From Armatimonadota bacterium (GTDB lineage: Bacteria > Armatimonadota > UBA5829 > DSUL01), in the NCBI GenBank assembly GCA_025998755.1, contig AP024674.1, forward strand, positions 682,001 to 746,000: a stretch of DNA of 64,000 bases, written 5' to 3'. Positions 1 through 64,000 of the stretch are shown here, one piece after another. The position numbers and the translations under genes were made by a program. The notes under the pieces were generated by a model. That model saw only the letters and a program-made list of their open reading frames with translations, searched no databases and was not told the DNA's origin. Positions within the stretch are counted from its first letter, which is position 1. Each line of letters begins with the position of its first letter.

Positions 1-2
1 TC

Positions 3-251
3 TACAAGACCATAGACGCAATGATCGACGAGCAGCACAATCTGGCGGACTATGTAGTTCGGGCTGTAACGGGTGGCACGGACGCCATCGCGGACGTCAT
101 GGTGAAGGTCTCGGACGGGACCAATATCTACACCGGACGGGCTGCGAGCCTGGACATCGTTCAGTCGAGCGCGCGCGCCTATATCCAGGCTATCAACAAG
201 CTGGTATACCATCAGAGCAAGCGGAAAGGCGGCCAGCTCGCGACACCCTGA
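3..251 (+). CDS. leuA: 2-isopropylmalate synthase, C-terminal end (partial)
   Basis: The gene runs in from the left edge; an open frame is present from base 3 and ends at TGA 249-251. The visible 82 residues match the end of the LeuA C-terminal regulatory (LeuA dimer) domain: YKTID, then VVRAVTGGTDAIADV, a GR-x-AS-x-D stretch and an SARAYIQAINKL ending. Full LeuA condenses acetyl-CoA with 2-oxoisovalerate, the first committed step to leucine, and this domain binds leucine for feedback inhibition. The next gene, cimA, starts 35 bp downstream on the same strand, so both branched-chain amino acid enzymes are probably co-transcribed. The catalytic TIM barrel lies outside the window. The related CimA also has such a domain, but a complete CimA follows, which favours LeuA. 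Confidence 0.85.
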   Translation, partial: YKTIDAMIDEQHNLADYVVRAVTGGTDAIADVMVKVSDGTNIYTGRAASLDIVQSSARAYIQAINKLVYHQSKRKGGQLATP

Positions 252-286
252 AGGGCCGGTAGGCGGCCGGAGGCCGGGATCAGGAT

Positions 287-1927
287 ATGAATAGATCAGA
301 CTCTGAAACGCGTTATGTGGAGATATTCGATACCACACTGAGGGATGGGTCCCAGGCGGAGGGGATCTCTTTCTCGGTGGAAGATAAACTGCGGATCGCG
401 CAAAAGCTCGACACGCTGGGGGTGGCTTATATCGAGGGTGGTTGGCCGGTCTCCAACGATAAAGACCGGGAGTTCTTCCGCCGGGCGCGCGAGATGCAGT
501 GGCACAATGCCCTGATCACGGCCTTCGGCAGCACCCGCCGAGGGGGGATCTCCTGCGAGGAGGACGCCAACCTCCGGGCGCTTGTCGAGAGCGGGGCCCC
601 GGCTGTGGCCATCTTCGGAAAGAGCTGGGATCTGCACGTCACGGAAGCCCTGCGCGTGCCCCTGGAAGAGAACCTGCGGATGATCGAGGAGTCCGTCGCC
701 TATCTGGTGAGGGCTGGGCAGCAGGTCATCTACGACGCGGAGCACTTCTTCGACGGCTACAAGGCGAACCCGGAGTATGCGCTTCAGACCCTGGAAGCGG
801 CAAAACGGGGAGGAGCGCAGATCCTGGTGCTGTGCGACACGAATGGCGGATCTCTTCCCACGGAGGTCGCCAGGATCGTGGGGGTGGTGCTGGAGCGGCT
901 GCAGCATCCTGTGGGAATCCACGCCCATAACGACTCCGGATGTGGAGTGGCTAACTCAATCGCCGCGGTGGAGGCCGGGGCGTCTCAGGTGCACGGGACC
1001 ATCAACGGGTATGGTGAGCGCTGCGGCAATGCGAACCTGTGCTCGGTCATACCGACACTGGAGCTCAAAATGGGGATCCAGTGCCTGCCGGACGGAAGTC
1101 TGCAGCACCTGACCAATGTTTCTCGCTTCGTTGACGAGATCGCCAACGTCGTCCCGGATGACCGCCAGCCGTATGTGGGCAAGTCTGCCTTCGCGCATAA
1201 GGGAGGCATTCACGTGGATGCCATCCTCAAGCACGAGCGCACATACGAGCACATCCGGCCGGAGTTGGTTGGCAACGAGCGGCGGGTGCTGATCAGCGAA
1301 CTGTCCGGAGCCTCCAATGTGGTGGCCAAGGCTCAGAAGCACGGTCTGGATCTGACCAAAGGTTCCCCGGAGGCGCGCGCGGTGCTGCATGACATAGTGC
1401 GGCTGGAGAACGAGGGGTACTCATTCGAAAGCGCGGAAGGTTCGTTTGAGCTGCTTCTGAAGAAGCATACCGGTGGTTACCGCAAGCTGTTCGACCTGTT
1501 GAGCTTCCGGGTGATCATTGAGAAGCGCCATCCAGATGAGGAGCCGATCACCGAAGCCACCCTGAAGATCCGGGTAGGGGACGAGGTGCGCCATACGGTG
1601 GGCGAGGGGGATGGACCGGTGCACGCGCTGGACACCGCCTTGCGCAAAGCGCTGCTGGTCTTCTACCCGGACCTGGATGAGATCAAACTGACCGACTTCA
1701 AGGTGCGCGTCATCAACAGTGGGGCTGGCACGGCGGCCAAGGTGCGGACGGTCATAGACTCTCAGGACACGGAAGGCCGGATGTGGAGCACTGTGGGGGT
1801 CTCGACCAACCTGATCGAGGCCAGCTGGCAGGCTCTGGTGGACAGTGTGGAATACGGGTTGCTGCGCCAGCTGGACGAGGGCACTGCGGAGCAGCGCTCC
1901 GTGTCCGTGGCGCGCTCACTTCAATAG
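287..1927 (+). CDS. cimA: (R)-citramalate synthase
   Basis: A 546-residue acyltransferase of the DRE-TIM family. It condenses pyruvate with acetyl-CoA to citramalate, starting the threonine-independent route to 2-oxobutyrate and isoleucine. Visible marks are the FDTTLRDGSQAEG active-site segment (residues about 14-26), the metal-binding HAHNDSGCGVANS stretch (about residue 209) and a C-terminal regulatory domain (about 400-530). The EGGWPVSNDKDREFF segment and the length above 500 residues fit the CimA/LeuA2-like branch rather than canonical LeuA. The ATG is preceded by an AGGA-type ribosome site. It sits directly behind leuA, and the next gene begins within 20 bp of its stop. Homocitrate synthase is a less likely alternative. 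Confidence 0.88.
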   Translation: MNRSDSETRYVEIFDTTLRDGSQAEGISFSVEDKLRIAQKLDTLGVAYIEGGWPVSNDKDREFFRRAREMQWHNALITAFGSTRRGGISCEEDANLRALVESGAPAVAIFGKSWDLHVTEALRVPLEENLRMIEESVAYLVRAGQQVIYDAEHFFDGYKANPEYALQTLEAAKRGGAQILVLCDTNGGSLPTEVARIVGVVLERLQHPVGIHAHNDSGCGVANSIAAVEAGASQVHGTINGYGERCGNANLCSVIPTLELKMGIQCLPDGSLQHLTNVSRFVDEIANVVPDDRQPYVGKSAFAHKGGIHVDAILKHERTYEHIRPELVGNERRVLISELSGASNVVAKAQKHGLDLTKGSPEARAVLHDIVRLENEGYSFESAEGSFELLLKKHTGGYRKLFDLLSFRVIIEKRHPDEEPITEATLKIRVGDEVRHTVGEGDGPVHALDTALRKALLVFYPDLDEIKLTDFKVRVINSGAGTAAKVRTVIDSQDTEGRMWSTVGVSTNLIEASWQALVDSVEYGLLRQLDEGTAEQRSVSVARSLQ

Positions 1928-1944
1928 CGGAAAGTCCTCAGACC

Positions 1945-3318
1945 GTGCCTCTGTTCAGTGAGAATGATCTGCTGCTGAGAATGCCACGCGATAGCGGGCG
2001 CCGCCACCAGGTGGCGGGCGTCATTCGGCGCGTGCTCCCCGGGGGCGCGGCGGAGCGGGCAGGCGTCCGCCCGGGTGATCTTCTGATCGAAGTGAATGGG
2101 CATCCCGTGGAGGATGTGATTGACGTCCGCTTTCACGCTGCGGAGGATGAGTGCGTCTTGACCCTCCTTCGCAATGGCACCCCGCTGACCGTCGAGCTCG
2201 ATAAGGGGATTGACGATCCCATTGGAGTCGAGTTCGAGGACGATCTTTTCGATGGGATTCGCCTCTGCTCGAACCGGTGCGACTTCTGCTTCGTCGATCA
2301 GCAGCCGAAGGGTATGCGCTCGACGCTGCAGATCCGAGATGACGACTACCGCCTCTCGTTCTTGCACGGAAACTTTGTTACCCTGACCAACCTGACAGAG
2401 CGGGACTGGGAGCGCATTTTCCGGCAGAGGCTTTCGCCGCTATACGTTTCGGTGCACGCCACGGATGACGCCGTCCGTCGCAGACTGCTGCGCAACAAGC
2501 GCTGTTCCCCCGTGATGGACGATCTCCGCCGGCTCATCGAGGGAGGCATCCGCCTCCATACGCAGGTGGTGCTGTGCGCAGGATTGAACGACGGGGACGT
2601 GCTGGACCGTACCATTCAGGATCTGGCAACTTTGTATCCTGCGGTCGAAACCCTGGCCGTCGTGCCGATGGGCGTCACAGACTATCGGCTGGAGCGCAAC
2701 GAGAGCGAACCTTACGATGCTTCCGGCGCCCGAAGGGTGCTCCGCCAGGTGCGAACCCATCAGCGCATCTTCGAGCGGGAACTGGGCGTTCGTTTCGTGC
2801 ATCCGTCGGACGAGTTCTACCTGCTGGCGGGTCGTCCGCTGCCCAAAGCGCACACCTATCAAGGGTTCCCGCAGCTCTCGAACGGGGTGGGGGGCAGCCG
2901 GCTGTTTCTTGACGAACTCCGTGCGCTGCGGGGTTTCCGGCAGCGGTGCGGACGCGGCGCCAGTATTCAGATGGTGACCGGCGCGCTGGCGGCACCGCTG
3001 GTGGAGCGGTTCGCTGCGCTGGCGGAGGAGGCGCTGGACATCCGCGCCGAGGTGTTGCCTGTCAGGAACAACTGGTTCGGGCATACTGTCACGGTGGCAG
3101 GGTTGCTCACAGGGCGGGATGTGAAAGATGCCATTCTCGCGGCGGGAAGGGCGGATGTGGCAATAATCCCCGACGTCACGCTGCGCGACGATTCGGATGT
3201 GTTCCTGGACGATATGACTGTGGAACAGATCTCGTGGGAGACCGGCCGCCCGGTGCTCCCTGTCAGCGTGTGGCCTGGAGATGCGCTGCGTTCGCTCGCC
3301 CGCTGGCTATCGGCCTAG
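1945..3318 (+). CDS. DUF512-family PDZ/radical SAM iron-sulfur protein
   Basis: A 457-residue protein with an N-terminal PDZ-like domain (VLPGGAAERAGVRPGD, about residues 25-75). Then comes a cysteine-rich radical-SAM-like segment, CSNRCDFCFVDQ, and the C-terminal DUF512 region (the final 200 residues). This is the architecture of the family annotated as DUF512 or putative FeS-containing oxidoreductase, whose biochemical role is not established. The frame stays open back to 1783 inside cimA. I place the start at GTG 1945, which has GGAAAG ten bases upstream and keeps the PDZ domain whole; ATG 1981 is an alternative. The gene follows cimA by 17 bp and is probably in the same transcript. Confidence 0.85.
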   Translation: MPLFSENDLLLRMPRDSGRRHQVAGVIRRVLPGGAAERAGVRPGDLLIEVNGHPVEDVIDVRFHAAEDECVLTLLRNGTPLTVELDKGIDDPIGVEFEDDLFDGIRLCSNRCDFCFVDQQPKGMRSTLQIRDDDYRLSFLHGNFVTLTNLTERDWERIFRQRLSPLYVSVHATDDAVRRRLLRNKRCSPVMDDLRRLIEGGIRLHTQVVLCAGLNDGDVLDRTIQDLATLYPAVETLAVVPMGVTDYRLERNESEPYDASGARRVLRQVRTHQRIFERELGVRFVHPSDEFYLLAGRPLPKAHTYQGFPQLSNGVGGSRLFLDELRALRGFRQRCGRGASIQMVTGALAAPLVERFAALAEEALDIRAEVLPVRNNWFGHTVTVAGLLTGRDVKDAILAAGRADVAIIPDVTLRDDSDVFLDDMTVEQISWETGRPVLPVSVWPGDALRSLARWLSA

Positions 3319-3487
3319 TAGGGCCGCCGGAACAGATGGCGGAAGGCTGGAACATCCGGCCGGAAAAGCCGCTCTAAATATTCGGAGTAGCGGAAGAAGC
3401 TTTGCAAACGTGAAGATGCAAGAGGCGGGCTGCGGTGTGCGATGCGCCGGCGCCTGCCGGGGGACGGGGACGCAGGAGGTTATCCGT

Positions 3488-3967
3488 TTGTCATACTGGC
3501 GCAGGTTTTTCGGTGTTGCTCTGACGCTCCTGGTAGTCGCTGCCGCTGCGGGATGCGGTGGCGGCGGTGGTGGAACCACTGACCCCGGCGGAGGTGGCGG
3601 GGGCGGAGGCGGCGGAGGCGGCGGAACGCCCACTCCCCCGAATCCGCCGACGAACGTGCAGGCGGCCCGCCATCCTGTGCAGGTGACGCACGTGAATGTT
3701 ACCTGGACGGCGAGCAGCAGCACCAATGTGGTGGCTTACAACGTTTACCGGAAGCTGTCCAACCAGACGAGCTTCTCCCGCGTTGCCACGGTGACCGGGA
3801 CGAGCTTCACAGACACCAACATCGACTCCTCCGTGGTCTTCGATCAGATCCAGTATTATGTCCGCGCGGTGAACTCCAGTTCACTGGAAAGCGCGAACTC
3901 CAACACGGCCACGGTTCCCTCTACGGTCCCGGGAGGAGGAGGTCCGCCGCCTCCACCGCCATTCTAG
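3488..3967 (+). CDS. poly-Gly lipoprotein with one fibronectin type III-like domain
   Basis: The frame is open from 3281, but AGGAGGT at 3474-3480 lies seven bases before TTG 3488, and that start gives a perfect lipoprotein signal: two arginines, a hydrophobic core and a VAAAAGC lipobox with Cys23. The mature protein begins with glycine runs (13 in a row at about residues 34-46), then PTPPNPPTN. One Fn3-like domain follows (about 52-145, with VNVTWTASSS, YNVYRKL and YYVRAVNS), and the tail ends PGGGGPPPPPPF. It is probably lipid-anchored at the outer surface or in the periplasm, with the glycine tract as a flexible tether. Function is unknown. A GC-rich hairpin follows the stop. Confidence 0.72.
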   Translation: MSYWRRFFGVALTLLVVAAAAGCGGGGGGTTDPGGGGGGGGGGGGGTPTPPNPPTNVQAARHPVQVTHVNVTWTASSSTNVVAYNVYRKLSNQTSFSRVATVTGTSFTDTNIDSSVVFDQIQYYVRAVNSSSLESANSNTATVPSTVPGGGGPPPPPPF

Positions 3968-4018
3968 AGCGAGCGAGGCGTTCTTCCTTCAGACTTGGGC
4001 TGCGCATAAGAAGACGGA

Positions 4019-4045
4019 GGGCGGGCCGGATCTCCCGGCCCGCCC
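4019..4045. terminator. bidirectional GC-rich hairpin between convergent genes
   Basis: A perfect 11-bp stem, GGGCGGGCCGG at 4019-4029 and its complement at 4035-4045, with the 5-base loop ATCTC. It lies between the ends of the lipoprotein gene (plus) and acnA (minus). Neither side has a strong U-tract: TCACTTCTGTCTGTT follows on plus and TCCGTCTTCTTATG on minus. Intrinsic termination is plausible but not certain. Confidence 0.65.
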
Positions 4046-4075
4046 TCACTTCTGTCTGTTGAAAAGGGCGTTCGG

Positions 4076-6784
4076 CTATGCCTTGATGAGCTGCCGCAGG
4101 ACATATTGCAGAATGCCGCCGTTGCGGTAGTAATCTGCCTCGCGCGGAGTGTCAATCCTTATGGTGACCTGGAACTCTATTGTCCGGCCGTCTTCGGCGC
4201 GAGCGGTGACCCGTGCCGTCCGGCCTGAGGCGAAGCCGGTGGCGATCGCCTCCGCGATACCCTGGATGTCGAACACTTCAGTTCCAGTCAGACCCAGCGT
4301 GTCGGCGTTTGTGCCCGGTGCAAACTGCAGCGGAACGATTCCCATCCCCACCAGGTTGGAACGATGGATGCGCTCAAAGCTTTCCGCGATGACCGCCTTC
4401 ACTCCCTGCAGGAACGGTCCTTTGGCAGCCCAGTCGCGGCTGGACCCGGACCCATACTCCTTCCCGGCAAGCACGATCAGCGGAATCCCCGCTTCCGAAT
4501 ACCGGACCGCCGCATCAAAGATGGTCATAACCTCGCCTGAAGGGATATGAGTGGTGAAACCACCCTCCGTGCCGGGTGCCAGTCTGTTGCGGATGCGCAC
4601 GTTTGCGAATGTGCCACGCACCATCACTTCGTGGTTACCCCGCCGCGAGCCATAGGAATTGAACTCGGCCTGGGGAACGCCTCGCTCCAGCAGGTATTTT
4701 CCAGCGGGCGAGTCCGGTTTGATGCTGCCGGCCGGACTGATATGGTCCGTCGTGATGCTGTCTCCCAGGAACGCCAGAACCCGCGCCCCCCGGATGTCCT
4801 CCACGCTTTGCGGTTCGTCCGGCCGCATGCCGTCGAAATAGGGCGGGCGGCGGATATAGGTGGACGACTCGTCCCAGGCGAAGCGGTCTCCGGCAGGCAC
4901 TTCGATGGAGTTCCAGTTCTCGTCTCCCTTGAAGACTGCGGAGTAGGTCTCTTCGAACAGCTCGCGCGTCACGCACTGCTGGATGACCCGGTTGATCTCC
5001 TCCTGCGATGGCCAGATGTCCCGCAAATAGACCGGCTGGCCCTCCCTGTCCGTGCCGAGCGGTTCGGCTGCCAGATCTATGTCTATACGCCCGGCCAGGG
5101 CGAAAGCCACCACCAGCGGAGGGCTCATCAGGTAGTTGGCCCGCACTTCCGGATTGATGCGGCCCTCGAAATTCCGGTTGCCGGACAGGACGGATGCGGT
5201 CACCAGTCCGCCTTCCGCGATGGCCCGGGAAATCGCTTCCGGAAGTGGGCCAGAGTTGCCGATGCAGGTGGTGCAGCCATACCCCACCGTGTTGAAGCCG
5301 ATCTCGTCCAGATAGCGCGAAAGGCCGGCCGCTTCCAGATAGCGCGTCACCACCCTGGAGCCCGGTGCTAGCGACGTCTTGACCCAGGGCTTCGAGCGAA
5401 GCCCGCGTTCAACGGCATTCCTGGCAAGGAGCCCCGCCGCGATCATCACGGACGGGTTGGAAGTATTCGTGCAGCTGGTAATCGCAGCGATGACCACGCT
5501 TCCGTGTGTTAACTCGAACTCCTGCCCATCCAGCCGGGCGCGGACGGCCGAAGCGGCGCCTGCGCCGGAGGCTGAAGGCCCCAGAAGCGAGGGCAGCGCC
5601 TCTCGGAAGGAATCCGCAGTTTTTGAGAGCGGCACGCGGTCTTGCGGGCGCCTGGGCCCAGCCACACTGGGCTCCACCGAGGACAGGTCCAGCTCCAGGA
5701 CGTCGCTGTAGACGGCCTCCGGTGCTTCCGGGCTGTGGAAAAGTCCCTGCTCCTTGAAGTATGCCTCCACCAGCTGGATGTGTTCCTCGGACCGACCCGA
5801 GTGGCGCAGATAGCGCAAGGTCTCGGCATCCACGGGGAAGATGGCACAGGTGGCGCCGTATTCCGGGCACATGTTGGAGATCGTCGCCCGGTCTGCAAGG
5901 GGCAGCGTGGCCAGTCCCGGGCCGAAGAACTCCACAAATTTCCCGACCACCCCCTTCTGCCGGAGGATCTGTGTGACCGTTAGCACCAGATCTGTCGCCG
6001 TCGCACCTTCCGTCAAAGCGCCCGTGAGACGGAAGCCCACCACGGAGGGGATCAGCATACTGACGGGCTGGCCCAGCATGGCCGCCTCGGCTTCGATGCC
6101 GCCCACGCCCCATCCCAGCACTCCGAGACCGTTGATCATCGTGGTGTGAGAATCCGTGCCCACCAGCGTGTCGGGGTAGGCCGACAGCGAGCCGTCGTCA
6201 GCCTCCGCCGTGAATACCACCCGCGCCAGATACTCCAGATTCACCTGATGGACAATGCCGGTGCTGGGAGGTACAGCGCGGAAGTTGCGGAAGGCACTTT
6301 GCCCCCATTTCAGGAAGGAGTAGCGCTCCCGGTTTCGCTGGAACTCGCGCTCCACATTGATGAGCAGGGCATCGGGGCGACCGAATGCGTCCACCTGCAC
6401 CGAGTGGTCTATGACCAGCTCCACGGGCTGAAGCGGGTTGATTCGGGACGGATCTCCCCCCAGCTCAGCCATTGCGTCCCGCATTGCGGCCAGATCCACC
6501 ACGCAGGGCACTCCCGTGAAGTCCTGCAGCAACACCCTGGCCGGTGTAAATGCGATCTCGCGCTCGGGGATCGCCTGCGGATCCCAGCCTGCGAGGGCGG
6601 CAATGTCCTCCGCCGTTACGGAGATCCCGTCCTCGGTTCGCAGCAGGTTCTCCAGCAGAATGCGCAGACTGTAGGGCAGCCGCTCCAGAGAATAACCGGC
6701 ATCCTGCAGGGCCGTGAGTCTATGAATGACGTATTTCCGGCCGCCGGCGGTCAATGTGCCCCGGGCGGAGTACGAGTCGGTCAC
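4076..6784 (-). CDS. acnA: aconitate hydratase (AcnA/IRP type)
   Basis: A 902-residue aconitase that isomerises citrate to isocitrate in the TCA cycle, in the cytoplasm. The 4Fe-4S ligands are visible in [13 protein letters not shown] (about residue 440) and [14 protein letters not shown] (about 505-510). The swivel domain carries the substrate motif [11 protein letters not shown] near the C-terminus. The length and N-terminus ([18 protein letters not shown]) are those of AcnA rather than AcnB. The frame extends to 6802, but the AAGGAGG there is the ribosome site for GTG 6784, eight bases further on, so I use that start. It is transcribed divergently from secDF, from a promoter at 6853-6882. 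AcnA-type proteins can bind RNA when the cluster is lost. Confidence 0.95.
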
Positions 6785-6816
6785 TTTGCAAGCCTCCTTC
6801 ACAGATCGGGAAGAGC

Positions 6817-6841
6817 TGCCCTCCCGGACCGGTGGAGGGCA
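6817..6841 (-). other. hairpin in the acnA mRNA leader
   Basis: A perfect 8-bp inverted repeat, TGCCCTCC at 6817-6824 and GGAGGGCA at 6834-6841, with a 9-base loop. It lies a few bases inside the predicted acnA transcript (start about 6846), 33-57 bases before the start codon. It could stabilise the message or be a regulatory element; no partner is known. Confidence 0.45.
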
Positions 6842-6852
6842 TCTCCCGGAGG

Positions 6853-6882
6853 ATTATGGCACGCCCCCGGCCTGCCTGTCAG
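6853..6882 (-). promoter_or_regulatory. sigma70-type promoter for acnA
   Basis: On the minus strand, -35 CTGACA (6882-6877) and -10 CATAAT (6858-6853) are separated by 18 bp. Each box matches five of six consensus bases. The predicted start is near 6846, giving a leader of about 60 nt before GTG 6784. The -35 box lies 23 bp from the -35 box of the divergent secDF promoter. Confidence 0.68.
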
Positions 6883-6905
6883 GCGCCGCCCAAAGCCCTC
6901 TGAAG

Positions 6906-6935
6906 TTGACACGCCAAAAAGCCAATCGGTATAAT
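6906..6935 (+). promoter_or_regulatory. consensus sigma70 promoter for secDF
   Basis: TTGACA (6906-6911) and TATAAT (6930-6935), both perfect matches, with an 18-bp spacer. The predicted transcription start is about 6942, leaving a leader of about 63 nt that ends in GAGGAGGATGCGAA before TTG 7005. A consensus promoter fits a housekeeping translocon gene. Confidence 0.88.
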
Positions 6936-6941
6936 ACGTAG

Positions 6942-6982
6942 CTGTCTGTCTGCCTCTTAGAAGAGCCTACACGCACAGACAG
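6942..6982 (+). other. nested stem-loop at the predicted 5' end of secDF mRNA
   Basis: An outer 8-bp stem, CTGTCTGT (6942-6949) with ACAGACAG (6975-6982), encloses an inner inverted repeat CTCTT-AG-AAGAG (6954-6965). The outer stem begins at the base where the consensus promoter predicts transcription to start, and it ends about 10 bases before the GAGGAGG ribosome site. Structures of this kind at mRNA 5' ends are known to slow decay; that role here is inference. Confidence 0.55.
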
Positions 6983-7004
6983 AGCGTCCAGAGGAGGATG
7001 CGAA

Positions 7005-9449
7005 TTGTCGCGTTACCGTCAGTTATTCTTCTTCATCCTTGTGCTTTGCGCCGTATCCGCCTGGATCGTGGCCACGAAGGAGATGCGCCGCGGTCTGGAC
7101 CTGGCGGGCGGGATGCGGGTGGTCTATGAAGCAAGACCCGGACCGGGGCAGGAGTTCAACAACCAGACTCTGCAGACCGTCGCCCGTATCCTGGAGCGGC
7201 GCGTGAACGCATCCGGTGTGGTCGAGCCGGTGGTCCAGCCCAAGCCTCCACGGCAGGTCATCGTCGAGATCCCGGATGTCAAAAACAAGGAAGAGCTGGC
7301 AACGCGGCTGAGCCGCCCCACCAAGCTGGAGTTCCGCTATTTCAAGAACATCCAGAGCGACCGCAATCCCGGCGCTCCCATCAGGATGCAGGTGGACCGG
7401 GAGAACGGCAACGAGAAGATCGTTTTCTACGACCCGGAAGGCAAGGAGGTGCCGCATAGCAAGATCCTTGCGGACTCCGAGCTCATCCTCACCGGTGCGG
7501 ATCTGAAGGACAATGCCCGCGGGGATATCTCCGGCATGCGCTCCGTGGTGCGCATCGAGTTCAAGCCCGAGGGCAAAGAGAAGTTCGCCGAGTTCACCCG
7601 CCGCCACGTGGGGGACTATCTGGCCATCGTCCTGAATGACCAGATTCTGAGTGTTCCGGTCATCAACGAGGCCATCCTGGGCGGAAAGGCCGAGATCTCC
7701 GGAAACTTCACGCCGGAAGAAGCCCAGAACCTGGCGAACGACCTGAACGCAGGCGCGCTGCCGGTCCCTCTGGAGATCGTGGAGCAGAACATCGTGGAGG
7801 CGTCCCTGGGAGCTCAGTATGTCTCCCAGAGTGTGAAGGCGGGCATCTATGGCCTGGTGCTGGTCGTGATCTTCATGATCGGCTATTACTGGCTGCCTGG
7901 CGTCATAGCCACCATCGCGCTGGCGATGTATGCCCTGTTCACGTTCGCCATCCTCAAGTGGATGGGCGTCACCATGACCCTGCCGGGCCTTGCGGGTTTC
8001 ATCCTGTCGGTAGGTATGGCGGTGGACGCCAACATTCTCATCTTCGAGAGGATGAAGGAGGAGCTTCGGGCCGGCAAAACGCTGCACTCCGCCATTGACG
8101 CTGGCTTTAACCGGGCCTGGACAGCGATTCTGGACTCCAATGTCTGCACCATCATCACCTGTCTGGTGCTGATTGCCCTGACCAGCGGGCCGGTGGTCGG
8201 CTTTGCCAAGACCCTGGCCATCGGTGTTCTGGTCAGCATGTTCACGGCCATCACGGTCAGCCGCACCCTGCTGCATCTGGTCACCTCGTTCGGCTTCGCC
8301 CAGAATGCCCGCCTTTACGGCCTGGGCCGCCAGTGGATGCAGCCCGTCGGGGGCAGGGGCTTCGACATCATCGGCCGGCGTGCCATCTGGTTCTCCATTA
8401 GCGGCGTGATCATCGCCACCGGGCTGGTTCTGCTCTTCATGCCGGGAGGAGGCCTGAAGAAGGGTATCGAGTTCACGGGCGGCAATATGATCCAGGTGTC
8501 CCTGCCTGCCGGTGTCACCGCCCCTCAGGTGCGAAGCGCGCTGGCGGAGTTCTCACCGCGGGTGCAGCTCTCGCCGGAGGCCGGCACCAACCGGACCACC
8601 GCCTACATCCGCACCAAGGAGCTGAAGCCCGCGGAACTGGACCGGTTGAGGGAGATCGTGACGTCGCGCTTCAAGGGAGCCGAGGTCGTCAGCACCAGCA
8701 AGGTTGGGGCCAGCATCTCAAGGGAGATCACCGAAAAGGCCATCCTTGCCGTGGTCCTTGCCTGTGTCGCCATCTGTATCTACCTGTCAGTCCGGTTCGC
8801 CCAGCATGGCTTCGTGGAGGGCTTCAAATATGGAGCCTGCGCGCTTGCGGCGCTGGTGCATGACGTGCTGGTGGTGCTGGGAGCTTCCGCGCTGTTCGGC
8901 AAGCTCTTCGGATGGGAGATTGATGGCGCATACGTCACCGCCGTGCTGACAATGGTCGGCTACAGCGTGCACGATACAATCGTGGTTTTCGACCGGGTGC
9001 GCGAGAACCAGAAGAACCGCCTGAAGGGCGAGACCTTCGAGCAGATGGTCAACCGCAGCATCCTGCAGACCTTCGCGCGGTCCATCAACACGTCGTTGAC
9101 GGTGGTCCTGGTGCTGGTCACCCTGCTTTTGTTCGGCGGGTCTGTTCTGCACCACTTCACTTCGGTGCTGCTTGTGGGAATCGTCATCGGGACATACTCC
9201 TCCATCTTCAACGCCAGCCCGCTCCTGGTTCTCTGGGAGCGGCAGGCGCGTAAGGCTAAGGGGCAGTTGACCCCGGCTGAGATGAAGCCGCTGGTGGAGA
9301 GGCCGTCTCGCGAGGCGCTGGAGACGGTTGGGGCCTCGTCCGACGGCGACCGGGACGAGGAAGCCGTTGAGGCTCGTCCGGTGGCCGGAGGGGCTTCAAA
9401 GACCAAGCCTCGCACCCAGCAGGCGAAACGGCGCAAGCGCCGGTTCTAG
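7005..9449 (+). CDS. secDF: protein translocase subunit SecDF (fused SecD-SecF)
   Basis: An 814-residue fusion of the two accessory subunits of the Sec translocon, which use the proton motive force to complete export. The SecD half has an N-terminal membrane helix, a large periplasmic domain (about 30-260, starting RRGLDLAGGMRVVYEA) and six helices. Its conserved helix carries GMAVDANILIFERMKEEL (about residue 340). The SecF half starts near residue 450 (FDIIGRRAIWF) and has KKGIEFTGGNMIQV and the matching YSVHDTIVVFDRVREN helix. The start is TTG 7005, preceded by GAGGAGG. Fused SecDF occurs in several phyla, while enterobacteria have separate genes. The Lys/Arg-rich end is probably cytoplasmic. 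YajC is not in the window. Confidence 0.95.
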   Translation: MSRYRQLFFFILVLCAVSAWIVATKEMRRGLDLAGGMRVVYEARPGPGQEFNNQTLQTVARILERRVNASGVVEPVVQPKPPRQVIVEIPDVKNKEELATRLSRPTKLEFRYFKNIQSDRNPGAPIRMQVDRENGNEKIVFYDPEGKEVPHSKILADSELILTGADLKDNARGDISGMRSVVRIEFKPEGKEKFAEFTRRHVGDYLAIVLNDQILSVPVINEAILGGKAEISGNFTPEEAQNLANDLNAGALPVPLEIVEQNIVEASLGAQYVSQSVKAGIYGLVLVVIFMIGYYWLPGVIATIALAMYALFTFAILKWMGVTMTLPGLAGFILSVGMAVDANILIFERMKEELRAGKTLHSAIDAGFNRAWTAILDSNVCTIITCLVLIALTSGPVVGFAKTLAIGVLVSMFTAITVSRTLLHLVTSFGFAQNARLYGLGRQWMQPVGGRGFDIIGRRAIWFSISGVIIATGLVLLFMPGGGLKKGIEFTGGNMIQVSLPAGVTAPQVRSALAEFSPRVQLSPEAGTNRTTAYIRTKELKPAELDRLREIVTSRFKGAEVVSTSKVGASISREITEKAILAVVLACVAICIYLSVRFAQHGFVEGFKYGACALAALVHDVLVVLGASALFGKLFGWEIDGAYVTAVLTMVGYSVHDTIVVFDRVRENQKNRLKGETFEQMVNRSILQTFARSINTSLTVVLVLVTLLLFGGSVLHHFTSVLLVGIVIGTYSSIFNASPLLVLWERQARKAKGQLTPAEMKPLVERPSREALETVGASSDGDRDEEAVEARPVAGGASKTKPRTQQAKRRKRRF

Positions 9450-9458
9450 CTCATATCC

Positions 9459-9481
9459 CTGCGGCTATACGGCAGCCGCAG
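9459..9481 (+). terminator. small hairpin after secDF, possible weak terminator
   Basis: An 8-bp perfect stem, CTGCGGCT and AGCCGCAG with a 7-base loop, begins ten bases after the secDF stop. The following sequence GGGCGAATCTTGG has no U-tract, so intrinsic termination is doubtful. Confidence 0.35.
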
Positions 9482-9494
9482 CGGGCGAATCTTG

Positions 9495-9533
9495 GCGGCC
9501 TGCAGTTTTCCATAGGGGAGGACTGCAGGCCGC
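9495..9533. repeat. 12-bp perfect inverted repeat in the secDF-recJ gap
   Basis: GCGGCCTGCAGT (9495-9506) and its exact complement (9522-9533) flank the 15-base loop TTTCCATAGGGGAGG. It lies 54 bp before recJ. It may be a factor-assisted terminator, an mRNA-processing site or a protein-binding palindrome. No T-run follows it. Confidence 0.5.
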
Positions 9534-9587
9534 TGGCATTGAAAGAGGAATCAGTAATAGAAGGAGTCATTCGCGCTGTTTCCAGGG

Positions 9588-11312
9588 ATGGACGATAAGC
9601 CGGGACGGATGGAGAGGGTCTGGACGCTGATGGAGCCCCCGCTGGATGCAGGGGAAGGGCTCTCGCGGGGACTGGGTCTGCATCCTGTCACGGCTCTGCT
9701 CCTCGCCAGGCGGGGCATAAAGACCGTCTCCGCCGCGACCGATTTCTTGAATCCGTCCACCGCCTACGTTCCCGATCCATTTCTGCTTCCCGACGCTGAA
9801 AAAGCCGTTGATCGCCTGATCCGCGCTATAGACTCGGGCGAAAGCATCCTCGTGCACGGGGACTACGACGTGGATGGAGTGACAAGCGCTGCCCTCCTGA
9901 CGCGCGTGCTGGGCAGACTGGGGGCCAGGGTGCGGCCCTTTGTGCCCTCGCGCGCGCGCGACGGCTACGGTGTCAGCCTGACCGCCCTGGAGCAGGCTGC
10001 TGCCGAGGGCGTGAGCCTCATACTCACAGCTGACTGCGGTATCACTGCCTTCGAGGCCTGCACACGCGCGCGGCAGCTGGGACTGGATGTGGTGGTCTCG
10101 GACCACCACGAGCCCGCCGATACACTGCCGGATGCGCTCGCGGTGGTGAATCCTCTGGTTGCAGGGAGCTCCTATCCGTTCCGTGGGCTGGCCGGGGTGG
10201 GGGTGGCCTACAAACTCTGTCAGGCGTTGTGTCTGAGACGGGGAGTGGATCTGGAGGCGCTGCACCGGCACTTCCTGGACCTGGTGGCTCTCGGCACGGT
10301 CAGCGATTGTGTCCCGCTTCTGGATGAGAACCGTGCCTATGTCTACCACGGTCTGCGCTCGATGGGAACTTCCCAGAAGGAGGGTATCCGCGCTCTCCTG
10401 AAGCTTTCCGGTCTGGGCGAAAGCCTGGGCGCCGAGGATATAGGCTTCCGGTTGGGGCCACGGATCAATGCGGCCGGGCGCCTGGCCGAAGCGGATGAGG
10501 CGCTGGAACTGCTGCTCACCCGGGATTCGGTTCGTGCGGAGGAGCTGGCAGCCATACTGACCGAGCGCAACTTGCAGAGGCAGCAGGAACAGCGTCGCAT
10601 ACAGGCCGAAGCCATCCAGGCGATTTTCGAAACGGGCATAAGCGAAGACCCTGTGCTGGTGGTCGGGAAAGAGGGCTGGCATCCTGGCGTGATCGGTATC
10701 GTAGCCGGAAAGCTGGTGGAGACCTTCTACCGCCCGGCCGTGGTGCTCACGCTCCGGGACGGACATTGGCACGGGTCAGCGCGAGGAATCCCCGGTTTCC
10801 ACTGGGCGAGAGCGCTGGAGGAGCTGGGAGAAGATCTGGTCCGCGGAGGTGGGCACGCAATGGCTGCGGGCTTGTCTTTGCCCCGGGAACGCCTAAGCGA
10901 GTTCCGCGTTGCAGTCAATGAGCTGGCGCAGCAGTGGCTCAGTCCCGCCGATCTTCAGCCGCGGCTGGATGTGGAGGCCGAGGTGCCCGTGGAGCAGTTG
11001 TCTCTGCAACTGGCTCAGGAGGTTTCCCAGCTTGCTCCGTTCGGTGAGGGCAACCCCGAGCCAGTTCTGATGTCCTCCGGGGTGCGACTGGACAATGTCC
11101 GTTGTGTGGGGGAGGGTGGCAGGCACCTGCGGGCTGATCTGCGCGGATCTCCCGCTCCTGTCAGCGTGGTGGGGTTCGGGATGGGAGATGGCGTTTCCAG
11201 CCTTTCAGGGGACCGCGTGTTCAAAATCTGTTACAATCTTAGAGTAAACAAGTATAACGGTTCCGGCTGTCCTGAAATCGTTCTCAGGGACCTTCCGGCG
11301 GTGCAAGAATGA
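9588..11312 (+). CDS. recJ: single-stranded-DNA-specific exonuclease RecJ
   Basis: A 574-residue 5'-3' single-strand exonuclease of the DHH superfamily, acting in recombination and mismatch repair with Mn or Mg. Visible motifs are HGDYDVDGVTSAALL (about residues 87-101, motif I), TADCGI (motif II), VVSDHHEP (the DHH motif, about 168) and the DHHA1 signature GGGHAMAAG (about 422). The C-terminal OB-like domain contains APFGEGNPEP. Length is typical for RecJ. The ATG 9588 start has only a weak ribosome site; ATG 9609 is a possible alternative. Its stop overlaps the relA start by 4 bases (ATGA), indicating coupled translation. Confidence 0.93.
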   Translation: MDDKPGRMERVWTLMEPPLDAGEGLSRGLGLHPVTALLLARRGIKTVSAATDFLNPSTAYVPDPFLLPDAEKAVDRLIRAIDSGESILVHGDYDVDGVTSAALLTRVLGRLGARVRPFVPSRARDGYGVSLTALEQAAAEGVSLILTADCGITAFEACTRARQLGLDVVVSDHHEPADTLPDALAVVNPLVAGSSYPFRGLAGVGVAYKLCQALCLRRGVDLEALHRHFLDLVALGTVSDCVPLLDENRAYVYHGLRSMGTSQKEGIRALLKLSGLGESLGAEDIGFRLGPRINAAGRLAEADEALELLLTRDSVRAEELAAILTERNLQRQQEQRRIQAEAIQAIFETGISEDPVLVVGKEGWHPGVIGIVAGKLVETFYRPAVVLTLRDGHWHGSARGIPGFHWARALEELGEDLVRGGGHAMAAGLSLPRERLSEFRVAVNELAQQWLSPADLQPRLDVEAEVPVEQLSLQLAQEVSQLAPFGEGNPEPVLMSSGVRLDNVRCVGEGGRHLRADLRGSPAPVSVVGFGMGDGVSSLSGDRVFKICYNLRVNKYNGSGCPEIVLRDLPAVQE

Positions 11313-13576
11313 CAGCCCCTCTGCAGGCCGTGGCGGAAGAGGATGCCGCGCATCCGGAGCCTTCCGCCGGTCTGTTTGAAGACAAACTGGAAGAGCTTCT
11401 AGAACGAATCCGCCTCTACAATCCGGATGGTGACCTGGACATTGTGCGGCGGAGCTTCTATTTCGCGCGTGAGCGGCACCAGGGGCAGACGCGCCGCACC
11501 GGAGATCCCTACTTCACGCATCCTCTAGCTACGGCGTTCATACTGGCGGACGTTCAGATGGACCCGGCCTGCATCGCTGCAGGGCTTCTTCACGACGTCG
11601 TAGAGGACAGCGAGACCACCCTGGACGAAATCCGTGAGCGCTTCGGGGACGAGGTGGCGACCATGGTGGATGGCGTCACCAAACTGAAGCTTGCGGATTT
11701 CGAGACCCGTGCTCAGGATGGCGATTCTCCCTCACGTAAGCGCCGCGCGGAGATGCGCCGCAACGCGGAGAACCTTCGCAAGATCTTCCTCGCGGTGGCG
11801 CGCGATCTGCGTGTGATGATGATCAAGCTGGCGGACCGGCTCCACAATATGAGCACCCTGCACGGCCTGGAGCGGGAGCGGCAGTTGAAAGTCGCCGAAG
11901 AGACCATGCAGATCTACGCGCCTCTGGCCCACCGGCTCGGGGTTTGGAAGATCAAGTGGCAGCTGGAGGACCTGGCCTTCAAGTATCGCGAGCCTGAGAT
12001 GTATCAGAAGCTCGTTGAGCTCATAGACCGGCGGCGCGCCGACCGTGAGGCAGACATCAAGAAGGCCATCGAAATGATCTCCCGCAGGCTGGAGCGCGCG
12101 GGCATTGACGCCGAGATTCACGGGCGGCCGAAGCACCTGTGGAGCATCTACCAGAAGATGCTCAAGGAGAATTTGCCCTTCGAAGAGATTTACGATCTTA
12201 TCGCGGTACGCATCATCGTGAACACTGTGCCGGAGTGCTACCATGCGCTCGGCATTGTGCACGACCTGTGGATTCCGATTCCCGAGCGGTTCGACGACTA
12301 TATCGCCCGCGCCAAGCCGAACATGTATCAGTCACTGCATACGAAGGTCATTGGGCCGCACGGGGAGCCGCTGGAGATCCAGATCCGGACCTGGGAGATG
12401 CATCGCACCGCCGAGTTCGGCATCGCGGCGCACTGGCAGTACAAGGAAGGCACCTCCGGGTCCAACGGTTTCGACCGGAAACTGTCGTGGCTGCGGCAGC
12501 AGCTGTTCGACTGGCAGGCCGATAGCAAGGACGCCACGGAGTTCCTGCGTTCCGTCATCAACGACCTCTTTACGGATCAGGTTTTCGTCTTCACCCCGAA
12601 GGGCGACGTGATAGATCTTCCCGCCGGGAGTACTCCAGTCGACTTCGCCTACCGAATCCACAGCGACCTGGGCCATCACTGCGTGGCCGCGAAGGTGAAT
12701 GGGCGCATCGTGCCCCTTTCTTACAAGCTGACGAACGGTGCGGTGGTGGACATCGTCACCCGCAGCAACTCTTCCCCCAGTCTGGACTGGCTGAACTTCG
12801 TCAAGACCGGTCACGCCCGCAGCAAGATCAAGGCTCATTTCCGCAACCTGCAGTTCGCCGAGAGCGTGCAGCGTGGGCGCGAGATGCTGGAGAAAGAATG
12901 TGAACGTCAGGGCCTGGACCGCTCGGTCCTGAAGAGCGAGAACCTGACGAAAGTTCTTCAGGCCTTCAACAAGCAGACGGAGGACGACCTGCTCGCCGCG
13001 ATCGGGTTCGGCCATCTGGGAGCTCAGGCTGTTTTGCATCGGCTTGCTCCTCCAGAGCAACCGCACCCTGTTCTGCCGGAGAGCCGGCGACGGATCCGCG
13101 AGGGGCGGGTGGAGTTGGAGGGGGCGGAGCAGATGATGGTGGCGCGGGCGAAGTGCTGCCTGCCGTTGCCAGGGGACGAGGTGATCGGGTTTGTCACACG
13201 CGGCAAGGGGCTCGTGTTGCATCGTCAGACATGTCCGAACGTTACCGGCTACCGCGCCTCCGAGCCGGAGCGCCTGGTGGAGGTGGATTGGGGCGGGGAG
13301 CCGGGCGGCACGTATGTGGCGGACATCAGCATCGAGACTCTGGACCGGATGGGCCTGCTTTCGGATATCTCGGCCATCTTCAGCGAGGCGCGCATCAACA
13401 TCCGGTCCGCCAACATCAGGGCTCTTCCCAACAAGATGGCGTCCTTCCATCTGCAGGTGGAAGTGGAGAGTCTGAGCCAGCTTAACCAGGTGATGGCCAA
13501 CGTGGCGAAGCTGAACGACGTTCTGCGCATCCACCGGCTGGGAGGCAAGCCGGCCCGGACCAGAAGGACGAAGTGA
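11309..13576 (+). CDS. bifunctional (p)ppGpp synthetase/hydrolase (RelA/SpoT)
   Basis: A 755-residue long RSH enzyme that controls the stringent response by making and degrading (p)ppGpp. Domains in order are: HD hydrolase (about 60-205) with [12 protein letters not shown], an intact HD; synthetase (about 250-370) with [13 protein letters not shown] and [24 protein letters not shown] (about 415-475); zinc-finger/helical region with [14 protein letters not shown]; and a C-terminal ACT domain (about 670-740). Both catalytic domains look intact. It sits between recJ and dtd, overlapping both by 4 bases. dtd next to a rel gene is a common bacterial pairing. Confidence 0.94.
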
Positions 13577-14043
13577 GGGCGGTCGTCCAGCGCGTGGCGG
13601 ACGCGCACGTGGATGTTGATGACCGGCGGGTGGCCAATATCGGAGTGGGCCTACTGGTCCTGCTGGGCGTCGCGCGGGGCGACCGCGGCCGTGACGCGGC
13701 CTGGATGGCGGACCGGGTTGCGGGCCTGCGCATCTTTCCGGACGAGCAGGGCAAGATGAACCTCTCCGTCAGAGACGTCGGCGGGGAAGTCCTGGCTGTC
13801 TCGCAGTTTACCCTTCTGGCGGATGCCCGGCGCGGACGAAGGCCGGGCTTTTCCGATGCTGCCCCGCCGGAGGAGGCCAGAGTCCTTTTTGACGAGTTTG
13901 TGCTGCGCCTTCGCGAGTCAGGAATATCTGTGTCCACGGGCGAGTTTCAGGCGCATATGCGGGTGGGGCTGACAAACGATGGTCCGGTGACCATAATCCT
14001 TGATAGCAGAGACGTCAGGGACGGAAAGACTCCAGCAGAATGA
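13573..14043 (+). CDS. dtd: D-aminoacyl-tRNA deacylase
   Basis: A 156-residue Dtd enzyme that hydrolyses D-aminoacyl-tRNAs (and glycyl-tRNA-Ala) so D-residues are not built into protein. It starts with the typical [15 protein letters not shown] and has the two active-site motifs [17 protein letters not shown] (about 77-93) and [10 protein letters not shown] (about 135-144). The GTG start overlaps the relA stop (GTGA), and its own stop overlaps the next gene (ATGA). No neighbouring ribosome site is needed if translation is coupled. Confidence 0.93.
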
Positions 14044-14894
14044 GTTCGCCGCGCAAGGAACAGCAGCAGCAAAGGGGGCGTTGTCCGGGAACAGGTCCGG
14101 GGCGGGCGCGGAGCACGGCCGACGAAAGCCAGTTCGCCGGCGACTGCCACCTCGCGGCCGGCGAACTGGACGCAGCCATCCGCGACTACCGCAAAGCCGT
14201 GGGGCAGGATCAGTCCAACCCGGACCGTCGGACACGCCTTGGGGACGCTTACTGTCTCGCGGGAGAATCCACCAAGGCCTTGTCGCAGTATAAAGAAGCG
14301 ATCCGTGCCAATCCCCGGAAGGCGGAGCCCCATTACAGTCTGGCGGAGCTCTACCGCAGCTACGGCAAATGGCAGGCGGCGGTGGTGGAGTACCGCAGGG
14401 CTGTCGAATACGACGCAAAGAATCCTTTGTACCGCTTCAAGCTGGGCAAGGCGCTCTGGGAGTGCGGACTGAAGCAGGCGGCCATCGCTGAGACGGAAAA
14501 GGCGGTGGAACTGGCCCGCACGGACAGTTTCTATCATTTCGGCCTGGCAGAGTTTTACAGCCGGGTGGGGCGGCTGGAGGAGGCCATCACTCATTTCCAG
14601 CACGCTACCATCTATGCCCCCGACGACCCCTACTACGCAATGCGGCTGGGAGCACTGCTTCTGCGCTGCGGCCGCACCCACGAAGCGATCGACGTGCTGA
14701 GCACGGCCGTCCGCCTGAAAAGGGATGATCCCGCCTATCACTGTCTGCTGGCCGATGCCTACCTGCGGGAGGGAATGGAGGCTGAGGCGGTCATACACTA
14801 CAGGCGGGCCGGGGTTCTGGACGACTACGACGCGGTCAATCTGAGCATGTTCCGCCGGATGGTGGATGAAGAGTATTCGCGGACCCCGCGCTGA
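14040..14894 (+). CDS. tetratricopeptide-repeat protein
   Basis: A 284-residue soluble protein made almost entirely of TPR units. At least six 34-residue repeats run from about residue 32 to 270, with recurring [48 protein letters not shown] and [15 protein letters not shown]. The first 30 residues are a low-complexity, Gln/Arg-rich leader without a signal peptide. TPRs are protein-binding scaffolds, so a specific role cannot be assigned. ATG 14040 overlaps the dtd stop by 4 bases, and the CsgG-like gene follows, which suggests this scaffold works with it or is simply co-transcribed. Confidence 0.85.
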
Positions 14895-14919
14895 ATCCTT
14901 GCAGGGAGGGAAGTCAGTC

Positions 14920-15861
14920 ATGGGGATCAGAGTGTTTGCGTGGGCAGTCTCCCTTTTGATGCTCCTTGTTGCCGGAGGTTCGCCGGTGCAGGGCATGAAG
15001 CGGATCGCCGTCGTGCCGTTCGAGGCCACGGCGGAGTTTCGCGGTACTCCCCTCAGCCGCGGGCTAACGGATATGATCATCTCCGAACTGGTGAAGCTGG
15101 GCGGGGTGCAGGTCATTGAGCGCGCCCAGCTGGACCGCTTGATGGATGAGCACCGGCTCCGGGCGGATGGCATTCTGGACCCGGAGAACGCGGCGAGAGC
15201 GGGCAGGGTGCTTGGGGTGGACTATCTCCTTGGCGGGAGAGTCACGGAATTCGGTGTGAAGGAGAACCGCACGCTTCTGGGTGGAGTGGCGGAGGCGGTG
15301 GCAGGGGCCCGATACAAGCAGTCCACGGCTCGCGTGGCTCTGGACGTGCGGCTGGTGGATGCCTCTACGGGTCGGATCCTCCTCGCTCGCAGCGTGCAGG
15401 CTGAGGACCGTTCTGCTTCTGTGGGCATCGCGGGTGGCCGTTTGCGTGACCTGGTTCTGATCGGGAACTTCCAGACCACGGAGTGGGCCGAAAGCCGCAT
15501 CGGGCGCGCCACCCGTAAAGCCGTGACTGAAGTCGTTTCGTCTCTGGCCCCGTATTTCCCACCCGTGGGTCGGGTGTCCGCGGTTTACGAGCGCGACGGG
15601 ACGCGCTTTGCTATCCTGGATCTCGGCGCGTTCGCCGGGCTGGCTCCCGGCAAGGAACTGAGGATCTACCGTGAGACTGTGGTCCGGGATAGCGAGGGGC
15701 GGGAAGTATGGCGTGAGTCCCGGGACGTCGGCAGGGTGCGGGTGGAGGATGTCCGGAACGAAAGCGCTCGCGCCGTAATCGTGACAGAGGATCCAGCTGT
15801 GGAGGAGGGGGATCTGTTCACCTGGGAGCGAGCCGCCTCCCCGGTTGCGGAAAGGAAATAG
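14920..15861 (+). CDS. CsgG-family / curli-assembly-like secreted protein
   Basis: A 313-residue exported protein. The frame opens at 14866, but GGGAGGGAAG directly before ATG 14920 and the signal peptide (residues 1-25, ending PVQG) fix the start. The CsgG-like domain (about 27-200) has KRIAVVPFEATAEFRGTPLSRG, VQVIERAQLDRLMDEHR and LGVDYLLGGRVTEFG. The C-terminal part (about 210-300) is a beta-rich domain with VGRVSAVYERDG. There is no lipobox cysteine, unlike true CsgG, so a soluble periplasmic role is likely. Members of this family take part in outer-membrane secretion or stress responses, and the precise function here is unknown. Confidence 0.78.
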   Translation: MGIRVFAWAVSLLMLLVAGGSPVQGMKRIAVVPFEATAEFRGTPLSRGLTDMIISELVKLGGVQVIERAQLDRLMDEHRLRADGILDPENAARAGRVLGVDYLLGGRVTEFGVKENRTLLGGVAEAVAGARYKQSTARVALDVRLVDASTGRILLARSVQAEDRSASVGIAGGRLRDLVLIGNFQTTEWAESRIGRATRKAVTEVVSSLAPYFPPVGRVSAVYERDGTRFAILDLGAFAGLAPGKELRIYRETVVRDSEGREVWRESRDVGRVRVEDVRNESARAVIVTEDPAVEEGDLFTWERAASPVAERK

Positions 15862-16079
15862 CTTGCAGTATCCGATAATACGGGTGCCGGCCGCGCTTGT
15901 CTGGCAGCTGGGGTCGGCCGGTCGAGTCCGGCGGAGAGGGATGAGAGTCGCCCAACTCATTCCTTTCCGCCGTCGTTGTCTTTGCGTGCCGGTTGCCTGC
16001 AACCTCTCCTGAGCAAGGAAGTCGCGGCGGCGGGGTCGAACCTCTTCGCTGGAACCATTCTCCGGAGGTGCCGGACAAA

Positions 16080-16553
16080 ATGCCGGATATGCTGGTGCGG
16101 TTGTACAGGCTTCCTCCTCTCCAGGAAGCGATGGAGCGGATGGAGCGGGAAGGGATCGTCCTGCGGCGGGCGCAGCCCTATGAGAAGAGGGTTGTGACCG
16201 GCTTCATCGAACGCCATTTTTCTGCCGCGTGGGCGGATGAGACTTCAGTCGCGTTCGCGCGTCAGCCGGTCACGGCGTTCATCGCCCTTGCAGAGAACCG
16301 CATCGTGGGTTTCGGCGCCTATGAGTGCACCCGGCGGGGCTATTTCGGGCCCACAGGAGTCGCGGAGGACTTCCGGGGGAGGGGAATTGGCTACGCCCTG
16401 CTTCTGGCCTGCCTTTACGGAATGTGGGAAATGGGCTACGCCTATGCCATCATCGGGGGCGCGGGGCCTGTGGATTTCTACCGCCGGGCCGTGAACGCCG
16501 AGGTCATTGAAGACAGCGTGCCCGGCATTTACACCCGCATACCGGAGGGATAG
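16080..16553 (+). CDS. GNAT-family N-acetyltransferase
   Basis: A 157-residue acetyltransferase. The acetyl-CoA pyrophosphate loop is GVAEDFRGRGIGYALLLA (about 98-115), and the second half has a WEMGYAYAIIGGAG strand typical of motif B. The substrate is unknown. The ATG 16080 start is chosen because GGAGG (16064-16068) lies 11 bases upstream; ATG 16089 is also possible. The gene stands alone, between the CsgG-like gene and the exopolysaccharide locus. The 218 bp before it hold only a weak 7-bp inverted repeat. Confidence 0.8.
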   Translation: MPDMLVRLYRLPPLQEAMERMEREGIVLRRAQPYEKRVVTGFIERHFSAAWADETSVAFARQPVTAFIALAENRIVGFGAYECTRRGYFGPTGVAEDFRGRGIGYALLLACLYGMWEMGYAYAIIGGAGPVDFYRRAVNAEVIEDSVPGIYTRIPEG

Positions 16554-16605
16554 CGGCCCTTCCAGGCCAGGGGCTGGCAAAAATACCTGATTTCGCGCTG
16601 CCGCA

Positions 16606-16635
16606 GTGAGTGGTACGCTCCGTGCGTGGTATACT
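16606..16635 (+). promoter_or_regulatory. weak candidate promoter before the exopolysaccharide locus
   Basis: TATACT at 16630-16635 is a good -10 box (5 of 6). The best -35 match, GTGAGT at 16606-16611, reaches only 3 of 6, with an 18-bp spacer. It would give a leader of about 160 nt to ATG 16804. Confidence 0.28.
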
Positions 16636-16803
16636 GAGAGAGCGGACAGGTGGGCAGGCCGTGCGCCGTCGTGCGTCCGGCGTCGGCCGGATGCCGCGGA
16701 GAAGCCGGGCAGTGTCAAGATCCGGCGCGGCTCGGCCCGCCCCGGGGAGGAGCGTGGCCGTCATTGCGACTCAGGCGCAACGGCCTTCGGGATTGCTTTC
16801 GGA

Positions 16804-17736
16804 ATGCTCGTCGAACCGGTGTTCAACCGCATAGTTCTGGTGCTTTGCGTCCTCGGCGCTATGGGCCTGATATCGCCGCCCGTCAGCGCCGGGGCCGTCT
16901 CTCCTCCTGCGGATTCCCTCCTCTCAAAGCCTGCCATTCACGCCCCTGAACCAACCGCTGCTGCGCTATCCGGCGTCGGTCTGGCAGGACTGGGTGGTTT
17001 CGGGTTCGTCTTTGGGCGCTGGCGGTCCCGCAGGAGGTTCCTGCAACACCTGGCCGCCCAGGGCGCGGGGTCAGGTGGGCTCGTCGTTGTCACCCCGGCG
17101 GGGGTCAGCTTTGTTCACTGGCTGAACGACGCTCTATATGTTTTCTTCAAACGTGCGCTGGACATCGTTCTGTCCCTTTGCGCCTTGGTGGTTCTGACGC
17201 CGCTCTTCACGATCATCGCCATCGCCATCTATGTGGATTCTCCCGGTCCCATCTTCTATCGCCAGGAGCGCCTTGGGCTGGGGCGGCGTCCATTCCGGCT
17301 GATCAAGTTCCGCTCCATGTGCGTGAACGCAGATGAAGTCTTGAAGCGGAACGAAGCGTTGCGAAAAGAGTTCGAAGAGCTCTACAAGCTGAAGCACGAT
17401 CCCCGCGTCACGCGCGTGGGAGCGTTTCTCCGCAAGACCAGCCTGGACGAGCTCCCTCAGTTCCTCAATGTGCTGATGGGAGACATTTCTCTTGTGGGGC
17501 CGAGGCCCATCGTGGAACGGGAGGTGGAGAAGTACTGGCCTTTCGAGGATCGTCTGTTCAGCGTCAAGCCCGGCGTCACTGGTCTGTGGCAGGTTAGCGG
17601 GCGCAGTGACACCAGCTACGAGGAGCGGGTGCGCCTGGACATGCGGTATGTAGCGGAGCGCTCTCTCTGGCTGGATCTGAAGATCATGGCCGCCACAATC
17701 CCGGCGCTTGTGGGGCGCGGTACCGGCGCATACTGA
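16804..17736 (+). CDS. polyprenyl-phosphate sugar-1-phosphate transferase with an N-terminal PEP-CTERM-like segment
   Basis: A 310-residue monotopic phosphoglycosyl transferase that starts the repeat unit by moving a sugar phosphate from a nucleotide sugar to undecaprenyl phosphate. The catalytic domain (about 115-310) has FKRALDIVLSL, the DSPGPIFYRQER and KFRSM motifs, the KTSLDELPQ Asp-Glu dyad, ISLVGPRP and VKPGVTGLWQVSGR. The usual four-helix N-terminus is absent. In its place are a signal-like helix (1-28), a short Pro-rich linker, APEP (47-50), a Gly/Ala/Leu helix (about 52-70) and GRWRSRRR (71-78). That order of PEP, helix and arginine cluster is the PEP-CTERM sorting-signal pattern. 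ATG 16804 is the likely start although the frame opens at 16606. The exosortase is the next gene. Confidence 0.85.
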   Translation: MLVEPVFNRIVLVLCVLGAMGLISPPVSAGAVSPPADSLLSKPAIHAPEPTAAALSGVGLAGLGGFGFVFGRWRSRRRFLQHLAAQGAGSGGLVVVTPAGVSFVHWLNDALYVFFKRALDIVLSLCALVVLTPLFTIIAIAIYVDSPGPIFYRQERLGLGRRPFRLIKFRSMCVNADEVLKRNEALRKEFEELYKLKHDPRVTRVGAFLRKTSLDELPQFLNVLMGDISLVGPRPIVEREVEKYWPFEDRLFSVKPGVTGLWQVSGRSDTSYEERVRLDMRYVAERSLWLDLKIMAATIPALVGRGTGAY

Positions 17737-18065
17737 GGGGCCGGGTCTTTGAACTCCGGCAGCAGCTTCTCCTTCACGGTTCTTTCTCTGTAGGTTTCCC
17801 GTCCCACCAGTTGAGGCACAGGGGCGGGGGAACTTCTTCCTGTTGATTGGAGGTATACCCGCTGGCACGCGCGAAAATCTGGGCGACGGTCGGCAAGCTT
17901 GTTGTCGCGGAGGGATGCCGCGTTCCGTTCCATCCGGATAAGACAATGATCTTGCGGACCGGGGGCGCGAATGTGGCAGGATGGGGATGACGCTCCGGCG
18001 GCGGAGAGAGGGAGAGGGATCGTCCCTCCGTATCATTTGAGGTATTGAGCGGAAAGAGGTTGCTG
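17737..18065 (+). other. 329-bp non-coding region upstream of the exosortase
   Basis: No gene of convincing length is seen on either strand. It contains a small inverted repeat, GCGAC...GTCGC, around the GGTCGGCAAGCTTGTT segment, and a purine-rich GGCGGAGAGAGGGAGAGGGA stretch just before the exosortase. I see no match to a riboswitch class I can name, and no clear promoter. The length for this compact genome suggests a leader or an independent promoter. Confidence 0.4.
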
Positions 18066-18947
18066 TTGGCTTCAGGCGTAGCTACCACCCCGGACCGGGC
18101 CGGACAGCGCAGCGCGGCTCCGGTCTTGGAATACGGGATTATTCTGGCGGTCCTTGCCGCGCTCTACTACTCCACCTTTGTCTGGCTGGTGGAAGCGTGG
18201 ATGGTGCCGGACTCGAACTATTCCCACGGGTTCTGGGTGCCGCTTGTGATCGCGTATTTCCTGTGGGAGAAGCGAGCTTCTCTTGCGGCGGTCCCGAAGA
18301 GAGGTTCGCAGCGGGGTCTGCGCTGGATAGCGCTGGCGCTGGGGATGCATCTGGCCGGGCTGATCCTGGACGTGCACTTCCTATCCGGCGTCTCATTGTT
18401 GCCGATGGTCTGGGGTCTTGCCCTCTGGTACTTCGGGCCGCACGTCCAGAGCCTGATCTTCTGGCCTTCGATGTTCCTGCTCTTTATGATTCCGCTGCCG
18501 TTCGTCTCCACCTGGCTCACCATACGGTTGCAGCTCATCTCTGCGATCGCGGCCACCGGCATTCTTCAGCCGTTTTTCTACGAGGTCAGCCGGGTGGGGA
18601 CAATGGTTGCGCTCCCCAGCTTCACGCTCTTTGTGGAAGCTCCCTGCAGCGGCCTGAACACGTTGTTCAGCCTTATCTTCGTGGGCAGCGTGGTGGCATA
18701 TCTGGCCAAGGGAGTATGGTGGCGAAAGCTGATCTTGCTGATGACGGCTCCGCTCATCGCGGTTGTGGCGAACATCTTCCGTATTATCCTGATCGCGCTG
18801 CTGGGCGAATTCTACGGGGAAGAGGTCGCCATGGGGGTGTTTCACAAGGGATCCGGCGTGATTATGTACTCCATCGGTCTTGTGCTGTTCCTGCTGGAGG
18901 CGTGGCTGCTTCGCATCCGGCTGGCGCCGGGAGAGGAGAGGGCGTGA
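18066..18947 (+). CDS. exosortase (EpsH/XrtA-like transpeptidase)
   Basis: A polytopic membrane cysteine protease of about 293 residues, with some eight hydrophobic helices. The three exosortase catalytic residues are visible: Cys194 in VEAPCSGLN, Arg239 in ANIFRII and His260 in FHKGSG. Exosortases cleave PEP-CTERM tails and hand proteins to a cell-envelope or exopolysaccharide acceptor. The frame is open from TTG 18045, but GGAAAGAGG lies six bases before TTG 18066, so I prefer that start. The EpsI gene follows 1 bp later. The only PEP-CTERM-like sequence I recognise in the window is in the sugar transferase upstream. Confidence 0.92.
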   Translation: MASGVATTPDRAGQRSAAPVLEYGIILAVLAALYYSTFVWLVEAWMVPDSNYSHGFWVPLVIAYFLWEKRASLAAVPKRGSQRGLRWIALALGMHLAGLILDVHFLSGVSLLPMVWGLALWYFGPHVQSLIFWPSMFLLFMIPLPFVSTWLTIRLQLISAIAATGILQPFFYEVSRVGTMVALPSFTLFVEAPCSGLNTLFSLIFVGSVVAYLAKGVWWRKLILLMTAPLIAVVANIFRIILIALLGEFYGEEVAMGVFHKGSGVIMYSIGLVLFLLEAWLLRIRLAPGEERA

Positions 18948-18948
18948 G

Positions 18949-19731
18949 ATGAGCTTCATCAGGAAACATGGTGTTGTTCTGGGTGGGGCCTTCTTCGTGC
19001 TGGCCGCCAGCTGGTTGTTCGTGCAGCCGGAGCCGAAGCTGCAGAACAAGTTGGATCTGAGCGTCATCCCGATGGAGTACGCCGGATACTACGGGCGCGA
19101 CATAGACATTACGGACGTGCCTATCGAGGAGCAGCTTGCCCCGCAGGCCATTCTCTTTCGGGACTATGAGAAGGGAGGCGACAGGCCCATTACTCTGTGC
19201 CTGGTCTATAACTACGCCCGTCGGTCCCGCAGCTTTCATGACCCGCACGTCTGCTATCCGGCTCAGGGGTTCAAGCTCCGGCAGTTGCCGTCCCGGGTGA
19301 TCAACGTCGGCGGGATGGATGTCACCGCGCACGTCATGGTCGCGGAGAAGAATCACCAGGAGTCCATGATCGTCTACTGGTATATGTCTGGAGACAAACC
19401 GCTGGAGGAACGGGGCGGCCGGGAAGGGTTTCTGAAAACGGCGGTGCTGAGCCGATTGCGCCGAGATCTGGGCGTCTCCAATATGGTGCGAGTCTCCACC
19501 CCCATCCTCTACGGGGAGGAGACGGCCTTTGAGCAGCTTCACTCTTTTCTGAAAGCCTATTTCCCGCACATCCGCAAGGTTCGGGCAGATGTTGCCCAGG
19601 ATCCGATGCCGGCGCGGCGGCTATGGGCGAGCGGCCCTGCGGGCAAGGCGGGCGTGATGTTGCTTCTGGTGTTGCCGCTGGCTCTGGTGGCAGTTTCCCT
19701 GGCTCGACCGGACGAGTCAGGTTCCGACTAG
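18949..19731 (+). CDS. EpsI-family exosortase-associated protein
   Basis: A 260-residue protein with an N-terminal membrane anchor (about 8-26, VVLGGAFFVLAASWLFV) and a C-terminal helix (about 233-252). The extracytoplasmic domain has the family signature FHDPHVCYPAQGF (about 99-111) and a later IVYWYMSGD. EpsI proteins, found fused to or beside exosortases, are part of the sorting and polysaccharide system, though the reaction is not defined. ATG 18949 lies 1 bp after the exosortase stop, and GGAG is in the exosortase end. The 170 bp after it have no gene. Confidence 0.88.
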   Translation: MSFIRKHGVVLGGAFFVLAASWLFVQPEPKLQNKLDLSVIPMEYAGYYGRDIDITDVPIEEQLAPQAILFRDYEKGGDRPITLCLVYNYARRSRSFHDPHVCYPAQGFKLRQLPSRVINVGGMDVTAHVMVAEKNHQESMIVYWYMSGDKPLEERGGREGFLKTAVLSRLRRDLGVSNMVRVSTPILYGEETAFEQLHSFLKAYFPHIRKVRADVAQDPMPARRLWASGPAGKAGVMLLLVLPLALVAVSLARPDESGSD

Positions 19732-19901
19732 CCCGGCGGAACCCCTGCGGCGCCGGCTCTCGTATGAAAGACCGTGCGCTGCAGTCTGCGACCGCATCCG
19801 CCGCAAAAAGTAACATCCTTGTGGCGGGTATGGCATAACAGATGCGTGGGATGCGCTACCCGCGCTCCCCGGCGTAGGCCGGGTCCTGGACGGAGGGTAC
19901 A

Positions 19902-21041
19902 GTGTTCGCCTGTCTCAAGCTCCCTGTAATCATCACTGTTGTTGTGGCCGTCACGCTGGCGGCCGGCCTCGCACCGGTGGGTGCGGCGCCCCCGCTGAAG
20001 CCCGGAGACACCGTCGCGCTGGTTGTCAAGGGCGAGGAGGATATTAGCCGCTTCTACATTCTGGACGACGAAGGACGGATGGACTTCGGAGAGATGGGGC
20101 AGCTGAAGGTCGCCGGTCTCTCCGTGGAGCAGGCCAGGCAGGCGGTCATCACTTTCCTGAGCCGCTACATCCGTCAGCCGGAAGTACAGTTCACACTCGC
20201 TAAGCCCAAGGGATCCCGGATCACTATCACGGGAGACGTCAAAAGCCCCGGCACGGTGGAAGCGGTCACCGACGTGAGTATCCGGGACATTCTGGCGTTC
20301 GCGGGAGGGGCGCTGCCGACGGCGGACCTGTCACAGGTCACGCTGGTGCGGGGAGGCGAGTTCACCCGGGTGAATCTCAGCGAGCTTATGGCCAGCCCGG
20401 ATCCCAGCAAAGACATCATCCTGCAGGACGGAGATCAGGTCAACGTCCCTTCGCGGGTCATTGGTGAGTTCACTTTCCTCGGAGCGGTCAAGTCGGTGGG
20501 CACCTATCCTCTCCTGCGTGGCACCAAGGTACTGGACGCGCTGAAAATGGCCGGAGGAGTGGAGGAGGGCGCCCGGGTGGAGACCATCCGCGTGGTTCGG
20601 CCGGGTCAGGACGAGGTCACCGTCAACCTGACCGCTCTCCTTGCGGGACGTGTCGAGGAGAACGTGGTCATTCTGCCCGGGGATACACTGGTGGCTTCCT
20701 CCGACCAGATGGCCCCGACTTCCTACAGCATCATCGGCGGGGTCTACAGGCCGGGCCGCTACGAGCTGAAGCAGAAACTTACCTGGACGGAGGCGCTGGC
20801 TACCGCCGGAGGCTTCAACCCGAACGCCCGCCAGGACAAGGTGGTGCTCATCCGCAAACAGGCGGATGGAAAATATCAGTCCATCCCGCTGGACTTCAGC
20901 AAGATTCTGGGTGGATCAGAGGACCCGGAACTCTTCGTGCAGGACGGGGACGTGCTGAACGTGCCCGAGAAAACCCCACGGCAGCGCAGTCCTATTCTGG
21001 ATTGGCTCCCCATCGTTGGGCCGCTGCTCTACATTCTGTAG
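19902..21041 (+). CDS. polysaccharide export protein (Wza/SLBB type)
   Basis: A 379-residue exported protein with a signal peptide (1-28, ending PVGAAP) and no lipobox. A poly-export domain (about 32-100: PGDTVALVVKGEED, GRMDFGEMGQLKVAGLS) is followed by three SLBB-like repeats (about 105-175, 192-265, 275-355), each starting like ITGDVKSPGTV, FLGAVKSVGTYPL and IIGGVYRPGRYEL. Such proteins form the outer-membrane or periplasmic channel for capsule and exopolysaccharide. GTG 19902 has GGAGGGT upstream. It precedes the tyrosine-kinase chain-length regulator, the usual partner. Confidence 0.9.
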   Translation: MFACLKLPVIITVVVAVTLAAGLAPVGAAPPLKPGDTVALVVKGEEDISRFYILDDEGRMDFGEMGQLKVAGLSVEQARQAVITFLSRYIRQPEVQFTLAKPKGSRITITGDVKSPGTVEAVTDVSIRDILAFAGGALPTADLSQVTLVRGGEFTRVNLSELMASPDPSKDIILQDGDQVNVPSRVIGEFTFLGAVKSVGTYPLLRGTKVLDALKMAGGVEEGARVETIRVVRPGQDEVTVNLTALLAGRVEENVVILPGDTLVASSDQMAPTSYSIIGGVYRPGRYELKQKLTWTEALATAGGFNPNARQDKVVLIRKQADGKYQSIPLDFSKILGGSEDPELFVQDGDVLNVPEKTPRQRSPILDWLPIVGPLLYIL

Positions 21042-21063
21042 CTGAACAGGACGGTTTGCCGCT

Positions 21064-23220
21064 ATGGACTACGCACAGTACATCGCCGCCGTCAGACGCC
21101 GCTGGCCGGTTATGCTGGCCAGCATTGTGGTGATCTGCGGGGCGGTCATTGTCCATCATTTCTTGACCCCCCGCTTCTCACAGTATAAGGCGACGGCGCG
21201 GATACTGATGAGCCCCACCAGTCAGATCGCCGGGGATGACCTGGCGCAGCTGGGTCTCAGCGACAGCGTCATGTTCGAGGTATTCCGTACGGTCTACAGC
21301 GATGTTCTGGCGACTGCGGATCCGGAACAGGCCCGGGAACGGTTCATCCGCTTCCGACAGGATATCCGTTGCGAAGCGGTTGGAGGCGGAGGGGGCCAGC
21401 GCAGCAACATCGTCTTGATAAGCGCGGTCGGCGATACCTCCGAGCGCGCCGTTAGGGCCGCGAATGCTCTGGCCGAGAAAGTTCAGCAAGCTGCCGCTGC
21501 CTCGTCGCTGGATCTCTACCGCACGCAGAAGGGGAGCACCTCCGATGCTTTGGAGGAGGCCAGACGCAATCTGGAGGCGCGCCTGAAGGAGCTGCGGGAC
21601 TTCAAGGAGGCCAACAAGGATCGTATCCTCCCTCTGGATTTCAGCCAGGCGCAGGCTCAGGTGAATATGCTGACGCGGGACGTGGAGGATGCGCAGTCAT
21701 CCGTGCAGGAATATCAGCGCCGGGCCCGCGCGTTGCGGGAGACTCTGGGACGACGCTCCCAGCCTCGGAGCTTTGACGTGGATGTCGTTCCTTCAAGCGC
21801 AGTCATAGACCGTCTTCAGGCACAGCTTGCCACTCAGGAAGTGGAGCTGATGAACCTGAAGATGCGCTATACGGAGGACCACCCGCGCGTCAAGGAGACC
21901 CGGCAGATGATCGAGAACACCAAGGCGCGCCTGAACGCCGAGGTGAACAAGACGTTCAAGCTGGAGAATGCCCCAGCGAGCCTGGAATACCAGTTTATCA
22001 CCGGGGACATCTCCCGGTATGAGGCCGAGAGAATGGCGGCGGAGGCCCGCCGCCGGGCACTGGAGGGCCTTCTGCGAAGAGCCAGAATGGAGCTGGCAGA
22101 TGTGCCGGCGCGTGAACTCAAACTTGCCGAACTGAACAGCAGGGTAGCGGAGGCACAGAAGCGCTACGACGCCATCGCTGAGCGGCAGTTCCAGTCCGAC
22201 TATGCCATTGCCGTGCTGGAGAAGCAGCGTCAGCTTGAGGTGCCCGTTTTTGGGTCGCTGTTCAATGCGGCCTATGCATCGGAGACGGCGGCGAGCAAGC
22301 TGGCGAAGCTGCGCTTCAAGTTGCCGATCGCGTTCCTGATCTCCATCATCGTCGGGCTCGGGATCGTCCTTTTCCTGGAGGGGCTGGATACCTCCATCCG
22401 GGATGTGGATCAGGTAGAGGATCGCTATCAGCTTCCCGTGCTCGGAGTTGTTCCAGCCTTGAAAGAGGCTTCGCTGAAGGGTGGCAGCACTCTGGTCCTT
22501 CGCGACTCTCCGGATACGCCGTTCGCGGAGTCTTACCGCATTTTGCGGGCCAACTTCCTGGCGCTTGCGCGGCAGGCGCAGGTGCGCAGTGTCATGATCA
22601 CGAGCACCTTGCCAGGTGAAGGGAAAACGACGACAGCCGCCAACTTCGCCGCATCCCTTGCCGAGGGCCATAAGCGTGTTGTGCTCATAGATGCTGATAT
22701 GCGCAATCCTTCTCTCCATCGCGCCTTCGGCGTGCGCAAGGAGCCTGGTCTTTCGAACTATCTTGCGGGTGAAGCTTCCCTGGCGGATATCCTTTTCCCC
22801 ACCAGTGTGGAGAACCTGGTGCTGATCTCCGCAGGCAGTATCCCGGACAATCCGGCCCGCCTGCTGACAGGGCCCCGGATGAAGGAGCTGCTGGAGCAGC
22901 TGGAGGCGGAGGCGGATTACGTGGTCATAGACACTCCTCCGGCCGTAGCATTCAGCGACGCGATGGAGCTGGGATCTATTGCGGATTCCATGATTGTGGT
23001 GGTGGGTGCGGGATCTCGTCTGGAGTCGGCGCACTTTCGGGCGCGCACGCAGTTGGCCAACGTTCAGGCCGTCATCGTGGGAACGGTGCTCAACCGTGTG
23101 CAGCCTGCGGACGTGGACAGCTATCGCTACTCCGCCCGCTACTATCCGAGGATGGATGGCCGGGGCAAGCTTCCCGGTCCGAAAGAGGAGCCGGCGGCTC
23201 TGCCGGACGGGAACTCCTGA
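21064..23220 (+). CDS. polysaccharide co-polymerase with BY-kinase domain (Wzc type)
   Basis: A 718-residue inner-membrane protein that regulates chain length and couples polymerisation to export by tyrosine autophosphorylation. An N-terminal Wzz helix (about 17-35) and periplasmic coiled-coil region (about 140-400) lead to a second helix (about 420-440), then the cytoplasmic kinase. The kinase has Walker A GEGKTTT (about 518-524), Walker A' VVLIDADMRNPS (about 540) and Walker B VVIDTPPA (about 620). The tail has a tyrosine cluster, YRYSARYYPRMD, the expected autophosphorylation site. The exporter gene precedes it by 22 bp. Confidence 0.92.
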   Translation: MDYAQYIAAVRRRWPVMLASIVVICGAVIVHHFLTPRFSQYKATARILMSPTSQIAGDDLAQLGLSDSVMFEVFRTVYSDVLATADPEQARERFIRFRQDIRCEAVGGGGGQRSNIVLISAVGDTSERAVRAANALAEKVQQAAAASSLDLYRTQKGSTSDALEEARRNLEARLKELRDFKEANKDRILPLDFSQAQAQVNMLTRDVEDAQSSVQEYQRRARALRETLGRRSQPRSFDVDVVPSSAVIDRLQAQLATQEVELMNLKMRYTEDHPRVKETRQMIENTKARLNAEVNKTFKLENAPASLEYQFITGDISRYEAERMAAEARRRALEGLLRRARMELADVPARELKLAELNSRVAEAQKRYDAIAERQFQSDYAIAVLEKQRQLEVPVFGSLFNAAYASETAASKLAKLRFKLPIAFLISIIVGLGIVLFLEGLDTSIRDVDQVEDRYQLPVLGVVPALKEASLKGGSTLVLRDSPDTPFAESYRILRANFLALARQAQVRSVMITSTLPGEGKTTTAANFAASLAEGHKRVVLIDADMRNPSLHRAFGVRKEPGLSNYLAGEASLADILFPTSVENLVLISAGSIPDNPARLLTGPRMKELLEQLEAEADYVVIDTPPAVAFSDAMELGSIADSMIVVVGAGSRLESAHFRARTQLANVQAVIVGTVLNRVQPADVDSYRYSARYYPRMDGRGKLPGPKEEPAALPDGNS

Positions 23221-23225
23221 GAGGC

Positions 23226-24368
23226 ATGCCGGACCGAAACGAACCGGTGGTTCCCCGAGCCTCAATCTACACGGAGGACTGGACGGACGAGCTGGTATGT
23301 CGGACGCTGGGTCTGGTGGCGTGGCAACTGCTACGCGCCGGCTGGCGTGTGCAACTGGCAGGAATCCGGCCTCCAGACCCCATGGCGATCGGAGCCATCT
23401 GCGGACGCGACCTACGATGGTGCTCCACGGCCAGCGTGGGAAGGTTCGCCGCGTTTCTTTCCAACCTGGCTGCCTCTGTATCTCCGCGAGCGGCGAGGTT
23501 TTTATCCGGACGGTTGAGCCTCTCGTTCGCCCGAGGGACCGACCTTCTGATTTGCTGGAGCGAGCGAATACCGCCCTACTGTCCGGCTCTGCGCGGCTGG
23601 CTCATTGTGCCTCGAGTGGACCGGGGAGAGGCGGAGATCCAGACCGATGTCGAGGGTTGTGGTCTGCGGGTCTCTGACCGTGAGAAGCAGCGGCGTCTGG
23701 AGAGCTGGCAGCGCGTATTCACCCCGTTGGAGTGTATAGCGGATGAGGTTCGCCGCCGCTGGAAGGTGGAACCTGAAGAGCTGCTCTTACCACTTCTGCT
23801 CCCGGCCGGGTCGCCATCCGCCGACGCTTTTGTGGGAGGGGAGATCCGGGCGCTTTGCGGAGACAGAGGCGAAAGACGCATCAGGTGTTTGGCGAGGATG
23901 GCAAAGCTGTTCCGGGACGCCTGCAAGGAGGGGCTGAGCGGCTGGCGGTTCCGGGATCTGCAGGAAGACGCTTCCGCTGATGCCGGGCACTCTGGCCGGG
24001 GAGATGGTGTCCCCAATTCTGGCAGAATAGTCTGGTTCCGGTGTTCGGGAGGTCAGGACTGCGATGGCTGCGACTCCAGATGGACCACCTGTGTCTCCAG
24101 TCTCGCCAGCGCCATGGCCTCCGGCGTCGTGCCGGTGGTGGATGCGGGCGCCACGGTGCGGGAACTGGTTCGCAGATCCGGCTGTGGTTTTGTCTGCAAG
24201 AGCGACGCCGAAATAGTTAGCAGGACCCTGGCACTGGCCGGAAGTCCGGATCTGCTGGCATCCTATAGCCGCCTGGCCTGTGAGGCCGCGGATAATCTGT
24301 CAGAAGCCCGCTTCGAAGAGCGAATTGCCTCGCTCATCGCCGCGCCGGACAGGAGACAGGCGGCGTGA
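23226..24368 (+). CDS. divergent GT4-like glycosyltransferase
   Basis: A 380-residue protein of uncertain assignment. The last 100 residues (SLASAMASGVVPVVDAGATVRELVRRSGCGFVC, given here in part) resemble the nucleotide-sugar-binding end of GT4/GT-B enzymes, including a conserved Gly-rich turn and acidic residue. The first two thirds are poorly conserved, and there is an odd Cys-rich insert, FRCSGGQDCDGCDSRW (about 275-290). It has no signal peptide. It lies between the kinase and a GT2 in the exopolysaccharide locus, so a role in glycan assembly is inferred. Base composition matches its neighbours. ATG 23226 follows the kinase stop by 5 bp, and the end overlaps the next start. Confidence 0.6.
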   Translation: MPDRNEPVVPRASIYTEDWTDELVCRTLGLVAWQLLRAGWRVQLAGIRPPDPMAIGAICGRDLRWCSTASVGRFAAFLSNLAASVSPRAARFLSGRLSLSFARGTDLLICWSERIPPYCPALRGWLIVPRVDRGEAEIQTDVEGCGLRVSDREKQRRLESWQRVFTPLECIADEVRRRWKVEPEELLLPLLLPAGSPSADAFVGGEIRALCGDRGERRIRCLARMAKLFRDACKEGLSGWRFRDLQEDASADAGHSGRGDGVPNSGRIVWFRCSGGQDCDGCDSRWTTCVSSLASAMASGVVPVVDAGATVRELVRRSGCGFVCKSDAEIVSRTLALAGSPDLLASYSRLACEAADNLSEARFEERIASLIAAPDRRQAA

Positions 24369-25324
24369 GTCACCGCCTCGGGGTGGTGGTCCCGAACTAT
24401 AACGGACAGGATCTGCTGCCGCGGTATCTTCCGACGGTCTTGCTTTCTCTGGAGCGAGCAGGCGGGGGCGAGACTGTGGTGGTCGACGACGCCAGCACGG
24501 ACGGGAGCGTGTCTCTGATCCGGGAGCGCTTCCCGGACGTTCGCCTGATGGTGCGTCCGAGCAACGGGGGGTTCGGTGAGGCGGTGAACCAGGGAGTGCG
24601 GGATCTGCACGCCACCCTGGTGGCAGTCTGCATGACAGACATGGAGCTTCACCCGGACGCCCTTGCCGCCGCCTGCAGCCTGTTCGATCAGGACGACGTT
24701 TTCGCGGTGGCGTTCCGGTTGATGGAGAGCGAAAATGCAGGGAGCGGGGGCGTGACATCCCTGGTCTTCTCTCGCGGAATGTTTCATACGGTCTTTCCGG
24801 ATGCGGAGCGGCCAGGGGAGTGGGCGGATCTGCCAGTGAATGTTGCGTTTGCCACCGGCGGCGCAATGGTGGTGCGGCGGGATCTTTTTCTGGATCTGGG
24901 GGGATTCGACCCTGCATTTGCGCCGTTCAACTGGGAGGACGTAGATCTGTGCTGGCGGGCATGGCGGCGAGGGTGGCGAAGTGTGCACTGCCCCGATGCC
25001 CGCGCTTGGCACCGCCATCCTCATCTTACGGTGGAACGCTCCACCAGTGCAGATGCCCTGCGGAGGATTCTGTGGCGCAACCGGATCCTTTTCCTCCGCA
25101 AGAATATCCGGGACCGGGGCATCCTTCTGCAGCACAGGTTCTGGCTTACGCTGATCAAAATGAAGGGGCTTCTCAGAGGCGACGAGACAGTAACGCGCGC
25201 AGAGCGGGATGCTGCCAGCCTGCTGCGGAAGGCTGCAGAGCCAGATTTTCCCCACCGGGTATCTGATCGGGTACTTATGGATTACCTGTCACGGCCGCGC
25301 CGGCCGGAGGAATCGCTGCCTTGA
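24365..25324 (+). CDS. family 2 glycosyltransferase
   Basis: A 319-residue GT-A fold enzyme. It has the GT2 opening GVVVPNYNGQDLLPRYL (about 6-22), VVVDDASTDGS (about 37-47) for nucleotide binding, a degenerate DxD-like MTDMELHPDA (about 89-98), and the acceptor-side motif GGFDPAFAPFNWEDVDLCWR (about 178-197), typical of rhamnosyl- and galactofuranosyl-like transferases. GTG 24365 overlaps the previous stop (GTGA). It probably adds one sugar to the lipid-linked repeat unit on the cytoplasmic face; the donor cannot be told from sequence. Confidence 0.88.
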   Translation: MSHRLGVVVPNYNGQDLLPRYLPTVLLSLERAGGGETVVVDDASTDGSVSLIRERFPDVRLMVRPSNGGFGEAVNQGVRDLHATLVAVCMTDMELHPDALAAACSLFDQDDVFAVAFRLMESENAGSGGVTSLVFSRGMFHTVFPDAERPGEWADLPVNVAFATGGAMVVRRDLFLDLGGFDPAFAPFNWEDVDLCWRAWRRGWRSVHCPDARAWHRHPHLTVERSTSADALRRILWRNRILFLRKNIRDRGILLQHRFWLTLIKMKGLLRGDETVTRAERDAASLLRKAAEPDFPHRVSDRVLMDYLSRPRRPEESLP

Positions 25325-26461
25325 TCGGACAGCCGGGCTGTCACAGGCCGCTGCGGGTTGCCTACATCTCTACCACCAGCGAGCCCGGAGGGGCCGAAAT
25401 TTCTCTGGCGACGCTGATCGCGGGGCTCGACCGCGACGACGTGGAGCCACTTGCATTGCTGCCTGGCCACGGGCCGCTGGCCGAGAAGCTTGAGCTCCTG
25501 GGGGTTTCTGTTTCCTACGCGCCGATGGAAACCCGCAGGCGACGCCGGCCCCTGGGTTTCTGGAGATCGCAGAGGGCTATTGCGCGCTGGCTGCGCGGCC
25601 AGAAGCCCGACTTGGTGCACGTGAACTCGTTCTGGGCTCCGGAACTGGTGATTCCCGCCGTGAGAAGCGCCGGGTTTCCAGTTATCTATCATTGCCGCGA
25701 CCTGTATGATTACCTGGACCCCGCGCGGGCGTCGGCTTTTCGGATGTGCAACGCCATTATCGCTATTACCCGTTGCGTTGCGGATCGTCTGGAGGCACTC
25801 CTGCCAGGGCTGCCCGTGAATGTGATCTACAACGATGTGGATGTGAAGCAGCTCGAAGCCGCTCCGCCCGACCGGGCGCTGCGGCCCGCTCTGGGATGGG
25901 AGGACTGCTTCGTCATCGGCATCGCCAGCCGCATTTCGCCGGACAAGGGGCAGCTGGATTTCATCCGAGCCGCGGGCATACTGAAAGAGCGTTGTCCGCG
26001 GGCTCGCTTCCTGGTGGTGGGGAGTCCTCTTTTCACTCACGACCGCGACTATCCTGCACGTCTGGATTCGGAGATCCTTGGTCTGGGACTGCAGGGGCGG
26101 GTGCACTTCACAGGGTTCGTGGAAAACGTGGCATCCGTCTTCAAGACGATGGATGTGTGCGTGCTCGCCTCCCGCAGTGAGCCGTTCGGGCTGGTTGTAG
26201 TGGAAGCGATGGCCTGCGGGGGTACCGGTGGTGGCCACCCGCTCGGGCGGTCCTGAAGAGATCATCCGGGACGGTGAGACCGGCTTGCTTGTGGATGTAG
26301 AGCAGCCGGACCAGATGGCAGATGCCATTTTGAGGCTTCTGGAGGACGTCGCACTGCGCGACCGCATCTTGGTGGCGGCAAGGCAACAGGTGGAGTCCCG
26401 GTTCTGCGGTCAGGAAGCAAGGAATGTGACGCAACTTTATCATACTCTGGTGGGAAGATGA
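25321..26461 (+). pseudogene. family 4 glycosyltransferase interrupted by a frameshift
   Basis: Two reading frames together form one GT4 enzyme of about 379 residues. The first, from TTG 25321 (GGAGG ten bases before), has STTSEPGGAEISLATLIAGL near the start, then YHCRDLYDYL, GIASRISPDKGQLDFIRAAG and EPFGLVVVEAMACG, and would stop at 26256. The second resumes as VATRSGGPEEIIRDGETGLL and runs to 26461. The join is a run of five G (26218-26222); with four G the protein reads ACGVPVVATRSGG, the expected GT-B sequence. It is either a recent loss, a phase-variable tract or a base-calling error. Neighbouring coupling (4-base overlaps at both ends) is preserved, which favours a recent or technical cause. 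Confidence 0.85.
26218..26222 (+). other. frameshift site, G5 homopolymer in a glycosyltransferase
   Basis: Reading continues in the +1 frame after this G5 run. Removing one G restores an uninterrupted GT4 motif. Five is short for an established slippery contingency tract. Confidence 0.8.
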
Positions 26462-27471
26462 ATGGGGCGAAAAGAGCTTGGAGACGGATCCTGCTGACGC
26501 GCATTCAGAAGCTGGGCGACTGCGTGTTGTTCGTTCCTGTGGTGCGGGCTTTCCGGCAGGCATTGCCGGAGGCGGAGATCCACATTCTGGCTGGGACAGC
26601 GGTGGGGGAAGCTGTCTTCCAGATGTGTCCTTCCGTGGATCGCATCGTGCGGACGCAGTGGCCCGCTCCTGCGGGTGTCCGGGCCAAACTGCGCGAAGTC
26701 CTGAAGTTGCGCGCCGGTCGGTATGATGCCGTGTTCCTGTCCACCCAGGAAACCGGTATGGCGTTCAAGGTGTGGCTGGCGGGCATTCCCTTACGGGCAG
26801 GGTTCGGGAGCGTGCGGCACGCCGGAGCAGAATACCGGGAGCGCTTTCCTTTTCTTTTGACACACGTGCTGGAGCAGGGGGACGGCGAACATGAAGTCAC
26901 GGCTAACCTGCAGCTTGCCGCGCTGGCCGGGGGGGATAGTGCGGCGGCCGAATTCGACCTCCGTCCGGGCGAGACTGCCAGCGCCCAGGCGGCGGAACTG
27001 CTCCGCGAGGCAGGTCTGCAGGGGGCCCCGTTTGCTTGCGTGCATCCCGGTGCCAGTTCAGATGAACGCGCGTGGGATGCGGAGCACTTTGCGGATGCCT
27101 GTGACCGGCTTGTGGAGGGAGGGCTGGGAGTGGTGCTGATCGGAACGGGAGAGGAGACCGAGCGCGTGGAGATCGTGCTTGGAGCCATGAAGAAGCGCGG
27201 GGGAGCTGCCAGCCTGGCAGGGAAAACCACCGTGCCGGTGCTGGCGGCGATATTCGCCCGGTGCGCCGTTTTCGCTGGCAACGACAGCGGTCCCATGCAC
27301 CTGGCGGCTGCAATGGGCGCTCCTGTCGCGGCCGTGTTTGTGACGGGTGATCCTCGTGTTTGGGCTCCCTGGACTCCCCCGCAGCGTCGGCATCTGTTCA
27401 CTCTGGCAGATGCCACTCCACAGGGGCTAGCGGAAGCGGCCCTGGGCCTGGCAGGGGATGCCAGCCGGTGA
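26458..27471 (+). CDS. family 9 glycosyltransferase (heptosyltransferase-like)
   Basis: A 337-residue GT-B enzyme of the WaaC/WaaF/ADP-heptose:LPS family. It has the N-terminal RILLTRIQKLGDCVLFVPVVRA (residues about 10-31) and the C-terminal donor site GNDSGPMHLAAAMGAPV (about 279-295), with HPGASSDERAW (about 195-205). True substrates vary and need not be heptose. GT9 usually belongs to LPS or other envelope glycans, which supports a diderm envelope. ATG 26458 overlaps the preceding stop, and the next gene's GTG overlaps its own stop. Confidence 0.88.
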   Translation: MNGAKRAWRRILLTRIQKLGDCVLFVPVVRAFRQALPEAEIHILAGTAVGEAVFQMCPSVDRIVRTQWPAPAGVRAKLREVLKLRAGRYDAVFLSTQETGMAFKVWLAGIPLRAGFGSVRHAGAEYRERFPFLLTHVLEQGDGEHEVTANLQLAALAGGDSAAAEFDLRPGETASAQAAELLREAGLQGAPFACVHPGASSDERAWDAEHFADACDRLVEGGLGVVLIGTGEETERVEIVLGAMKKRGGAASLAGKTTVPVLAAIFARCAVFAGNDSGPMHLAAAMGAPVAAVFVTGDPRVWAPWTPPQRRHLFTLADATPQGLAEAALGLAGDASR

Positions 27472-28637
27472 GTCTGCGGGTCGACATCGTCTGCGGGACA
27501 TATCCGCCAGACCGCTGCGGTGTGGCGGATTATACCCGCCGCCTTTGCGCAGGACTCCGCGATCTGGGAGTGGATGCCCGGGTGGTGACCACCCGGGGGC
27601 TCGATGCGCAGGCCGATCCTGCTGTGCCGGCGGACTGCGTGGCGAAAGACTGGGGGGTGCGGTCTGCGTTTGCTCTGGCAAGGAACCTGGCGGAGCGCGG
27701 GCCGGACATTGTCCATATCCAGTTTCCCGCCTATCGCTATCACGGTCACTGGGGAGTCCACGTGCTTCCGGCGCTGATGTCGCGACGCGGTGTTCCTGTC
27801 ATCACCACGCTGCACGAGTATTGCATGGCCCCGTGGGGCGGGCGTCTCAAGCAGCTCCTGAATGTGGGATTCTCGCGACGGGTCATCGTCACCAACGCAC
27901 AGGACAGGGAACTTATTGGCCGTTGGCTGCCTCAGGAGCGGCTCGATCTTATTCCCATCGGCAGCAACATCCCGCTGACGGGCACCCGCGAGCACGGGAA
28001 AGAGATCTTGCAATCGTTGGGGGTGCCTGCCGGAAACGATGTTGCGCTTTTCTTCGGGTTCGTGCGACCGGGAAAGGGCGTGGAGACTCTGTTGCGCGCG
28101 TGCGCTTATGCCAAGCGCTCCCGTTCCTTGAGCGTGACCGTCGTCTGCCCGGATCCTGAGGAGTCTTACCGGAAGTCACTGCAAAATCTCATGGGGGATC
28201 TCGGTATCGCCTCCGATGTCTTCTGGGCCGGTTACAGGGAGGGTGCGGAGGCATCGTCTTTGCTGCTCGCCTCGGATGTGGTTGTGCTGCCTTTCGAAGA
28301 CGGGGCCACGATGCGCCGGGGCTCGCTTCTGGCGGCGCTGACTCACGGGCGTCCGGTTGTGACAACATGGTCTCGCGCAACTCCCCGGGAGTTCCGGCAC
28401 GGCGTGAATATGATGCTGGGCCGTCCGGGTGACCATCAGGAAGTCTCACAGCATCTTGTCGCCGTGCTGGGGGACGCTGCCCTTCGGGAGAAGATCACAG
28501 CGGGAGCACGCGAACTGGGAAGAGCTTTCGACTGGCGAAACATCTCTGCTGCGACCGTTGCGGTGTATGAGCGGACGCTGGAAGAGGGCCAGCCTAGGCG
28601 GGAGTCGCATTCCCAGGCTGCCGGAGGAGCGCCGTGA
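27468..28637 (+). CDS. family 4 glycosyltransferase
   Basis: A 389-residue GT-B enzyme. The N-domain has YPPDRCGVADYTRRLCAGL (about 11-29) and DIVHIQFPAYRYHGHWGVH (about 78-96). The C-domain has FFGFVRPGKGVETLLRACA (about 190-208) and VVLPFEDGATMRRGSLLAAL (about 262-281), although the usual E-x7-E motif is replaced by a DGATMRRGS-type acidic site. The frame opens at 27360 but GTG 27468 overlaps the GT9 stop by 4 bases and begins the conserved domain directly. It probably acts in repeat-unit assembly. Confidence 0.87.
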   Translation: MSLRVDIVCGTYPPDRCGVADYTRRLCAGLRDLGVDARVVTTRGLDAQADPAVPADCVAKDWGVRSAFALARNLAERGPDIVHIQFPAYRYHGHWGVHVLPALMSRRGVPVITTLHEYCMAPWGGRLKQLLNVGFSRRVIVTNAQDRELIGRWLPQERLDLIPIGSNIPLTGTREHGKEILQSLGVPAGNDVALFFGFVRPGKGVETLLRACAYAKRSRSLSVTVVCPDPEESYRKSLQNLMGDLGIASDVFWAGYREGAEASSLLLASDVVVLPFEDGATMRRGSLLAALTHGRPVVTTWSRATPREFRHGVNMMLGRPGDHQEVSQHLVAVLGDAALREKITAGARELGRAFDWRNISAATVAVYERTLEEGQPRRESHSQAAGGAP

Positions 28638-29743
28638 AAGTCGGCTATTTCGGGCGTCCCATCGGAGCCATTGGCGGAATTGCGCGACACACGACGGAGC
28701 TGCTGGCCGCACTGGGCAGGGTGGCCCCCGCGAACCAGTATCTGGTCTATACTAACCGGCCCAATGTTGTTTTCCCACTGCCGGGCGCTATTATCCGCCG
28801 TGGCCCGGCGCGAATTGGCCGTGTGCTGTGGGAGCAGGTGGTGGTCGCGTCACAGCTTAGGCGGGACCGACCGGATGTCTATCATTCCCCGGATTTCACT
28901 CTGCCGCTAACGGCCGACCCGCCGATGATAGTGACAGTGCACGACCTTATCTATCTCAAACAGCCGCAGGGGACGTCCTGGCGGGCTGCGGCGCTATACA
29001 GGTTATTGACCGGCCCGAGCGTGCGGAAGGCGAGAAGGGTGCTTGCGGTGTCCCAGCACTCGGCTCGGGAAGTGCGCAGCGCTTTTGGCCTTCGGGAGGA
29101 GCAGGTGACGGTTGTGCCGTCGGGGGTCAGCGAGACCCTGCGCCGGCTGGCTGCGCAGCTGCCGCCGGGAGAATCCAGGGAAACGTCGGAGGCCCCCCGG
29201 CCGTATATCCTGTATGCCGGGTTGCTGACGTCCCGGAAGGGTGTGCTGACACTGCTGGGTGCGTTCGAGCATTTGAGGGAGTCGGGCTGGGCCGGATATC
29301 TGGTGCTTGCAGGTTTGCAGGGTAGCGACTACGCGACGGTGGCTAAGAGGATTGCGTCATCTGCCTACCGGGAGAGCATACTGCTGAAGGGGGCGGTGGA
29401 CGATGCAACTCTTGCGCGCCTTTACGCGTCCGCAAGCGTGTTCTGCCTTCCCAGCTTCCACGAGGGCTTCGGCCTAACGGTTCTGGAAGCGATGACTTTT
29501 GGCTGTCCGGTGGTTGCCTCCGAATGCTCGGCAATTCCCGAGGCGGTCGGCGATTGCGGGCTGCTCGCCCCGCCGGGCGATCCCAGTGCACTGGCAGAGG
29601 CTCTTCGGAAGGTGCTGCTCGATGAAGATCTCGCCGCCAGTCTGCGGGAACGCGGCCGCCAGCGGGCCGGAGAGTTCACATGGGACGGCTCCGCCCGGCG
29701 AACGCTGGAAGTCTACCGTGAGGTGGGGGAGGACAGCCGATGA
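28634..29743 (+). CDS. family 4 glycosyltransferase (mannosyltransferase-like)
   Basis: A 369-residue GT-B enzyme with a clear N-domain (GAIGGIARHTTELLAALGR, about 11-29), DVYHSPDFTLPL and TVHDLIYLK in the acceptor region, YAGLLTSRKGVLTLLGAFE (about 195-213), and the canonical E-x7-E site FHEGFGLTVLEAMTFGCPVV (about 276-295), a retaining GT4 signature. GTG 28634 overlaps the preceding stop. The resemblance is to family members that often transfer mannose, but the donor is not proven. Confidence 0.9.
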   Translation: MKVGYFGRPIGAIGGIARHTTELLAALGRVAPANQYLVYTNRPNVVFPLPGAIIRRGPARIGRVLWEQVVVASQLRRDRPDVYHSPDFTLPLTADPPMIVTVHDLIYLKQPQGTSWRAAALYRLLTGPSVRKARRVLAVSQHSAREVRSAFGLREEQVTVVPSGVSETLRRLAAQLPPGESRETSEAPRPYILYAGLLTSRKGVLTLLGAFEHLRESGWAGYLVLAGLQGSDYATVAKRIASSAYRESILLKGAVDDATLARLYASASVFCLPSFHEGFGLTVLEAMTFGCPVVASECSAIPEAVGDCGLLAPPGDPSALAEALRKVLLDEDLAASLRERGRQRAGEFTWDGSARRTLEVYREVGEDSR

Positions 29744-31323
29744 AAGCGATGGCCGCGCGCGGGCGTTTCGGCCGTGATGTTCAGTCGGCCCTTCTCCGGG
29801 CGGCCGCCTATTTTCTCGTCCTTCTCCTGCTGGCTGGAAGTGCGGTAGGAGTTTGGTACGCTGCAGAGCAGAGCCGGCTCGCTGAGGCTGCTGTCATCGC
29901 GATTGCGGCAGCGGCGGTTGTCGCGCTGTTCCGCAGGGCGGAGAACGGCGTGCTGCTGGTCATCATGACAATGCCGCTGATGGACCTCTTCGTCCTGCCG
30001 ATTCTGGGGGTGAACATCAAGGCCAGCGACTGGCTCGCCTTTCTGGCGATCGGAGTGTTCTTGCTGCGAGTCCCCTTCGACCGCACACTGAGTGTCCGGG
30101 AGGACGTCCTGAAATGGCCCGTGCTGCTGTATCTCTTGACGGGACTGCTCTCAACCGTCCTGACATACGGAGCCCTCGCGGCGGCCGAAGAGGTGGAGGG
30201 AGCGACGGGTCTGAACTCTCTGAACCTGCGCACGTGGACGCAGACGTTCTGGGGCGTCTACAGCCTGATGCTCTACGTGATGGTGTTCTCCGTCATTCGG
30301 ACGCGCGCTCTCCTGAAAACCGCTGTCAACGTGCTGCTGCTCACCGCAGCTGCGGTCGGCATTTATGCTATCAGTGGACATCGCTACTGGACGGGCGGTG
30401 GTTACCGGGTTCTGGGGACCTTTTCTGAGCCATCCTACTACGCTGAGTGGCTCATCCTGACGCTGCCGCTGGCCGTCACCCTCACAATGGCTAATGGGAT
30501 CCGGGGAGGCAGGTTAGTCCAGGGGGCGCTCATCCTGCTGCTTGGAGCCAATCTTTTCCTGACTTTCTCCACGGGAGGTTACGCCAGCGCAATTCTTGCC
30601 ACGGCCGTGTTGCTCTTCCTCTCATATCGCTGCGGGCTAATCCGTCGCATCGGAATGTCTCGGCTGGCTGTTATGGGAGTGGCGGTGTGGGCGCTGGCGG
30701 TTGTGCTGGTCTTTACGTTTGTACCCACCGCTCGGATGTCCCTGCAGATCGTCGTTGACAAGGTGGTGAACCCGGAGCGCAGCGAGCACTCCGCAATGCT
30801 ACGTGAACGAGCCCGCTTCGCTGCCAAGTGCATTTTTGCGGAACATCCCATCTGGGGTGTGGGACCTGGCAACTTCCCGTTCTACCGGCCGCAATATGTG
30901 GTGGATGACCCGACAGCGGTGGACTATGAACGCGTGGGCCGCTGGGATCCGAACAACCTGTATCTTGAGGTGCTGAGCGAACGCGGAGTGGTGGGGGGAA
31001 TGGCCTTTTCCCTCATCTGGCTGGTTTTCTTCACGCAGATGCTGATGTCGTTGAAAAAGGCGCGGGATGATTACTCGCGCGCTCTGCTGATTGGGCTGAT
31101 TGCGGGCTTTGCCGGGGTGCTGCTGGGCTACTACGCGCATGCGAACTTTTTCCGGATCTACATCTGGGTGATGATGGGACTGGCCATGGCGGCGGCGCGG
31201 CTCGCTCACGAGCCTGCCCCGGAGATGGAGATCGCCAGTCCAGACGCCCGACCCTGGCGGAGCGGCCCTGTTCTTGAAACGCCGGTGCGTTCCTTCCGGC
31301 CGGACGCAGGAGCGGCACGGTGA
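29740..31323 (+). CDS. O-antigen ligase / Wzy-type polymerase-like membrane protein
   Basis: A 527-residue membrane protein with about 11-12 hydrophobic segments. The Wzy_C-like domain (about 350-430) has the large periplasmic loop with HPIWGVGPGNFPFYRP (about 368-383) and the LYLEVLSERGVVGG motif (about 407-420) expected of WaaL/Wzy enzymes. These join lipid-linked oligosaccharide units, either as polymerase or as ligase to an acceptor. It is the only such protein in the locus, so it probably polymerises the exopolysaccharide. No Wzx flippase is seen in the window. ATG 29740 overlaps the previous stop. Confidence 0.85.
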   Translation: MKAMAARGRFGRDVQSALLRAAAYFLVLLLLAGSAVGVWYAAEQSRLAEAAVIAIAAAAVVALFRRAENGVLLVIMTMPLMDLFVLPILGVNIKASDWLAFLAIGVFLLRVPFDRTLSVREDVLKWPVLLYLLTGLLSTVLTYGALAAAEEVEGATGLNSLNLRTWTQTFWGVYSLMLYVMVFSVIRTRALLKTAVNVLLLTAAAVGIYAISGHRYWTGGGYRVLGTFSEPSYYAEWLILTLPLAVTLTMANGIRGGRLVQGALILLLGANLFLTFSTGGYASAILATAVLLFLSYRCGLIRRIGMSRLAVMGVAVWALAVVLVFTFVPTARMSLQIVVDKVVNPERSEHSAMLRERARFAAKCIFAEHPIWGVGPGNFPFYRPQYVVDDPTAVDYERVGRWDPNNLYLEVLSERGVVGGMAFSLIWLVFFTQMLMSLKKARDDYSRALLIGLIAGFAGVLLGYYAHANFFRIYIWVMMGLAMAAARLAHEPAPEMEIASPDARPWRSGPVLETPVRSFRPDAGAAR

Positions 31324-32369
31324 TGCAAACGCCATCCGCCGGCGCAGACCCGGATGTGAGCGTGGTCATCCCTCTTTATAACTCCAGTTCCCTGGTGCGC
31401 GCGTGTCTCGAAATGCTGCGAAGCCAGACACTTGACCCGCGGCGCTTCGAAGTGATCGTGGCGGACGACTGCAGCACCGACGGATCTGCGGAGGCCATTG
31501 AGGAGATGGCGGCCGACTTGCCCTACGCGTTGACCCTGGTGCGCCGTGCCGAGAACGGGGGGCCGGGCGCCGCCCGTAACTCCGGCATCCAGGCGGCGCG
31601 TGCCCCCGTGATCGCCTTGCTGGACGCTGATACCGAACCTCAGCCGCAGTGGCTGGAGGAGGGATTGAAGGCGATCGAAGCATTTGATGCGGTCGAGGGC
31701 TATACGGAAATCGGCGACCCGGAACGAATCACACCCTTCACACATCAGACCGAGAACACTTCCGGGGGCACATTCCCAACCTGCAATATGTTCGTCAGGC
31801 GGTCAGTATTTCAGCGGATCGGGGGCTTCAACCCCCGTTTTTATGACCGCCGCGCCCGTGTTCATTATCGTGAGGACACGGATTTCGCGCTGCGGATGCT
31901 GGAGCACGGGATGCGCATCGGCTTTGCGGAGCGGGCGAAAGTGATTCATCGCCCGCTGTCCCCCAGCTGGAAGCGTCCCTTCCAGCTTGCCCGGCGCTAC
32001 CGCCACGACCGGCTGTTGCGCCGGCTTCATCCCGAAACGTTCCATCGCTGGACGGATGTCTATACCATCTTCGGCCGCCGCTTCGGGCGTTTGCGCCAGA
32101 AGCTGTACTGGGCGTATCTCGGCGGGGTAGCGGCAAGCGTCGCGGCTGGCGTGGCATCTCTTCCGCTTTGGCCTCCAGTTGTCTGGAGCGCAGTTTGCCT
32201 GTTGGGGATCTGGTGGCTCCACGTGCGGCGCATGGGTCGGAGGGCATTTACTTCGCTCTCGTCACTGGCTGCCGTGCCGGTTTGTGCCGTTGTACCCTTC
32301 GTTTACGCAGCGTCGGTGGTTCGTGGAGTTTTCCTGCACCCGGCCAAGGAGACAGTGTCAGCCCCCTGA
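31320..32369 (+). CDS. family 2 glycosyltransferase with C-terminal membrane helices
   Basis: A 349-residue GT-A enzyme. It has DVSVVIPLYNSSSLVRACLE (about 12-31), VIVADDCSTDGSAEAI (about 45-60), LLDADTEPQP (the DxD site, about 97-106) and FALRMLEHGMRIGFAERAKV (about 182-201). Two or three hydrophobic segments (about 265-340) anchor it in the membrane. GTG 31320 overlaps the polymerase stop, with ATG 31323 as an alternative start. It is the last gene of the translationally coupled locus that begins at 23226. The 204 bp after it hold no gene or strong terminator. Confidence 0.88.
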   Translation: MMQTPSAGADPDVSVVIPLYNSSSLVRACLEMLRSQTLDPRRFEVIVADDCSTDGSAEAIEEMAADLPYALTLVRRAENGGPGAARNSGIQAARAPVIALLDADTEPQPQWLEEGLKAIEAFDAVEGYTEIGDPERITPFTHQTENTSGGTFPTCNMFVRRSVFQRIGGFNPRFYDRRARVHYREDTDFALRMLEHGMRIGFAERAKVIHRPLSPSWKRPFQLARRYRHDRLLRRLHPETFHRWTDVYTIFGRRFGRLRQKLYWAYLGGVAASVAAGVASLPLWPPVVWSAVCLLGIWWLHVRRMGRRAFTSLSSLAAVPVCAVVPFVYAASVVRGVFLHPAKETVSAP

Positions 32370-32573
32370 GGGATGTCAGCCGTATCTGACGCGTGTTAGG
32401 CTGCATCTATGGAGCGGTTTGGGTCTGTGGAACAATCCAAGAAGAAGGACTGCGCCTCGCGCATAAGAAGTGCCAGGCGTGGCCGGGCGGCTTGAGTGCC
32501 GGAGAGGCCCGCCGCCACGGGATGGGCTGGGGAGAGGTTAGGCGACCGGGCCAAAGCCCGAGGTGAGACCCCT

Positions 32574-35500
32574 ATGAAGTATGCTCCGTGGATGCTCCTG
32601 CTGCTCTCTGTGGTGTGCGCGCCGCTTGGCGCGGACAGCGGAAATGCGCGCGCCCACACCATTCTGACCGATGGGGTGCGCGCCTCGTCCGATCCGGATG
32701 ACGCAGCCTGGCTTACCCTCTACTCCGATTCCACAGAGCTTCCGAAGACGACCTTCCAGCCGGGCGAATACTGTTTCTGGGGAGTCAACGGGCCCCAGGG
32801 CGTCAACCCGGTCAAGACGCCGGATCTCCATCAGTGGCTGAAACAGGGCAACATCAAGGGAGTGCGCTACGAGATTCCCTGGAACGGCCTGCAGCAATAT
32901 GTGACTACCAACTACGACTGGGGAGAGGTGGAGCAAGCCATCAACAGCTACGCGCAGGACGGCTTCACAGTCATCGGCCTTCTGTCATATGTTCCAGCCT
33001 GGGCCAACGGACACCGCGACCGGACTGCTCCTCCCATCCAGTCCGTGGCTGGCGAGGTGCTGAACCTCTCCAGTGGGACCGCCACCCTGGCGCACGCTCC
33101 CGTGGTCCATAATCCGTATCTGGTTCCCATAAATGCCGTCCCCGTTCACGTGGAGGACGAGATTCTCACTACGAACTATGCGGCGGGACAGGTGCCGGTG
33201 ACGAGCAAACAGCCCGTCATTCCCTCCTCCGTCCGGGTGTGGGTGGATGAGAACGACGGCCAGGGATGGCGGGAGTGGCAGCGAGTGGAGAGGCTGATCG
33301 AGTCGCCGGATGGAGCCAAGCACTTCATGGCCGACTTCCGCGGGCGCATCCTCTTCCGCAATAACAATCTGTTCTGGCTACACGGCAAGACACCGGCCAA
33401 TGGCTCGAAAATCAAGGTCAGTTACGACGCATATGACGCGAAGTATGAGCTGAACACTGACTACACATACGATCACGTCACAGGCACGATCACGGCTCAG
33501 CTAGGGTCGATCCAGGGTAACATTGGGCAGGAGACCTTCAGTGCCGCGACGCTCGATCCGCGATGGCAGTGGATGGACGCGCCGGCATCCTGGGATGTGA
33601 ACCAGTCCGCTCCCGGCCATCTCCGCTTGGATTCCTCCGCCACACTCCTCACGCGAGGGCACTTCTTGCATCAGACCTTGACCGGCCAGGGGGACTTTAC
33701 CGTCCAGATGCGTGTGACGGCGATGCCTGCCGGGCACAGCGGGGTGATGATCTATCAGGATGAACAGAACTGGTTCCGCTACTGCCTGAGTTCGGATCAG
33801 GGGCGGCCCTATCTGGTCCAGTGCCGCAACGGTGAGATCACCCGCATCGGGATGAGTGGGGAGCTGGGCTGGATGGTTCTTGCCCCCCGATGGATCGTCG
33901 TGCGGAAGCAGGGCTCCACATACACCTGCTTTACATCCTCCAACAGTCTAACGGGCCCGGACGGTGGCTACCAGTGGACGTACACCTTCCAGCAGGAGCT
34001 CTCATACCCTCTCAAGGTGGGAATCTCCATCTCCGGGAATGGTTCCGGGCATCTGGTGGACGAGTTCCGTGTTGTTCTGCCGGCGATCTCGGCACAGCCC
34101 GAGGTTCGCGTGTTCTATGATTATCTGGATACCGAGCCGTGGGCCAACTATGTGCGGGATGTGGTCTCGCATTTCAAGGATCGCATAAAACACTGGGAGC
34201 TGTGGAACGAGCCTGATCAGAACTGGTGCTGGTCTGGGACGCAGGAGCAGATGGCCTTTATGCTGCGCGCCGGCTATCTGGCAGCTAAACAGGCGGACCC
34301 GCAGGCGGTAGTCATTGGACCCGGATACGCCAACGGGGCGAACCGGCACTATGCGACCATCTACAACACCGTCGGCAACCAGTTCATGGATGCGCTCGCC
34401 TGGCATCCTTACCTGTTCACGAACCGGCCGCCGGATGCGGTGAATTGGAAGGTCAACCCGCACGTAGACGGCCGCTCCGCGATGATCGCAAACGGAGACG
34501 AGAACAAGAAAGTCTACTTCACCGAGATGTCCAGCACCAGCGGGGTTACCTGCTGGGGAGGAGGCAATAACGATCGAAAGCAGGCCGAGTATGGCTTGAG
34601 GCTTGCAATGATGGCCCGTGGACTGGACTATGCCGGAGGGATGTCCTGGTGGCCAGCGATGGACGAGGATCCCGTGGGCAGCCGGGAGGATCACGGGTTC
34701 GGCGGGCACGACGGCCTGTTCTACTTCCACCGCGCGCAGATCCAGAGCGCATCGCGCTCGAACAACATCGTGACCATCACCACGGTGGACCCGCACCCCT
34801 ACCGTCCGGGAGATCTGGTGTATTTCCAGGCCAAGACGGCGTTTGGCGTTCAGACATACGAGGTTTTGAGCGTTCCGAGCCCGCAGACGTTCACGTTCCG
34901 GCAAGTCGGTCCGGATGCGGCGACCCTGTGGACGGAAGAGAAGATCATAAACGGGATCTTCCCGAAGCCGATGTATTGGGCCTATCGCAGCGCGGCGACC
35001 AACCGCGGGATCTTGATGGACCTTGTCTCCTATGACGCAAGCGACAACCTGGTGCCTCCCAGCGGGAAACATTCTGTCAAGAAAGTGGTGGTGGGGGTGC
35101 AGGACCGCTCACGCGTCGCGCAGATCCGGGTGCTGACATCCCTGACCGCGACCGACTCAACGGCGCGGCCGCGGCGAGTCGCGGCCCGGCACGTCGGACA
35201 GGCCGGAGTCGCGCCGTTCGTGGTGAAAGTTGCGGATACGTCCGCGCATCTGAAGACCGAACGCTGGACGGTGACAGCCACCGGTCCGTCGTCGTTCACC
35301 GTGACCGGCTCCGTCTCGGGCGCTCAGGGCGTTGCGACGCCAGGAGCGGAGTTTACTTCAACCAACGGTGTGGTCACTTTCACCGTGCCCTCCGCGACGT
35401 ATGTTGCCGGGGATCGCTTCGAGTTCGAAACTTTCGCCGGAGACGGTTTCACGGAGCGCGCAGTCTGGACCAATTCCGGCCTTTCCGGGCCCGGGGACAT

Positions 35501-36773
35501 CACAATCAACCTGGCGGCGCCGGTTGATGCACGGTATGTGGCGATTCACTTCGTGCGAGCCGCAGGGGCGTCCAGCATCAAGGTGGACGAGATCGCTGTT
35601 TATAACTCCTCCGACGCCAACGTCAGTCAGGGCAAGCTTTATCTGGTCGAAGGCTATCAGGGTGGACCTACGGTTCCCGAGGATACGGAACCTCCCGTCA
35701 CAGCGATTTCCCTCAGCCCTGATCCGGGAGGGGGGTGGAGCTCCCAGCCCGTGACGGTAACGCTCACCGCAACGGACAATCCTGGTGGCAGCGGGGTTCA
35801 GGCCATCTACTATTCCCTGAACGGCTTCGCCACGTCCACCCTTTATACCGGACCGTTCAACCTGGGACAGGGAAGCCATGCGCTCCAGTTTCGGGCCGTG
35901 GACGCGCTGGGCAATCTGGAGCCGGTCCGCTCCGCTCTCATCCGAGTGGACACGACTCCTCCCTCGGGAACGGTGGCCATACAGGGTGGCACTGCCTATA
36001 CCTCCTCGCGCAGCGTGACGCTGCTGCTGACGGCATCGGACAACCTCAGTGGCGTCACCCAGATGGCGTTCTCATCCGACGGGAGTTCCTGGTCGGCGGC
36101 GGAGTCCTTCGCCTCGTCAAAGAACCACACCCTGCCCGGCGGCGATGGAATGAAGACGGTCTACGTGCGTTTCCGTGACGCTGCCGGCAACTGGTCCCCG
36201 TCGGTTTCAGCCACCATTACTCTGGACCAGACGCCGCCAGGCGCGCCCCAGGGAGTCACTGCATCCGTGCTCGGGGGCGCCCAGGTTCGCCTTGAGTGGC
36301 AGGCTGCCACTGACGGGGTAGGGGTGGCGGGTTATCAGGTGTTTCGCGCCGGTCAGTTGCTCGCCACCACCTCTGGAACCTCGCATACGGACGCGGATGT
36401 CCGCGTCGGGCAGACTTACAGTTACTCTGTCCGTGCGTTCGACCACGCCGGGAATGTGTCGGATCCGTCCGGCCCTGTCACCGTTGCCCTGGCAGAGGAG
36501 GCTCCTGTCCTGGATCTGGTGCTCACGGGGAGCATTCCGGATCCCCGTCCGGGGGACCGGATGACCATCACCGTCACCTATACGAACCGGGGAGAGACCG
36601 TGGCATCCGGCGTGCACGTGTCCTGTCGGGTGCCGGATCATACTTCCTACGTGCCGGGCAGCGCCAGCGGTGAAGGTCATTATGACCCTGACAGCCGCAC
36701 GCTGCGATGGCAGGTCGCTTCCGTTCCCCCAGGAGCCTCCGGCACGTTTGCGTTTGACGTGATAGTGGATTGA
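32574..36773 (+). CDS. large secreted clan GH-A-like glycoside hydrolase with accessory domains
   Basis: A 1399-residue exported enzyme. AGGTGAG precedes ATG 32574, giving a signal peptide (1-21) although the frame is open from 32496. A TIM-barrel glycosidase spans residues about 60-830, interrupted at about 320-510 by a lectin-like beta domain. Probable acid/base is Glu546 in ELWNEPDQ, and nucleophile Glu651 in YFTEMSS, as in clan GH-A (GH39/GH5-like). Then come a discoidin-like beta domain (about 870-1030), two OmpL47-type repeats (about 1038-1215, DNPGGSG and DNLSGV), an Fn3 domain (about 1222-1305) and a DUF11-type domain to the end. The substrate is unknown. It lies just behind the exopolysaccharide genes, so it may trim that polymer. 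Confidence 0.8.
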   Translation: MKYAPWMLLLLSVVCAPLGADSGNARAHTILTDGVRASSDPDDAAWLTLYSDSTELPKTTFQPGEYCFWGVNGPQGVNPVKTPDLHQWLKQGNIKGVRYEIPWNGLQQYVTTNYDWGEVEQAINSYAQDGFTVIGLLSYVPAWANGHRDRTAPPIQSVAGEVLNLSSGTATLAHAPVVHNPYLVPINAVPVHVEDEILTTNYAAGQVPVTSKQPVIPSSVRVWVDENDGQGWREWQRVERLIESPDGAKHFMADFRGRILFRNNNLFWLHGKTPANGSKIKVSYDAYDAKYELNTDYTYDHVTGTITAQLGSIQGNIGQETFSAATLDPRWQWMDAPASWDVNQSAPGHLRLDSSATLLTRGHFLHQTLTGQGDFTVQMRVTAMPAGHSGVMIYQDEQNWFRYCLSSDQGRPYLVQCRNGEITRIGMSGELGWMVLAPRWIVVRKQGSTYTCFTSSNSLTGPDGGYQWTYTFQQELSYPLKVGISISGNGSGHLVDEFRVVLPAISAQPEVRVFYDYLDTEPWANYVRDVVSHFKDRIKHWELWNEPDQNWCWSGTQEQMAFMLRAGYLAAKQADPQAVVIGPGYANGANRHYATIYNTVGNQFMDALAWHPYLFTNRPPDAVNWKVNPHVDGRSAMIANGDENKKVYFTEMSSTSGVTCWGGGNNDRKQAEYGLRLAMMARGLDYAGGMSWWPAMDEDPVGSREDHGFGGHDGLFYFHRAQIQSASRSNNIVTITTVDPHPYRPGDLVYFQAKTAFGVQTYEVLSVPSPQTFTFRQVGPDAATLWTEEKIINGIFPKPMYWAYRSAATNRGILMDLVSYDASDNLVPPSGKHSVKKVVVGVQDRSRVAQIRVLTSLTATDSTARPRRVAARHVGQAGVAPFVVKVADTSAHLKTERWTVTATGPSSFTVTGSVSGAQGVATPGAEFTSTNGVVTFTVPSATYVAGDRFEFETFAGDGFTERAVWTNSGLSGPGDITINLAAPVDARYVAIHFVRAAGASSIKVDEIAVYNSSDANVSQGKLYLVEGYQGGPTVPEDTEPPVTAISLSPDPGGGWSSQPVTVTLTATDNPGGSGVQAIYYSLNGFATSTLYTGPFNLGQGSHALQFRAVDALGNLEPVRSALIRVDTTPPSGTVAIQGGTAYTSSRSVTLLLTASDNLSGVTQMAFSSDGSSWSAAESFASSKNHTLPGGDGMKTVYVRFRDAAGNWSPSVSATITLDQTPPGAPQGVTASVLGGAQVRLEWQAATDGVGVAGYQVFRAGQLLATTSGTSHTDADVRVGQTYSYSVRAFDHAGNVSDPSGPVTVALAEEAPVLDLVLTGSIPDPRPGDRMTITVTYTNRGETVASGVHVSCRVPDHTSYVPGSASGEGHYDPDSRTLRWQVASVPPGASGTFAFDVIVD

Positions 36774-36832
36774 ACGCCTGCTTCCACCGGCCTTTTATGT
36801 GAGAACGCTGGCCGCTTACATCCTGAGAACTA

Positions 36833-36861
36833 TTCAGGACTGCCTCTCGCGCGCCGATAAT
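36833..36861 (+). promoter_or_regulatory. weak candidate promoter for cheA-cheR
   Basis: TTCAGG (36833-36838) and GATAAT (36856-36861) with a 17-bp spacer lie in the 162-bp gap before cheA. The -10 matches 5 of 6 bases, the -35 only 3 of 6. Confidence 0.28.
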
Positions 36862-36935
36862 AACTGACCGGAAGCCCGAGTTTGACCGCATCCCGGCCCG
36901 GATTCTGCGCGCGGGGATCGCCGGTGGAGGAGCGG

Positions 36936-38933
36936 ATGGTCAACGAGACAGATTTCTCCGAATTCTTGGACGTCTACATTCAGGAGGCTAACGAGCAGAT
37001 CGAAAAGCTCGATGACGGCCTCTTGAGGCTGGAGAAGGAGCCTTCCGATACGGATATCCTGAACGCCATCTTCCGCGCCGCGCATACCCTGAAGGGATCG
37101 TCGGCGACGATGGGGTTCACCCACATTAAGGATCTTACTCACGACGCGGAAAACCTGCTGGACGCGCTGCGTAGCGCACCTCCCGAAGCCCGCAGCGCGG
37201 CGGTGGACAGCCTTCTGGCCACGACGGCGATCCTGAGAGCCTTTGTGGACGGCCTCCAGGAAGGCGATGCTTCAGGCACGGGACTGGAGGAGGAGGTTGC
37301 GGAGGTCAGGGCGCGACTGGCTGAGGCTATGCCCTCTCGCTCGGCTGCCGGGGAGTCTTCTCCGAAGCAGGCGCGCAAGGTTGCCGAAGGCCCCGGCACG
37401 CGATTCGAGATCCGCTTCCGTCAGGACTGTCAGATGCCTGCGGTACGGGCTTTCATGGCCACGCAGACCCTGGAAAACGCGGGCAACGTGCTTTGGACGG
37501 ATCCGGCGGGCGAGGCTCTGGACTCGCTCCAGGTTTCGGATGTCCTCACCGTCGGTGTGGACCTGCCTGAGGACGCGGACGCCGAAGCGCTGGCCGCACG
37601 CGTGGCGGATATCCCCGAGATCGAGTCGTGCAAAGTTCTGAAATCTTCGGACGCGCAAAGGATCAGCGGTGAGCCGGCGCAGTCCCGAGGTGCTGCCCAG
37701 CGTAAGGTGGCGGCAGACTCGCAGGAAGGCATGCAGACCGTCCGGGTGGCGGTGGACCTCCTGGACAGGTTGGTCAACCTGGTGGGCGAGCTGGTGGTGG
37801 ATCGCACCGGCCTGGCTCTCATTGAGGGCAATCTGGCCGGTAAGTTCGAGTCAGACGAGTCCGTCCAGAGCCTTCGCGCCATCAACAGCCACCTGGGGCG
37901 CATCGTCACCGACATCCACGACGAGATCATGCGTATGAGGATGTTGCCCGTCGGACAGGTGTTCCGCCGGTATCCGCGTATGGTCCGGGATCTCTGCCAG
38001 AAGTTGGGCAAGAAGGCCGATCTTATCCTCGAGGGCGAAGAGACGGGTCTGGATCGCTCCATTCTGGAGGATATCGTTGATCCGCTGACCCACCTCCTCC
38101 GTAATGCGCTCGATCACGGCATCGAGACACCTCAGGAGCGGCTGGAGAAAGGCAAGCCCGAGACCGGCCGGGTGGTTCTCTCCGCGCGTCACGAGGAGGG
38201 CCACGTAGTCATCGAGATCGAAGATGATGGAAAGGGAATCGACGCTGCAAAGGTGCGCGATGCTGCCGTGGCCAGAGGGGTGATCTCCGCCGAGGCGGCC
38301 TCCAAACTGGACGAGCGTGACAGTTTGATGCTCCTTTTTGCCTCCGGTGTCAGCACCGCCGAGAAGGTCACAGAGATCTCCGGACGTGGCGTCGGGCTGG
38401 ACGTTGTCAAGAATAACATCGAGAAGCTCCACGGCCAGATTGAGGTTTCCTCTACCCCCGGTCAGGGATCCCGGTTTACAGTGCGATTGCCGTTGACGCT
38501 GGCCATCGTTCCCGCGCTGATCGTCCGGTCGAGTGGGCGGCTGTTCGCCATACCGCTTGCTTCGGTGGTCTCCACCACTATCGAGCAATCCAGCCGCATC
38601 CATACCATCGAGGGTGTGCCTTGCGTCGTCGTCAGGAATGAGACTCTCCCGCTCATCAGCGCCGCTTCTGTCTTCGAGGGGCGGGACAGGTTCATCCCGG
38701 AGCAGGAGGAGTTCACCGTCGTCATCGTGCAGAGTCGCGGCAAGAATGCCGCATTCGCCGTGGACGAGATGGTCGGAAAGATGGAGATCGTCGTCAAATC
38801 CCTCGGCTCGTATCTCGGGGAGATTCCGGGCTTCTCAGGCGCGGCCATCCTGGGTGACGGCCATATTGCCCTGATTGTGGACGTGGCTTCCATGCTGGAT
38901 ATGCTGCGCCGCCGCAGGGCGATGGCAGCCTAA
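36936..38933 (+). CDS. cheA: chemotaxis histidine kinase CheA
   Basis: A 665-residue hybrid of HPt, dimerisation, ATPase and CheW-like domains. The phosphoacceptor His lies in FRAAHTLKGSSATMGF (about 46-61). A P2-like region follows (about 155-245), then the P3 helices (MQTVRVAVDLLDRLVNLVGE), and the ATPase with LLRNALDHGIETP (N box), DDGKGID and GRGVGLDVVKNNI (about 484-496). The C-terminal CheW-like P5 domain (about 520-660) includes LPLISAASVF. GGAGGAG precedes ATG 36936. CheR follows 33 bp later, but no CheW, CheY, CheB or receptor is in the window. Confidence 0.93.
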   Translation: MVNETDFSEFLDVYIQEANEQIEKLDDGLLRLEKEPSDTDILNAIFRAAHTLKGSSATMGFTHIKDLTHDAENLLDALRSAPPEARSAAVDSLLATTAILRAFVDGLQEGDASGTGLEEEVAEVRARLAEAMPSRSAAGESSPKQARKVAEGPGTRFEIRFRQDCQMPAVRAFMATQTLENAGNVLWTDPAGEALDSLQVSDVLTVGVDLPEDADAEALAARVADIPEIESCKVLKSSDAQRISGEPAQSRGAAQRKVAADSQEGMQTVRVAVDLLDRLVNLVGELVVDRTGLALIEGNLAGKFESDESVQSLRAINSHLGRIVTDIHDEIMRMRMLPVGQVFRRYPRMVRDLCQKLGKKADLILEGEETGLDRSILEDIVDPLTHLLRNALDHGIETPQERLEKGKPETGRVVLSARHEEGHVVIEIEDDGKGIDAAKVRDAAVARGVISAEAASKLDERDSLMLLFASGVSTAEKVTEISGRGVGLDVVKNNIEKLHGQIEVSSTPGQGSRFTVRLPLTLAIVPALIVRSSGRLFAIPLASVVSTTIEQSSRIHTIEGVPCVVVRNETLPLISAASVFEGRDRFIPEQEEFTVVIVQSRGKNAAFAVDEMVGKMEIVVKSLGSYLGEIPGFSGAAILGDGHIALIVDVASMLDMLRRRRAMAA

Positions 38934-38966
38934 TCGAAGAGTGAGTGTGTCCGGGAGGTCTGGACG

Positions 38967-39752
38967 TTGAGACAGTCGGATCTGACATACGAAGAGTTCA
39001 TCGCGCAGATCAAGCAGCGCACCGGCATAGACCTGGCTCTCTACAAGCAGGAGCAGATGCAGCGCAGGCTCAAGGGCTCCATGGAGCGGGCCGGTGCTGA
39101 CGGGTATGCCGCCTACTTGCGCCTTCTGGACACCAATCCCACCGTCAGGCAGGTGTTTCTGGACCGTCTGACCATAAACGTCTCAGAGCTGTTCCGCAAC
39201 CCGGAGCATTTCGGCACCCTGGCGGACCGGATCCTTCCGGAGATCGCGGAGGGAAAGCGCAGCATCCGTATCTGGAGCGCCGGCTGCTCCTACGGCGCGG
39301 AGCCGGTTTCGCTGGCGGTTCTGGCGCAGGAAAAGCTGCCAGGGGTGTCCTGCGAGATCCTGGCGACTGACATTGACGAAAGCATCCTGAAGGCCGCCGC
39401 GAAGGGAGAGTTCCAGGATCCGGACATGAAGAATGTCAACGCTCAGCGCCGAGCACGCTGGTTCGAGCGGGAGGGCACAACATGGAAGGCCAAGCCGGAG
39501 TTGATGCGCCTCATCCGGTTTGTGAAGCATAACCTGCTGGCGGATTCTGCTCCGGGCGTCTTTGACCTCATTGTGTGCCGGAATGTCGTCATCTACTTCG
39601 GGGACGAGGCGAAGGACCGGGTTAACCGCATGTTCTTCCAAGCGCTCAAGCCGGGCGGTTATCTGTTCGTGGGTGGCACGGAGCGCGTGGCGGACAGCGA
39701 ACAGATCGGGTTCGAGAACCCTCTGCCATTTTTCTACCGCAGACCTCGTTGA
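38967..39752 (+). CDS. cheR: chemotaxis protein methyltransferase CheR
   Basis: A 261-residue SAM-dependent methyltransferase that methylates receptor glutamates. The N-terminal helical domain (1-75, with TYEEFIAQIKQRTGIDL) precedes the Rossmann domain. The SAM site is IRIWSAGCSYGAEPVSLAVL (about 98-117), with ILATDIDESILKAA and FDLIVCRNVVIYF (about 195-207). The start is TTG 38967, with GGGAGGT upstream. It is the partner of cheA 33 bp before it. A strong GC-rich hairpin lies 40 bp after the stop. Confidence 0.92.
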   Translation: MRQSDLTYEEFIAQIKQRTGIDLALYKQEQMQRRLKGSMERAGADGYAAYLRLLDTNPTVRQVFLDRLTINVSELFRNPEHFGTLADRILPEIAEGKRSIRIWSAGCSYGAEPVSLAVLAQEKLPGVSCEILATDIDESILKAAAKGEFQDPDMKNVNAQRRARWFEREGTTWKAKPELMRLIRFVKHNLLADSAPGVFDLIVCRNVVIYFGDEAKDRVNRMFFQALKPGGYLFVGGTERVADSEQIGFENPLPFFYRRPR

Positions 39753-39794
39753 GCTGATTCCCGGAGGAGTCCGGGACGTGCGTGTGTAATCCTG

Positions 39795-39833
39795 CCGGGG
39801 CCGGTTGCTAGCCGCACCGGCCCCGGAGGTTTT
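39795..39833 (+). terminator. 11-bp GC hairpin with short T-tract, overlapping the next ribosome site
   Basis: CCGGGGCCGGT (39795-39805) pairs perfectly with ACCGGCCCCGG (39816-39826) around a 10-base loop, and TTTT follows after AGG. The right arm ends in GG of the GGAGG (39825-39829) that is the ribosome site for ATG 39836. It works as a terminator for cheA-cheR, and in any read-through message it would hide part of the ribosome site. Confidence 0.68.
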
Positions 39834-39835
39834 GA

Positions 39836-42427
39836 ATGGGTTTGCCGCGCTATGTGGCCGTGGCGCTGCTTGCTTTCTGCCTGCCGGCAAGCTGCCCGGC
39901 CAACAATCCCTGTGGACTGATGAGCCTGAGCGGCAGAGGAGACTCCACCGGGATGCTAACCCATTTCAGGCTGGCAAGCGATCTCGTCGGGGAGTGGGGT
40001 TACGTCCGGGTGGGGACAGACTTTACGGATGGGGGGATCGACGACCTGGAGGGGGTTCTGGTGCTCTGCCGCGCGATGCATCTCATCCCGGTGGTCACCG
40101 GTTTTCACCTTCCGCCGCAGTATTACGAGGATCCCGGCCGCAATGTGCCTCGGCGTGACCCGGACGGTTCGCTCACCTCGTTCGAGCGGGCTTACGAAGA
40201 GTGGCTTCGCGAGGTATACCGCCGTGGTCTGGTCATTCCCTACTTCGAGTACGGCAACGAGGTGAACGGCGGGTATTTCGCAGATCATCCCGAGGCGTAT
40301 GCGGAAGTCTGTATGGCAACGAGCCGGGCCTTCAAGAGGGTTGATTCCTCCCTCAGCTTTGGAACGGCGGGGATGGCCGGGTGCGCCCTGGACTTCTACG
40401 AGGCTATGTTGCGAAAGGCGCCGGAACTGGTGCGCCACGTGGATCACTGGGGATTCCATCCGTACGGCGTCAATCATCCCCCGGGATATGCGCGCATCTT
40501 CGACAACTATGCCCTGGACTGCCATCACGACCTGGTGGACCTGCTGAAGCGCTTCGGGGTGGACGATCCTGTGCTCATCGCCACGGAGACCGGCTACGAA
40601 CTGGGCAACCAGCGCGACCGGCGCTTCCCCAAGATCACCGAAGAGCTGAGGGCGCGCTACCTGGTGGACGCTTACACCAACCACTGGGCCCCCGACCCTC
40701 ACATACGCGCCGTGATGCTCTTCGTTCTTCAGGATGTGCGCTGGCAAAACTGGAACGGATGGGATCTGGTGCGGGAGGATTACTCGCTCACTCCCGCCTA
40801 TACGGCCATACGCGACCTGCCCAAGCCAAAAGGCAGCGATTTTCTGCCATCGGGTTCCTGCCGGGTAAGCGGGCGCGTCACGGATTCCGCGCTGGGCCGG
40901 GGAGTGGAGGATTTCATCGTCTGGATCCGCCGGCCGTCCGGGCCGTATTATGCCGCCGTCACGGACAGAGAGGGACGCTTCGAGATTACCGGCGTGCCTG
41001 AAGGCCGTTACACCATTTCGGGATTCCGCGACGGATTCAGTGCTGCGCCTCCTGCGGAGATCTCCCTTGTCCCTGCTGCCAACGTGACGTGGAACGCGGT
41101 GGTTGACCGGGTGGGGTTGGTTGCGCCGATCGAAGGTCCGGCGACCCTTCAGGTGCCGCCGGGCTATACCGCGTCGCTTGAGGGGCAATCCGTCTCTATG
41201 GACGAAAGCGTAAAACGCACCGGCGCATCAAGCCTTCGAATCGAGGCCAACGGCCGTCCGGCTTCCGTCTGGCAGGTGACCGGCTATGAGTCCGTCCTGC
41301 CGGGACGGGTATATGCGGCCGAGGTGTGGGTGAAGACCCGCGATCTCGTACTGGGAAAGGGTGCCGGGGCCTCGCTGCACATCCAGGTGACGGATAGCTC
41401 GGCGCGGGAGCTTGCGACTGCGGAGATCCCTCTTGGCCGCTCCGGAACTGTTGACTGGGCCCCGTTGACGCTTGTAGTCTCGCCGCAGCCGCAGGCCAGA
41501 CGCCTCTGGGTATCGCTGCGGGTGGACGCGCAGTCGGGGACGGTGTGGTTCGATGATCTCTTTGTTCACGAGGCATCCTGGCCGCTTCCCGGTGCGGCCG
41601 GAATCTCGGGCGAGGGTGTTGTCTCCGGCTCGGTCGTCGGGAACAACGTCGTGTTCGGGGAGCGCGAGTACCTGGCGGACGCCGTGGTCTTTACTGTGCC
41701 GCTGGGGAAGTGGACACGCACCGACTTTCTGGGCCGGTATCGCATTGAAGGCTTACCGGCCGGTGATTACCGTATTGCCGCTTTCCATCCGGACTATCAG
41801 GCAGCTGCGGCGCCGCTCACGGTGCGGGATGGTGAGAGTTCCCTGGACCTGTCGTTGCCGCCGCGCGATTACCCGGCCGAACTCAGGAATCCGGGTTTCG
41901 AGGAACCGGTCAGCCATCCCACATGGTTCCGCGACTGGAGCCGCTTCGGCACCACGGAAGGGATGCAAACGGCCGGCTGGCACAAAGGGTTGCCGGAGCA
42001 CCCGCAGGGTTTCCAGCCGCATTCTGGCAAAGGTTTTTACGGGGCTGTGGCGGGGTCTAACATCAAGGATGGCGGCATCTTTCAAACGATCGCTGTAGAG
42101 CCGCACGCGCTTTACGAGGTCAGCGTTTGGAGCTATACCTATCAGACAGGCGAGGGGGTGCGCGGGGACGTGGCTAACCGCCTGGGAGTGGATCCGGCGG
42201 GTGGCCGCGATCCGCAGTCACCATACGTCATCTGGACGTCGGCGCGGCCCAGCCACAAAGCCTGGAGCCGGCTGAGTCTCCGCGTAAGGCCGATCGGGCC
42301 GTATATGACCGTTTTCCTGCATCATCTGCAGGTGCACGGGCTGACATTCAACTGTAACCTGTTCGACGACGTGGAAGTCCGCAGGATTGGACCGCCGGAC
42401 CGCTCCCTAGCCGCGCCTGTCGAATAG
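39836..42427 (+). CDS. secreted clan GH-A-like glycosidase with carbohydrate-binding modules
   Basis: An 863-residue exported protein with a signal peptide (1-22, ending PASCPA). The TIM barrel (about 25-335) has Glu142 in FEYGNEVNGGYF as probable acid/base and Glu251 in IATETGYELG as nucleophile. Then come a carboxypeptidase-regulatory-like beta domain (about 342-420, GVPEGRYTISG), a carbohydrate-binding-like jelly roll (about 450-580), a second regulatory-like domain (about 600-680, GLPAGDYRIAAFHPD) and a final jelly roll (about 685-855). It is probably an extracellular polysaccharide hydrolase; the family and substrate are not resolved. The GH88-like gene follows 27 bp later, suggesting joint use of a uronate-rich glycan. 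Confidence 0.78.
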   Translation: MGLPRYVAVALLAFCLPASCPANNPCGLMSLSGRGDSTGMLTHFRLASDLVGEWGYVRVGTDFTDGGIDDLEGVLVLCRAMHLIPVVTGFHLPPQYYEDPGRNVPRRDPDGSLTSFERAYEEWLREVYRRGLVIPYFEYGNEVNGGYFADHPEAYAEVCMATSRAFKRVDSSLSFGTAGMAGCALDFYEAMLRKAPELVRHVDHWGFHPYGVNHPPGYARIFDNYALDCHHDLVDLLKRFGVDDPVLIATETGYELGNQRDRRFPKITEELRARYLVDAYTNHWAPDPHIRAVMLFVLQDVRWQNWNGWDLVREDYSLTPAYTAIRDLPKPKGSDFLPSGSCRVSGRVTDSALGRGVEDFIVWIRRPSGPYYAAVTDREGRFEITGVPEGRYTISGFRDGFSAAPPAEISLVPAANVTWNAVVDRVGLVAPIEGPATLQVPPGYTASLEGQSVSMDESVKRTGASSLRIEANGRPASVWQVTGYESVLPGRVYAAEVWVKTRDLVLGKGAGASLHIQVTDSSARELATAEIPLGRSGTVDWAPLTLVVSPQPQARRLWVSLRVDAQSGTVWFDDLFVHEASWPLPGAAGISGEGVVSGSVVGNNVVFGEREYLADAVVFTVPLGKWTRTDFLGRYRIEGLPAGDYRIAAFHPDYQAAAAPLTVRDGESSLDLSLPPRDYPAELRNPGFEEPVSHPTWFRDWSRFGTTEGMQTAGWHKGLPEHPQGFQPHSGKGFYGAVAGSNIKDGGIFQTIAVEPHALYEVSVWSYTYQTGEGVRGDVANRLGVDPAGGRDPQSPYVIWTSARPSHKAWSRLSLRVRPIGPYMTVFLHHLQVHGLTFNCNLFDDVEVRRIGPPDRSLAAPVE

Positions 42428-42454
42428 AAGGTTTGGGGGAGAGATCTTCACACT

Positions 42455-43861
42455 ATGCTGCAGATAGCAAGGGACATCCGCCCGACGGACCTGCTCCCGG
42501 GCATCGAACGGATGTGGGAGCTGTCCGCCAAAAAGGTGCTGGATATCGAGGAATCGTGGCGTCCAGAGGACGGAGCGCCTGTCTTCACTGTCCGGGGTCG
42601 TTATACGGCCCGGGGTTGGACCGAGTGGACACAGGGTTTCCAGTTCGGGTCGGCCATCCTCCAGTTCGATGCAACCGGAGACGAGCGTTTCCTCCGGCTT
42701 GGCCGGGAAAACACTCTGTGCCGTATGGCCGGACATCTCACCCACACGGGTGTGCATGACCACGGATTCAATAATGTCAGCACCTACGGCAACCTGTTGC
42801 GCCTCATGCAGGAAGGCCGTATCCCGGGCGACAGCTGGGAGCGGGAGTTCTATATCCTTGCCCTCAAGTGCAGTGGAGCCGTCCAGGCGAGCCGCTGGAC
42901 GTCCATCGCTGGCGGGGGAGGCTTCATTTACTCCTTCAACGGCCCGCACTCGCTTTTCGCGGATACCATCCGTTCGCTGCGGTCGCTGGCCGTAGCGCAC
43001 GCGCTGGGGCACGAGTTGATGGGCGAGAAGGACCGGCGAATCTCTCTGCTGGGACGGCTGCTGGACCACGCGCGCGCCACCGCCAGATATGCCGTTTACT
43101 ACGGGACCGGAAGGGACGCCTATGACGTACGCGGACGCGTGGCGCACGAGAGCATCTTCAACACCAATGACGGCAGTTACCGCTGTCCCAACAGCCAGCA
43201 GGGCTACTCGCCGTTTACCACCTGGACGCGTGGCCTTGCCTGGGTGATGTGCGGCTGCGCGGAGCAGCTCGAATTCCTCTCAGAGATCCCGGACAGCGCA
43301 CTGGAGCCTCACGGGGGACGGGCGGAAGTGGAGGGATTCCTGCTGGATGCGGCGCTCGCGACGTGCGACTTTTATATTGTCAACACACCCTCCGACGGTA
43401 TCCCCTACTGGGACACGGGCGCGCCGGGACTCCGGCATATGGGAGATTATCTCTCCCGCCCGGCGGAGCCGTTCAACGAGTATGAGCCGGTGGACTCGTC
43501 GGCCGCTGCCATCGCCTCGCAGGGATTGCTTCGCGTGGGCCGCTGGCTGGAGAGGCGGGGACGTAAAGATGATGGAGAGCGTTATCTGCAGGCGGGCCTG
43601 ACCGTTCTGAAGCGTTTGCTGGAGGAGCCATATCTCAGCGTGGAGCCGGATCATCAGGGTCTTTTGCTCCATAGTGTATACCATCGTCCCAACGGATGGG
43701 ACCATGTGCCCGAGGGGAAGAAGGTCCCGTGCGGGGAGTCCAGCATGTGGGGGGACTATCATCTGCGCGAGGCCGCCCTGCTGGTGCAGAGGATGGCGTC
43801 CGGGGGACCGGACCTGGTCTTCTACGGCGGGTTGCCGAAGGAGCTTCTGGCGGATGGATAG
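42455..43861 (+). CDS. unsaturated glucuronyl hydrolase-like protein (GH88)
   Basis: A 468-residue alpha/alpha-barrel protein. The sequence follows the GH88 pattern: TQGFQFGSAILQFDATGDERF (about 59-79), HDHGFNNVSTYGNLLRL with Asp102, SPFTTWTRGLAWVMCGCAEQ, YWDTGAPGL, DSSAAAIASQGLLRVG and SMWGDYHLREAALL near the end. GH88 enzymes hydrate the unsaturated uronic acid left by a polysaccharide lyase, releasing a 4-deoxy-keto-uronate. There is no signal peptide, so it is cytoplasmic and acts on imported oligosaccharides. The SDR and KDG pathway genes lie directly downstream, supporting the assignment. GGGGGAGAG lies upstream of ATG 42455. Confidence 0.85.
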   Translation: MLQIARDIRPTDLLPGIERMWELSAKKVLDIEESWRPEDGAPVFTVRGRYTARGWTEWTQGFQFGSAILQFDATGDERFLRLGRENTLCRMAGHLTHTGVHDHGFNNVSTYGNLLRLMQEGRIPGDSWEREFYILALKCSGAVQASRWTSIAGGGGFIYSFNGPHSLFADTIRSLRSLAVAHALGHELMGEKDRRISLLGRLLDHARATARYAVYYGTGRDAYDVRGRVAHESIFNTNDGSYRCPNSQQGYSPFTTWTRGLAWVMCGCAEQLEFLSEIPDSALEPHGGRAEVEGFLLDAALATCDFYIVNTPSDGIPYWDTGAPGLRHMGDYLSRPAEPFNEYEPVDSSAAAIASQGLLRVGRWLERRGRKDDGERYLQAGLTVLKRLLEEPYLSVEPDHQGLLLHSVYHRPNGWDHVPEGKKVPCGESSMWGDYHLREAALLVQRMASGGPDLVFYGGLPKELLADG

Positions 43862-44624
43862 GGTTGCGATCGTTACCGGCGGGACCCGTGGTATCGGGCT
43901 GGGGATAGCCCGTGCGCTGGCGCGCGAGGGCTGGTCGCTGGTGGTCAACGGCCGGCGGCCGGAATGTGAGACGGCAGAGGCGCTTGAGGTACTGAAAGCC
44001 TGCTCACCGGGAGTTCTCTACGTGCGCGCGGATATCAGCGACCCGGAAGGACGCGCTCGCATCCTCGATATGACCCGCGAGAGGTTCGGCCGTCTGGACG
44101 CGCTGGTGAACAACGCCGGTGTCGCGCCGGACGTGCGCGCCGATATCCTGGACGCCTCGGAGGAAAGCTTCGACCGCCTCATCTCCATTAATCTCAAGGG
44201 CCCATACTTCCTGACGCAGGCGGCTGCTCGCTGGATGCTGGAACAGCGCGAGGCAGATCCTTCGTGGGAGGGGACGATCGTCAACATTACGTCCATCTCC
44301 GCGACGACAGCCTCCGTGAACCGGGGGGACTACTGCATCACGAAGGCCGGTCTCGCCATGGCCAGCAGACTCTGGGCCGTGCGCCTCGCAGACCACGGCA
44401 TCCGCGTCTACGAAGTCCGCCCCGGCATCATCGAGACCGACATGACGTCAGGCGTCAGGGAGAAATACGATCACCTGATTGCGGAAGGCCTCCTGCTCCA
44501 GCGCAGGTGGGGGACACCGGACGACGTCGGACGGGCCGTGGCATCCTTGTTGAGGGGAGACTTCCCCTATTCTACCGGCAGCGTGCTGATGGTGGACGGC
44601 GGGTTCTCGGTGGAGCGCCTCTGA
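43854..44624 (+). CDS. short-chain dehydrogenase, possible 2-keto-3-deoxygluconate step
   Basis: A 256-residue SDR. It has TGGTRGIGLG (8-17) for NAD(P), NNAG (86-89), Ser147, Tyr160 and Lys164 in YCITK, and the C-terminal MVDGGFS. The GH88 stop lies inside its first codons, so the two are tightly coupled. This type, often annotated as 3-ketoacyl-ACP reductase, could act as a KduD-like reductase turning 3-deoxy-glycero-2,5-hexodiulosonate into 2-keto-3-deoxygluconate. That role is inferred from its neighbours; it lacks a diagnostic KduD feature, and no kduI is seen. Confidence 0.82.
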   Translation: MDRVAIVTGGTRGIGLGIARALAREGWSLVVNGRRPECETAEALEVLKACSPGVLYVRADISDPEGRARILDMTRERFGRLDALVNNAGVAPDVRADILDASEESFDRLISINLKGPYFLTQAAARWMLEQREADPSWEGTIVNITSISATTASVNRGDYCITKAGLAMASRLWAVRLADHGIRVYEVRPGIIETDMTSGVREKYDHLIAEGLLLQRRWGTPDDVGRAVASLLRGDFPYSTGSVLMVDGGFSVERL

Positions 44625-44639
44625 AGGGCGTCGAGCGCT

Positions 44640-45671
44640 CTAGCGCTGCACGCGCCCGCTGGCGTCGCCGCCCATCAGCTTCTCCACCTCGGAGACGGAG
44701 ACACGGTTGAAGTCGCCGGGAATGGAGTGTTTCAGGCAGCTGGCGGCTACGGCGAACTCCAGCGCGTCCCGGGAGCTCTGATAGCGCCGCATTCCGAAGA
44801 TCAACCCGGCTGCGAATGCGTCGCCGCCACCCACGCGGTCCACGATGTCCGTGATTTCGTACTTCCGGCTAACGTGGAATGCCTCGCGGTCGTTCAGGCA
44901 GGCGGACCAACCGTTGATGTCCGCGCCTCGGCTTTCTCGGAGGGTGATAGCCATCGCCCGGACGTTCGGGAATTCCTCAAGTACGCGGTCCGTCAGCGCT
45001 CTATAGACATCGGTCTCCAGATGCCCGGATTCCACGGAGACGTTCACCTGGATGCCCAGCGACTTCTGGCAGTCCTCTTCGTTCGCTATGCCGACGTCCA
45101 CGAAGCCCATCAGCATGCGCATGACTTCCGGAGCGCTTTTGCCGTATTTCCAGAGCTTGGCGCGGTAGTTCAGGTCGCAGGAGACCGTAAGACCCTTCTC
45201 CTTCGCCGCCTGTACCGCCTCCAGCGCCAGATTGGCGGCCGAGGCGGACAGGGCGGGTGTGATGCCGGTCACATGGAACCAGTCCGCCCCTTCCAGCGCC
45301 TTTTCCCAGTCTATGTCGCCGGGGCCGGCCTTCGCCATACAGGAACCCGCTCGATCATACACTACCACCGAGGGACGCTGATTGGCGCCGTTCTCCAGAA
45401 AATAGATCCCCATCCGTCCGTCGGTGCGGGCAATGTGCGACGTATCCACCCCGAAACGCCGCAGCTCACCGATGCATGCGTCTCCGATCGGCCCCTCTGG
45501 AAGCACGCTGACGAAAGCCGCGTCTGCGCCGAAGTTCGCGAGCGACACCGCGACATTCGCCTCTCCGCCCCCAAATGTGGCTTCCAGCAACGGGGACTGA
45601 AACAGCCGCTCGTGTCCCGGCGATTTCAGCCGCAGCATAATCTCTCCGAACGTGACAACCCTGAAGTTCAA
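44640..45671 (-). CDS. kdgK: 2-keto-3-deoxygluconate kinase (PfkB family)
   Basis: A 343-residue ribokinase-fold sugar kinase. Visible marks are the substrate lid motif [15 protein letters not shown] (34-48) and the catalytic anion-hole motif [13 protein letters not shown] with Asp284. KDG kinases phosphorylate 2-keto-3-deoxygluconate to KDPG. The next gene in the same direction is KDPG aldolase, which makes the assignment strong. The start is TTG 45671 with GGGAGA upstream. It ends 15 bp from the convergent SDR. Fructokinase is the main alternative. Confidence 0.87.
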
Positions 45672-45718
45672 CTTTTGCTGTCTCCCTGTGACCTGTCCTT
45701 CTGTGTAGCCGGAAGAGT

Positions 45719-46360
45719 CTAAAGTCCTTTTGCGGCCCGCACGATGCCCACCGCCTCTGCTGTCAGGCGTTCTATCTCGTCGAAACGTCCTGCCTGCGCC
45801 AGCTCTTTGCGGACCATCCAGCTTCCACCGCAGGCGGGAGCCTGCTTGAATGAGAGATAGGCGGCGAGATTGGTCTCGTCAATACCGCCGGTGGGCACGA
45901 ACTTCAACATCCCGAATGGCGCGGCCAGAGCCTTCAGCATCCCGAGTCCGCCCAGAGGCTCGGCCGGGAAGAACTTCACCCACTCCAGCCCCATCTCCAC
46001 GGCGGCCATCAGGTCTGTGGGATTGCTGCAGCCCGGCAGTATGGGAACCCCTTTCTCGATGGCAAACTGGACCACCGCGCGGCTGAATCCCGGACTGACC
46101 AGGAATGCCGCCCCGGCGTCCAGCGCCTGACGCGCGGAATCCACCGTCAATACCGTTCCCGCCCCCACCAGCATTTCCGGCATCTCGCGACGCACCCGGG
46201 CGATGGCCGCCGCAGCCGCCGCGGTGCGGAAAGTGATCTCCGCCACGGGCAGGCCTCCCCGCGCCAGCGCCTGGCACGTATGCAGGGCCTCCTCGTCGCT
46301 TGTGGCAACCACTACCGGCACCACGCCGATCTGTTCGATCATCCGGAAAACGTCAGACAA
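45719..46360 (-). CDS. eda: KDPG/KHG aldolase
   Basis: A 213-residue class I aldolase that splits 2-keto-3-deoxy-6-phosphogluconate into pyruvate and glyceraldehyde 3-phosphate. The sequence has Glu41 in AEITFRT, the Schiff-base Lys129 in [12 protein letters not shown] and the phosphate-binding PTGGID (about 156-161). The length is typical. The start is TTG 46360 with GGGAGA seven bases upstream. It is the first gene of a two-gene minus-strand operon with kdgK, 47 bp apart, and completes the uronate pathway shared with the plus-strand GH88 and SDR. Confidence 0.92.
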
Positions 46361-46555
46361 ATCCAGTTCTCCCTGTGTGTTCTGCCGGAGATGTTCGACC
46401 CGGAGCAGTTCCCTCCCTGCTGGATGATCGCTGGAGCGGCCTCACGGCGCGGGAACCCTCCGGACCGCTGGCCGGTTTCATTTTCCGGCGCACCGGCCGT
46501 TCCGCACGTGCCGCCGCCGCCGCCACCAGAATGACTCATCTGAAAGGATTGAAGC

Positions 46556-46795
46556 ATGTCTGAACCGGTCATCGCCGAACGCAGTCCTTCCGTCATCCGT
46601 CTGGAGCCGGGAACCTACTACTGGTGCCGCTGCGGCCTGTCGAAGGACCAGCCTTTCTGCGACGGGTCTCACGAGGGAACGGATTTCACGCCGCTGGAGT
46701 TCACTCTAGAAACCGCCAGGAACATCGCGCTCTGCCGCTGCAAGCACACCGCGAATGAGCCGATGTGCGACGGTACACACCGCCAGTTGCCCTGA
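46556..46795 (+). CDS. tandem CDGSH iron-sulfur protein
   Basis: A 79-residue protein made of two CDGSH zinc-finger-like motifs: CRCGLSKDQPFCDGSHEG (residues about 24-41) and CRCKHTANEPMCDGTH (about 60-75). Each provides three Cys and one His for a 2Fe-2S cluster of the mitoNEET type. The protein is soluble, with no helix or signal. CDGSH proteins sense redox state or transfer clusters; the partner here is unknown. AAAGGA lies before ATG 46556. It is transcribed away from eda, and its 3' end faces the SIS gene 22 bp away. Confidence 0.9.
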   Translation: MSEPVIAERSPSVIRLEPGTYYWCRCGLSKDQPFCDGSHEGTDFTPLEFTLETARNIALCRCKHTANEPMCDGTHRQLP

Positions 46796-46816
46796 CATCC
46801 TGCCCTTGGCAGAAGG

Positions 46817-47863
46817 TCATTCCGTTGTGGTGATCTTTCCGGACCGGCGGAATTCGCCGGCGACGAGCCCCCGGTCACGGGCCATCTGTTCGAGCATCAG
46901 CTCCTGAGCAACGCTGCAGGCCAGCGGGAAGATCACGGGCTCAGGGCACGGTATCAACAGAACTGTCATCGTCTTTGCTGACTCGGCGGGTTTGGCTGAG
47001 AACAGCACCACCCGTGCGCCCAGGGAGGCGGTTTCGGCGGCCATCCTGCGCACCAGATCCCCGGCGGGAGAGGAGTCGGCAAAGAGAACGGCACAGCTGT
47101 CCGGACCGATCATCTCCATCGGACCGTGCCGGAATGCCCCTCCGGTCAGTGCACAGGTGTGAAGATGAACGCCTTCCTGGAATGTGAGGGCGGCCTGCCT
47201 GGCGGCGGCCATTGACGGTCCGCGAGCGACGAAGGTGATGGCATTTCCGCCCCGCAGGAACTCCGCCGCAGCCCTGGCTTCCGTCGCGCGGGTTTCCACC
47301 CATTCTTCCATCTGTCCGGCTACGCCTTCCAGCGCTCCCAGTGTGGCGGTGATCTCACGGCCGGTCAGAGCCTCCGGCAGAAGCGCCAGCAAAGCCAGTG
47401 TATTGGAATAGGTCTTCGTGGAGATGGATGCCTCGGTGCCCGCGAGCAGGGGGAGATTCGCGCGGGCCAGCCGTGCCATGGTGCTCTCCGGATTGTTCGT
47501 GATCGCGATCAGCCGCGGGTGCCCTTTCAGGGACTCCGCCACTTTCCGGGTCTCGATGCTCTCGCCGGATTGTGAGACAGCGAAAACGGTGTCGTGGAAG
47601 TTGACAGTGCGCAGCCCGTAGTGTAGCAACTCGCCCGCGTCGCGGATGACCACGGGAACGCTCGCGGCGTCGGCAAGGCGGTCCGCCACAGCGTGCGGTG
47701 CGTGCTCCGACGTGCCCATTCCGGTGAAGAGGTAGCTCCGGGGAGACACTCCTGCCACCGTGCGTGCGTTCGTGAGCAGTGAGCGTCCCTCTCGTCTGCC
47801 GTAGAACTCTATCAGCTCGCGCAAGACCGCTGGCTGTTCCGCAACTTCATCCAGAAACGCCAC
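46817..47863 (-). CDS. double SIS-domain sugar isomerase-like protein
   Basis: A 348-residue protein with two sugar isomerase domains (about 35-165 and 200-330), related to the isomerase half of GlmS and to AgaS/FrlB deglycases. Signs are YLFTGMGTSEHAPHAVADRL, FAVSQSGESIETRKVAE, SISTKTYSNTLALLALL and LTGGAFRHGPMEMI. There is no glutaminase domain, so it is not GlmS. It is probably a ketose/aldose-aminosugar phosphate isomerase or deaminase; the substrate is uncertain. The frame is open from 48055, but GGAGG six bases before GTG 47863 and the start of the conserved domain set the start here. Confidence 0.83.
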   Translation of the reverse strand: MAFLDEVAEQPAVLRELIEFYGRREGRSLLTNARTVAGVSPRSYLFTGMGTSEHAPHAVADRLADAASVPVVIRDAGELLHYGLRTVNFHDTVFAVSQSGESIETRKVAESLKGHPRLIAITNNPESTMARLARANLPLLAGTEASISTKTYSNTLALLALLPEALTGREITATLGALEGVAGQMEEWVETRATEARAAAEFLRGGNAITFVARGPSMAAARQAALTFQEGVHLHTCALTGGAFRHGPMEMIGPDSCAVLFADSSPAGDLVRRMAAETASLGARVVLFSAKPAESAKTMTVLLIPCPEPVIFPLACSVAQELMLEQMARDRGLVAGEFRRSGKITTTE

Positions 47864-48014
47864 GCCGATCCTCCAGGGCGGCGCTTTGTCACATCCAACC
47901 GCCCGCTCGGATTTCTCCTTCCCCTGCTGGAGTTCCTGCCACAGGGGCCGCGGACGATACAGGGGATTGCCAGACGGAAGAATAAGCACCGGGTATGAGA
48001 GGAGGACCATTCGC

Positions 48015-49250
48015 ATGAACGTTGCGCTCACCCTGGGGATCCTGGTCATCTTCATCGGTGGTGTGCTGGCGCCGTCGGCGGCCTTCGAGCTTGACGACCT
48101 GCTTCTCAGCTACTGGTGCGGCCCGGATCCGTCCTTCGATGCGGCGGAACGGTACGCCGAGGTGGCCGCCTGCCATTTCAACTGGTGCCTGCCTCCGTGC
48201 TCCGGTGCGACGCTGGAACATAATCTGGCGGCTCTGGCAGCCTGTGAGAAGCACGGCCTGAAAATGATCGTGGCGGACGAGCGCATCCTGAAGCGGTTGC
48301 CTGAGGATCCGCAGTTCGAAGCGGAGCTTGCCTCTGTGGTGCGAGACTACGCCGCCAGCCCGGCACTCGGAGGCTATTTCATCATGGACGAACCGGGCGC
48401 TGCGGCCTTCGAGCGCCTGGCCGCCGTCCATGCGCAGCTTCTGAAGCTTGATCCCGGACGCCTCCCCTGCATCAACCTCTTCCCGGATTACGCCTCGCCG
48501 GAGCAACTGGGAACGGCCACTTACGAGGAATACGTCGAGCGGTTCTGCCGCATCGTGCATCCGCGCCTGCTGAGCTACGACCACTACGCTCTGATGAACG
48601 ACGGCTCTCTGCGGCCGAGCTATTTCAAGAACATGGAGATCATTCGGGATGCAGCCCTGCGGCACGGCATCCCCTTCTGCTTCATCCTGCAGCTGATCCC
48701 TCACGGTCCCTACCGGGACCCGTCTGAAGCGGAGCTCAGGTGGCAGGTCAACACCGCGCTGGCATATGGCGCGAAGGGAATCCTGTATTTCACTTACTGG
48801 ACTCCCGGATCGGACCCTGTCTGGGAATTTCAGAGGGCGGTTATCACCCGGGATGGCGAGCGTACGGCGCACTACAGGCAGCTGCAACGGCTCAACCGGG
48901 AACTGCGGGTGATCGGTCCGGTGCTGGCGAAGTTGACCTCGGTGGGCGTCTATCACACGGGCGATCTGCCGCCCGGAACCTCGGCCCCGGACTCCCGGTT
49001 GCCCGTGAAGGTATCAGGAGGGCCGGCTGTTGTGGGACTGTTCCGCCATCAGGATGGAACCGGCTGGTTGATGCTGACCAACCGGATGATGGATACGCCG
49101 TGCCGGGTCACCCTGCGGCTCTCCGGGAAGACTGCCGGTCTGAGCGAAATGAGCCGGATCTCCGGGGGAATGATTCCCGTGCCGTTGAATGATAGCTCTG
49201 TGGACCTGGAGCTCCGCGCGGGGGAGGGGCGGCTTTTCCGTCTACGCTGA
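48015..49250 (+). CDS. secreted TIM-barrel protein, putative glycosidase
   Basis: A 411-residue exported protein. GGAGGA eight bases before ATG 48015 and the signal peptide (1-23, VLAPSAAF) fix the start, though the frame opens at 47886. It has an alpha/beta barrel pattern: HFNWCLPPCSG, GLKMIVADERIL, GGYFIMDEPGAAAFERLAAV (Glu126, a plausible acid), LLSYDHYAL and GAKGILYFTYWTPGSDP. The last 80 residues form a beta domain (VGLFRHQDGTGWLMLTNR). A glycoside hydrolase-like role is likely, but the catalytic pair is not assigned and no CAZy family is claimed. Confidence 0.65.
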   Translation: MNVALTLGILVIFIGGVLAPSAAFELDDLLLSYWCGPDPSFDAAERYAEVAACHFNWCLPPCSGATLEHNLAALAACEKHGLKMIVADERILKRLPEDPQFEAELASVVRDYAASPALGGYFIMDEPGAAAFERLAAVHAQLLKLDPGRLPCINLFPDYASPEQLGTATYEEYVERFCRIVHPRLLSYDHYALMNDGSLRPSYFKNMEIIRDAALRHGIPFCFILQLIPHGPYRDPSEAELRWQVNTALAYGAKGILYFTYWTPGSDPVWEFQRAVITRDGERTAHYRQLQRLNRELRVIGPVLAKLTSVGVYHTGDLPPGTSAPDSRLPVKVSGGPAVVGLFRHQDGTGWLMLTNRMMDTPCRVTLRLSGKTAGLSEMSRISGGMIPVPLNDSSVDLELRAGEGRLFRLR

Positions 49251-49403
49251 CTGCGCGCGGCCTGTCGGTAGACACGAGAGCCACTTAGTCATCCCGGCTG
49301 CGGACATCCGCCCATGCTAGAATGCTTCGGGAGAGGGAAGCCCGTCCAGGGTACCGGGAGGCGCTCCCGCCCGTTCAGATGCGCCTGAGCTCGTAGAAAA
49401 ACC

Positions 49404-50768
49404 ATGTCGAAACCGGTCGTCGCGATCGTGGGCCGTCCCAATGTGGGAAAGTCCACGTTATTCAACCGCCTCATCGGCCGGCGCGTGGCCATCGTCGAGG
49501 ATGTGCCGGGCGTCACGCGCGACCGCATCTACGCTCCGGCAGAGTGGCGGGGCCGGGAGTTCGTCGTGACGGACACCGGCGGCATTCTCTGGGGCGACGA
49601 CGATCCGTTGCGCAGCCGGATCGTGGAACAGGCGCAGATGGCCATGGACGAGGCGGACGTCATCATCCTTGTGGCCGATGTGGAGCAGGGGCTGACGGGC
49701 GCGGATCACGACCTGGCCGAGCACCTGCGCAGGAGCCGCAAGCCGGTTTTCGTCGCGGCCAACAAAGTGGATGATGCTTCCAGGGAGGCCGCCGCTGCGG
49801 AGTTCCACGCGATGGGATTTCAGGGGATGTTCCCCGTCTCGGCGCATCACGGACGTGGCGTGGCGGACCTCCTGGATGCCGTCGTGCAGCACCTGCCAGA
49901 GTCCGACAGTTCCCCCTCTTACGACGATTCCACGGTACGCCTTGCAGTGGTGGGGAGGCCCAATGTCGGCAAATCCTCCCTTATCAACGCCATTCTGGGC
50001 GAGGAGCGGGTCATCGTGTCGGATATCGCGGGGACCACGCGCGACGCGATAGATACCCCATTCGAGTGGCAGGGACGCAGCCTGGTCTTCATTGACACCG
50101 CCGGCATCAAGCGCGCCGGGAAGGTGCAGGGCTCCGTGGAGTACTACTCCGCGCTCCGAGCCATGCGGGCGATGGAGCGCTCGGACGTGGCGCTGCTGGT
50201 TATAGACGCGTCAGCCGGTCTGACGGACGGAGACAAGCGTGTGGCCGGGTACACCCGCGATGCCGGGCTGGCTTGCGTGGTAGTGGTGAACAAGTGGGAC
50301 CTGGCGCCCGACCGTTCTCCCGCGGCGCGCCGCGAGATGGAGCGCATCATCCGGGAGGAGATGCCATTCCTGGATTACGCTCCGGTGGCTTTCACGTCGG
50401 CCGTGCAGCGCAAAGGAATGGATGTGGCCATTGACTGCGCGATGGTGGCCTATGACAACTACAACCGCCGCATCCCCACAGGTGAGCTGAACCGCCTCCT
50501 TCGCGAATGGGTGGACAGCCGCCCTCTCACGCGCAAAGGCAGGGATCTCAAGGTCTACTACGCGACGATGAGCCGGGTGCGTCCACCGACGGTCACCATC
50601 TTCGTGAACGATCCCGCGTTGATGCACTTCTCATACGAGCGCTATCTGGTGAACCAGCTGCGAAGGCAGTTCGGGTTTGCCGGAACGCCGGTCGTGTTGC
50701 AGGTCAAGCGGGCAAAGGGAGATCTGGATCCAGTATCTCCTGCGAAGGGAGGAAAGGGTGGGCGCTAG
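49404..50768 (+). CDS. der: ribosome biogenesis GTPase Der (EngA)
   Basis: A 454-residue GTPase needed for 50S subunit assembly. It has two G domains: GRPNVGKS (10-17) with DTGG (57-60) and NKVD (120-123), and GRPNVGKS (184-191) with DTAGIKR and NKWD. A KH-like C-terminal domain (about 355-440) follows, including YYATMSRVRPPTVTIFVNDP. The 153-bp gap before ATG 49404 has only a TAGAAT -10-like box and no clear Shine-Dalgarno site. plsY starts within its last codons. Confidence 0.96.
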   Translation: MSKPVVAIVGRPNVGKSTLFNRLIGRRVAIVEDVPGVTRDRIYAPAEWRGREFVVTDTGGILWGDDDPLRSRIVEQAQMAMDEADVIILVADVEQGLTGADHDLAEHLRRSRKPVFVAANKVDDASREAAAAEFHAMGFQGMFPVSAHHGRGVADLLDAVVQHLPESDSSPSYDDSTVRLAVVGRPNVGKSSLINAILGEERVIVSDIAGTTRDAIDTPFEWQGRSLVFIDTAGIKRAGKVQGSVEYYSALRAMRAMERSDVALLVIDASAGLTDGDKRVAGYTRDAGLACVVVVNKWDLAPDRSPAARREMERIIREEMPFLDYAPVAFTSAVQRKGMDVAIDCAMVAYDNYNRRIPTGELNRLLREWVDSRPLTRKGRDLKVYYATMSRVRPPTVTIFVNDPALMHFSYERYLVNQLRRQFGFAGTPVVLQVKRAKGDLDPVSPAKGGKGGR

Positions 50769-51438
50769 CGCAATAGCCGGGCTTCTGGCCGGGGCCTATC
50801 TCATCGGGTCCATCCCGTTCGCGCTGCTGATCGGCTTTGCCTGGAAGCGCGTGGACATCCGGAAATACGGCAGCGGGAATATCGGCGCCACCAACGTGCT
50901 GCGGGTGCTGGGGTGGCCGGCGGCTCTCGTCTGCTTTGTGCTGGACGCGGCGAAGGGGCTGGGGCCGGTCTGGTATGCGCAGTCGCTGCCGGATGTGGAC
51001 CCCCTCCTGGTGGTGGGTGTGGCCCTCGCAGCCATCCTGGGTCATAACTTTTCGGTGTTCCTGGGGTTCCGCGGCGGCAAAGGTGTGGCGACCAGCCTGG
51101 GAGTCCTGATCGCCATCGCGCCGCATATCGCCGGCCTGGTGTTCTTTCTCTGGGTGCTGGTGGTAGTGGTGACCCGCTACATCTCCGTTGCCTCCATTCT
51201 GGCGGGTGTCAGCGTTCCCGTCTTGATGTTGCTTTCTTCCCATCTGCAGGATACCTACTGGGGGCGGCCTGTTCCGCAGGAGTATCTGTATCTGGGATTG
51301 CTGGGGGCCGGGTTCATCCTGATCAAGCACCGGCCCAATCTTGTGCGGCTGATGAACGGCACGGAGCCGAGGGTGGGGCAAAGGATTTCCGTCGAGCGGT
51401 CTGGCGAGGCTGCGGAAAGCCGGGGAGGCAGAGGATGA
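50758..51438 (+). CDS. plsY: glycerol-3-phosphate acyltransferase PlsY
   Basis: A 226-residue membrane enzyme that transfers acyl groups from acyl-phosphate to glycerol 3-phosphate in phospholipid synthesis. The family motifs are GSIPFALLIGF, RKYGSGNIGATNVLRVLG (about 38-55), GHNFSVFLGFRGGKGVATSLG (in part; about 99-119) and, near the C-terminus, LIKHRPNLVRLMNGTEPRVG (in part). Five or more helices are evident. GTG 50758 (GGGAGG upstream) overlaps the der stop by 11 bases, although the frame is open from 50677. The last ten residues are Glu/Gly-rich. Confidence 0.93.
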   Translation: MGASAIAGLLAGAYLIGSIPFALLIGFAWKRVDIRKYGSGNIGATNVLRVLGWPAALVCFVLDAAKGLGPVWYAQSLPDVDPLLVVGVALAAILGHNFSVFLGFRGGKGVATSLGVLIAIAPHIAGLVFFLWVLVVVVTRYISVASILAGVSVPVLMLLSSHLQDTYWGRPVPQEYLYLGLLGAGFILIKHRPNLVRLMNGTEPRVGQRISVERSGEAAESRGGRG

Positions 51439-51959
51439 ACGCAGGCGAACCTTCGTCTCCGCACGCGCGTCTTGCGCGGGCCGCTCTTGAGGAGTATGTG
51501 CGCCGCGGGCGAGTGCTCCCGGCGCCAGATGATGTGCCGGAGGATCTGCTGCGGCGGGCCGCCTGTTTCGTCTCCCTCAAAAAAGACGGGGCCCTGCGGG
51601 GATGCATCGGGACCATCGAGCCGGTGGAGGAGACCCTGGCAGCGGAGATCATCGCGAATACCATCTCTGCCGGCACCAGAGACCCACGGTTCCTGCCGGT
51701 AACACCGGAAGAATTACCCTGGCTTCAGTATTCCGTGGACGTGCTGACTCCTCCGGAACCCATCCCGGATCTCACCGGGCACGACCCCAGGCGTTACGGC
51801 CTGATCGTCGAAGGATTCGGCCGCCGCGGACTTCTGCTGCCCGACCTGGAGGGCGTGGACACTCCCGAGCAGCAGCTGGCCATCTGCCTGTCCAAAGCCG
51901 GCCTGTCCTCTCCCCGCGGCATCCGGCTCTACCGCTTCACGGTGGAGCGTTACAGGTGA
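51435..51959 (+). CDS. AMMECR1-domain protein (AmmeMemoRadiSam system protein A)
   Basis: A 174-residue single-domain AMMECR1 protein. It has LRGCIGTIEPVE (about 54-65), the invariant hexapeptide, and SVDVLTPPEPI (about 98-108) and IVEGFGRRGLLLPDLEGVD. The molecular function is unknown. In the AmmeMemoRadiSam trio it goes with a Memo-like dioxygenase and a radical-SAM protein, neither of which is in this window. ATG 51435 overlaps the plsY stop (ATGA). Its last 10 bases overlap the convergent PLP-enzyme gene. Confidence 0.9.
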   Translation: MNAGEPSSPHARLARAALEEYVRRGRVLPAPDDVPEDLLRRAACFVSLKKDGALRGCIGTIEPVEETLAAEIIANTISAGTRDPRFLPVTPEELPWLQYSVDVLTPPEPIPDLTGHDPRRYGLIVEGFGRRGLLLPDLEGVDTPEQQLAICLSKAGLSSPRGIRLYRFTVERYR

Positions 51960-53110
51960 GGCTGAAGACTGTCCAACGCCTGCCGGATGTCTTCCACCAG
52001 GTCTTCCAGATCCTCTAGCCCCACGGAGAGACGGACGAGGCCTTCCGTGATGCCCTGCGCGGCCCGGTCCTCCGGTGAGAGAGATGCGTGCGTCATGGTG
52101 GCCGAATGGGAGATGAGCGACTGAGCGCCACCCAGGCTCTCCGCCAGGGTGAACAGCTCCAGGCGGGACGTGAACGCCTGCACCGCGGCAAGCCCGCCCT
52201 TCAGCTCGGCGCAAACCATCCCGGAAAACCCGGTCATCTGACGCAGCGCCAGCTCACGCTGGGGAAAGCTCTCCAGACCGGGATAGGAGACCATAGCCAC
52301 CGCGGGATGATCTTCCAGCGCGCGGGCTACCGCAATCGCATTCTCCTGATGCGCCTTCATGCGGATGCCAAGAGTGCGAATGCCGCGCAACGTCAGCCAG
52401 TTGTCGAACGGCGACGGAGTGGGGCCGCAAGCATTCTGGTAATCGTAGAGCGCCTGATGCAGCTCATCGTCGTTCGTCGCCAGCACTCCGCCCAGCACGT
52501 CCAGGTGCCCGCTGATATATTTCGTTGTGCTGTGGAGCACAATGTCCGCTCCCAGGGCGAGCGGTTGCTGGCAGAAGGGGCTAGCCATGGTGGAATCCAC
52601 CACCACGAGGGGCGGTGTATCTGCCTCGCGTGCGATCGCGGCGACGGCCGCTATGTCCGTCAGGGTGCCCAGCGGGTTGCTGGGCGTCTCGACCCAGATG
52701 AGCCGCGTATCTTCCCTCAGTGCCTGACGCACGTTCTCCGGCTGTTCGGTCTCCACGAAGGTGACTTCGATACCGGTCTTCTGCAGCATCTTCGTGAAAA
52801 ACCGGTGAGTTCCGGCGTAAAGGTGAAGCGAGGAGATCACGTGGTCGCCGGGGCTCAACAGACTGGCGACCGCCGCCACAGCCGCCATACCGCTTGAAAA
52901 GCACACAGCGTGGCGGGCTCCCTCCAGCGACGCCAGAGCCTCTTCCAGGGCTGAGCGGGTGGGGTTCCCGGTTCGCAGGTAGTCGTAGCCGCGCGCGGCG
53001 CCCGGGGCGTCCATCTCGAAGGTGACATTCTGGTAAAGAGGCGGCACCACCGCGCCGGTCCGGGTATCGGGCTTCTGCCCGGCGCGAACAGCCCTGGTCT
53101 GGAATCTCAT
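51950..53110 (-). CDS. trans-sulfuration PLP enzyme (cystathionine gamma-synthase or gamma-lyase type)
   Basis: A 386-residue Cys/Met-metabolism enzyme. Active-site features are SSGMAAVAAVASLL (72-85), TPSNPLGTLTD (142-152), Asp172 and the Schiff-base Lys197 in HSTTKYISGH. The opening, MRFQTRAVRAGQKPDTRTGA, is the usual start of the family, so I prefer ATG 53110 over GTG 53134. Sequence alone does not separate cystathionine gamma-synthase, gamma-lyase, O-acetylhomoserine sulfhydrylase and methionine gamma-lyase. A 6-bp-stem hairpin, GCCTGC...GCAGGC (53139-53155), lies just upstream. Confidence 0.85.
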   Translation of the reverse strand: MRFQTRAVRAGQKPDTRTGAVVPPLYQNVTFEMDAPGAARGYDYLRTGNPTRSALEEALASLEGARHAVCFSSGMAAVAAVASLLSPGDHVISSLHLYAGTHRFFTKMLQKTGIEVTFVETEQPENVRQALREDTRLIWVETPSNPLGTLTDIAAVAAIAREADTPPLVVVDSTMASPFCQQPLALGADIVLHSTTKYISGHLDVLGGVLATNDDELHQALYDYQNACGPTPSPFDNWLTLRGIRTLGIRMKAHQENAIAVARALEDHPAVAMVSYPGLESFPQRELALRQMTGFSGMVCAELKGGLAAVQAFTSRLELFTLAESLGGAQSLISHSATMTHASLSPEDRAAQGITEGLVRLSVGLEDLEDLVEDIRQALDSLQPHL

Positions 53111-53489
53111 CGGCTCTGCTGGCTCCTTCTCCACAACCGCCTGCGGGTGGCAGGCGTCTCATGGGGAGATATCACAGGGAGGCTTAGGCGCGCAAGGTAT
53201 CGCGAATGATTCCGGGTGGCGGGTACGCTCTCTCTGCGCGCCTGGATAGCGATGAAATCTGCGAAATTGAGGGTGTTTCGTGAAACCGGACGTGCCCTGC
53301 AGACGTCAAAGCGGGTGGACACTGCGGCCCGGGGTATGATATATGGCAGAATCAGGGTTCCCGGGGAGGCGCAGCCCCGGAAACGCAGCGTCAAACATCT
53401 GCGCAAAGGCGGTGGAGTCAGCCGCCGGCCCGGGCCGGCCTTGAAAGAACAGGGGCCCGGAGCAACAACGAACGAAAGGATGCGAGACC
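53111..53489. other. 379-bp intergenic region with palindromes
   Basis: No gene is visible. The features seen are a GTTTC-GT-GAAAC inverted repeat (53275-53286), TATGAT (53335-53340) without a good -35, a CCGGGG/CCCCGG hairpin (about 53358-53381), a 16-bp perfect palindrome (53424-53439), and a clear AAAGGA ribosome site before ATG 53490. It serves as the divergent control region of the PLP enzyme (minus) and the barrel protein (plus). Confidence 0.5.
53424..53439. repeat. 16-bp perfect palindrome before the barrel gene
   Basis: GCCGGCCCGGGCCGGC reads the same on both strands. It lies 50 bp before ATG 53490, in the likely 5' leader. It may be a protein-binding site or an mRNA hairpin with no loop; composition alone makes such strings more likely in this GC-rich genome. 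Confidence 0.5.
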
Positions 53490-54017
53490 ATGAAGAGAGT
53501 GGCTATTGTTGCACTCGCTGCGGTGTTGGCCCTCGGAGTGGCGGGATCTTCCAGCGCTCAGGGGTGGTTCAACGTTCAGGACACCAAGCCCAACACCATC
53601 AAGATTGGGGCGTACTGGCCGAGCGATGGTGACGTTCGCGACGCAACCGACTCGCTTTGGTTCGGGTTCGGGTATGAGCGGATCATCAACGAGATGGCGG
53701 ACACCGGCGCGGTGATCACCGGCGAGGCTTCCTGGCTGGTTCAGTCCGATCTGAACATCGTCCCGTTGACGCTCAACTGGAAGAACTACGGCGTGGGCGG
53801 CGGCGCGCGCTCGTGGTACTGGGGCGCGGGCATCGGCGCTTATATCGTCAGCGCTGATTCCGGCGTCGCTTACAACGACGTGACGCGGTTGGGCTACAAT
53901 GCCTTCGTCGGCATCCCGATCAACGACATGCTGGACTTCGAGCTGAAGTACCACTACATCAAGGTCTCCGGCGACAACGCCGGCGGCCTGTTCGCCACAG
54001 TGGGCTACAAGTTCTAA
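53490..54017 (+). CDS. small outer-membrane beta-barrel protein
   Basis: A 175-residue exported protein with a signal peptide (1-23, GVAGSSSAQ). The mature part alternates polar and hydrophobic residues in about eight strands (IKIGAYWPSD, LWFGFGYER, VITGEASWLV, GVGGGARSWYWGAGIGAYIV, AFVGIPIND, FELKYHYIKV) and ends GLFATVGYKF. A C-terminal Phe preceded by alternating strands is the signal for BAM insertion. It resembles small OmpX/OmpA-like barrels. The function is unknown. It has its own leader, AAAGGA before ATG, and a strong terminator behind it, so it is a monocistronic, possibly highly expressed gene. Confidence 0.75.
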   Translation: MKRVAIVALAAVLALGVAGSSSAQGWFNVQDTKPNTIKIGAYWPSDGDVRDATDSLWFGFGYERIINEMADTGAVITGEASWLVQSDLNIVPLTLNWKNYGVGGGARSWYWGAGIGAYIVSADSGVAYNDVTRLGYNAFVGIPINDMLDFELKYHYIKVSGDNAGGLFATVGYKF

Positions 54018-54063
54018 GTTCCAGTTCCGGGAGGAACGTTTCTTCCTCCGGTATGCTGAGGTG

Positions 54064-54095
54064 AAAGGGCGGTCCGGTCAGGGACCGCCCTTTTT
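54064..54095 (+). terminator. intrinsic terminator of the barrel gene
   Basis: AAAGGGCGGTCC (54064-54075) and GGACCGCCCTTT (54082-54093) form a perfect 12-bp stem with loop GGTCAG, ending in TTTTT (54091-54095). A second, imperfect hairpin (54027-54051) lies just after the stop codon. Confidence 0.95.
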
Positions 54096-54130
54096 GTTGA
54101 GCATTCCGCAGGAATCTGGCGACCCTCTGT

Positions 54131-54160
54131 TTGTTGGCTGCGGTGGGCGGCGGCTATAAT
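54131..54160 (+). promoter_or_regulatory. surE promoter implying a leaderless start
   Basis: TTGTTG (54131-54136) and TATAAT (54155-54160) with an 18-bp spacer. The predicted transcription start is 54167-54168, which is GTG 54168, an in-frame start codon of surE. ATG 54159 lies inside the -10 box and would not be on such a transcript. Confidence 0.72.
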
Positions 54161-54167
54161 GCCTCAC

Positions 54168-54968
54168 GTGGACCGAGTGATCCTCATCACCAATGACGAC
54201 GGGGTGCATTCCCGCGGCATTCTTGAGCTCAAGCAGGCCCTTCAGGATATGGGGGACGTGTATGTCGTCGCCCCGGACCGCGGCAGGAGTGCCTGCGGGC
54301 ACGGAATCACCCTGCATAAACCTTTGCGCCTGAACAGGGTGACTCTGGCCGACGGTTCGGAAGCGTGGTCTACCTCGGGCCTGCCGACGGACTGTGTCCA
54401 CATCGGCATCGGCGCGGTCTGTCCGCGGCGCCCGGATCTGGTCTTCTCAGGAATCAATCTCGGCGCCAACCTGGGATGGGAGCTCACCTACTCCGGCACG
54501 GTGGCCGGAGCCATGGAGGGTGCAGCCTTCGGAGTGCCTTCTGTAGCTATCTCCGTCACCACTTACGAAGATGGCGACGTATTCGGTCCGTCGGCGCGGT
54601 TTGCGCGCAGGTTGGCTGACATTTTGCTGGAACGTCCTTTGCCGGAGGGTGCATTCCTGAACGTCAACGTTCCAGCACTCCGCGAGCAGGATATCGCCGG
54701 CGTGGCGGTGACACGCCTTGGGATCCGGCGCTATCCGGGACGCGTGGAAGCTCGCCGCGATCCAGTCGGACGCACCTATTACTGGCTGGGCGGAGACGAA
54801 CCGGAGGACGGGCTGGAGGAGGGCACGGACGTCCTCGCTGTGCGGCAACGGTTCATCTCCGTCACTCCGGTCCATCTGGATCTCACTGCCCACTCTGCCA
54901 TCGAGCACGTGCGGACCTGGCCGCTGGATGGCTGTCTCGCCGGGGCCGGCTTGCCTGCGGCGGACTGA
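54168..54968 (+). CDS. surE: 5'/3'-nucleotidase SurE
   Basis: A 266-residue metal-dependent phosphatase acting on nucleoside 5'- and 3'-monophosphates, and on short polyphosphate in some members. ILITNDDGVHSRG (about 5-17) holds the Asp-Asp metal ligands, followed by APDRGRSACGHGITL and the FSGINLGANLGWELTYSGTVAGAMEGA region (in part; about 83-106). There is no signal peptide. The frame is open from ATG 54159, but that codon overlaps the -10 box, so GTG 54168 is my start. No Shine-Dalgarno sequence is present, consistent with a leaderless message. Confidence 0.92.
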   Translation: MDRVILITNDDGVHSRGILELKQALQDMGDVYVVAPDRGRSACGHGITLHKPLRLNRVTLADGSEAWSTSGLPTDCVHIGIGAVCPRRPDLVFSGINLGANLGWELTYSGTVAGAMEGAAFGVPSVAISVTTYEDGDVFGPSARFARRLADILLERPLPEGAFLNVNVPALREQDIAGVAVTRLGIRRYPGRVEARRDPVGRTYYWLGGDEPEDGLEEGTDVLAVRQRFISVTPVHLDLTAHSAIEHVRTWPLDGCLAGAGLPAAD

Positions 54969-54975
54969 TGGCCGC

Positions 54976-55755
54976 TCAGAAAATCGGCTCCAGGATCTCT
55001 CCCCTGATGCCCACCATCTTCACGTCAACGGGCACCTGTTTTCCGGCGGCAAGCACCGCCTGTTTGGCCGCCTGAACCAACCCGAAGCAGCAGGGAACCT
55101 CCATGTGCAGCACGGTGATGGATTGGATGTCGTTCATCTCCAGGATGGCGGTGAGTTTCTTCAGGTAGCCGCCAAGGTCATCGAACTTCGGACATCCGAT
55201 CACAACTGCTCGACCCCGCAAAAAGTCCGGGTGGAACGATGCCAGCGCGAAAGGCGCGCAGTCGGCCGCGATCAACAGATGGGCATCCTGGAAATAGGGT
55301 GCTGCCGGGTTCACCAGGTTGATCTTGACGGGCCACTGCCGCAGCTCGCTCGGAGTAGAAGGCGCGTGGGCATCGTGCGCCGGGCGCGGGGCCTGTTCGC
55401 GGAAGTCCATCATGCGTGCTCCGGGGCACCCGCTATGGGCAGCCTGAGCGGCCCCCGGCGATTGCGCGGCGTGCGAGTGAGCATGATCGGCCGCTGAGAT
55501 ACCCTGTTCCCGCAGGCGCTTTTCGACGGCGGCCTCATCGAACTCTTCGGCCTCACGTTCCTCGATGGTGATGGCTCCCTTTGGACAGTGCCCCAGGCAG
55601 GCTCCCAGTCCGTCGCAGTAGCGTTCGGACACCAGCCTCGCCTTCCCGTCCACAATGGCCAGTGCGCCTTCCACGCAGTTCGGGATGCACAGACCGCATC
55701 CGTCGCACTTCTCTTCGTCTATGCGGATGATCTTCCGCAGCGTTGTGACAGCCAT
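54976..55755 (-). CDS. 4Fe-4S ferredoxin-domain protein of unknown function
   Basis: A 259-residue iron-sulfur protein. Residues about 17-62 have two 4Fe-4S motifs, CDGCGLCIPNC and CDGLGACLGHC-P, of the bacterial-ferredoxin type, the second with a CxxxxxCxxxC-P layout. A His/Ala-rich linker (about 87-135) follows. The C-terminal half has IAADCAPFA, VVIGCPKFDD and MEVPCCFGLVQAA, more cysteines that could bind a cluster or metal. This is the family of redox proteins seen beside hybrid-cluster proteins or NO-response regulators. AAGGAGA lies before ATG 55755, and an FNR-type operator precedes the promoter. Confidence 0.82.
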   Translation of the reverse strand: MAVTTLRKIIRIDEEKCDGCGLCIPNCVEGALAIVDGKARLVSERYCDGLGACLGHCPKGAITIEEREAEEFDEAAVEKRLREQGISAADHAHSHAAQSPGAAQAAHSGCPGARMMDFREQAPRPAHDAHAPSTPSELRQWPVKINLVNPAAPYFQDAHLLIAADCAPFALASFHPDFLRGRAVVIGCPKFDDLGGYLKKLTAILEMNDIQSITVLHMEVPCCFGLVQAAKQAVLAAGKQVPVDVKMVGIRGEILEPIF

Positions 55756-55824
55756 GTTCCGTCAGGTCTCCTTTTTCGCCGGGTTGGTGGAGAGTACGGG
55801 GCAACAGGCCCCGCTGTCAGTCTT

Positions 55825-55830
55825 ATGATA
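55825..55830 (-). promoter_or_regulatory. -10 box of the 4Fe-4S gene promoter
   Basis: On the minus strand TATCAT (5 of 6) lies seven bases before the predicted start G at 55818. No good -35 box is present (GGCTCC), as expected when an activator is required. Confidence 0.5.
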
Positions 55831-55851
55831 GGCGTCACGGGGAAAGGGAGC

Positions 55852-55867
55852 CTTGACGGAGGTCAAG
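55852..55867 (-). promoter_or_regulatory. FNR/DNR-type operator (TTGAC-N4-GTCAA)
   Basis: A perfect inverted repeat CTTGAC-GGAG-GTCAAG. Its centre lies 41.5 bp upstream of the predicted start at 55818, the class II activator position. TTGAC/GTCAA half-sites with N4 spacing resemble those of FNR-, DNR- and NnrR-like regulators (FNR itself prefers TTGAT-N4-ATCAA). No regulator gene is in the window. Confidence 0.62.
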
Positions 55868-55899
55868 ACCGCAAAAAGTCCGCTCCGCAGCGATAATGC

Positions 55900-57363
55900 T
55901 CAGCGGGCAGCTTCAGTCAGCCGCGAGATCTCGGCAGCCTTCTCGTCTGCCACGCGGGTGCTGAGGCCCACCCAGTACCGTTCCGGATTGCGCAGGCGGC
56001 GCATCTCGGGTGTAAGCTCGGCGATCCGCTCCTGCGCGTAAGCCCTGATGGTATGAATGTCGGGACCGGGTGCAACCCGCCGCCCGTCGCGAAGGACGCA
56101 CTGCAACATCTCCACCGACTTCAGTTCCGGACCAAAGGTGCGGGTTCGAGCATACTCCACGCGGTTGTGAGACACGCACGCTTTCCCCGCCGGAACCTCC
56201 TCGTCCAGCGCCAGCAGCACGTCACCGACAGGCGCTCCGTCCGAACGGTAATACCGCACAACTCGCTTCGGTCCCGGATCGGTGGTCTTCTCGATGTTGG
56301 AGGACACCTTCATTTTGCTGGTCATCCGGCCGTTCTCTGCCACCGCCACCAGCTTGTAGACACCGCTGAGGGCAGGTTCGGAGCCTCCTGTGACGAGGTG
56401 GGTTCCCACGCCCCAAGAGTTGATCCGGGCTCCCTGGCGTTTCAGGTCGGCTATCAGTTCTTCGTCCAGGTCATTGGAGCCCACAATCAACGGATCCTCA
56501 AATCCCGCTTCCGTAAGAGTGCGGTGCGCCAGCTTGGAAAGATAGGCCAGGTCCCCGGAATCCAGCCGCACGGCAGCCCTGCCTTCCCAGCCCTGTTCCC
56601 TTCGGGCCTGCAGCACGTCAAGGGCCGCAGGCAGACCGTTCGCCGCCGTGTCATAGGTGTCTATCAGCAAGACGGGGTTCCTGGGGAAGATGTCCAGATA
56701 CGCCTGGAAAGCCGTCTTTTCGTCGGGATAGCTCATGATCCAGGAATGAGCCATCGTGCCCAGCACGGGGATGCCAAGCAGTCTGCCGGCGAGCACGTTG
56801 GAGGTGCCGCAGCACCCCCCGATATAGGCAGCCCGGGATGCGCTCAGCGCGCCGTCCGGACCCTGCGCCCGCCGCAGGCCGAACTCGATGACCGGGTCTC
56901 CCTCTGCTGCGAAACAGACTCGCGCTGCCTTGGTGGCCACCAGCGTCTGGAAGTTCAGGCGGTTCAGCAGAAGGGTTTCGATCAGTTGCGCCTCCGCGAT
57001 GCCCCCGTGCACCCGCACAATGGGCTCGTGGGGGAACACTGGCGTGCCCTCCGGCATCGCCCAGACCTCCCCGCGGAAACGGAACTCTGGCAGCCAGTCC
57101 AGGAATTCGTCGGGAAGGGTGCCCAGCGAACGCAGCCATTCCACCGCGTCTGCTGAGAAATGCAGATTTTCAAGATCATCCAAAAGGTCTCCCAGCCCGG
57201 CGAAGACGCAGAACCCGGTGTGGGATGGAAGAGCGCGGAAGAAGTATTCGAAAACAGCCGGTGTGTCCTGGCGCCCGTGGTGGACGTATCCGGCCATCAT
57301 GGTCAACTGGTAGTAGTCTGTCAGCAAGGCCATCGCCTCCGATGGCCAGATTCTGCGCTCCAT
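55900..57363 (-). CDS. pncB: nicotinate phosphoribosyltransferase
   Basis: A 487-residue enzyme that makes nicotinate mononucleotide from nicotinate and PRPP in NAD salvage. The signature regions are ALLTDYYQLTMMAGY (about 11-25), EFGLRRAQGPDGALSASRAA (about 162-181), GTMAHSWIMSYPDEKTAF (about 203-220, with the active-site His), AVRLDSGDLAYLS (about 260-272) and GVGTHLVTG (about 314-322). The frame is open to 57723 with a long non-conserved head; I use ATG 57363, which has AGGAG about ten bases before it and begins the conserved domain. It is followed by the 4Fe-4S gene with 144 bp between. Confidence 0.93.
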   Translation of the reverse strand: MERRIWPSEAMALLTDYYQLTMMAGYVHHGRQDTPAVFEYFFRALPSHTGFCVFAGLGDLLDDLENLHFSADAVEWLRSLGTLPDEFLDWLPEFRFRGEVWAMPEGTPVFPHEPIVRVHGGIAEAQLIETLLLNRLNFQTLVATKAARVCFAAEGDPVIEFGLRRAQGPDGALSASRAAYIGGCCGTSNVLAGRLLGIPVLGTMAHSWIMSYPDEKTAFQAYLDIFPRNPVLLIDTYDTAANGLPAALDVLQARREQGWEGRAAVRLDSGDLAYLSKLAHRTLTEAGFEDPLIVGSNDLDEELIADLKRQGARINSWGVGTHLVTGGSEPALSGVYKLVAVAENGRMTSKMKVSSNIEKTTDPGPKRVVRYYRSDGAPVGDVLLALDEEVPAGKACVSHNRVEYARTRTFGPELKSVEMLQCVLRDGRRVAPGPDIHTIRAYAQERIAELTPEMRRLRNPERYWVGLSTRVADEKAAEISRLTEAAR

Positions 57364-57509
57364 ACGGGTTGTCTCCTGCTTCTGCCCAGTGAGAGAGGCT
57401 ATCGCGTGCATTGTGGAGAAGAGGCCGCCGGAATGCAAGAGGGGAGGAGATCTTCTGGAGATACTGTGACGTGCTGGAACTCTGGGCGTTTCTGGTTGCG
57501 GGAGTGGCG

Positions 57510-59654
57510 ATGACTGGAGATCCTCAAATGGGGCCCGTCGGGCGGCCGTCGGTTTTTCTGGACAGCGCTGAGGTTGCCCGTCTCCGGCAGGAGATTCGCA
57601 CCCTGCCCTGGAAGCGCGATCTCTACGAGGGCGCGGAAGCCACCTCGCCTGTCTGGCGGCGCAGTGCCAAACCGGGGCCGGACGCTCGGCGCTGGTTGGA
57701 AAAGGACATAGTGATTCCCGCACGCGGGGGACACTTCCATGACTTTTTTTGCGAGTGCGGCAATGTGCTCACTTGGCCGAAGGATCTCCTGCCTTCGCCC
57801 GAAGGATATGCCTGCACCGCCTGTGGCAGGGTCTACAAAGGCGAGCGCTACGACGCGGCTGTGCGCCGTGAGATGCATATGGCCCTTGCGCAAGGAGCCC
57901 TGAATCTCGGGCTGGCGTGGCAGGTGGAGCAGGATGAGCGTTTCGCGCGAAATGCGGCGGAGATACTCCGGAAATACGCAGCCGCATATCCCGGCCCGCA
58001 TACCGGCGTTGTCGAGGGAGGTATCATCTACCAATCCCTTTGCGAGAGTATGTGGGTCATCCCGCTTGCGGCGGCCTACGACCTAATCTTGGACAGTGGA
58101 GCGCTTACAGAGAAGGACCGCGCGGATATCGAGGAGAATCTGCTGCGTCCCTGCGCGAAGGGGCTGATGGAATGCGGGACGGACGGCAACTGGGGTTCCT
58201 GGCACCTTTCGGCTGTCGGAGTGGTGGGATATGCCATCCGAGACCCGGAGCTGATATCTTATGCGCTCGCATCTTTCCGGCATCAGATGGCGGATCAGCT
58301 CGGGGATGATGGTCTGTGGCCGGAGTCCGTCCACACGTATCACTTCTTTCCGCTCCAGGCGTTCCTTTACCTTGCGGAAGCGGCAAGGCATAACGGGGAA
58401 GACCTTTATCATCTGGAGGCGCGGCCGGGCAAGGGCTTGCGCGCGATGTTCCGCGCCCCGCTGGCGTATGCTTATCCGGACCTGCGCCTTCCGGCCATCA
58501 ACGACGGATGGTGGGAGACGTGGCTTCCGGGTCAGTTCTACGAGTTGGCCTGGGTGAGATATCGTGACCAGGCCTTTCGGTGGGTTGTGGAACAGCGCGC
58601 AAAAGCGACGGGGCGGTCCGGTCTGTGGGCGCTGTTGTTCGGCGAGGACCTGCCCGGAGACACTCCTGCTCCTTCTCGGAAATCCCACAACTTTCCGGTG
58701 CTGGGCGTCGCAGTGCTTACAGGCCCCGGAGACAGCGTGCTGACGTTCGATTATGGTCCTTTCCTCGGGCACGGCCAACTGGACAAGATGGGCGTCACCC
58801 TCTACACCCGTGGAAAGCTCTGGGCGGCGGACTACGGGACGCCGGGGTACGGTTCGTCCATTCTGCCGTGGTATATCGGCACCGCGTCCCACAACACGGT
58901 AATGGTGGACGGGTCGAATCAGGAGCGAACCAGTGATCGGCGCCTGACGCTGTTCGCGGGTGGACCGCAGCTTGAGGCCGCTGTCGCCGAAACCGAGGAA
59001 GCTTATCCGGGAGTGTCGCACCGGCGGAGCATCGTGCGCGCGAGGGATGACTTCATCATTATCGATGACCTGGAATCCGAAAAACCGCGGACGTTCGACT
59101 GGCTCTTCCGCAGCGAGGGAGCTATGTCCACTGTCGCCAGTGGCCCCCCTGCGGAGTCGAAGCTTGCACTGGAGCACGTTGCAGTCGCGAAGTCCTTGCG
59201 TGTCAGTGGGCCAGTCTCGCTCTCCTGGCGTCAGGGGGAGGACGAACTCAGGCTGAGTCTTTTCTGCGACGATGCGGCGGATGTCTTCCTTGCACGCTGC
59301 CCCGCCGAGACCGCGGCGCGCCAGGTTGAGATGATTGCGGCCCGGCGCACGGGTGTGCGGGCGCGTTTCGTGGCTGTTCTGACCTCTGGGTCTGTCGGAG
59401 AGGACGTGCGTGTCTCGATGGAAGGCGATGTTGTCCGCATCCGCCGCCAAGACCTGGAAGATTTCGTCACGCTCCGGCCGGTATGTTCCTCAGAGCTGGC
59501 CACAGATGCCCGCTTCTCGCTAGTGCGCCTGGTTGCGGGGAGGCCGTCGCTGGGAGCGCTTGTACAAGGGTCGACCCTGCGATGGAGGGACCGCGTCCTG
59601 ATTGAGGGGCCTGTCCGCGGCTGGGTGCAGAAAGCCGTTGCTCGGGAGCCGTAA
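57510..59654 (+). CDS. heparinase II/III-family polysaccharide lyase
   Basis: A 714-residue protein in two parts: an alpha/alpha toroid (about 20-385, with a Cys-rich CECG...CTACGRVYKGERYD knuckle at about residues 78-112 and RREMHMALAQGALNLGLAW) and a beta-sandwich heparinase II/III domain (about 390-690). The latter has GTASHNTVMVDG, with the conserved catalytic-region His. Lyases of this kind cleave acidic polysaccharides by beta-elimination. There is no clear signal peptide, so an intracellular oligosaccharide lyase is possible. GGGAG precedes ATG 57510. It and the GH2 gene that follows look like one degradation unit. Confidence 0.82.
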   Translation: MTGDPQMGPVGRPSVFLDSAEVARLRQEIRTLPWKRDLYEGAEATSPVWRRSAKPGPDARRWLEKDIVIPARGGHFHDFFCECGNVLTWPKDLLPSPEGYACTACGRVYKGERYDAAVRREMHMALAQGALNLGLAWQVEQDERFARNAAEILRKYAAAYPGPHTGVVEGGIIYQSLCESMWVIPLAAAYDLILDSGALTEKDRADIEENLLRPCAKGLMECGTDGNWGSWHLSAVGVVGYAIRDPELISYALASFRHQMADQLGDDGLWPESVHTYHFFPLQAFLYLAEAARHNGEDLYHLEARPGKGLRAMFRAPLAYAYPDLRLPAINDGWWETWLPGQFYELAWVRYRDQAFRWVVEQRAKATGRSGLWALLFGEDLPGDTPAPSRKSHNFPVLGVAVLTGPGDSVLTFDYGPFLGHGQLDKMGVTLYTRGKLWAADYGTPGYGSSILPWYIGTASHNTVMVDGSNQERTSDRRLTLFAGGPQLEAAVAETEEAYPGVSHRRSIVRARDDFIIIDDLESEKPRTFDWLFRSEGAMSTVASGPPAESKLALEHVAVAKSLRVSGPVSLSWRQGEDELRLSLFCDDAADVFLARCPAETAARQVEMIAARRTGVRARFVAVLTSGSVGEDVRVSMEGDVVRIRRQDLEDFVTLRPVCSSELATDARFSLVRLVAGRPSLGALVQGSTLRWRDRVLIEGPVRGWVQKAVAREP

Positions 59655-59685
59655 GCGGCTCTTTCACCGGAGGATTTCCCTGGGA

Positions 59686-61647
59686 ATGAAAACAGTGTAT
59701 GACCTTGCCTCTCTTCAATGGAGGCTGTCTGGCTGGATACCTTATCTTTGGTCGCTGGAGCGGACGATGGAAGTCGGCGCTTCGCCGAAGGCCGAGATTC
59801 CGGCCCTTCCCGCCCGGGTGCCGGGTTCCGTGCAGCAGGTCTTGCGGGACAACGGTTTGCTGCCGGACTGGAACACAGGTTTGAATGCCCGCCACTGCGA
59901 GTGGGTGGAGAACCGCCACTGGATTTATGAGGTGGAGATCCCTTCGGAGTGGCTTCGGTCTGGCAGCATCATCCGGCTGCGGTGCGAAGGGCTGGACTAC
60001 TGCGGCTGGGTGTTCCTGAACGAGTCAGAGGTGGGTTCGTTCCGGGGCAGCTTCATCCCCCACGTCTTCGACCTGACGCCGTACCTCAGAGACGGCCGCA
60101 GCGTTCTGCGCATCGTCTTTGACAGCCCGCCGCGGTGGCTGGGGCAGTTCGGTTACACCTCCCGGATGACGGAGTGGAAGACGCGCTTCAACTACACGTG
60201 GGACTGGACGGTGCGCCTGGTGCAGACCGGCATAACCGGCGGGGTCTTTCTGGAGAGGGTGGACGGCGCCGAGTTGGCGGACGTCCGGTGCTGGACCGAG
60301 ACGGACTCTCAGGCTAAGACGGGTTGGATGCGCATCCGCGGAGCGGCAACGGGTGCAGCGGGTTTTACGGTGCGGGCCGTCCTGACGCGCAACGGGCAGC
60401 CCCGAGCGTCCGCTGAGTGCAACGGGCCGGAGCTTGCCGCAAGGGGCTTGGATATTGGTCCCTTGCCGGTGGATCTGTGGTGGCCGAACGGGCTGGGGGA
60501 GCAGCCGCTGTATACCCTGGAGGTCTCCTTGTGCAGCCCGGATGGCTTCGTCCATGATCGTCACGTCTGCCACGTGGGATTCCGGGAGGTTTGCTGGCAG
60601 GCGTGCGAGGGGGCTCCGCAGGAGGCGGACCCCTGGGTCTGCGTTGTCAACGGGAAGCCTGTCTTCTTGCAGGGTGTCAACTGGACGCCGATCCTGCCTC
60701 TCTATGCGGATGTGTCGGAGGCACAGTATCGCCACCTTATCTCGATGTACCGGGATATGGGGTGCAACATTTTGCGCGTGTGGGGCGGGGCGGCACTGGA
60801 GCGGGAGGAGTTTTATAATCTGTGCGACGAGTCCGGTCTGATGGTCTGGCAGGAGTTTCCGCTGTCTTCCTCAGGGCGGGAAAACTTGCCGCCTTGCGAT
60901 GATGAATCCATCAGGGCCCACGAGGAGATCGCCCGCTCCTACATTGCTCGCAGGCAGCATCATCCGTCCCTCATCCTGTGGTGCGGGGGCAACGAACTGC
61001 AGACTGAGAATGCTCCCTGCGACCTCTCCCACCCCCTGCTCAGACGGCAGGGTGAGGTGGTGGCGGAGATGGATCCCGGGCGGCGGTTTCTGCCCACCTC
61101 CGCCAGTGGGCCGCGCTTCTATGCGGATCCGGCCCAGTTTGGGACGGGCGTCCACTGGGATGTGCACGGCCCCTGGAAGACGGAAGGAAGTGTGGAGGAC
61201 TGGCGTGCATACTGGGAGTCGGACGACGCTCTGATGCGCTCCGAAGTGGGTGCTCCGGGGGCTTCGCCGGCCGATATCATCCGGCAGTACGCCGGAGACT
61301 GCGACGTAATGCCCGCCACTCCGGCCAATCCGCTCTGGCGACGGACCTCCATCTGGTGGATCGAGTGGGACAGATTCGTCCGCGAATACGGGCGGGAGCC
61401 GGAGTCGCTGGAAGAGTATGTGGCGTGGAGTCAGAAGCGGCAGGCGGATCTTGTGCGGATCGCGGCGGAATGCTGCAAGCGACGCTTCCCGCGCTGCGGA
61501 GGGTTTATCGTCTGGATGGGGCACGACTGCTTCCCCTGCACCGCCAATACGGCCCTCATAGACTTCCACGGAAGGCCGAAGCCTGCGGCTTTGGCGCTGG
61601 CCGAAGTGTTCCGGGGCAAGGGGGCACAAAAGGAGGGTGGCTCTTGA
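59686..61647 (+). CDS. GH2 beta-mannosidase-like glycosidase
   Basis: A 653-residue GH2 enzyme. The sugar-binding jelly roll (about 25-180, ENRHWIYEVEIPSEW), the Ig-like domain (about 185-300) and the TIM barrel (about 305-640) are complete. The barrel has FLQGVNWTPILPLYADVSE, the acid/base Glu437 in WCGGNEL, and the probable nucleophile Glu520 in MRSEVGAPG. The pattern NWTPI...WGG fits GH2 beta-mannosidases and exo-glucosaminidases rather than beta-galactosidases. No signal peptide is visible, so it acts in the cytoplasm or needs another route. GGAGG lies upstream of ATG 59686. Confidence 0.84.
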   Translation: MKTVYDLASLQWRLSGWIPYLWSLERTMEVGASPKAEIPALPARVPGSVQQVLRDNGLLPDWNTGLNARHCEWVENRHWIYEVEIPSEWLRSGSIIRLRCEGLDYCGWVFLNESEVGSFRGSFIPHVFDLTPYLRDGRSVLRIVFDSPPRWLGQFGYTSRMTEWKTRFNYTWDWTVRLVQTGITGGVFLERVDGAELADVRCWTETDSQAKTGWMRIRGAATGAAGFTVRAVLTRNGQPRASAECNGPELAARGLDIGPLPVDLWWPNGLGEQPLYTLEVSLCSPDGFVHDRHVCHVGFREVCWQACEGAPQEADPWVCVVNGKPVFLQGVNWTPILPLYADVSEAQYRHLISMYRDMGCNILRVWGGAALEREEFYNLCDESGLMVWQEFPLSSSGRENLPPCDDESIRAHEEIARSYIARRQHHPSLILWCGGNELQTENAPCDLSHPLLRRQGEVVAEMDPGRRFLPTSASGPRFYADPAQFGTGVHWDVHGPWKTEGSVEDWRAYWESDDALMRSEVGAPGASPADIIRQYAGDCDVMPATPANPLWRRTSIWWIEWDRFVREYGREPESLEEYVAWSQKRQADLVRIAAECCKRRFPRCGGFIVWMGHDCFPCTANTALIDFHGRPKPAALALAEVFRGKGAQKEGGS

Positions 61648-61736
61648 CAGTGCAGCCACCTGCAGGATACTTACCTGTGCAAGCCGGCAGGGGGAGGGCA
61701 TCCTAGTTCCGTGGCCGGCCTGAGAGGCAGACTGGC

Positions 61737-62756
61737 TTGAAGATCATCGTCACTGGCATATCCAACTCCGGCCGCCGCGAGTTCATGGAGGACTTCGAAC
61801 GGTTGTGCCGGCAGAAAGGCGCCGACATCTCCTTCTTCGACATCGGCACCGTGATGAAGCAGACCGGCAAGGAGTCAGGGATAGACTTCACGGATCTGAA
61901 GGTGCTGGACTCCGACGCGACGGTCCTGTCTCTGGCGCGAAGGACGGCTTTCTACAAGATTTCGCTCGAAGCGCAAAAGACCGAGCACTCCTGCGTCGGA
62001 ATTCACGCATGCTTCCGCTGGCGCGGGATCCTGCTGGAGGGGCTGGCCTACCGCGAGGTGCTGGAGTTTCCGGCGGATATCTTCCTGAACGTGGTGGATC
62101 ACATTCAGGATGTCATCGCACGCTTCCAGGCGAATCCTCAGTGGAGCTGGATGCAGAAGGACGAAGTGGGCGTCTGGATGGACGAAGAGGAGTTCATCAC
62201 CGAGCAGCTCGCCAAGCTGTGCAACAAGCCCTTCTACGTAGTGGCGCGGGAGCAGCCGGTGGAGGATGTCTACGACCTGTGCTTCGGGGACAAGAAGAAG
62301 TTCTATCTGAGCTACCCGATCACTGTGCTGGAAGATACCCCTGAGGAGCTGGATCGCATCCGTTCCTCTGTGGATCGCTTGCGCAAGACCTTCATCTGTT
62401 TTGACCCACTCTACATCAAAGATATGACGCTGGTGCGGGAGCTGGAGAAGATGGATCAGGAGGCGCGCATTGCGGATATTGACAGCCGGATGATCGAGCA
62501 GATCAAAATGCGCACGGTGGACCGGGATTACCAGTTCATCCGCCAGAGCGACTTCGTGGTGGTCATGTATCCCACCGAGAAGCTCTCACCCGGCGTGCTT
62601 TCGGAGATGAACTTCGCATACCGGTATAACAAGCCGGTCTATGCGTATTTCCCTCACGCCCGCAGCCCGTTCTTCGAGACGCTCTGCGACCGGATCTTCG
62701 ACCGCGTGGAGGATCTGGAGGAGTTCCTCATCTCGGGCGGGGCCGGAAGCCGGTAA
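61737..62756 (+). CDS. P-loop-like protein fused to a deoxyribosyltransferase-like domain
   Basis: A 339-residue protein of unusual make-up. The N-terminal half resembles an adenylate-kinase-like P-loop fold, but the Walker A is GISNSGRREF (7-16), where the conserved Lys-Thr/Ser is replaced by Arg-Arg. EFPADIFLNVVDHIQDVIARF (in part) fits the acidic second strand. The C-terminal part (about 195-335) has FICFDPLYIKD, FVVVMYPTEKLSPGVLSEMNFAYR and VYAYFPHARSPFFE, similar to nucleoside 2-deoxyribosyltransferase-like folds. I know no characterised member. TTG 61737 follows GAGAGG by nine bases. It may be a nucleotide- or NAD-related sensor. Confidence is in the coding call, not in a function. Confidence 0.7.
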   Translation: MKIIVTGISNSGRREFMEDFERLCRQKGADISFFDIGTVMKQTGKESGIDFTDLKVLDSDATVLSLARRTAFYKISLEAQKTEHSCVGIHACFRWRGILLEGLAYREVLEFPADIFLNVVDHIQDVIARFQANPQWSWMQKDEVGVWMDEEEFITEQLAKLCNKPFYVVAREQPVEDVYDLCFGDKKKFYLSYPITVLEDTPEELDRIRSSVDRLRKTFICFDPLYIKDMTLVRELEKMDQEARIADIDSRMIEQIKMRTVDRDYQFIRQSDFVVVMYPTEKLSPGVLSEMNFAYRYNKPVYAYFPHARSPFFETLCDRIFDRVEDLEEFLISGGAGSR

Positions 62757-62859
62757 TCGCCGGGGCAGGGAAAACGGCACGCGATGGCCAAGAAGGCGCT
62801 TGTGCGGGCTTCATCCGGCGGAGCCAGCCGGCATACAGCATTCCAGGAGGTCAGACGGA

Positions 62860-63681
62860 TTGACGAAAGATAGCATTGCGCCCATTGAAGGGTCCTGGGC
62901 GCTGATACTCGGGGCGTCCAGCGGATTCGGCGAGGCCGCCAGCATTGCACTGGCGCGGGATCTGAAGATGAATATCTTCGGCGTGCATCTGGATCGCCGC
63001 GCGACGTACGATAACGTGGAGCGTATCAAAGCGGCCATCCAGGAGACCGGCAGCCGTGCGGTATTCTTCAATGTGAACGCCGCAGACGAGGAGAAGCGCC
63101 AGTCGGTCATCGAGAGCATTCGCCAGGAGCTGGACGGGGCCGAGGAGGGTAAGAAGATCCGCGTGCTTCTGCACTCCCTGGCTTTCGGAACGCTGAAGCC
63201 CTACATAGCCGACAGGCCGGAGGACGCCATCAACCGGGCAGCGATGGACATGACCGTTGACGTCATGGCGCACAGTCTGGTCTACTGGGTGCAGGATCTC
63301 ATTCGTAATAATCTGTTCAGCCGGGGCGGGCGCGTGTTCGGGATGACCAGCGCGGGGGACTATCACGCATGGAAGGCTTACGGCGCGGTCTCGGCCGCCA
63401 AATGCGCGCTGGAGTCCCACATCCGCCAGCTGACCCTGGAACTGGCTCCGTTCGGCATCACGGCTAACTCCATCCGCGCCGGAGTCACGGACACCCCCGC
63501 ACTCCGCAAGATCCCCGGGAACGAAAGGATGATTTCGGAGGCGCTGCGGCGCAACCCCAACGGACGGCTGACTACGCCGGAGGACGTGGCCGGCGCCATC
63601 GTCTGCCTGTCCCGCCCGGAGGCGCAATGGATCACGGGGAATGTGATCGGCGTAGACGGCGGGGAGTTCGTCACGGACTGA
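62860..63681 (+). CDS. enoyl-ACP reductase-like SDR
   Basis: A 273-residue SDR with the dinucleotide motif GASSGFG (18-24), LLHSLAFG (104-111), and Tyr174/Lys181 in a Y-x6-K arrangement, the spacing seen in enoyl reductases (FabI/FabL-like) instead of the usual Y-x3-K. The region SAGDYHAWKAYGAVSAAK and the end ITGNVIGVDGG fit this group. The Rossmann loop is the classic SDR one, unlike textbook FabI, so a divergent FabL-like enzyme is my best call. TTG 62860 has AGGAGG nine bases upstream. It overlaps the next frame near its stop. Confidence 0.75.
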   Translation: MTKDSIAPIEGSWALILGASSGFGEAASIALARDLKMNIFGVHLDRRATYDNVERIKAAIQETGSRAVFFNVNAADEEKRQSVIESIRQELDGAEEGKKIRVLLHSLAFGTLKPYIADRPEDAINRAAMDMTVDVMAHSLVYWVQDLIRNNLFSRGGRVFGMTSAGDYHAWKAYGAVSAAKCALESHIRQLTLELAPFGITANSIRAGVTDTPALRKIPGNERMISEALRRNPNGRLTTPEDVAGAIVCLSRPEAQWITGNVIGVDGGEFVTD

Positions 63682-63710
63682 CGGACAGACCTGCGGGCGC
63701 GGCCGCCGTA

Positions 63711-64000
63711 GTGGCTCTGGCGGCCGCTGCCGGGATTCTGCTGATGGGTGCCGCGGCCGGCGCCGAAAGCGGCCGGATCGTTTACGCGGTGAGTGATGTC
63801 ACCGGCCCGGAGGGCTCGCGCCCGTATGAGATGGAGTGGGCGGGAAGGGTGGAGGATGACCGTCCTCCCCTGGTGGACTTCGAGGATCTGCGGGGCTGGA
63901 CAGTCCACTGCGATACGGGAGTAGCGGCCACTCTACAGCGCAGCCGGGAGCAAAAGCTTTTCGGGGAGACCACGGCCCGTCTGGCCTATCGCCTGGATTC
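63711..64000 (+). CDS. secreted protein of unknown function (partial, runs off the right edge)
   Basis: An open frame continues past the last base. From GTG 63711 it begins VALAAAAGILLMGAAAG, a signal peptide, then EDLRGWTVHCDTG and LQRSREQKLFGETTARLAYR, a pattern like the N-terminal beta-sandwich of secreted carbohydrate-active proteins. The true start is uncertain: no ribosome site precedes GTG 63711, and the frame is open further upstream with no ATG, GTG or TTG codon close to the previous stop. Too little is present to name a family. Confidence 0.55.
   Translation, partial: MALAAAAGILLMGAAAGAESGRIVYAVSDVTGPEGSRPYEMEWAGRVEDDRPPLVDFEDLRGWTVHCDTGVAATLQRSREQKLFGETTARLAYRLD

Follow-up and report, generated by a model that had tools for sequence, protein, structure and literature searches.

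How does a segment with the appearance of a PEP-CTERM sorting signal come to lie at the front of a phosphoglycosyl transferase (PGT), and could an exosortase recognize it there? PEP-CTERM signals are C-terminal virtually without exception, and the rare internal cases are suspected to be non-functional (Haft et al. 2006, PMC1569441). The locus lies in a 64,000-nucleotide stretch of DNA (the window), positions 682001–746000 of a single 3.29 Mb contig.

The PEP-PGT gene and its locus

The initial annotation described an APEP motif, a Gly/Ala/Leu helix, and an arginine cluster at residues 47–78 of the PGT, which is what the translation reads. We refer to the enzyme as PEP-PGT; its parts are as follows.

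16804–17736, plus strand: PEP-PGT, a small (monotopic-type) PGT with an N-terminal exosortase-type module, 310 residues (PF02397 search; G002 orthologue)
16804–16890, plus strand: signal-peptide-like helix, residues 1–29, ending in VSA (sequence; hydrophobic peak)
16942–16953, plus strand: APEP, residues 47–50; P48-E49 invariant in 12 of 12 members
16954–17016, plus strand: hydrophobic Gly/Ala/Leu helix, residues 51–71 (sequence, profile, hydrophobicity)
17017–17037, plus strand: basic cluster RWRSRRR, residues 72–78; R77-R78 invariant
17149–17709, plus strand: PF02397 catalytic domain, residues 116–302 (230 bits against a cut-off of 27)

Positions 16804–17037 translate as MLVEPVFNRIVLVLCVLGAMGLISPPVSAGAVSPPADSLLSKPAIHAPEPTAAALSGVGLAGLGGFGFVFGRWRSRRR. 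The frame is free of stops from the module into a complete PF02397 domain, in agreement with the annotated placement of the segment after a signal-like helix and before the whole catalytic domain. The catalytic Asp-Glu pair, D215-E216 within TSLDELPQ, is invariant among members. About 230 residues follow the PEP-like segment, which thus lies far from the extreme C terminus. A possible signal peptidase I site precedes Gly30, and inspection by eye finds AXA-like helix ends in the relatives too (VSA/AQ, TQA/SE, AYA/DT, and AFA/DK). The gene has an alternative longer start, a GTG at 16606, upstream of the one used here. Its orthologue in genome G002, from the same GTDB family, is 58–61% identical over nearly the full length.

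Downstream of PEP-PGT lie an exosortase gene and genes for polysaccharide export.

18045–18947, plus strand: exosortase (PF09721, 182 bits; TIGR02602 above cut-off), with Cys201, Arg246, and His267 in the expected motifs
18880–19731, plus strand: EpsI-family exosortase-associated protein (DUF3485/TIGR02914)
19902–21041, plus strand: Wza-type polysaccharide export protein (EpsE-like)
21064–23220, plus strand: Wzc-type chain-length determinant with tyrosine autokinase

The exosortase starts 309 bases past the PEP-PGT stop on the same strand, so the PGT is indeed next to an exosortase gene, as had been noted. The catalytic cysteine that had been named Cys194 is present, but it is Cys201 when counted from the start at 18045; the number 194 corresponds to a start seven codons later. 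Upstream of PEP-PGT, at 14040–16553, are genes for a TPR protein and an acetyltransferase, in the same order as in G002 (L125). The exosortase adjoins PEP-PGT in both genomes, and the G002 order reads TPR, acetyltransferase, PEP-PGT, exosortase, EpsI, Wza.

The segment scores close to true PEP-CTERM tails

When PEP-CTERM HMMs were run, as the initial annotation had advised, the window segment stayed below threshold, with no PF07589 match and nothing above any NCBIfam PEP-CTERM cut-off; the G002 orthologue reached 12.3 bits on PF07589 against a cut-off of 20.7. Taken at face value, this outcome counts against the sorting-signal reading, for which the initial annotation had named a sub-threshold score as a refutation. 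In our judgement, the window segment falls short because those models were trained on C-terminal tails. Gapless profiles built from class-specific true tails were therefore used. One of these, 16 columns wide, was drawn from 44 genuine C-terminal tails of the class; on it the window segment scores 21.6 bits and the G002 segment 21.1, compared with 22.9–46.9 for the true tails themselves (leave-one-out) and 11.0 for the best unrelated non-C-terminal site in 1,616 ORFs (556,000 residues). Judged by these scores, the window segment is no chance resemblance and behaves like a weak true tail. The order of its elements is that of a PEP-CTERM signal, as originally described, but the spacing is not: the distance from the Glu to the basic cluster is 22 residues, compared with 15–20 in true tails and 17–18 in the other PEP-PGTs checked.

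Pro-Glu-Pro is nearly invariant in PEP-CTERM signals. The window and G002 have it as APEP, whereas the other ten members, which belong to two further GTDB families (f2 and f3), keep only P-E; their segments score low, 4–10 bits, on the canonical tail profile. A reciprocal profile, gapless and 25 columns wide, was built from these ten segments alone and run, with their own proteins removed, over 912,577 residues, a set enriched in PEP-CTERM loci yet including thousands of further ORFs, many membrane helices among them. The best 28 distinct matches are all PEP-CTERM-type tails, nearly all of them reaching a stop codon 25–28 residues after the match start, and an unrelated sequence first appears at rank 29. 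Among the matches are true tails without the second Pro (VPEVPT, VPEAST, VPETSA, and VPEIPA). As real tails of this kind occur in these genomes, the PGT variant is within the range of real signals. An HMM of the segments alone (A2) likewise retrieved, below the 12 PGTs, known PEP-CTERM proteins.

The window genome (G000) has 47 PF07589 matches at E values up to 10. Of the 30 among these that were re-read, 29 end 23–29 residues past the match start, and the exception (L303) is spurious; those parsed among the 20 best are likewise C-terminal.

Distribution of the architecture

PEP-PGT is present in 12 of the 28 genomes of the class examined, which fall into three GTDB families. A profile of the 12 full-length proteins (A1) was run over the 28 genomes; 12 matches cover the N-terminal module and all other PGT matches start after it, with a score gap that is partly by construction, A1 containing the 12 PEP-PGTs. 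Four residues are invariant across the 12: P48, E49, R77, and R78 (window numbering). The ten f2 and f3 members read VPE[A/V/T]-x-A-x-VLAP-x-G-[I/L]-A-A-... RRRR, with the catalytic domain only about 15 residues further on, and, except in G006, their predicted mature outer stub would be about 6–15 residues long. Outside the class, no PEP-PGT was seen among 291 genomes of the phylum; a peptide-pattern scan of genome contigs returned PGT-domain matches only, its window-derived patterns being unable to reach other PEP-PGTs.

Within the gene, an N-terminal membrane segment accompanies the PE motif strictly: among 46 small PGTs, it is found in 12 of 12 with PE and 0 of 34 without. Unlike the A1 score gap, this contrast does not follow from how the profile was built. 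The sole peak flagged among the 34 (L002) is upstream of the likely start. In the more careful of two trees, the window and G002 proteins stand apart from the other ten with non-PEP PGTs in between, forcing two changes, a split that would imply that the module was gained twice independently; a single PEP-PGT clade was nevertheless not rejected (p = 0.128) when an AU test was run on a quick tree. Among PGTs, the nearest relative of the f3 PEP-PGTs (L011/L209, in G021) is without the module, in a genome with exosortases and many PEP-CTERM-type tails, and may represent either a loss or the state before fusion.

Each of the 12 carriers has exosortase genes (three in G000, at least one in each of the other 11) and several to dozens of PEP-CTERM tails. 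Retention of the segment in genomes without exosortase, which would speak against a sorting role, was looked for and not seen in any of the four exosortase-less genomes of the class, a weak result with so few genomes (hypergeometric p ~0.09, not significant; three of the four belong to a single genus). Another 12 genomes of the class have exosortase and no PEP-PGT. In G011, G019, G014, and G015, the immediate neighbors of PEP-PGT include no exosortase and no recognized PEP-CTERM gene. Exosortase genes lie on the PEP-PGT contig about 24–26 kb away in two genomes (G005:C9 and G007:C21). Many genomes of the class also have a second exosortase of about 540 residues (L161–L166), the length of exosortase-EpsI fusions.

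A stand-alone paralogue in G006

The PEP-PGT frame of G006 is 497 codons long, with about 190 exported-looking residues between the putative signal peptide and IPEATAMVLGPSGLAMIVALEKHRRR. This ectodomain has a stand-alone paralogue in the same genome, 75% identical, that ends VPEPGTIVAAIALLAPAGITMRRRRS-stop at the matching position. Searches of the class found further paralogues in G006, G017, G018, G020, and G022, and the six aligned paralogues end at the same place with an ordinary tail, VPEPGTIVAAIALLAPAGITMRRRRS-stop or VPEASSMLLGALGLMPVLGMSIRKWRK-stop. The fusion and a stand-alone PEP-CTERM paralogue line up residue against residue, which makes the PGT segment positionally homologous to a genuine sorting signal. 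That the fusion in G006 might be a mis-assembly was considered and set aside, as the segment and PGT are kept together in 11 other genomes and only the ectodomain is peculiar to G006. The proposed kinship of the segment with exosortase signals thus stands at the level of sequence (the invariant P-E in 12 genomes, true tails as nearest matches in both directions, and the G006 paralogue), although not by the formal models.

PEP-CTERM genes flank the G006 PEP-PGT on both sides, and the next gene downstream of PEP-PGT in five f3 genomes (G005, G007, G022, G023, and G026) encodes a PEP-CTERM-type protein.

8906–9694: downstream PEP-CTERM-type gene, f3 (L128)
8749–9549: downstream PEP-CTERM-type gene, f3 (L129)
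4320–5129: downstream PEP-CTERM-type gene, f3 (L130)
8604–9422: downstream PEP-CTERM-type gene, f3 (L133)
10387–11301: downstream PEP-CTERM-type gene, f3 (L134)

These genes encode an exported protein of about 265 residues ending VPEVPTMLLGSIGLTMIGIIRRK or VPEIPAVALGSIGLSLLACWRSRRRK, a tail of PEP-CTERM type with no second Pro. In the window genome, the third PGT (L309, G000:C1:3213000-3229000) has a minus-strand gene nearby on either side, at 5337–6248 and 8691–9596, and both of their proteins end [VI]PEPVFFQ-[MF]G-[AT]-LAG-[ML]-GGL-[GS]-LLR..R, a PEP-CTERM-like variant that PF07589 misses.

A proposed role for the module

We propose, with a probability of roughly 70%, that the N-terminal part of PEP-PGT serves as an exosortase-recognition module, internal and of PEP-CTERM type, which precedes a PGT at the cytoplasmic face and docks that PGT at the exosortase. 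Small PGTs work on the cytoplasmic face of the membrane, as established for PglC-type enzymes. A Sec signal peptide would export a short stub (in G006, the 190-residue ectodomain), a single helix would cross the inner membrane, and the Arg cluster and PGT would remain inside. With a signal peptide and an N-out helix whose arginines are inside, the P-E would sit on the external side of the inner membrane, exactly the position it has in stand-alone PEP-CTERM proteins. An AlphaFold model made with 12 sequences, with pLDDT of 25–50 across the segment, is too poor for judging this topology, which we infer, like binding and functional coupling to the exosortase, from sequence.

Because most members would export a short stub alone, the putative signal peptide seems to serve only the presentation of P-E, and we therefore regard the module as a probable docking site, and possibly a cleavage site, for exosortase. 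The neighboring exosortase would bind it as it binds surface-protein tails, holding the glycan-initiating enzyme at the sorting enzyme. Recognition of the module by exosortase is probable on the sequence evidence. Cleavage of PEP-PGT is close to an even call, with the balance tipped slightly against it; a cut at PE could remove the stub or sort the ectodomain, leaving the PGT anchored. More speculative, and in our view quite improbable, is that the exosortase cleaves at P-E and takes as acceptor the lipid-linked sugar produced by that very PGT, making one polypeptide both the sorting substrate and the start of the glycan anchor, or that the cut is a switch that activates or localizes the PGT; such cis-acceptor chemistry is itself a doubtful step.

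The module could instead be the relic of an event in which a PEP-CTERM gene joined a PGT gene, serving now as a mere membrane anchor that exosortase ignores. A fusion origin is visible in G006, and the low canonical scores of the f2 and f3 segments, without their second Pro, would fit such decay. An anchor, however, needs no P-E, and P-E is invariant while the remaining outer part varies freely. True tails nearby or elsewhere in these genomes are also without the second Pro (VPEV, VPEI, and VPEA), and therefore its loss is not a loss of recognition. We consider a disused module unlikely.

Much less probable still are two readings in which there was never a signal on the enzyme. The initial annotation allowed that an ordinary two-helix N-terminal anchor might resemble the signal by accident, and the formal PEP-CTERM models, by staying under their cut-offs, agree with this. 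The profiles disfavor it in both directions, however: in 556,000 residues, all unrelated internal segments score far below the window segment, and the top of the reciprocal profile consists of PEP-CTERM-type tails only. The hairpin is also absent from all 34 small PGTs without PE that were examined, and the G006 paralogue is not what an accidental likeness would leave. Alternatively, the N-terminal region might not be translated with the PGT, an internal start past the Arg cluster leaving the signal separate or spurious. In several members, the N terminus offers no clear ATG backed by a strong ribosome-binding site, but the junction is free of stops in 12 of 12 genomes and amino-acid conservation continues across both segment and junction, making an internal start equally improbable.

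Comparison with known systems

In the literature searched, we found no case of a cytoplasmic enzyme preceded by an internal signal of exosortase type. No paper combining exosortase with phosphoglycosyl transferase was found in the non-subscription, non-preprint literature covered, and the titles and abstracts of papers on PEP-CTERM and sugar transferases mention no such fusion. To our knowledge, the attachment partner of exosortase-processed proteins is still an open matter in the field. Linkage of these proteins to polysaccharide or another molecule is put forward as a hypothesis in a 2025 study (PMC12188702).

The PEP-PGT module shares with the PEP-CTERM signal (PF07589/TIGR02595) an outer P-E(-P), a hydrophobic helix, an Arg-rich inner end, and an exosortase-bearing genome; a signal-peptide-like helix precedes it. 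It differs in being internal, near the N terminus with most of the enzyme after it, in scoring below the cut-offs, and, in f2 and f3, in having no second Pro. With small monotopic PGTs (PglC type, PF02397), the enzyme has in common a catalytic domain with the invariant Asp-Glu and no Rossmann-like domain; the extra exported N-terminal module, present in 12 of the 46 examined and always with PE, sets it apart. The EpsB_2 (TIGR03013, of the XrtA/PEP-CTERM system) and EPS_sugtrans (TIGR03025) enzymes are, like PEP-PGT, PF02397 enzymes of exosortase/EPS loci, but they are long multi-helix PGTs that the window protein matches by its catalytic part alone (162.5 bits against the 393 needed for TIGR03013, in the C-terminal part; 287 against 296 for TIGR03025), and a PEP-like segment in them is undescribed in the literature searched. 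The window exosortase resembles XrtW, XrtA, and XrtD in its PF09721 and TIGR02602 matches and Cys-Arg-His motifs; these are its nearest models, yet it is far below their cut-offs and fits no named subtype.

An internal version of the PEP-CTERM signal conserved in 12 genomes contrasts with the suspected non-functionality of internal cases. A module of this type on a PGT hints at a physical link between the sorting of proteins and the initiation of glycan synthesis. As a natural fusion of a signal with an initiating PGT, it is genetic evidence that the two processes meet at one place, and it offers simple mutants for testing the link between sorting and glycan.

Follow-up and report, generated by a model that had tools for sequence, protein, structure and literature searches.

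The gene at the center of this analysis, frdX, lies on the minus strand of an Armatimonadota genome of 3,289,812 bases (3.29 Mb) that is held in a single contig and is 98.95% complete; by the window, we mean the whole 64-kb stretch analyzed here, in which a tRNA scan found none. An FrdX-like ferredoxin domain is detected in the product of 54976-55755, and a sequence from the same genus (CALCJH010000123.1, uncultured bacterium) is 88% identical. frdX converges with a plus-strand gene at 54159-54968, which we take to be SurE-like, with about 7 bases separating the two stop codons (54968-54976). Upstream of frdX lies a presumably nicotinate phosphoribosyltransferase-like gene, the open reading frame of which ends at 55900. 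A weak terminator-like stem-loop (one found versus 0.3 expected) sits between this gene and the operator and suggests that frdX forms its own transcription unit (Table 1).

Table 1. Features of the frdX promoter region, in window coordinates
Feature	Positions	Strand	Remarks
frdX, 259 aa, N-terminal ferredoxin domain and Cys-rich C-terminal domain	54976-55755	-	ATG at 55755
GGAG, likely frdX ribosome-binding site	55768-55771	-	inferred from reading of the sequence
Predicted transcription start (+1)	55818	-	calculated from -10 and operator
-10 hexamer TATCAT	55825-55830	-	read from sequence, compared across the order
Spacer from operator to -10, 22 nt	55831-55852	-	computed from positions
Operator TTGACCTCCGTCAA	55853-55866	-	center 55859.5 = -41.5; perfect repeat, spans -48 to -35
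Terminator-like stem-loop with T-run, 3' of the upstream gene (ORF end 55900)	55880-55893	-	weak

Read 5' to 3' on the minus strand, a perfect TTGAC-N4-GTCAA repeat is followed by 22 nucleotides (nt), a TATCAT hexamer, and a predicted start. As stated in the sequence-only reading of this DNA, the center of the operator falls at -41.5 relative to that predicted start, to the base. The missing -35 is likewise borne out: a scan of 55700-55960 yields no sigma-70 promoter with a -35 element, which rules out the possibility that TTGAC serves as the -35 of an ordinary -35/-10 promoter. A usable -10 without a good -35 is what a class II activator promoter is expected to have. In the class II promoters of FNR, the operator is centered at -41.5, no -35 is needed, and the half-site letters are similar, with TTGAT in place of TTGAC.

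Could such an arrangement arise by chance? The operator is the sole match with fewer than two mismatches in the window, where matches with up to two mismatches number 15 versus 17.4 ± 4.5 in shuffled sequence; base composition alone predicts 0.025 perfect copies per 64 kb and 1.3 per genome. Genome wide, there is no enrichment of either the perfect motif (3 copies versus 4 for the backwards control) or sites with at most one mismatch (51 versus 60), and given backwards controls that are equal or higher, motif enrichment alone was dropped as evidence. The earlier judgment that chance agreement is unlikely thus holds for the motif together with its position, not for the motif alone. A chance palindrome beside a chance -10 would be in keeping with the 1.3 perfect copies expected per genome, but the fixed 22-nt gap is conserved across the order and across phyla, which refutes this explanation and leaves it a negligible probability.

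In each of the order's four genomes analyzed here, frdX is preceded by the site, the exact 22-nt gap, and a -10. The operator is perfect in the source genome, G001, and G003 and carries one mismatch in G002, and the -10 reads TATCAT in the source genome and G001, CAGAAT in G003, and TATAAT in G002. Between the source genome and G001, identity is 14/14 in the operator, 6/6 in the -10, 19/22 in the spacer, and 48/60 in the 60 bases upstream. The weakest operator, that of G002, is paired with the perfect TATAAT, as expected if activator and -10 compensate for each other. This pairing also bears on the question of whether the palindrome could instead be a repressor operator. HcpR sites that overlap the -10 are predicted, in the passages of PMC545781 cited here, to repress sat and apsAB in Desulfovibrio; the site before frdX, however, ends 22 nt before the -10, in the class II activator position and with no -35, and G002 fits compensation by an activator. 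We therefore regard repression as very unlikely.

The same geometry extends well beyond the order. We surveyed 110 frdX loci, 80 from named genomes (the best 80 of 527) and 30 from the phylum, and removal of 8 near-identical and 2 too-short sequences left 100 upstreams. Between -150 and -20 of these (a set that includes the best 80 of 527), there are 15 perfect sites and 14 with one mismatch, 29 in total, versus 0, 0, 0, 0, and 1 per 100 with a site of at most one mismatch in five coding controls of the same size and 2/97, 0/98, and 1/96 in three segments farther upstream. Among the 29 site-bearing upstreams in this best-80-of-527 set, [TC]AnnnT stands at gap 22 in 22, with 0 to 3 at the other gaps from 10 to 35; a looser -10 rule (four of six matches to TATAAT) gives 20 at gap 22 and 0 to 5 elsewhere. 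A count of all perfect 5-bp palindromes with N4 that precede a -10 puts 18 of the 100 upstreams at gap 22 and 0 to 3 at each other gap between 14 and 30. These 18 include GTAGC-GCTAC (L057, Thermoclostridium), GTGAY-RTCAC (L091, L103, and L112), and ATGAT-ATCAT (L066), so that the geometry is constant while the operator letters differ, and this constancy is the freshest part of the finding. Palindromes of the ATGAC type and others also stand 22 nt from a -10 before frdX at L144, L145, L146, and L147.

What protein would read such an operator? A PF00027 search of the genome returns one CRP/FNR-type protein, of 226 aa, with cNMP_binding and HTH_Crp_2 domains; in a one-contig genome that is 98.95% complete, it is the only known reader of an operator of this kind, and the regulator, which the sequence-only reading had left without a name, can now be given one. 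Its recognition helix, TPETLSR, is the one expected for a TTGAC operator and has the residues of the HcpR1 rule (Ser or Pro at 180, Glu at 181). The closest solved structure is DNR (3dkw, E 2e-32, 116 bits); all NCBIfam matches fall under the curated cut-offs, FtrB being the best. The protein has a single cysteine (residue 49) and hence no FNR-type cluster. By its sequence, the regulator is HcpR/DNR-like and lacks the FNR cysteines. Control by a genuine FNR, which senses oxygen through a 4Fe-4S cluster, would account for the FNR-like look of the helix (xETLSR) and of the TTGAY letters, but the sole CRP/FNR protein of this nearly complete genome has one cysteine. An FNR oxygen sensor is thus refuted unless a second CRP/FNR protein sits in the missing sequence, which makes it highly improbable, even more so than repression. 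The label "FNR-type" therefore stands for the DNA letters and falls for oxygen sensing through an FNR iron-sulfur cluster.

The regulator also matches proteins at 10 of the surveyed frdX loci (again, a set including the best 80 of 527), for example, with 43% identity in a Desulfuromonadales metagenome-assembled genome (MAG) (L100). At 7 of these 10, frdX is preceded by a TTGAC-type site with no more than one mismatch, and the three without such a site (L066, L107, and L120) have a different helix, T-ETAIR. Regulators with xGETLSR, that is, with Gly at 180 (L157, L162, and L152), tend toward TTGAT half-sites (frdX sites L134, L139, and L142), and this pairing is possibly a further case of the residue-base rule.

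Within the phylum, regulator and site travel together. frdX occurs in 56 of the 201 genomes sampled, and its upstream was read in 49, the other 7 having partial or split matches. Where the regulator reaches at least 36% identity, the site is always present (23 of 23 genomes; 21 of the sites have no more than one mismatch, and 2, of the TTGAT type, have two). Among the remaining 26 genomes, none carries a site within the one-mismatch limit, and 2 show an asymmetric match with two mismatches. Fisher's test gives a p of 2e-14, or of 6e-12 when two-mismatch sites are not counted, with shared ancestry uncorrected and the identity line drawn post hoc. In each of two families (f2 and f3), some genera have both regulator and site and others lack both. 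Four of the 26 genomes (G004, G019, G071, and G099) have regulators of 32 to 33% identity with the helix RDVISR; 22 nt before TATCAT, TACTAT, TACGAT, or TATTAT, they carry a repeat of the ATGAY type, which is imperfect in G004. In G026, G051, G086, and G111, the regulator gene lies immediately upstream of frdX and the gap to the -10 is 23 nt; the additional frdX copy of G086 lacks the site.

A scan of the genome, as suggested by the sequence-only reading, also finds the motif with 22-nt spacing to a -10 at redox and nitrogen genes. We read 50 of the 51 sites with at most one mismatch on both strands (100 strands), and a -10-like hexamer stands at gap 22 on 6 of them, the mean for the other 30 gaps being 1.0 and the maximum 3. 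The enrichment at -41.5 on which that reading staked itself is thus present: gap 22 stands out here, as it does before frdX in other phyla. The six places are frdX, a DUF438-hemerythrin-PAS gene, nrfHA, a cupin-nitroreductase pair, the stretch separating the regulator from a NIR_SIR-PCP_red gene, and L016, where the site lies inside an open frame and is probably due to chance. The DUF438-hemerythrin-PAS gene has a perfect site and CATCAT in G001 too, and a search of 28 class genomes turned up relatives in 2, none of them beyond the genus. NrfH scores 156.9 bits with TIGR03153 (cut-off, 134.2), and NrfA scores 483.6 bits with PF02335. At the cupin-nitroreductase pair (we assume that the first member is a cupin), the site is perfect in G001, with a poor hexamer there (CAGGCT), and G001 has lost the site that lies between the regulator and the NIR_SIR-PCP_red gene, which is sulfite/nitrite-reductase-like. 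The product of the gene that follows the regulator (L004, 185-1021, minus strand) is a fusion of PCP_red, a NIR_SIR siroheme-type domain, and ferredoxin motifs. The third perfect site in the genome precedes a quinol-type NO reductase gene (qNor), where the best -10, CACAAT, is weaker and stands at gap 21. The enzyme matches solved NorB chains (E 7e-249) and is also named qNor by Pfam; NCBIfam gives it no name. Upstreams of qNor in six relatives have no site with up to three mismatches (0/6); among the 28 class genomes, 7 have qNor, and every one of these has the regulator. Perfect sites in G002 (L035 and L038) and G003 (L039) are apparently intragenic and were excluded as regulatory.

No Hcp was found in the source genome, though hcp is the usual core target, and Hcp is likewise absent from 4 of 25 further genomes tested (G121, G142, G201, and G202). 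In G106, of the same phylum, the regulator, the site (22 nt, TACGGT), and hcp stand in a row, which links this type of regulator to hcp within the phylum. In Thermoclostridium, the coordinates place the frdX homolog and hcp on one strand, some 30 nt apart (L057 and G207, the match between records being inferred). The source genome has the operator, the helix residues, and the frdX target of an HcpR1 regulon and lacks the hcp target. We conclude that the promoter works like HcpR1; since there is no Hcp in the genome, we do not claim membership under that name.

In total, these observations are consistent with a model, which we consider likely, in which frdX has a class II activator promoter under an HcpR/DNR-like regulator that senses NO or nitrite and governs a nitrite/NO regulon without hcp. 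The class II assignment made from the sequence alone gains support in that the 22-nt spacing recurs at further redox and nitrogen genes of the genome and, in other phyla, ahead of frdX. We posit that a dimer of the sole CRP/FNR protein (226 aa) would bind TTGAC-N4-GTCAA centered at -41.5, replace the missing -35, and recruit RNA polymerase to the TATCAT -10. The regulator would most likely become DNA binding upon sensing NO, or nitrite via NO, probably through a bound heme. FrdX would then be coinduced with NrfHA, the DUF438-hemerythrin protein, the cupin-nitroreductase pair, and probably the quinol NO reductase, in defense against, or use of, nitrogen oxides. The sites, their geometry and conservation, the single regulator with its helix, and the pairing of regulator and site are computed results, and the binding, the activation, the signal, and the heme are proposed. 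For the signal, which had been given as oxygen or NO, an alternative is that promoter and regulator are as proposed and the regulator responds to redox state, to oxygen, or to some other ligand that the CRP-like domain binds. The CRP/FNR family senses many signals, one HcpR2 was modeled as an Fe-S protein (according to the part of PMC5701242 cited here), and class relatives of the regulator carry 1 to 5 cysteines, which makes a thiol or metal sensor possible. Against this, the targets are nitrite and NO enzymes, DNR is the best solved match, and cysteine is absent from some regulators of that group, and so we judge a signal other than NO to be unlikely. Gene content and closest relatives would favor NO or nitrite, not oxygen.

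The promoter belongs to an already known HcpR/DNR-like kind; the Armatimonadota case is new. HcpR, frdX, the motif wyTTGACnnnnGTCAArw, and the Ser/Pro-180 rule were described by Rodionov and co-workers (PMC1274295, PMC545781). The core, the y, and the r of that motif match the operator before frdX, one outer w (T, minus strand) not being required. In delta-proteobacteria, TTGACnnnnGTCAA is the HcpR motif ahead of frdX and hcp, frdX is a known target of HcpR regulators, and nrfHA belongs to the HcpR regulons of Geobacter and Desulfuromonas (PMC1274295). The source system shares with HcpR1 this operator, the targets frdX and nrfHA, and a CRP/FNR regulator that adjoins frdX or hcp in some genomes, and positive control of hcp-frdX is predicted in the HcpR1 system (PMC545781, PMC1274295). 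It differs in its phylum, in the absence of hcp, and in the addition of the DUF438-hemerythrin gene, the cupin-nitroreductase pair, and probably the quinol NO reductase. DNR of Pseudomonas aeruginosa (PDB 3dkw) resembles the source regulator in its PETxSR helix and FNR-like operator and counts NO reductase among its targets (PMC1274295); in contrast, the DNR consensus is TTGATnnnnATCAA, DNR governs full denitrification, and the similarity is remote (116 bits). In Clostridioides difficile, frdX is also under a NO-responsive CRP/FNR regulator (a likeness drawn from PMC12915319, not from a comparison of FrdX sequences): NO induces it ~220-fold in the wild type and not in an hcpR mutant, and its knock-down gives a NO-sensitive phenotype (PMC12915319). 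Unlike the source genome, C. difficile has hcp in the same cluster and an HcpR2-type operator (PMC12915319, PMC1274295). The HcpR of Porphyromonas gingivalis senses NO by heme, with Met68 as the proposed ligand (PMC12750200). The main text of PMC1274295 mentions neither "41.5" nor an Armatimonad, and our literature search returned no paper joining Armatimonadota, nitric oxide, and FNR and none joining DUF438, hemerythrin, and nitric oxide.

A regulator and a testable regulon can thus be assigned from sequence alone in a barely studied phylum, and the regulon is a compact one for nitrite and NO without Hcp. The exact function of FrdX is termed unclear in the passages of PMC12915319 cited here. 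Does FrdX act alone? A genome that keeps NO-type control of frdX without Hcp allows this question to be asked directly. To generalize further, the frdX promoter may be a fixed-geometry nitrogen-oxide switch across phyla, in which the operator (TTGAC, ATGAC, GTGAC, or GTAGC) ends 22 nt before the -10 and its letters track the regulator, with FrdX a core Hcp-independent enzyme or sensor of NO defense; we offer this reading tentatively and give it somewhat less than even weight. As some switch-bearing genomes are without hcp, FrdX would, on that fixed-geometry reading, be more than the electron donor of Hcp.

The FrdX protein itself merits a few remarks. No PDB entry is related in sequence to its C-terminal part, which has 5 Cys and 1 His. 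In the structural model (pLDDT 84.6, pTM 0.52), the C-terminal domain is Rossmann-like; Foldseek with this model gives no match at E ≤ 0.001, and residues 152-259 resemble beta-carbonic-anhydrase and Rossmann-like chains (VIA rows) at Z ~6, too weak a score to name the predicted fold as that of a beta-carbonic anhydrase. The second ferredoxin motif has three Cys only. Across 37 homologs, Cys 17, 20, 23, 27, 47, 53, 57, 110, 166, 188, 222, and 223 and His175 are all invariant.
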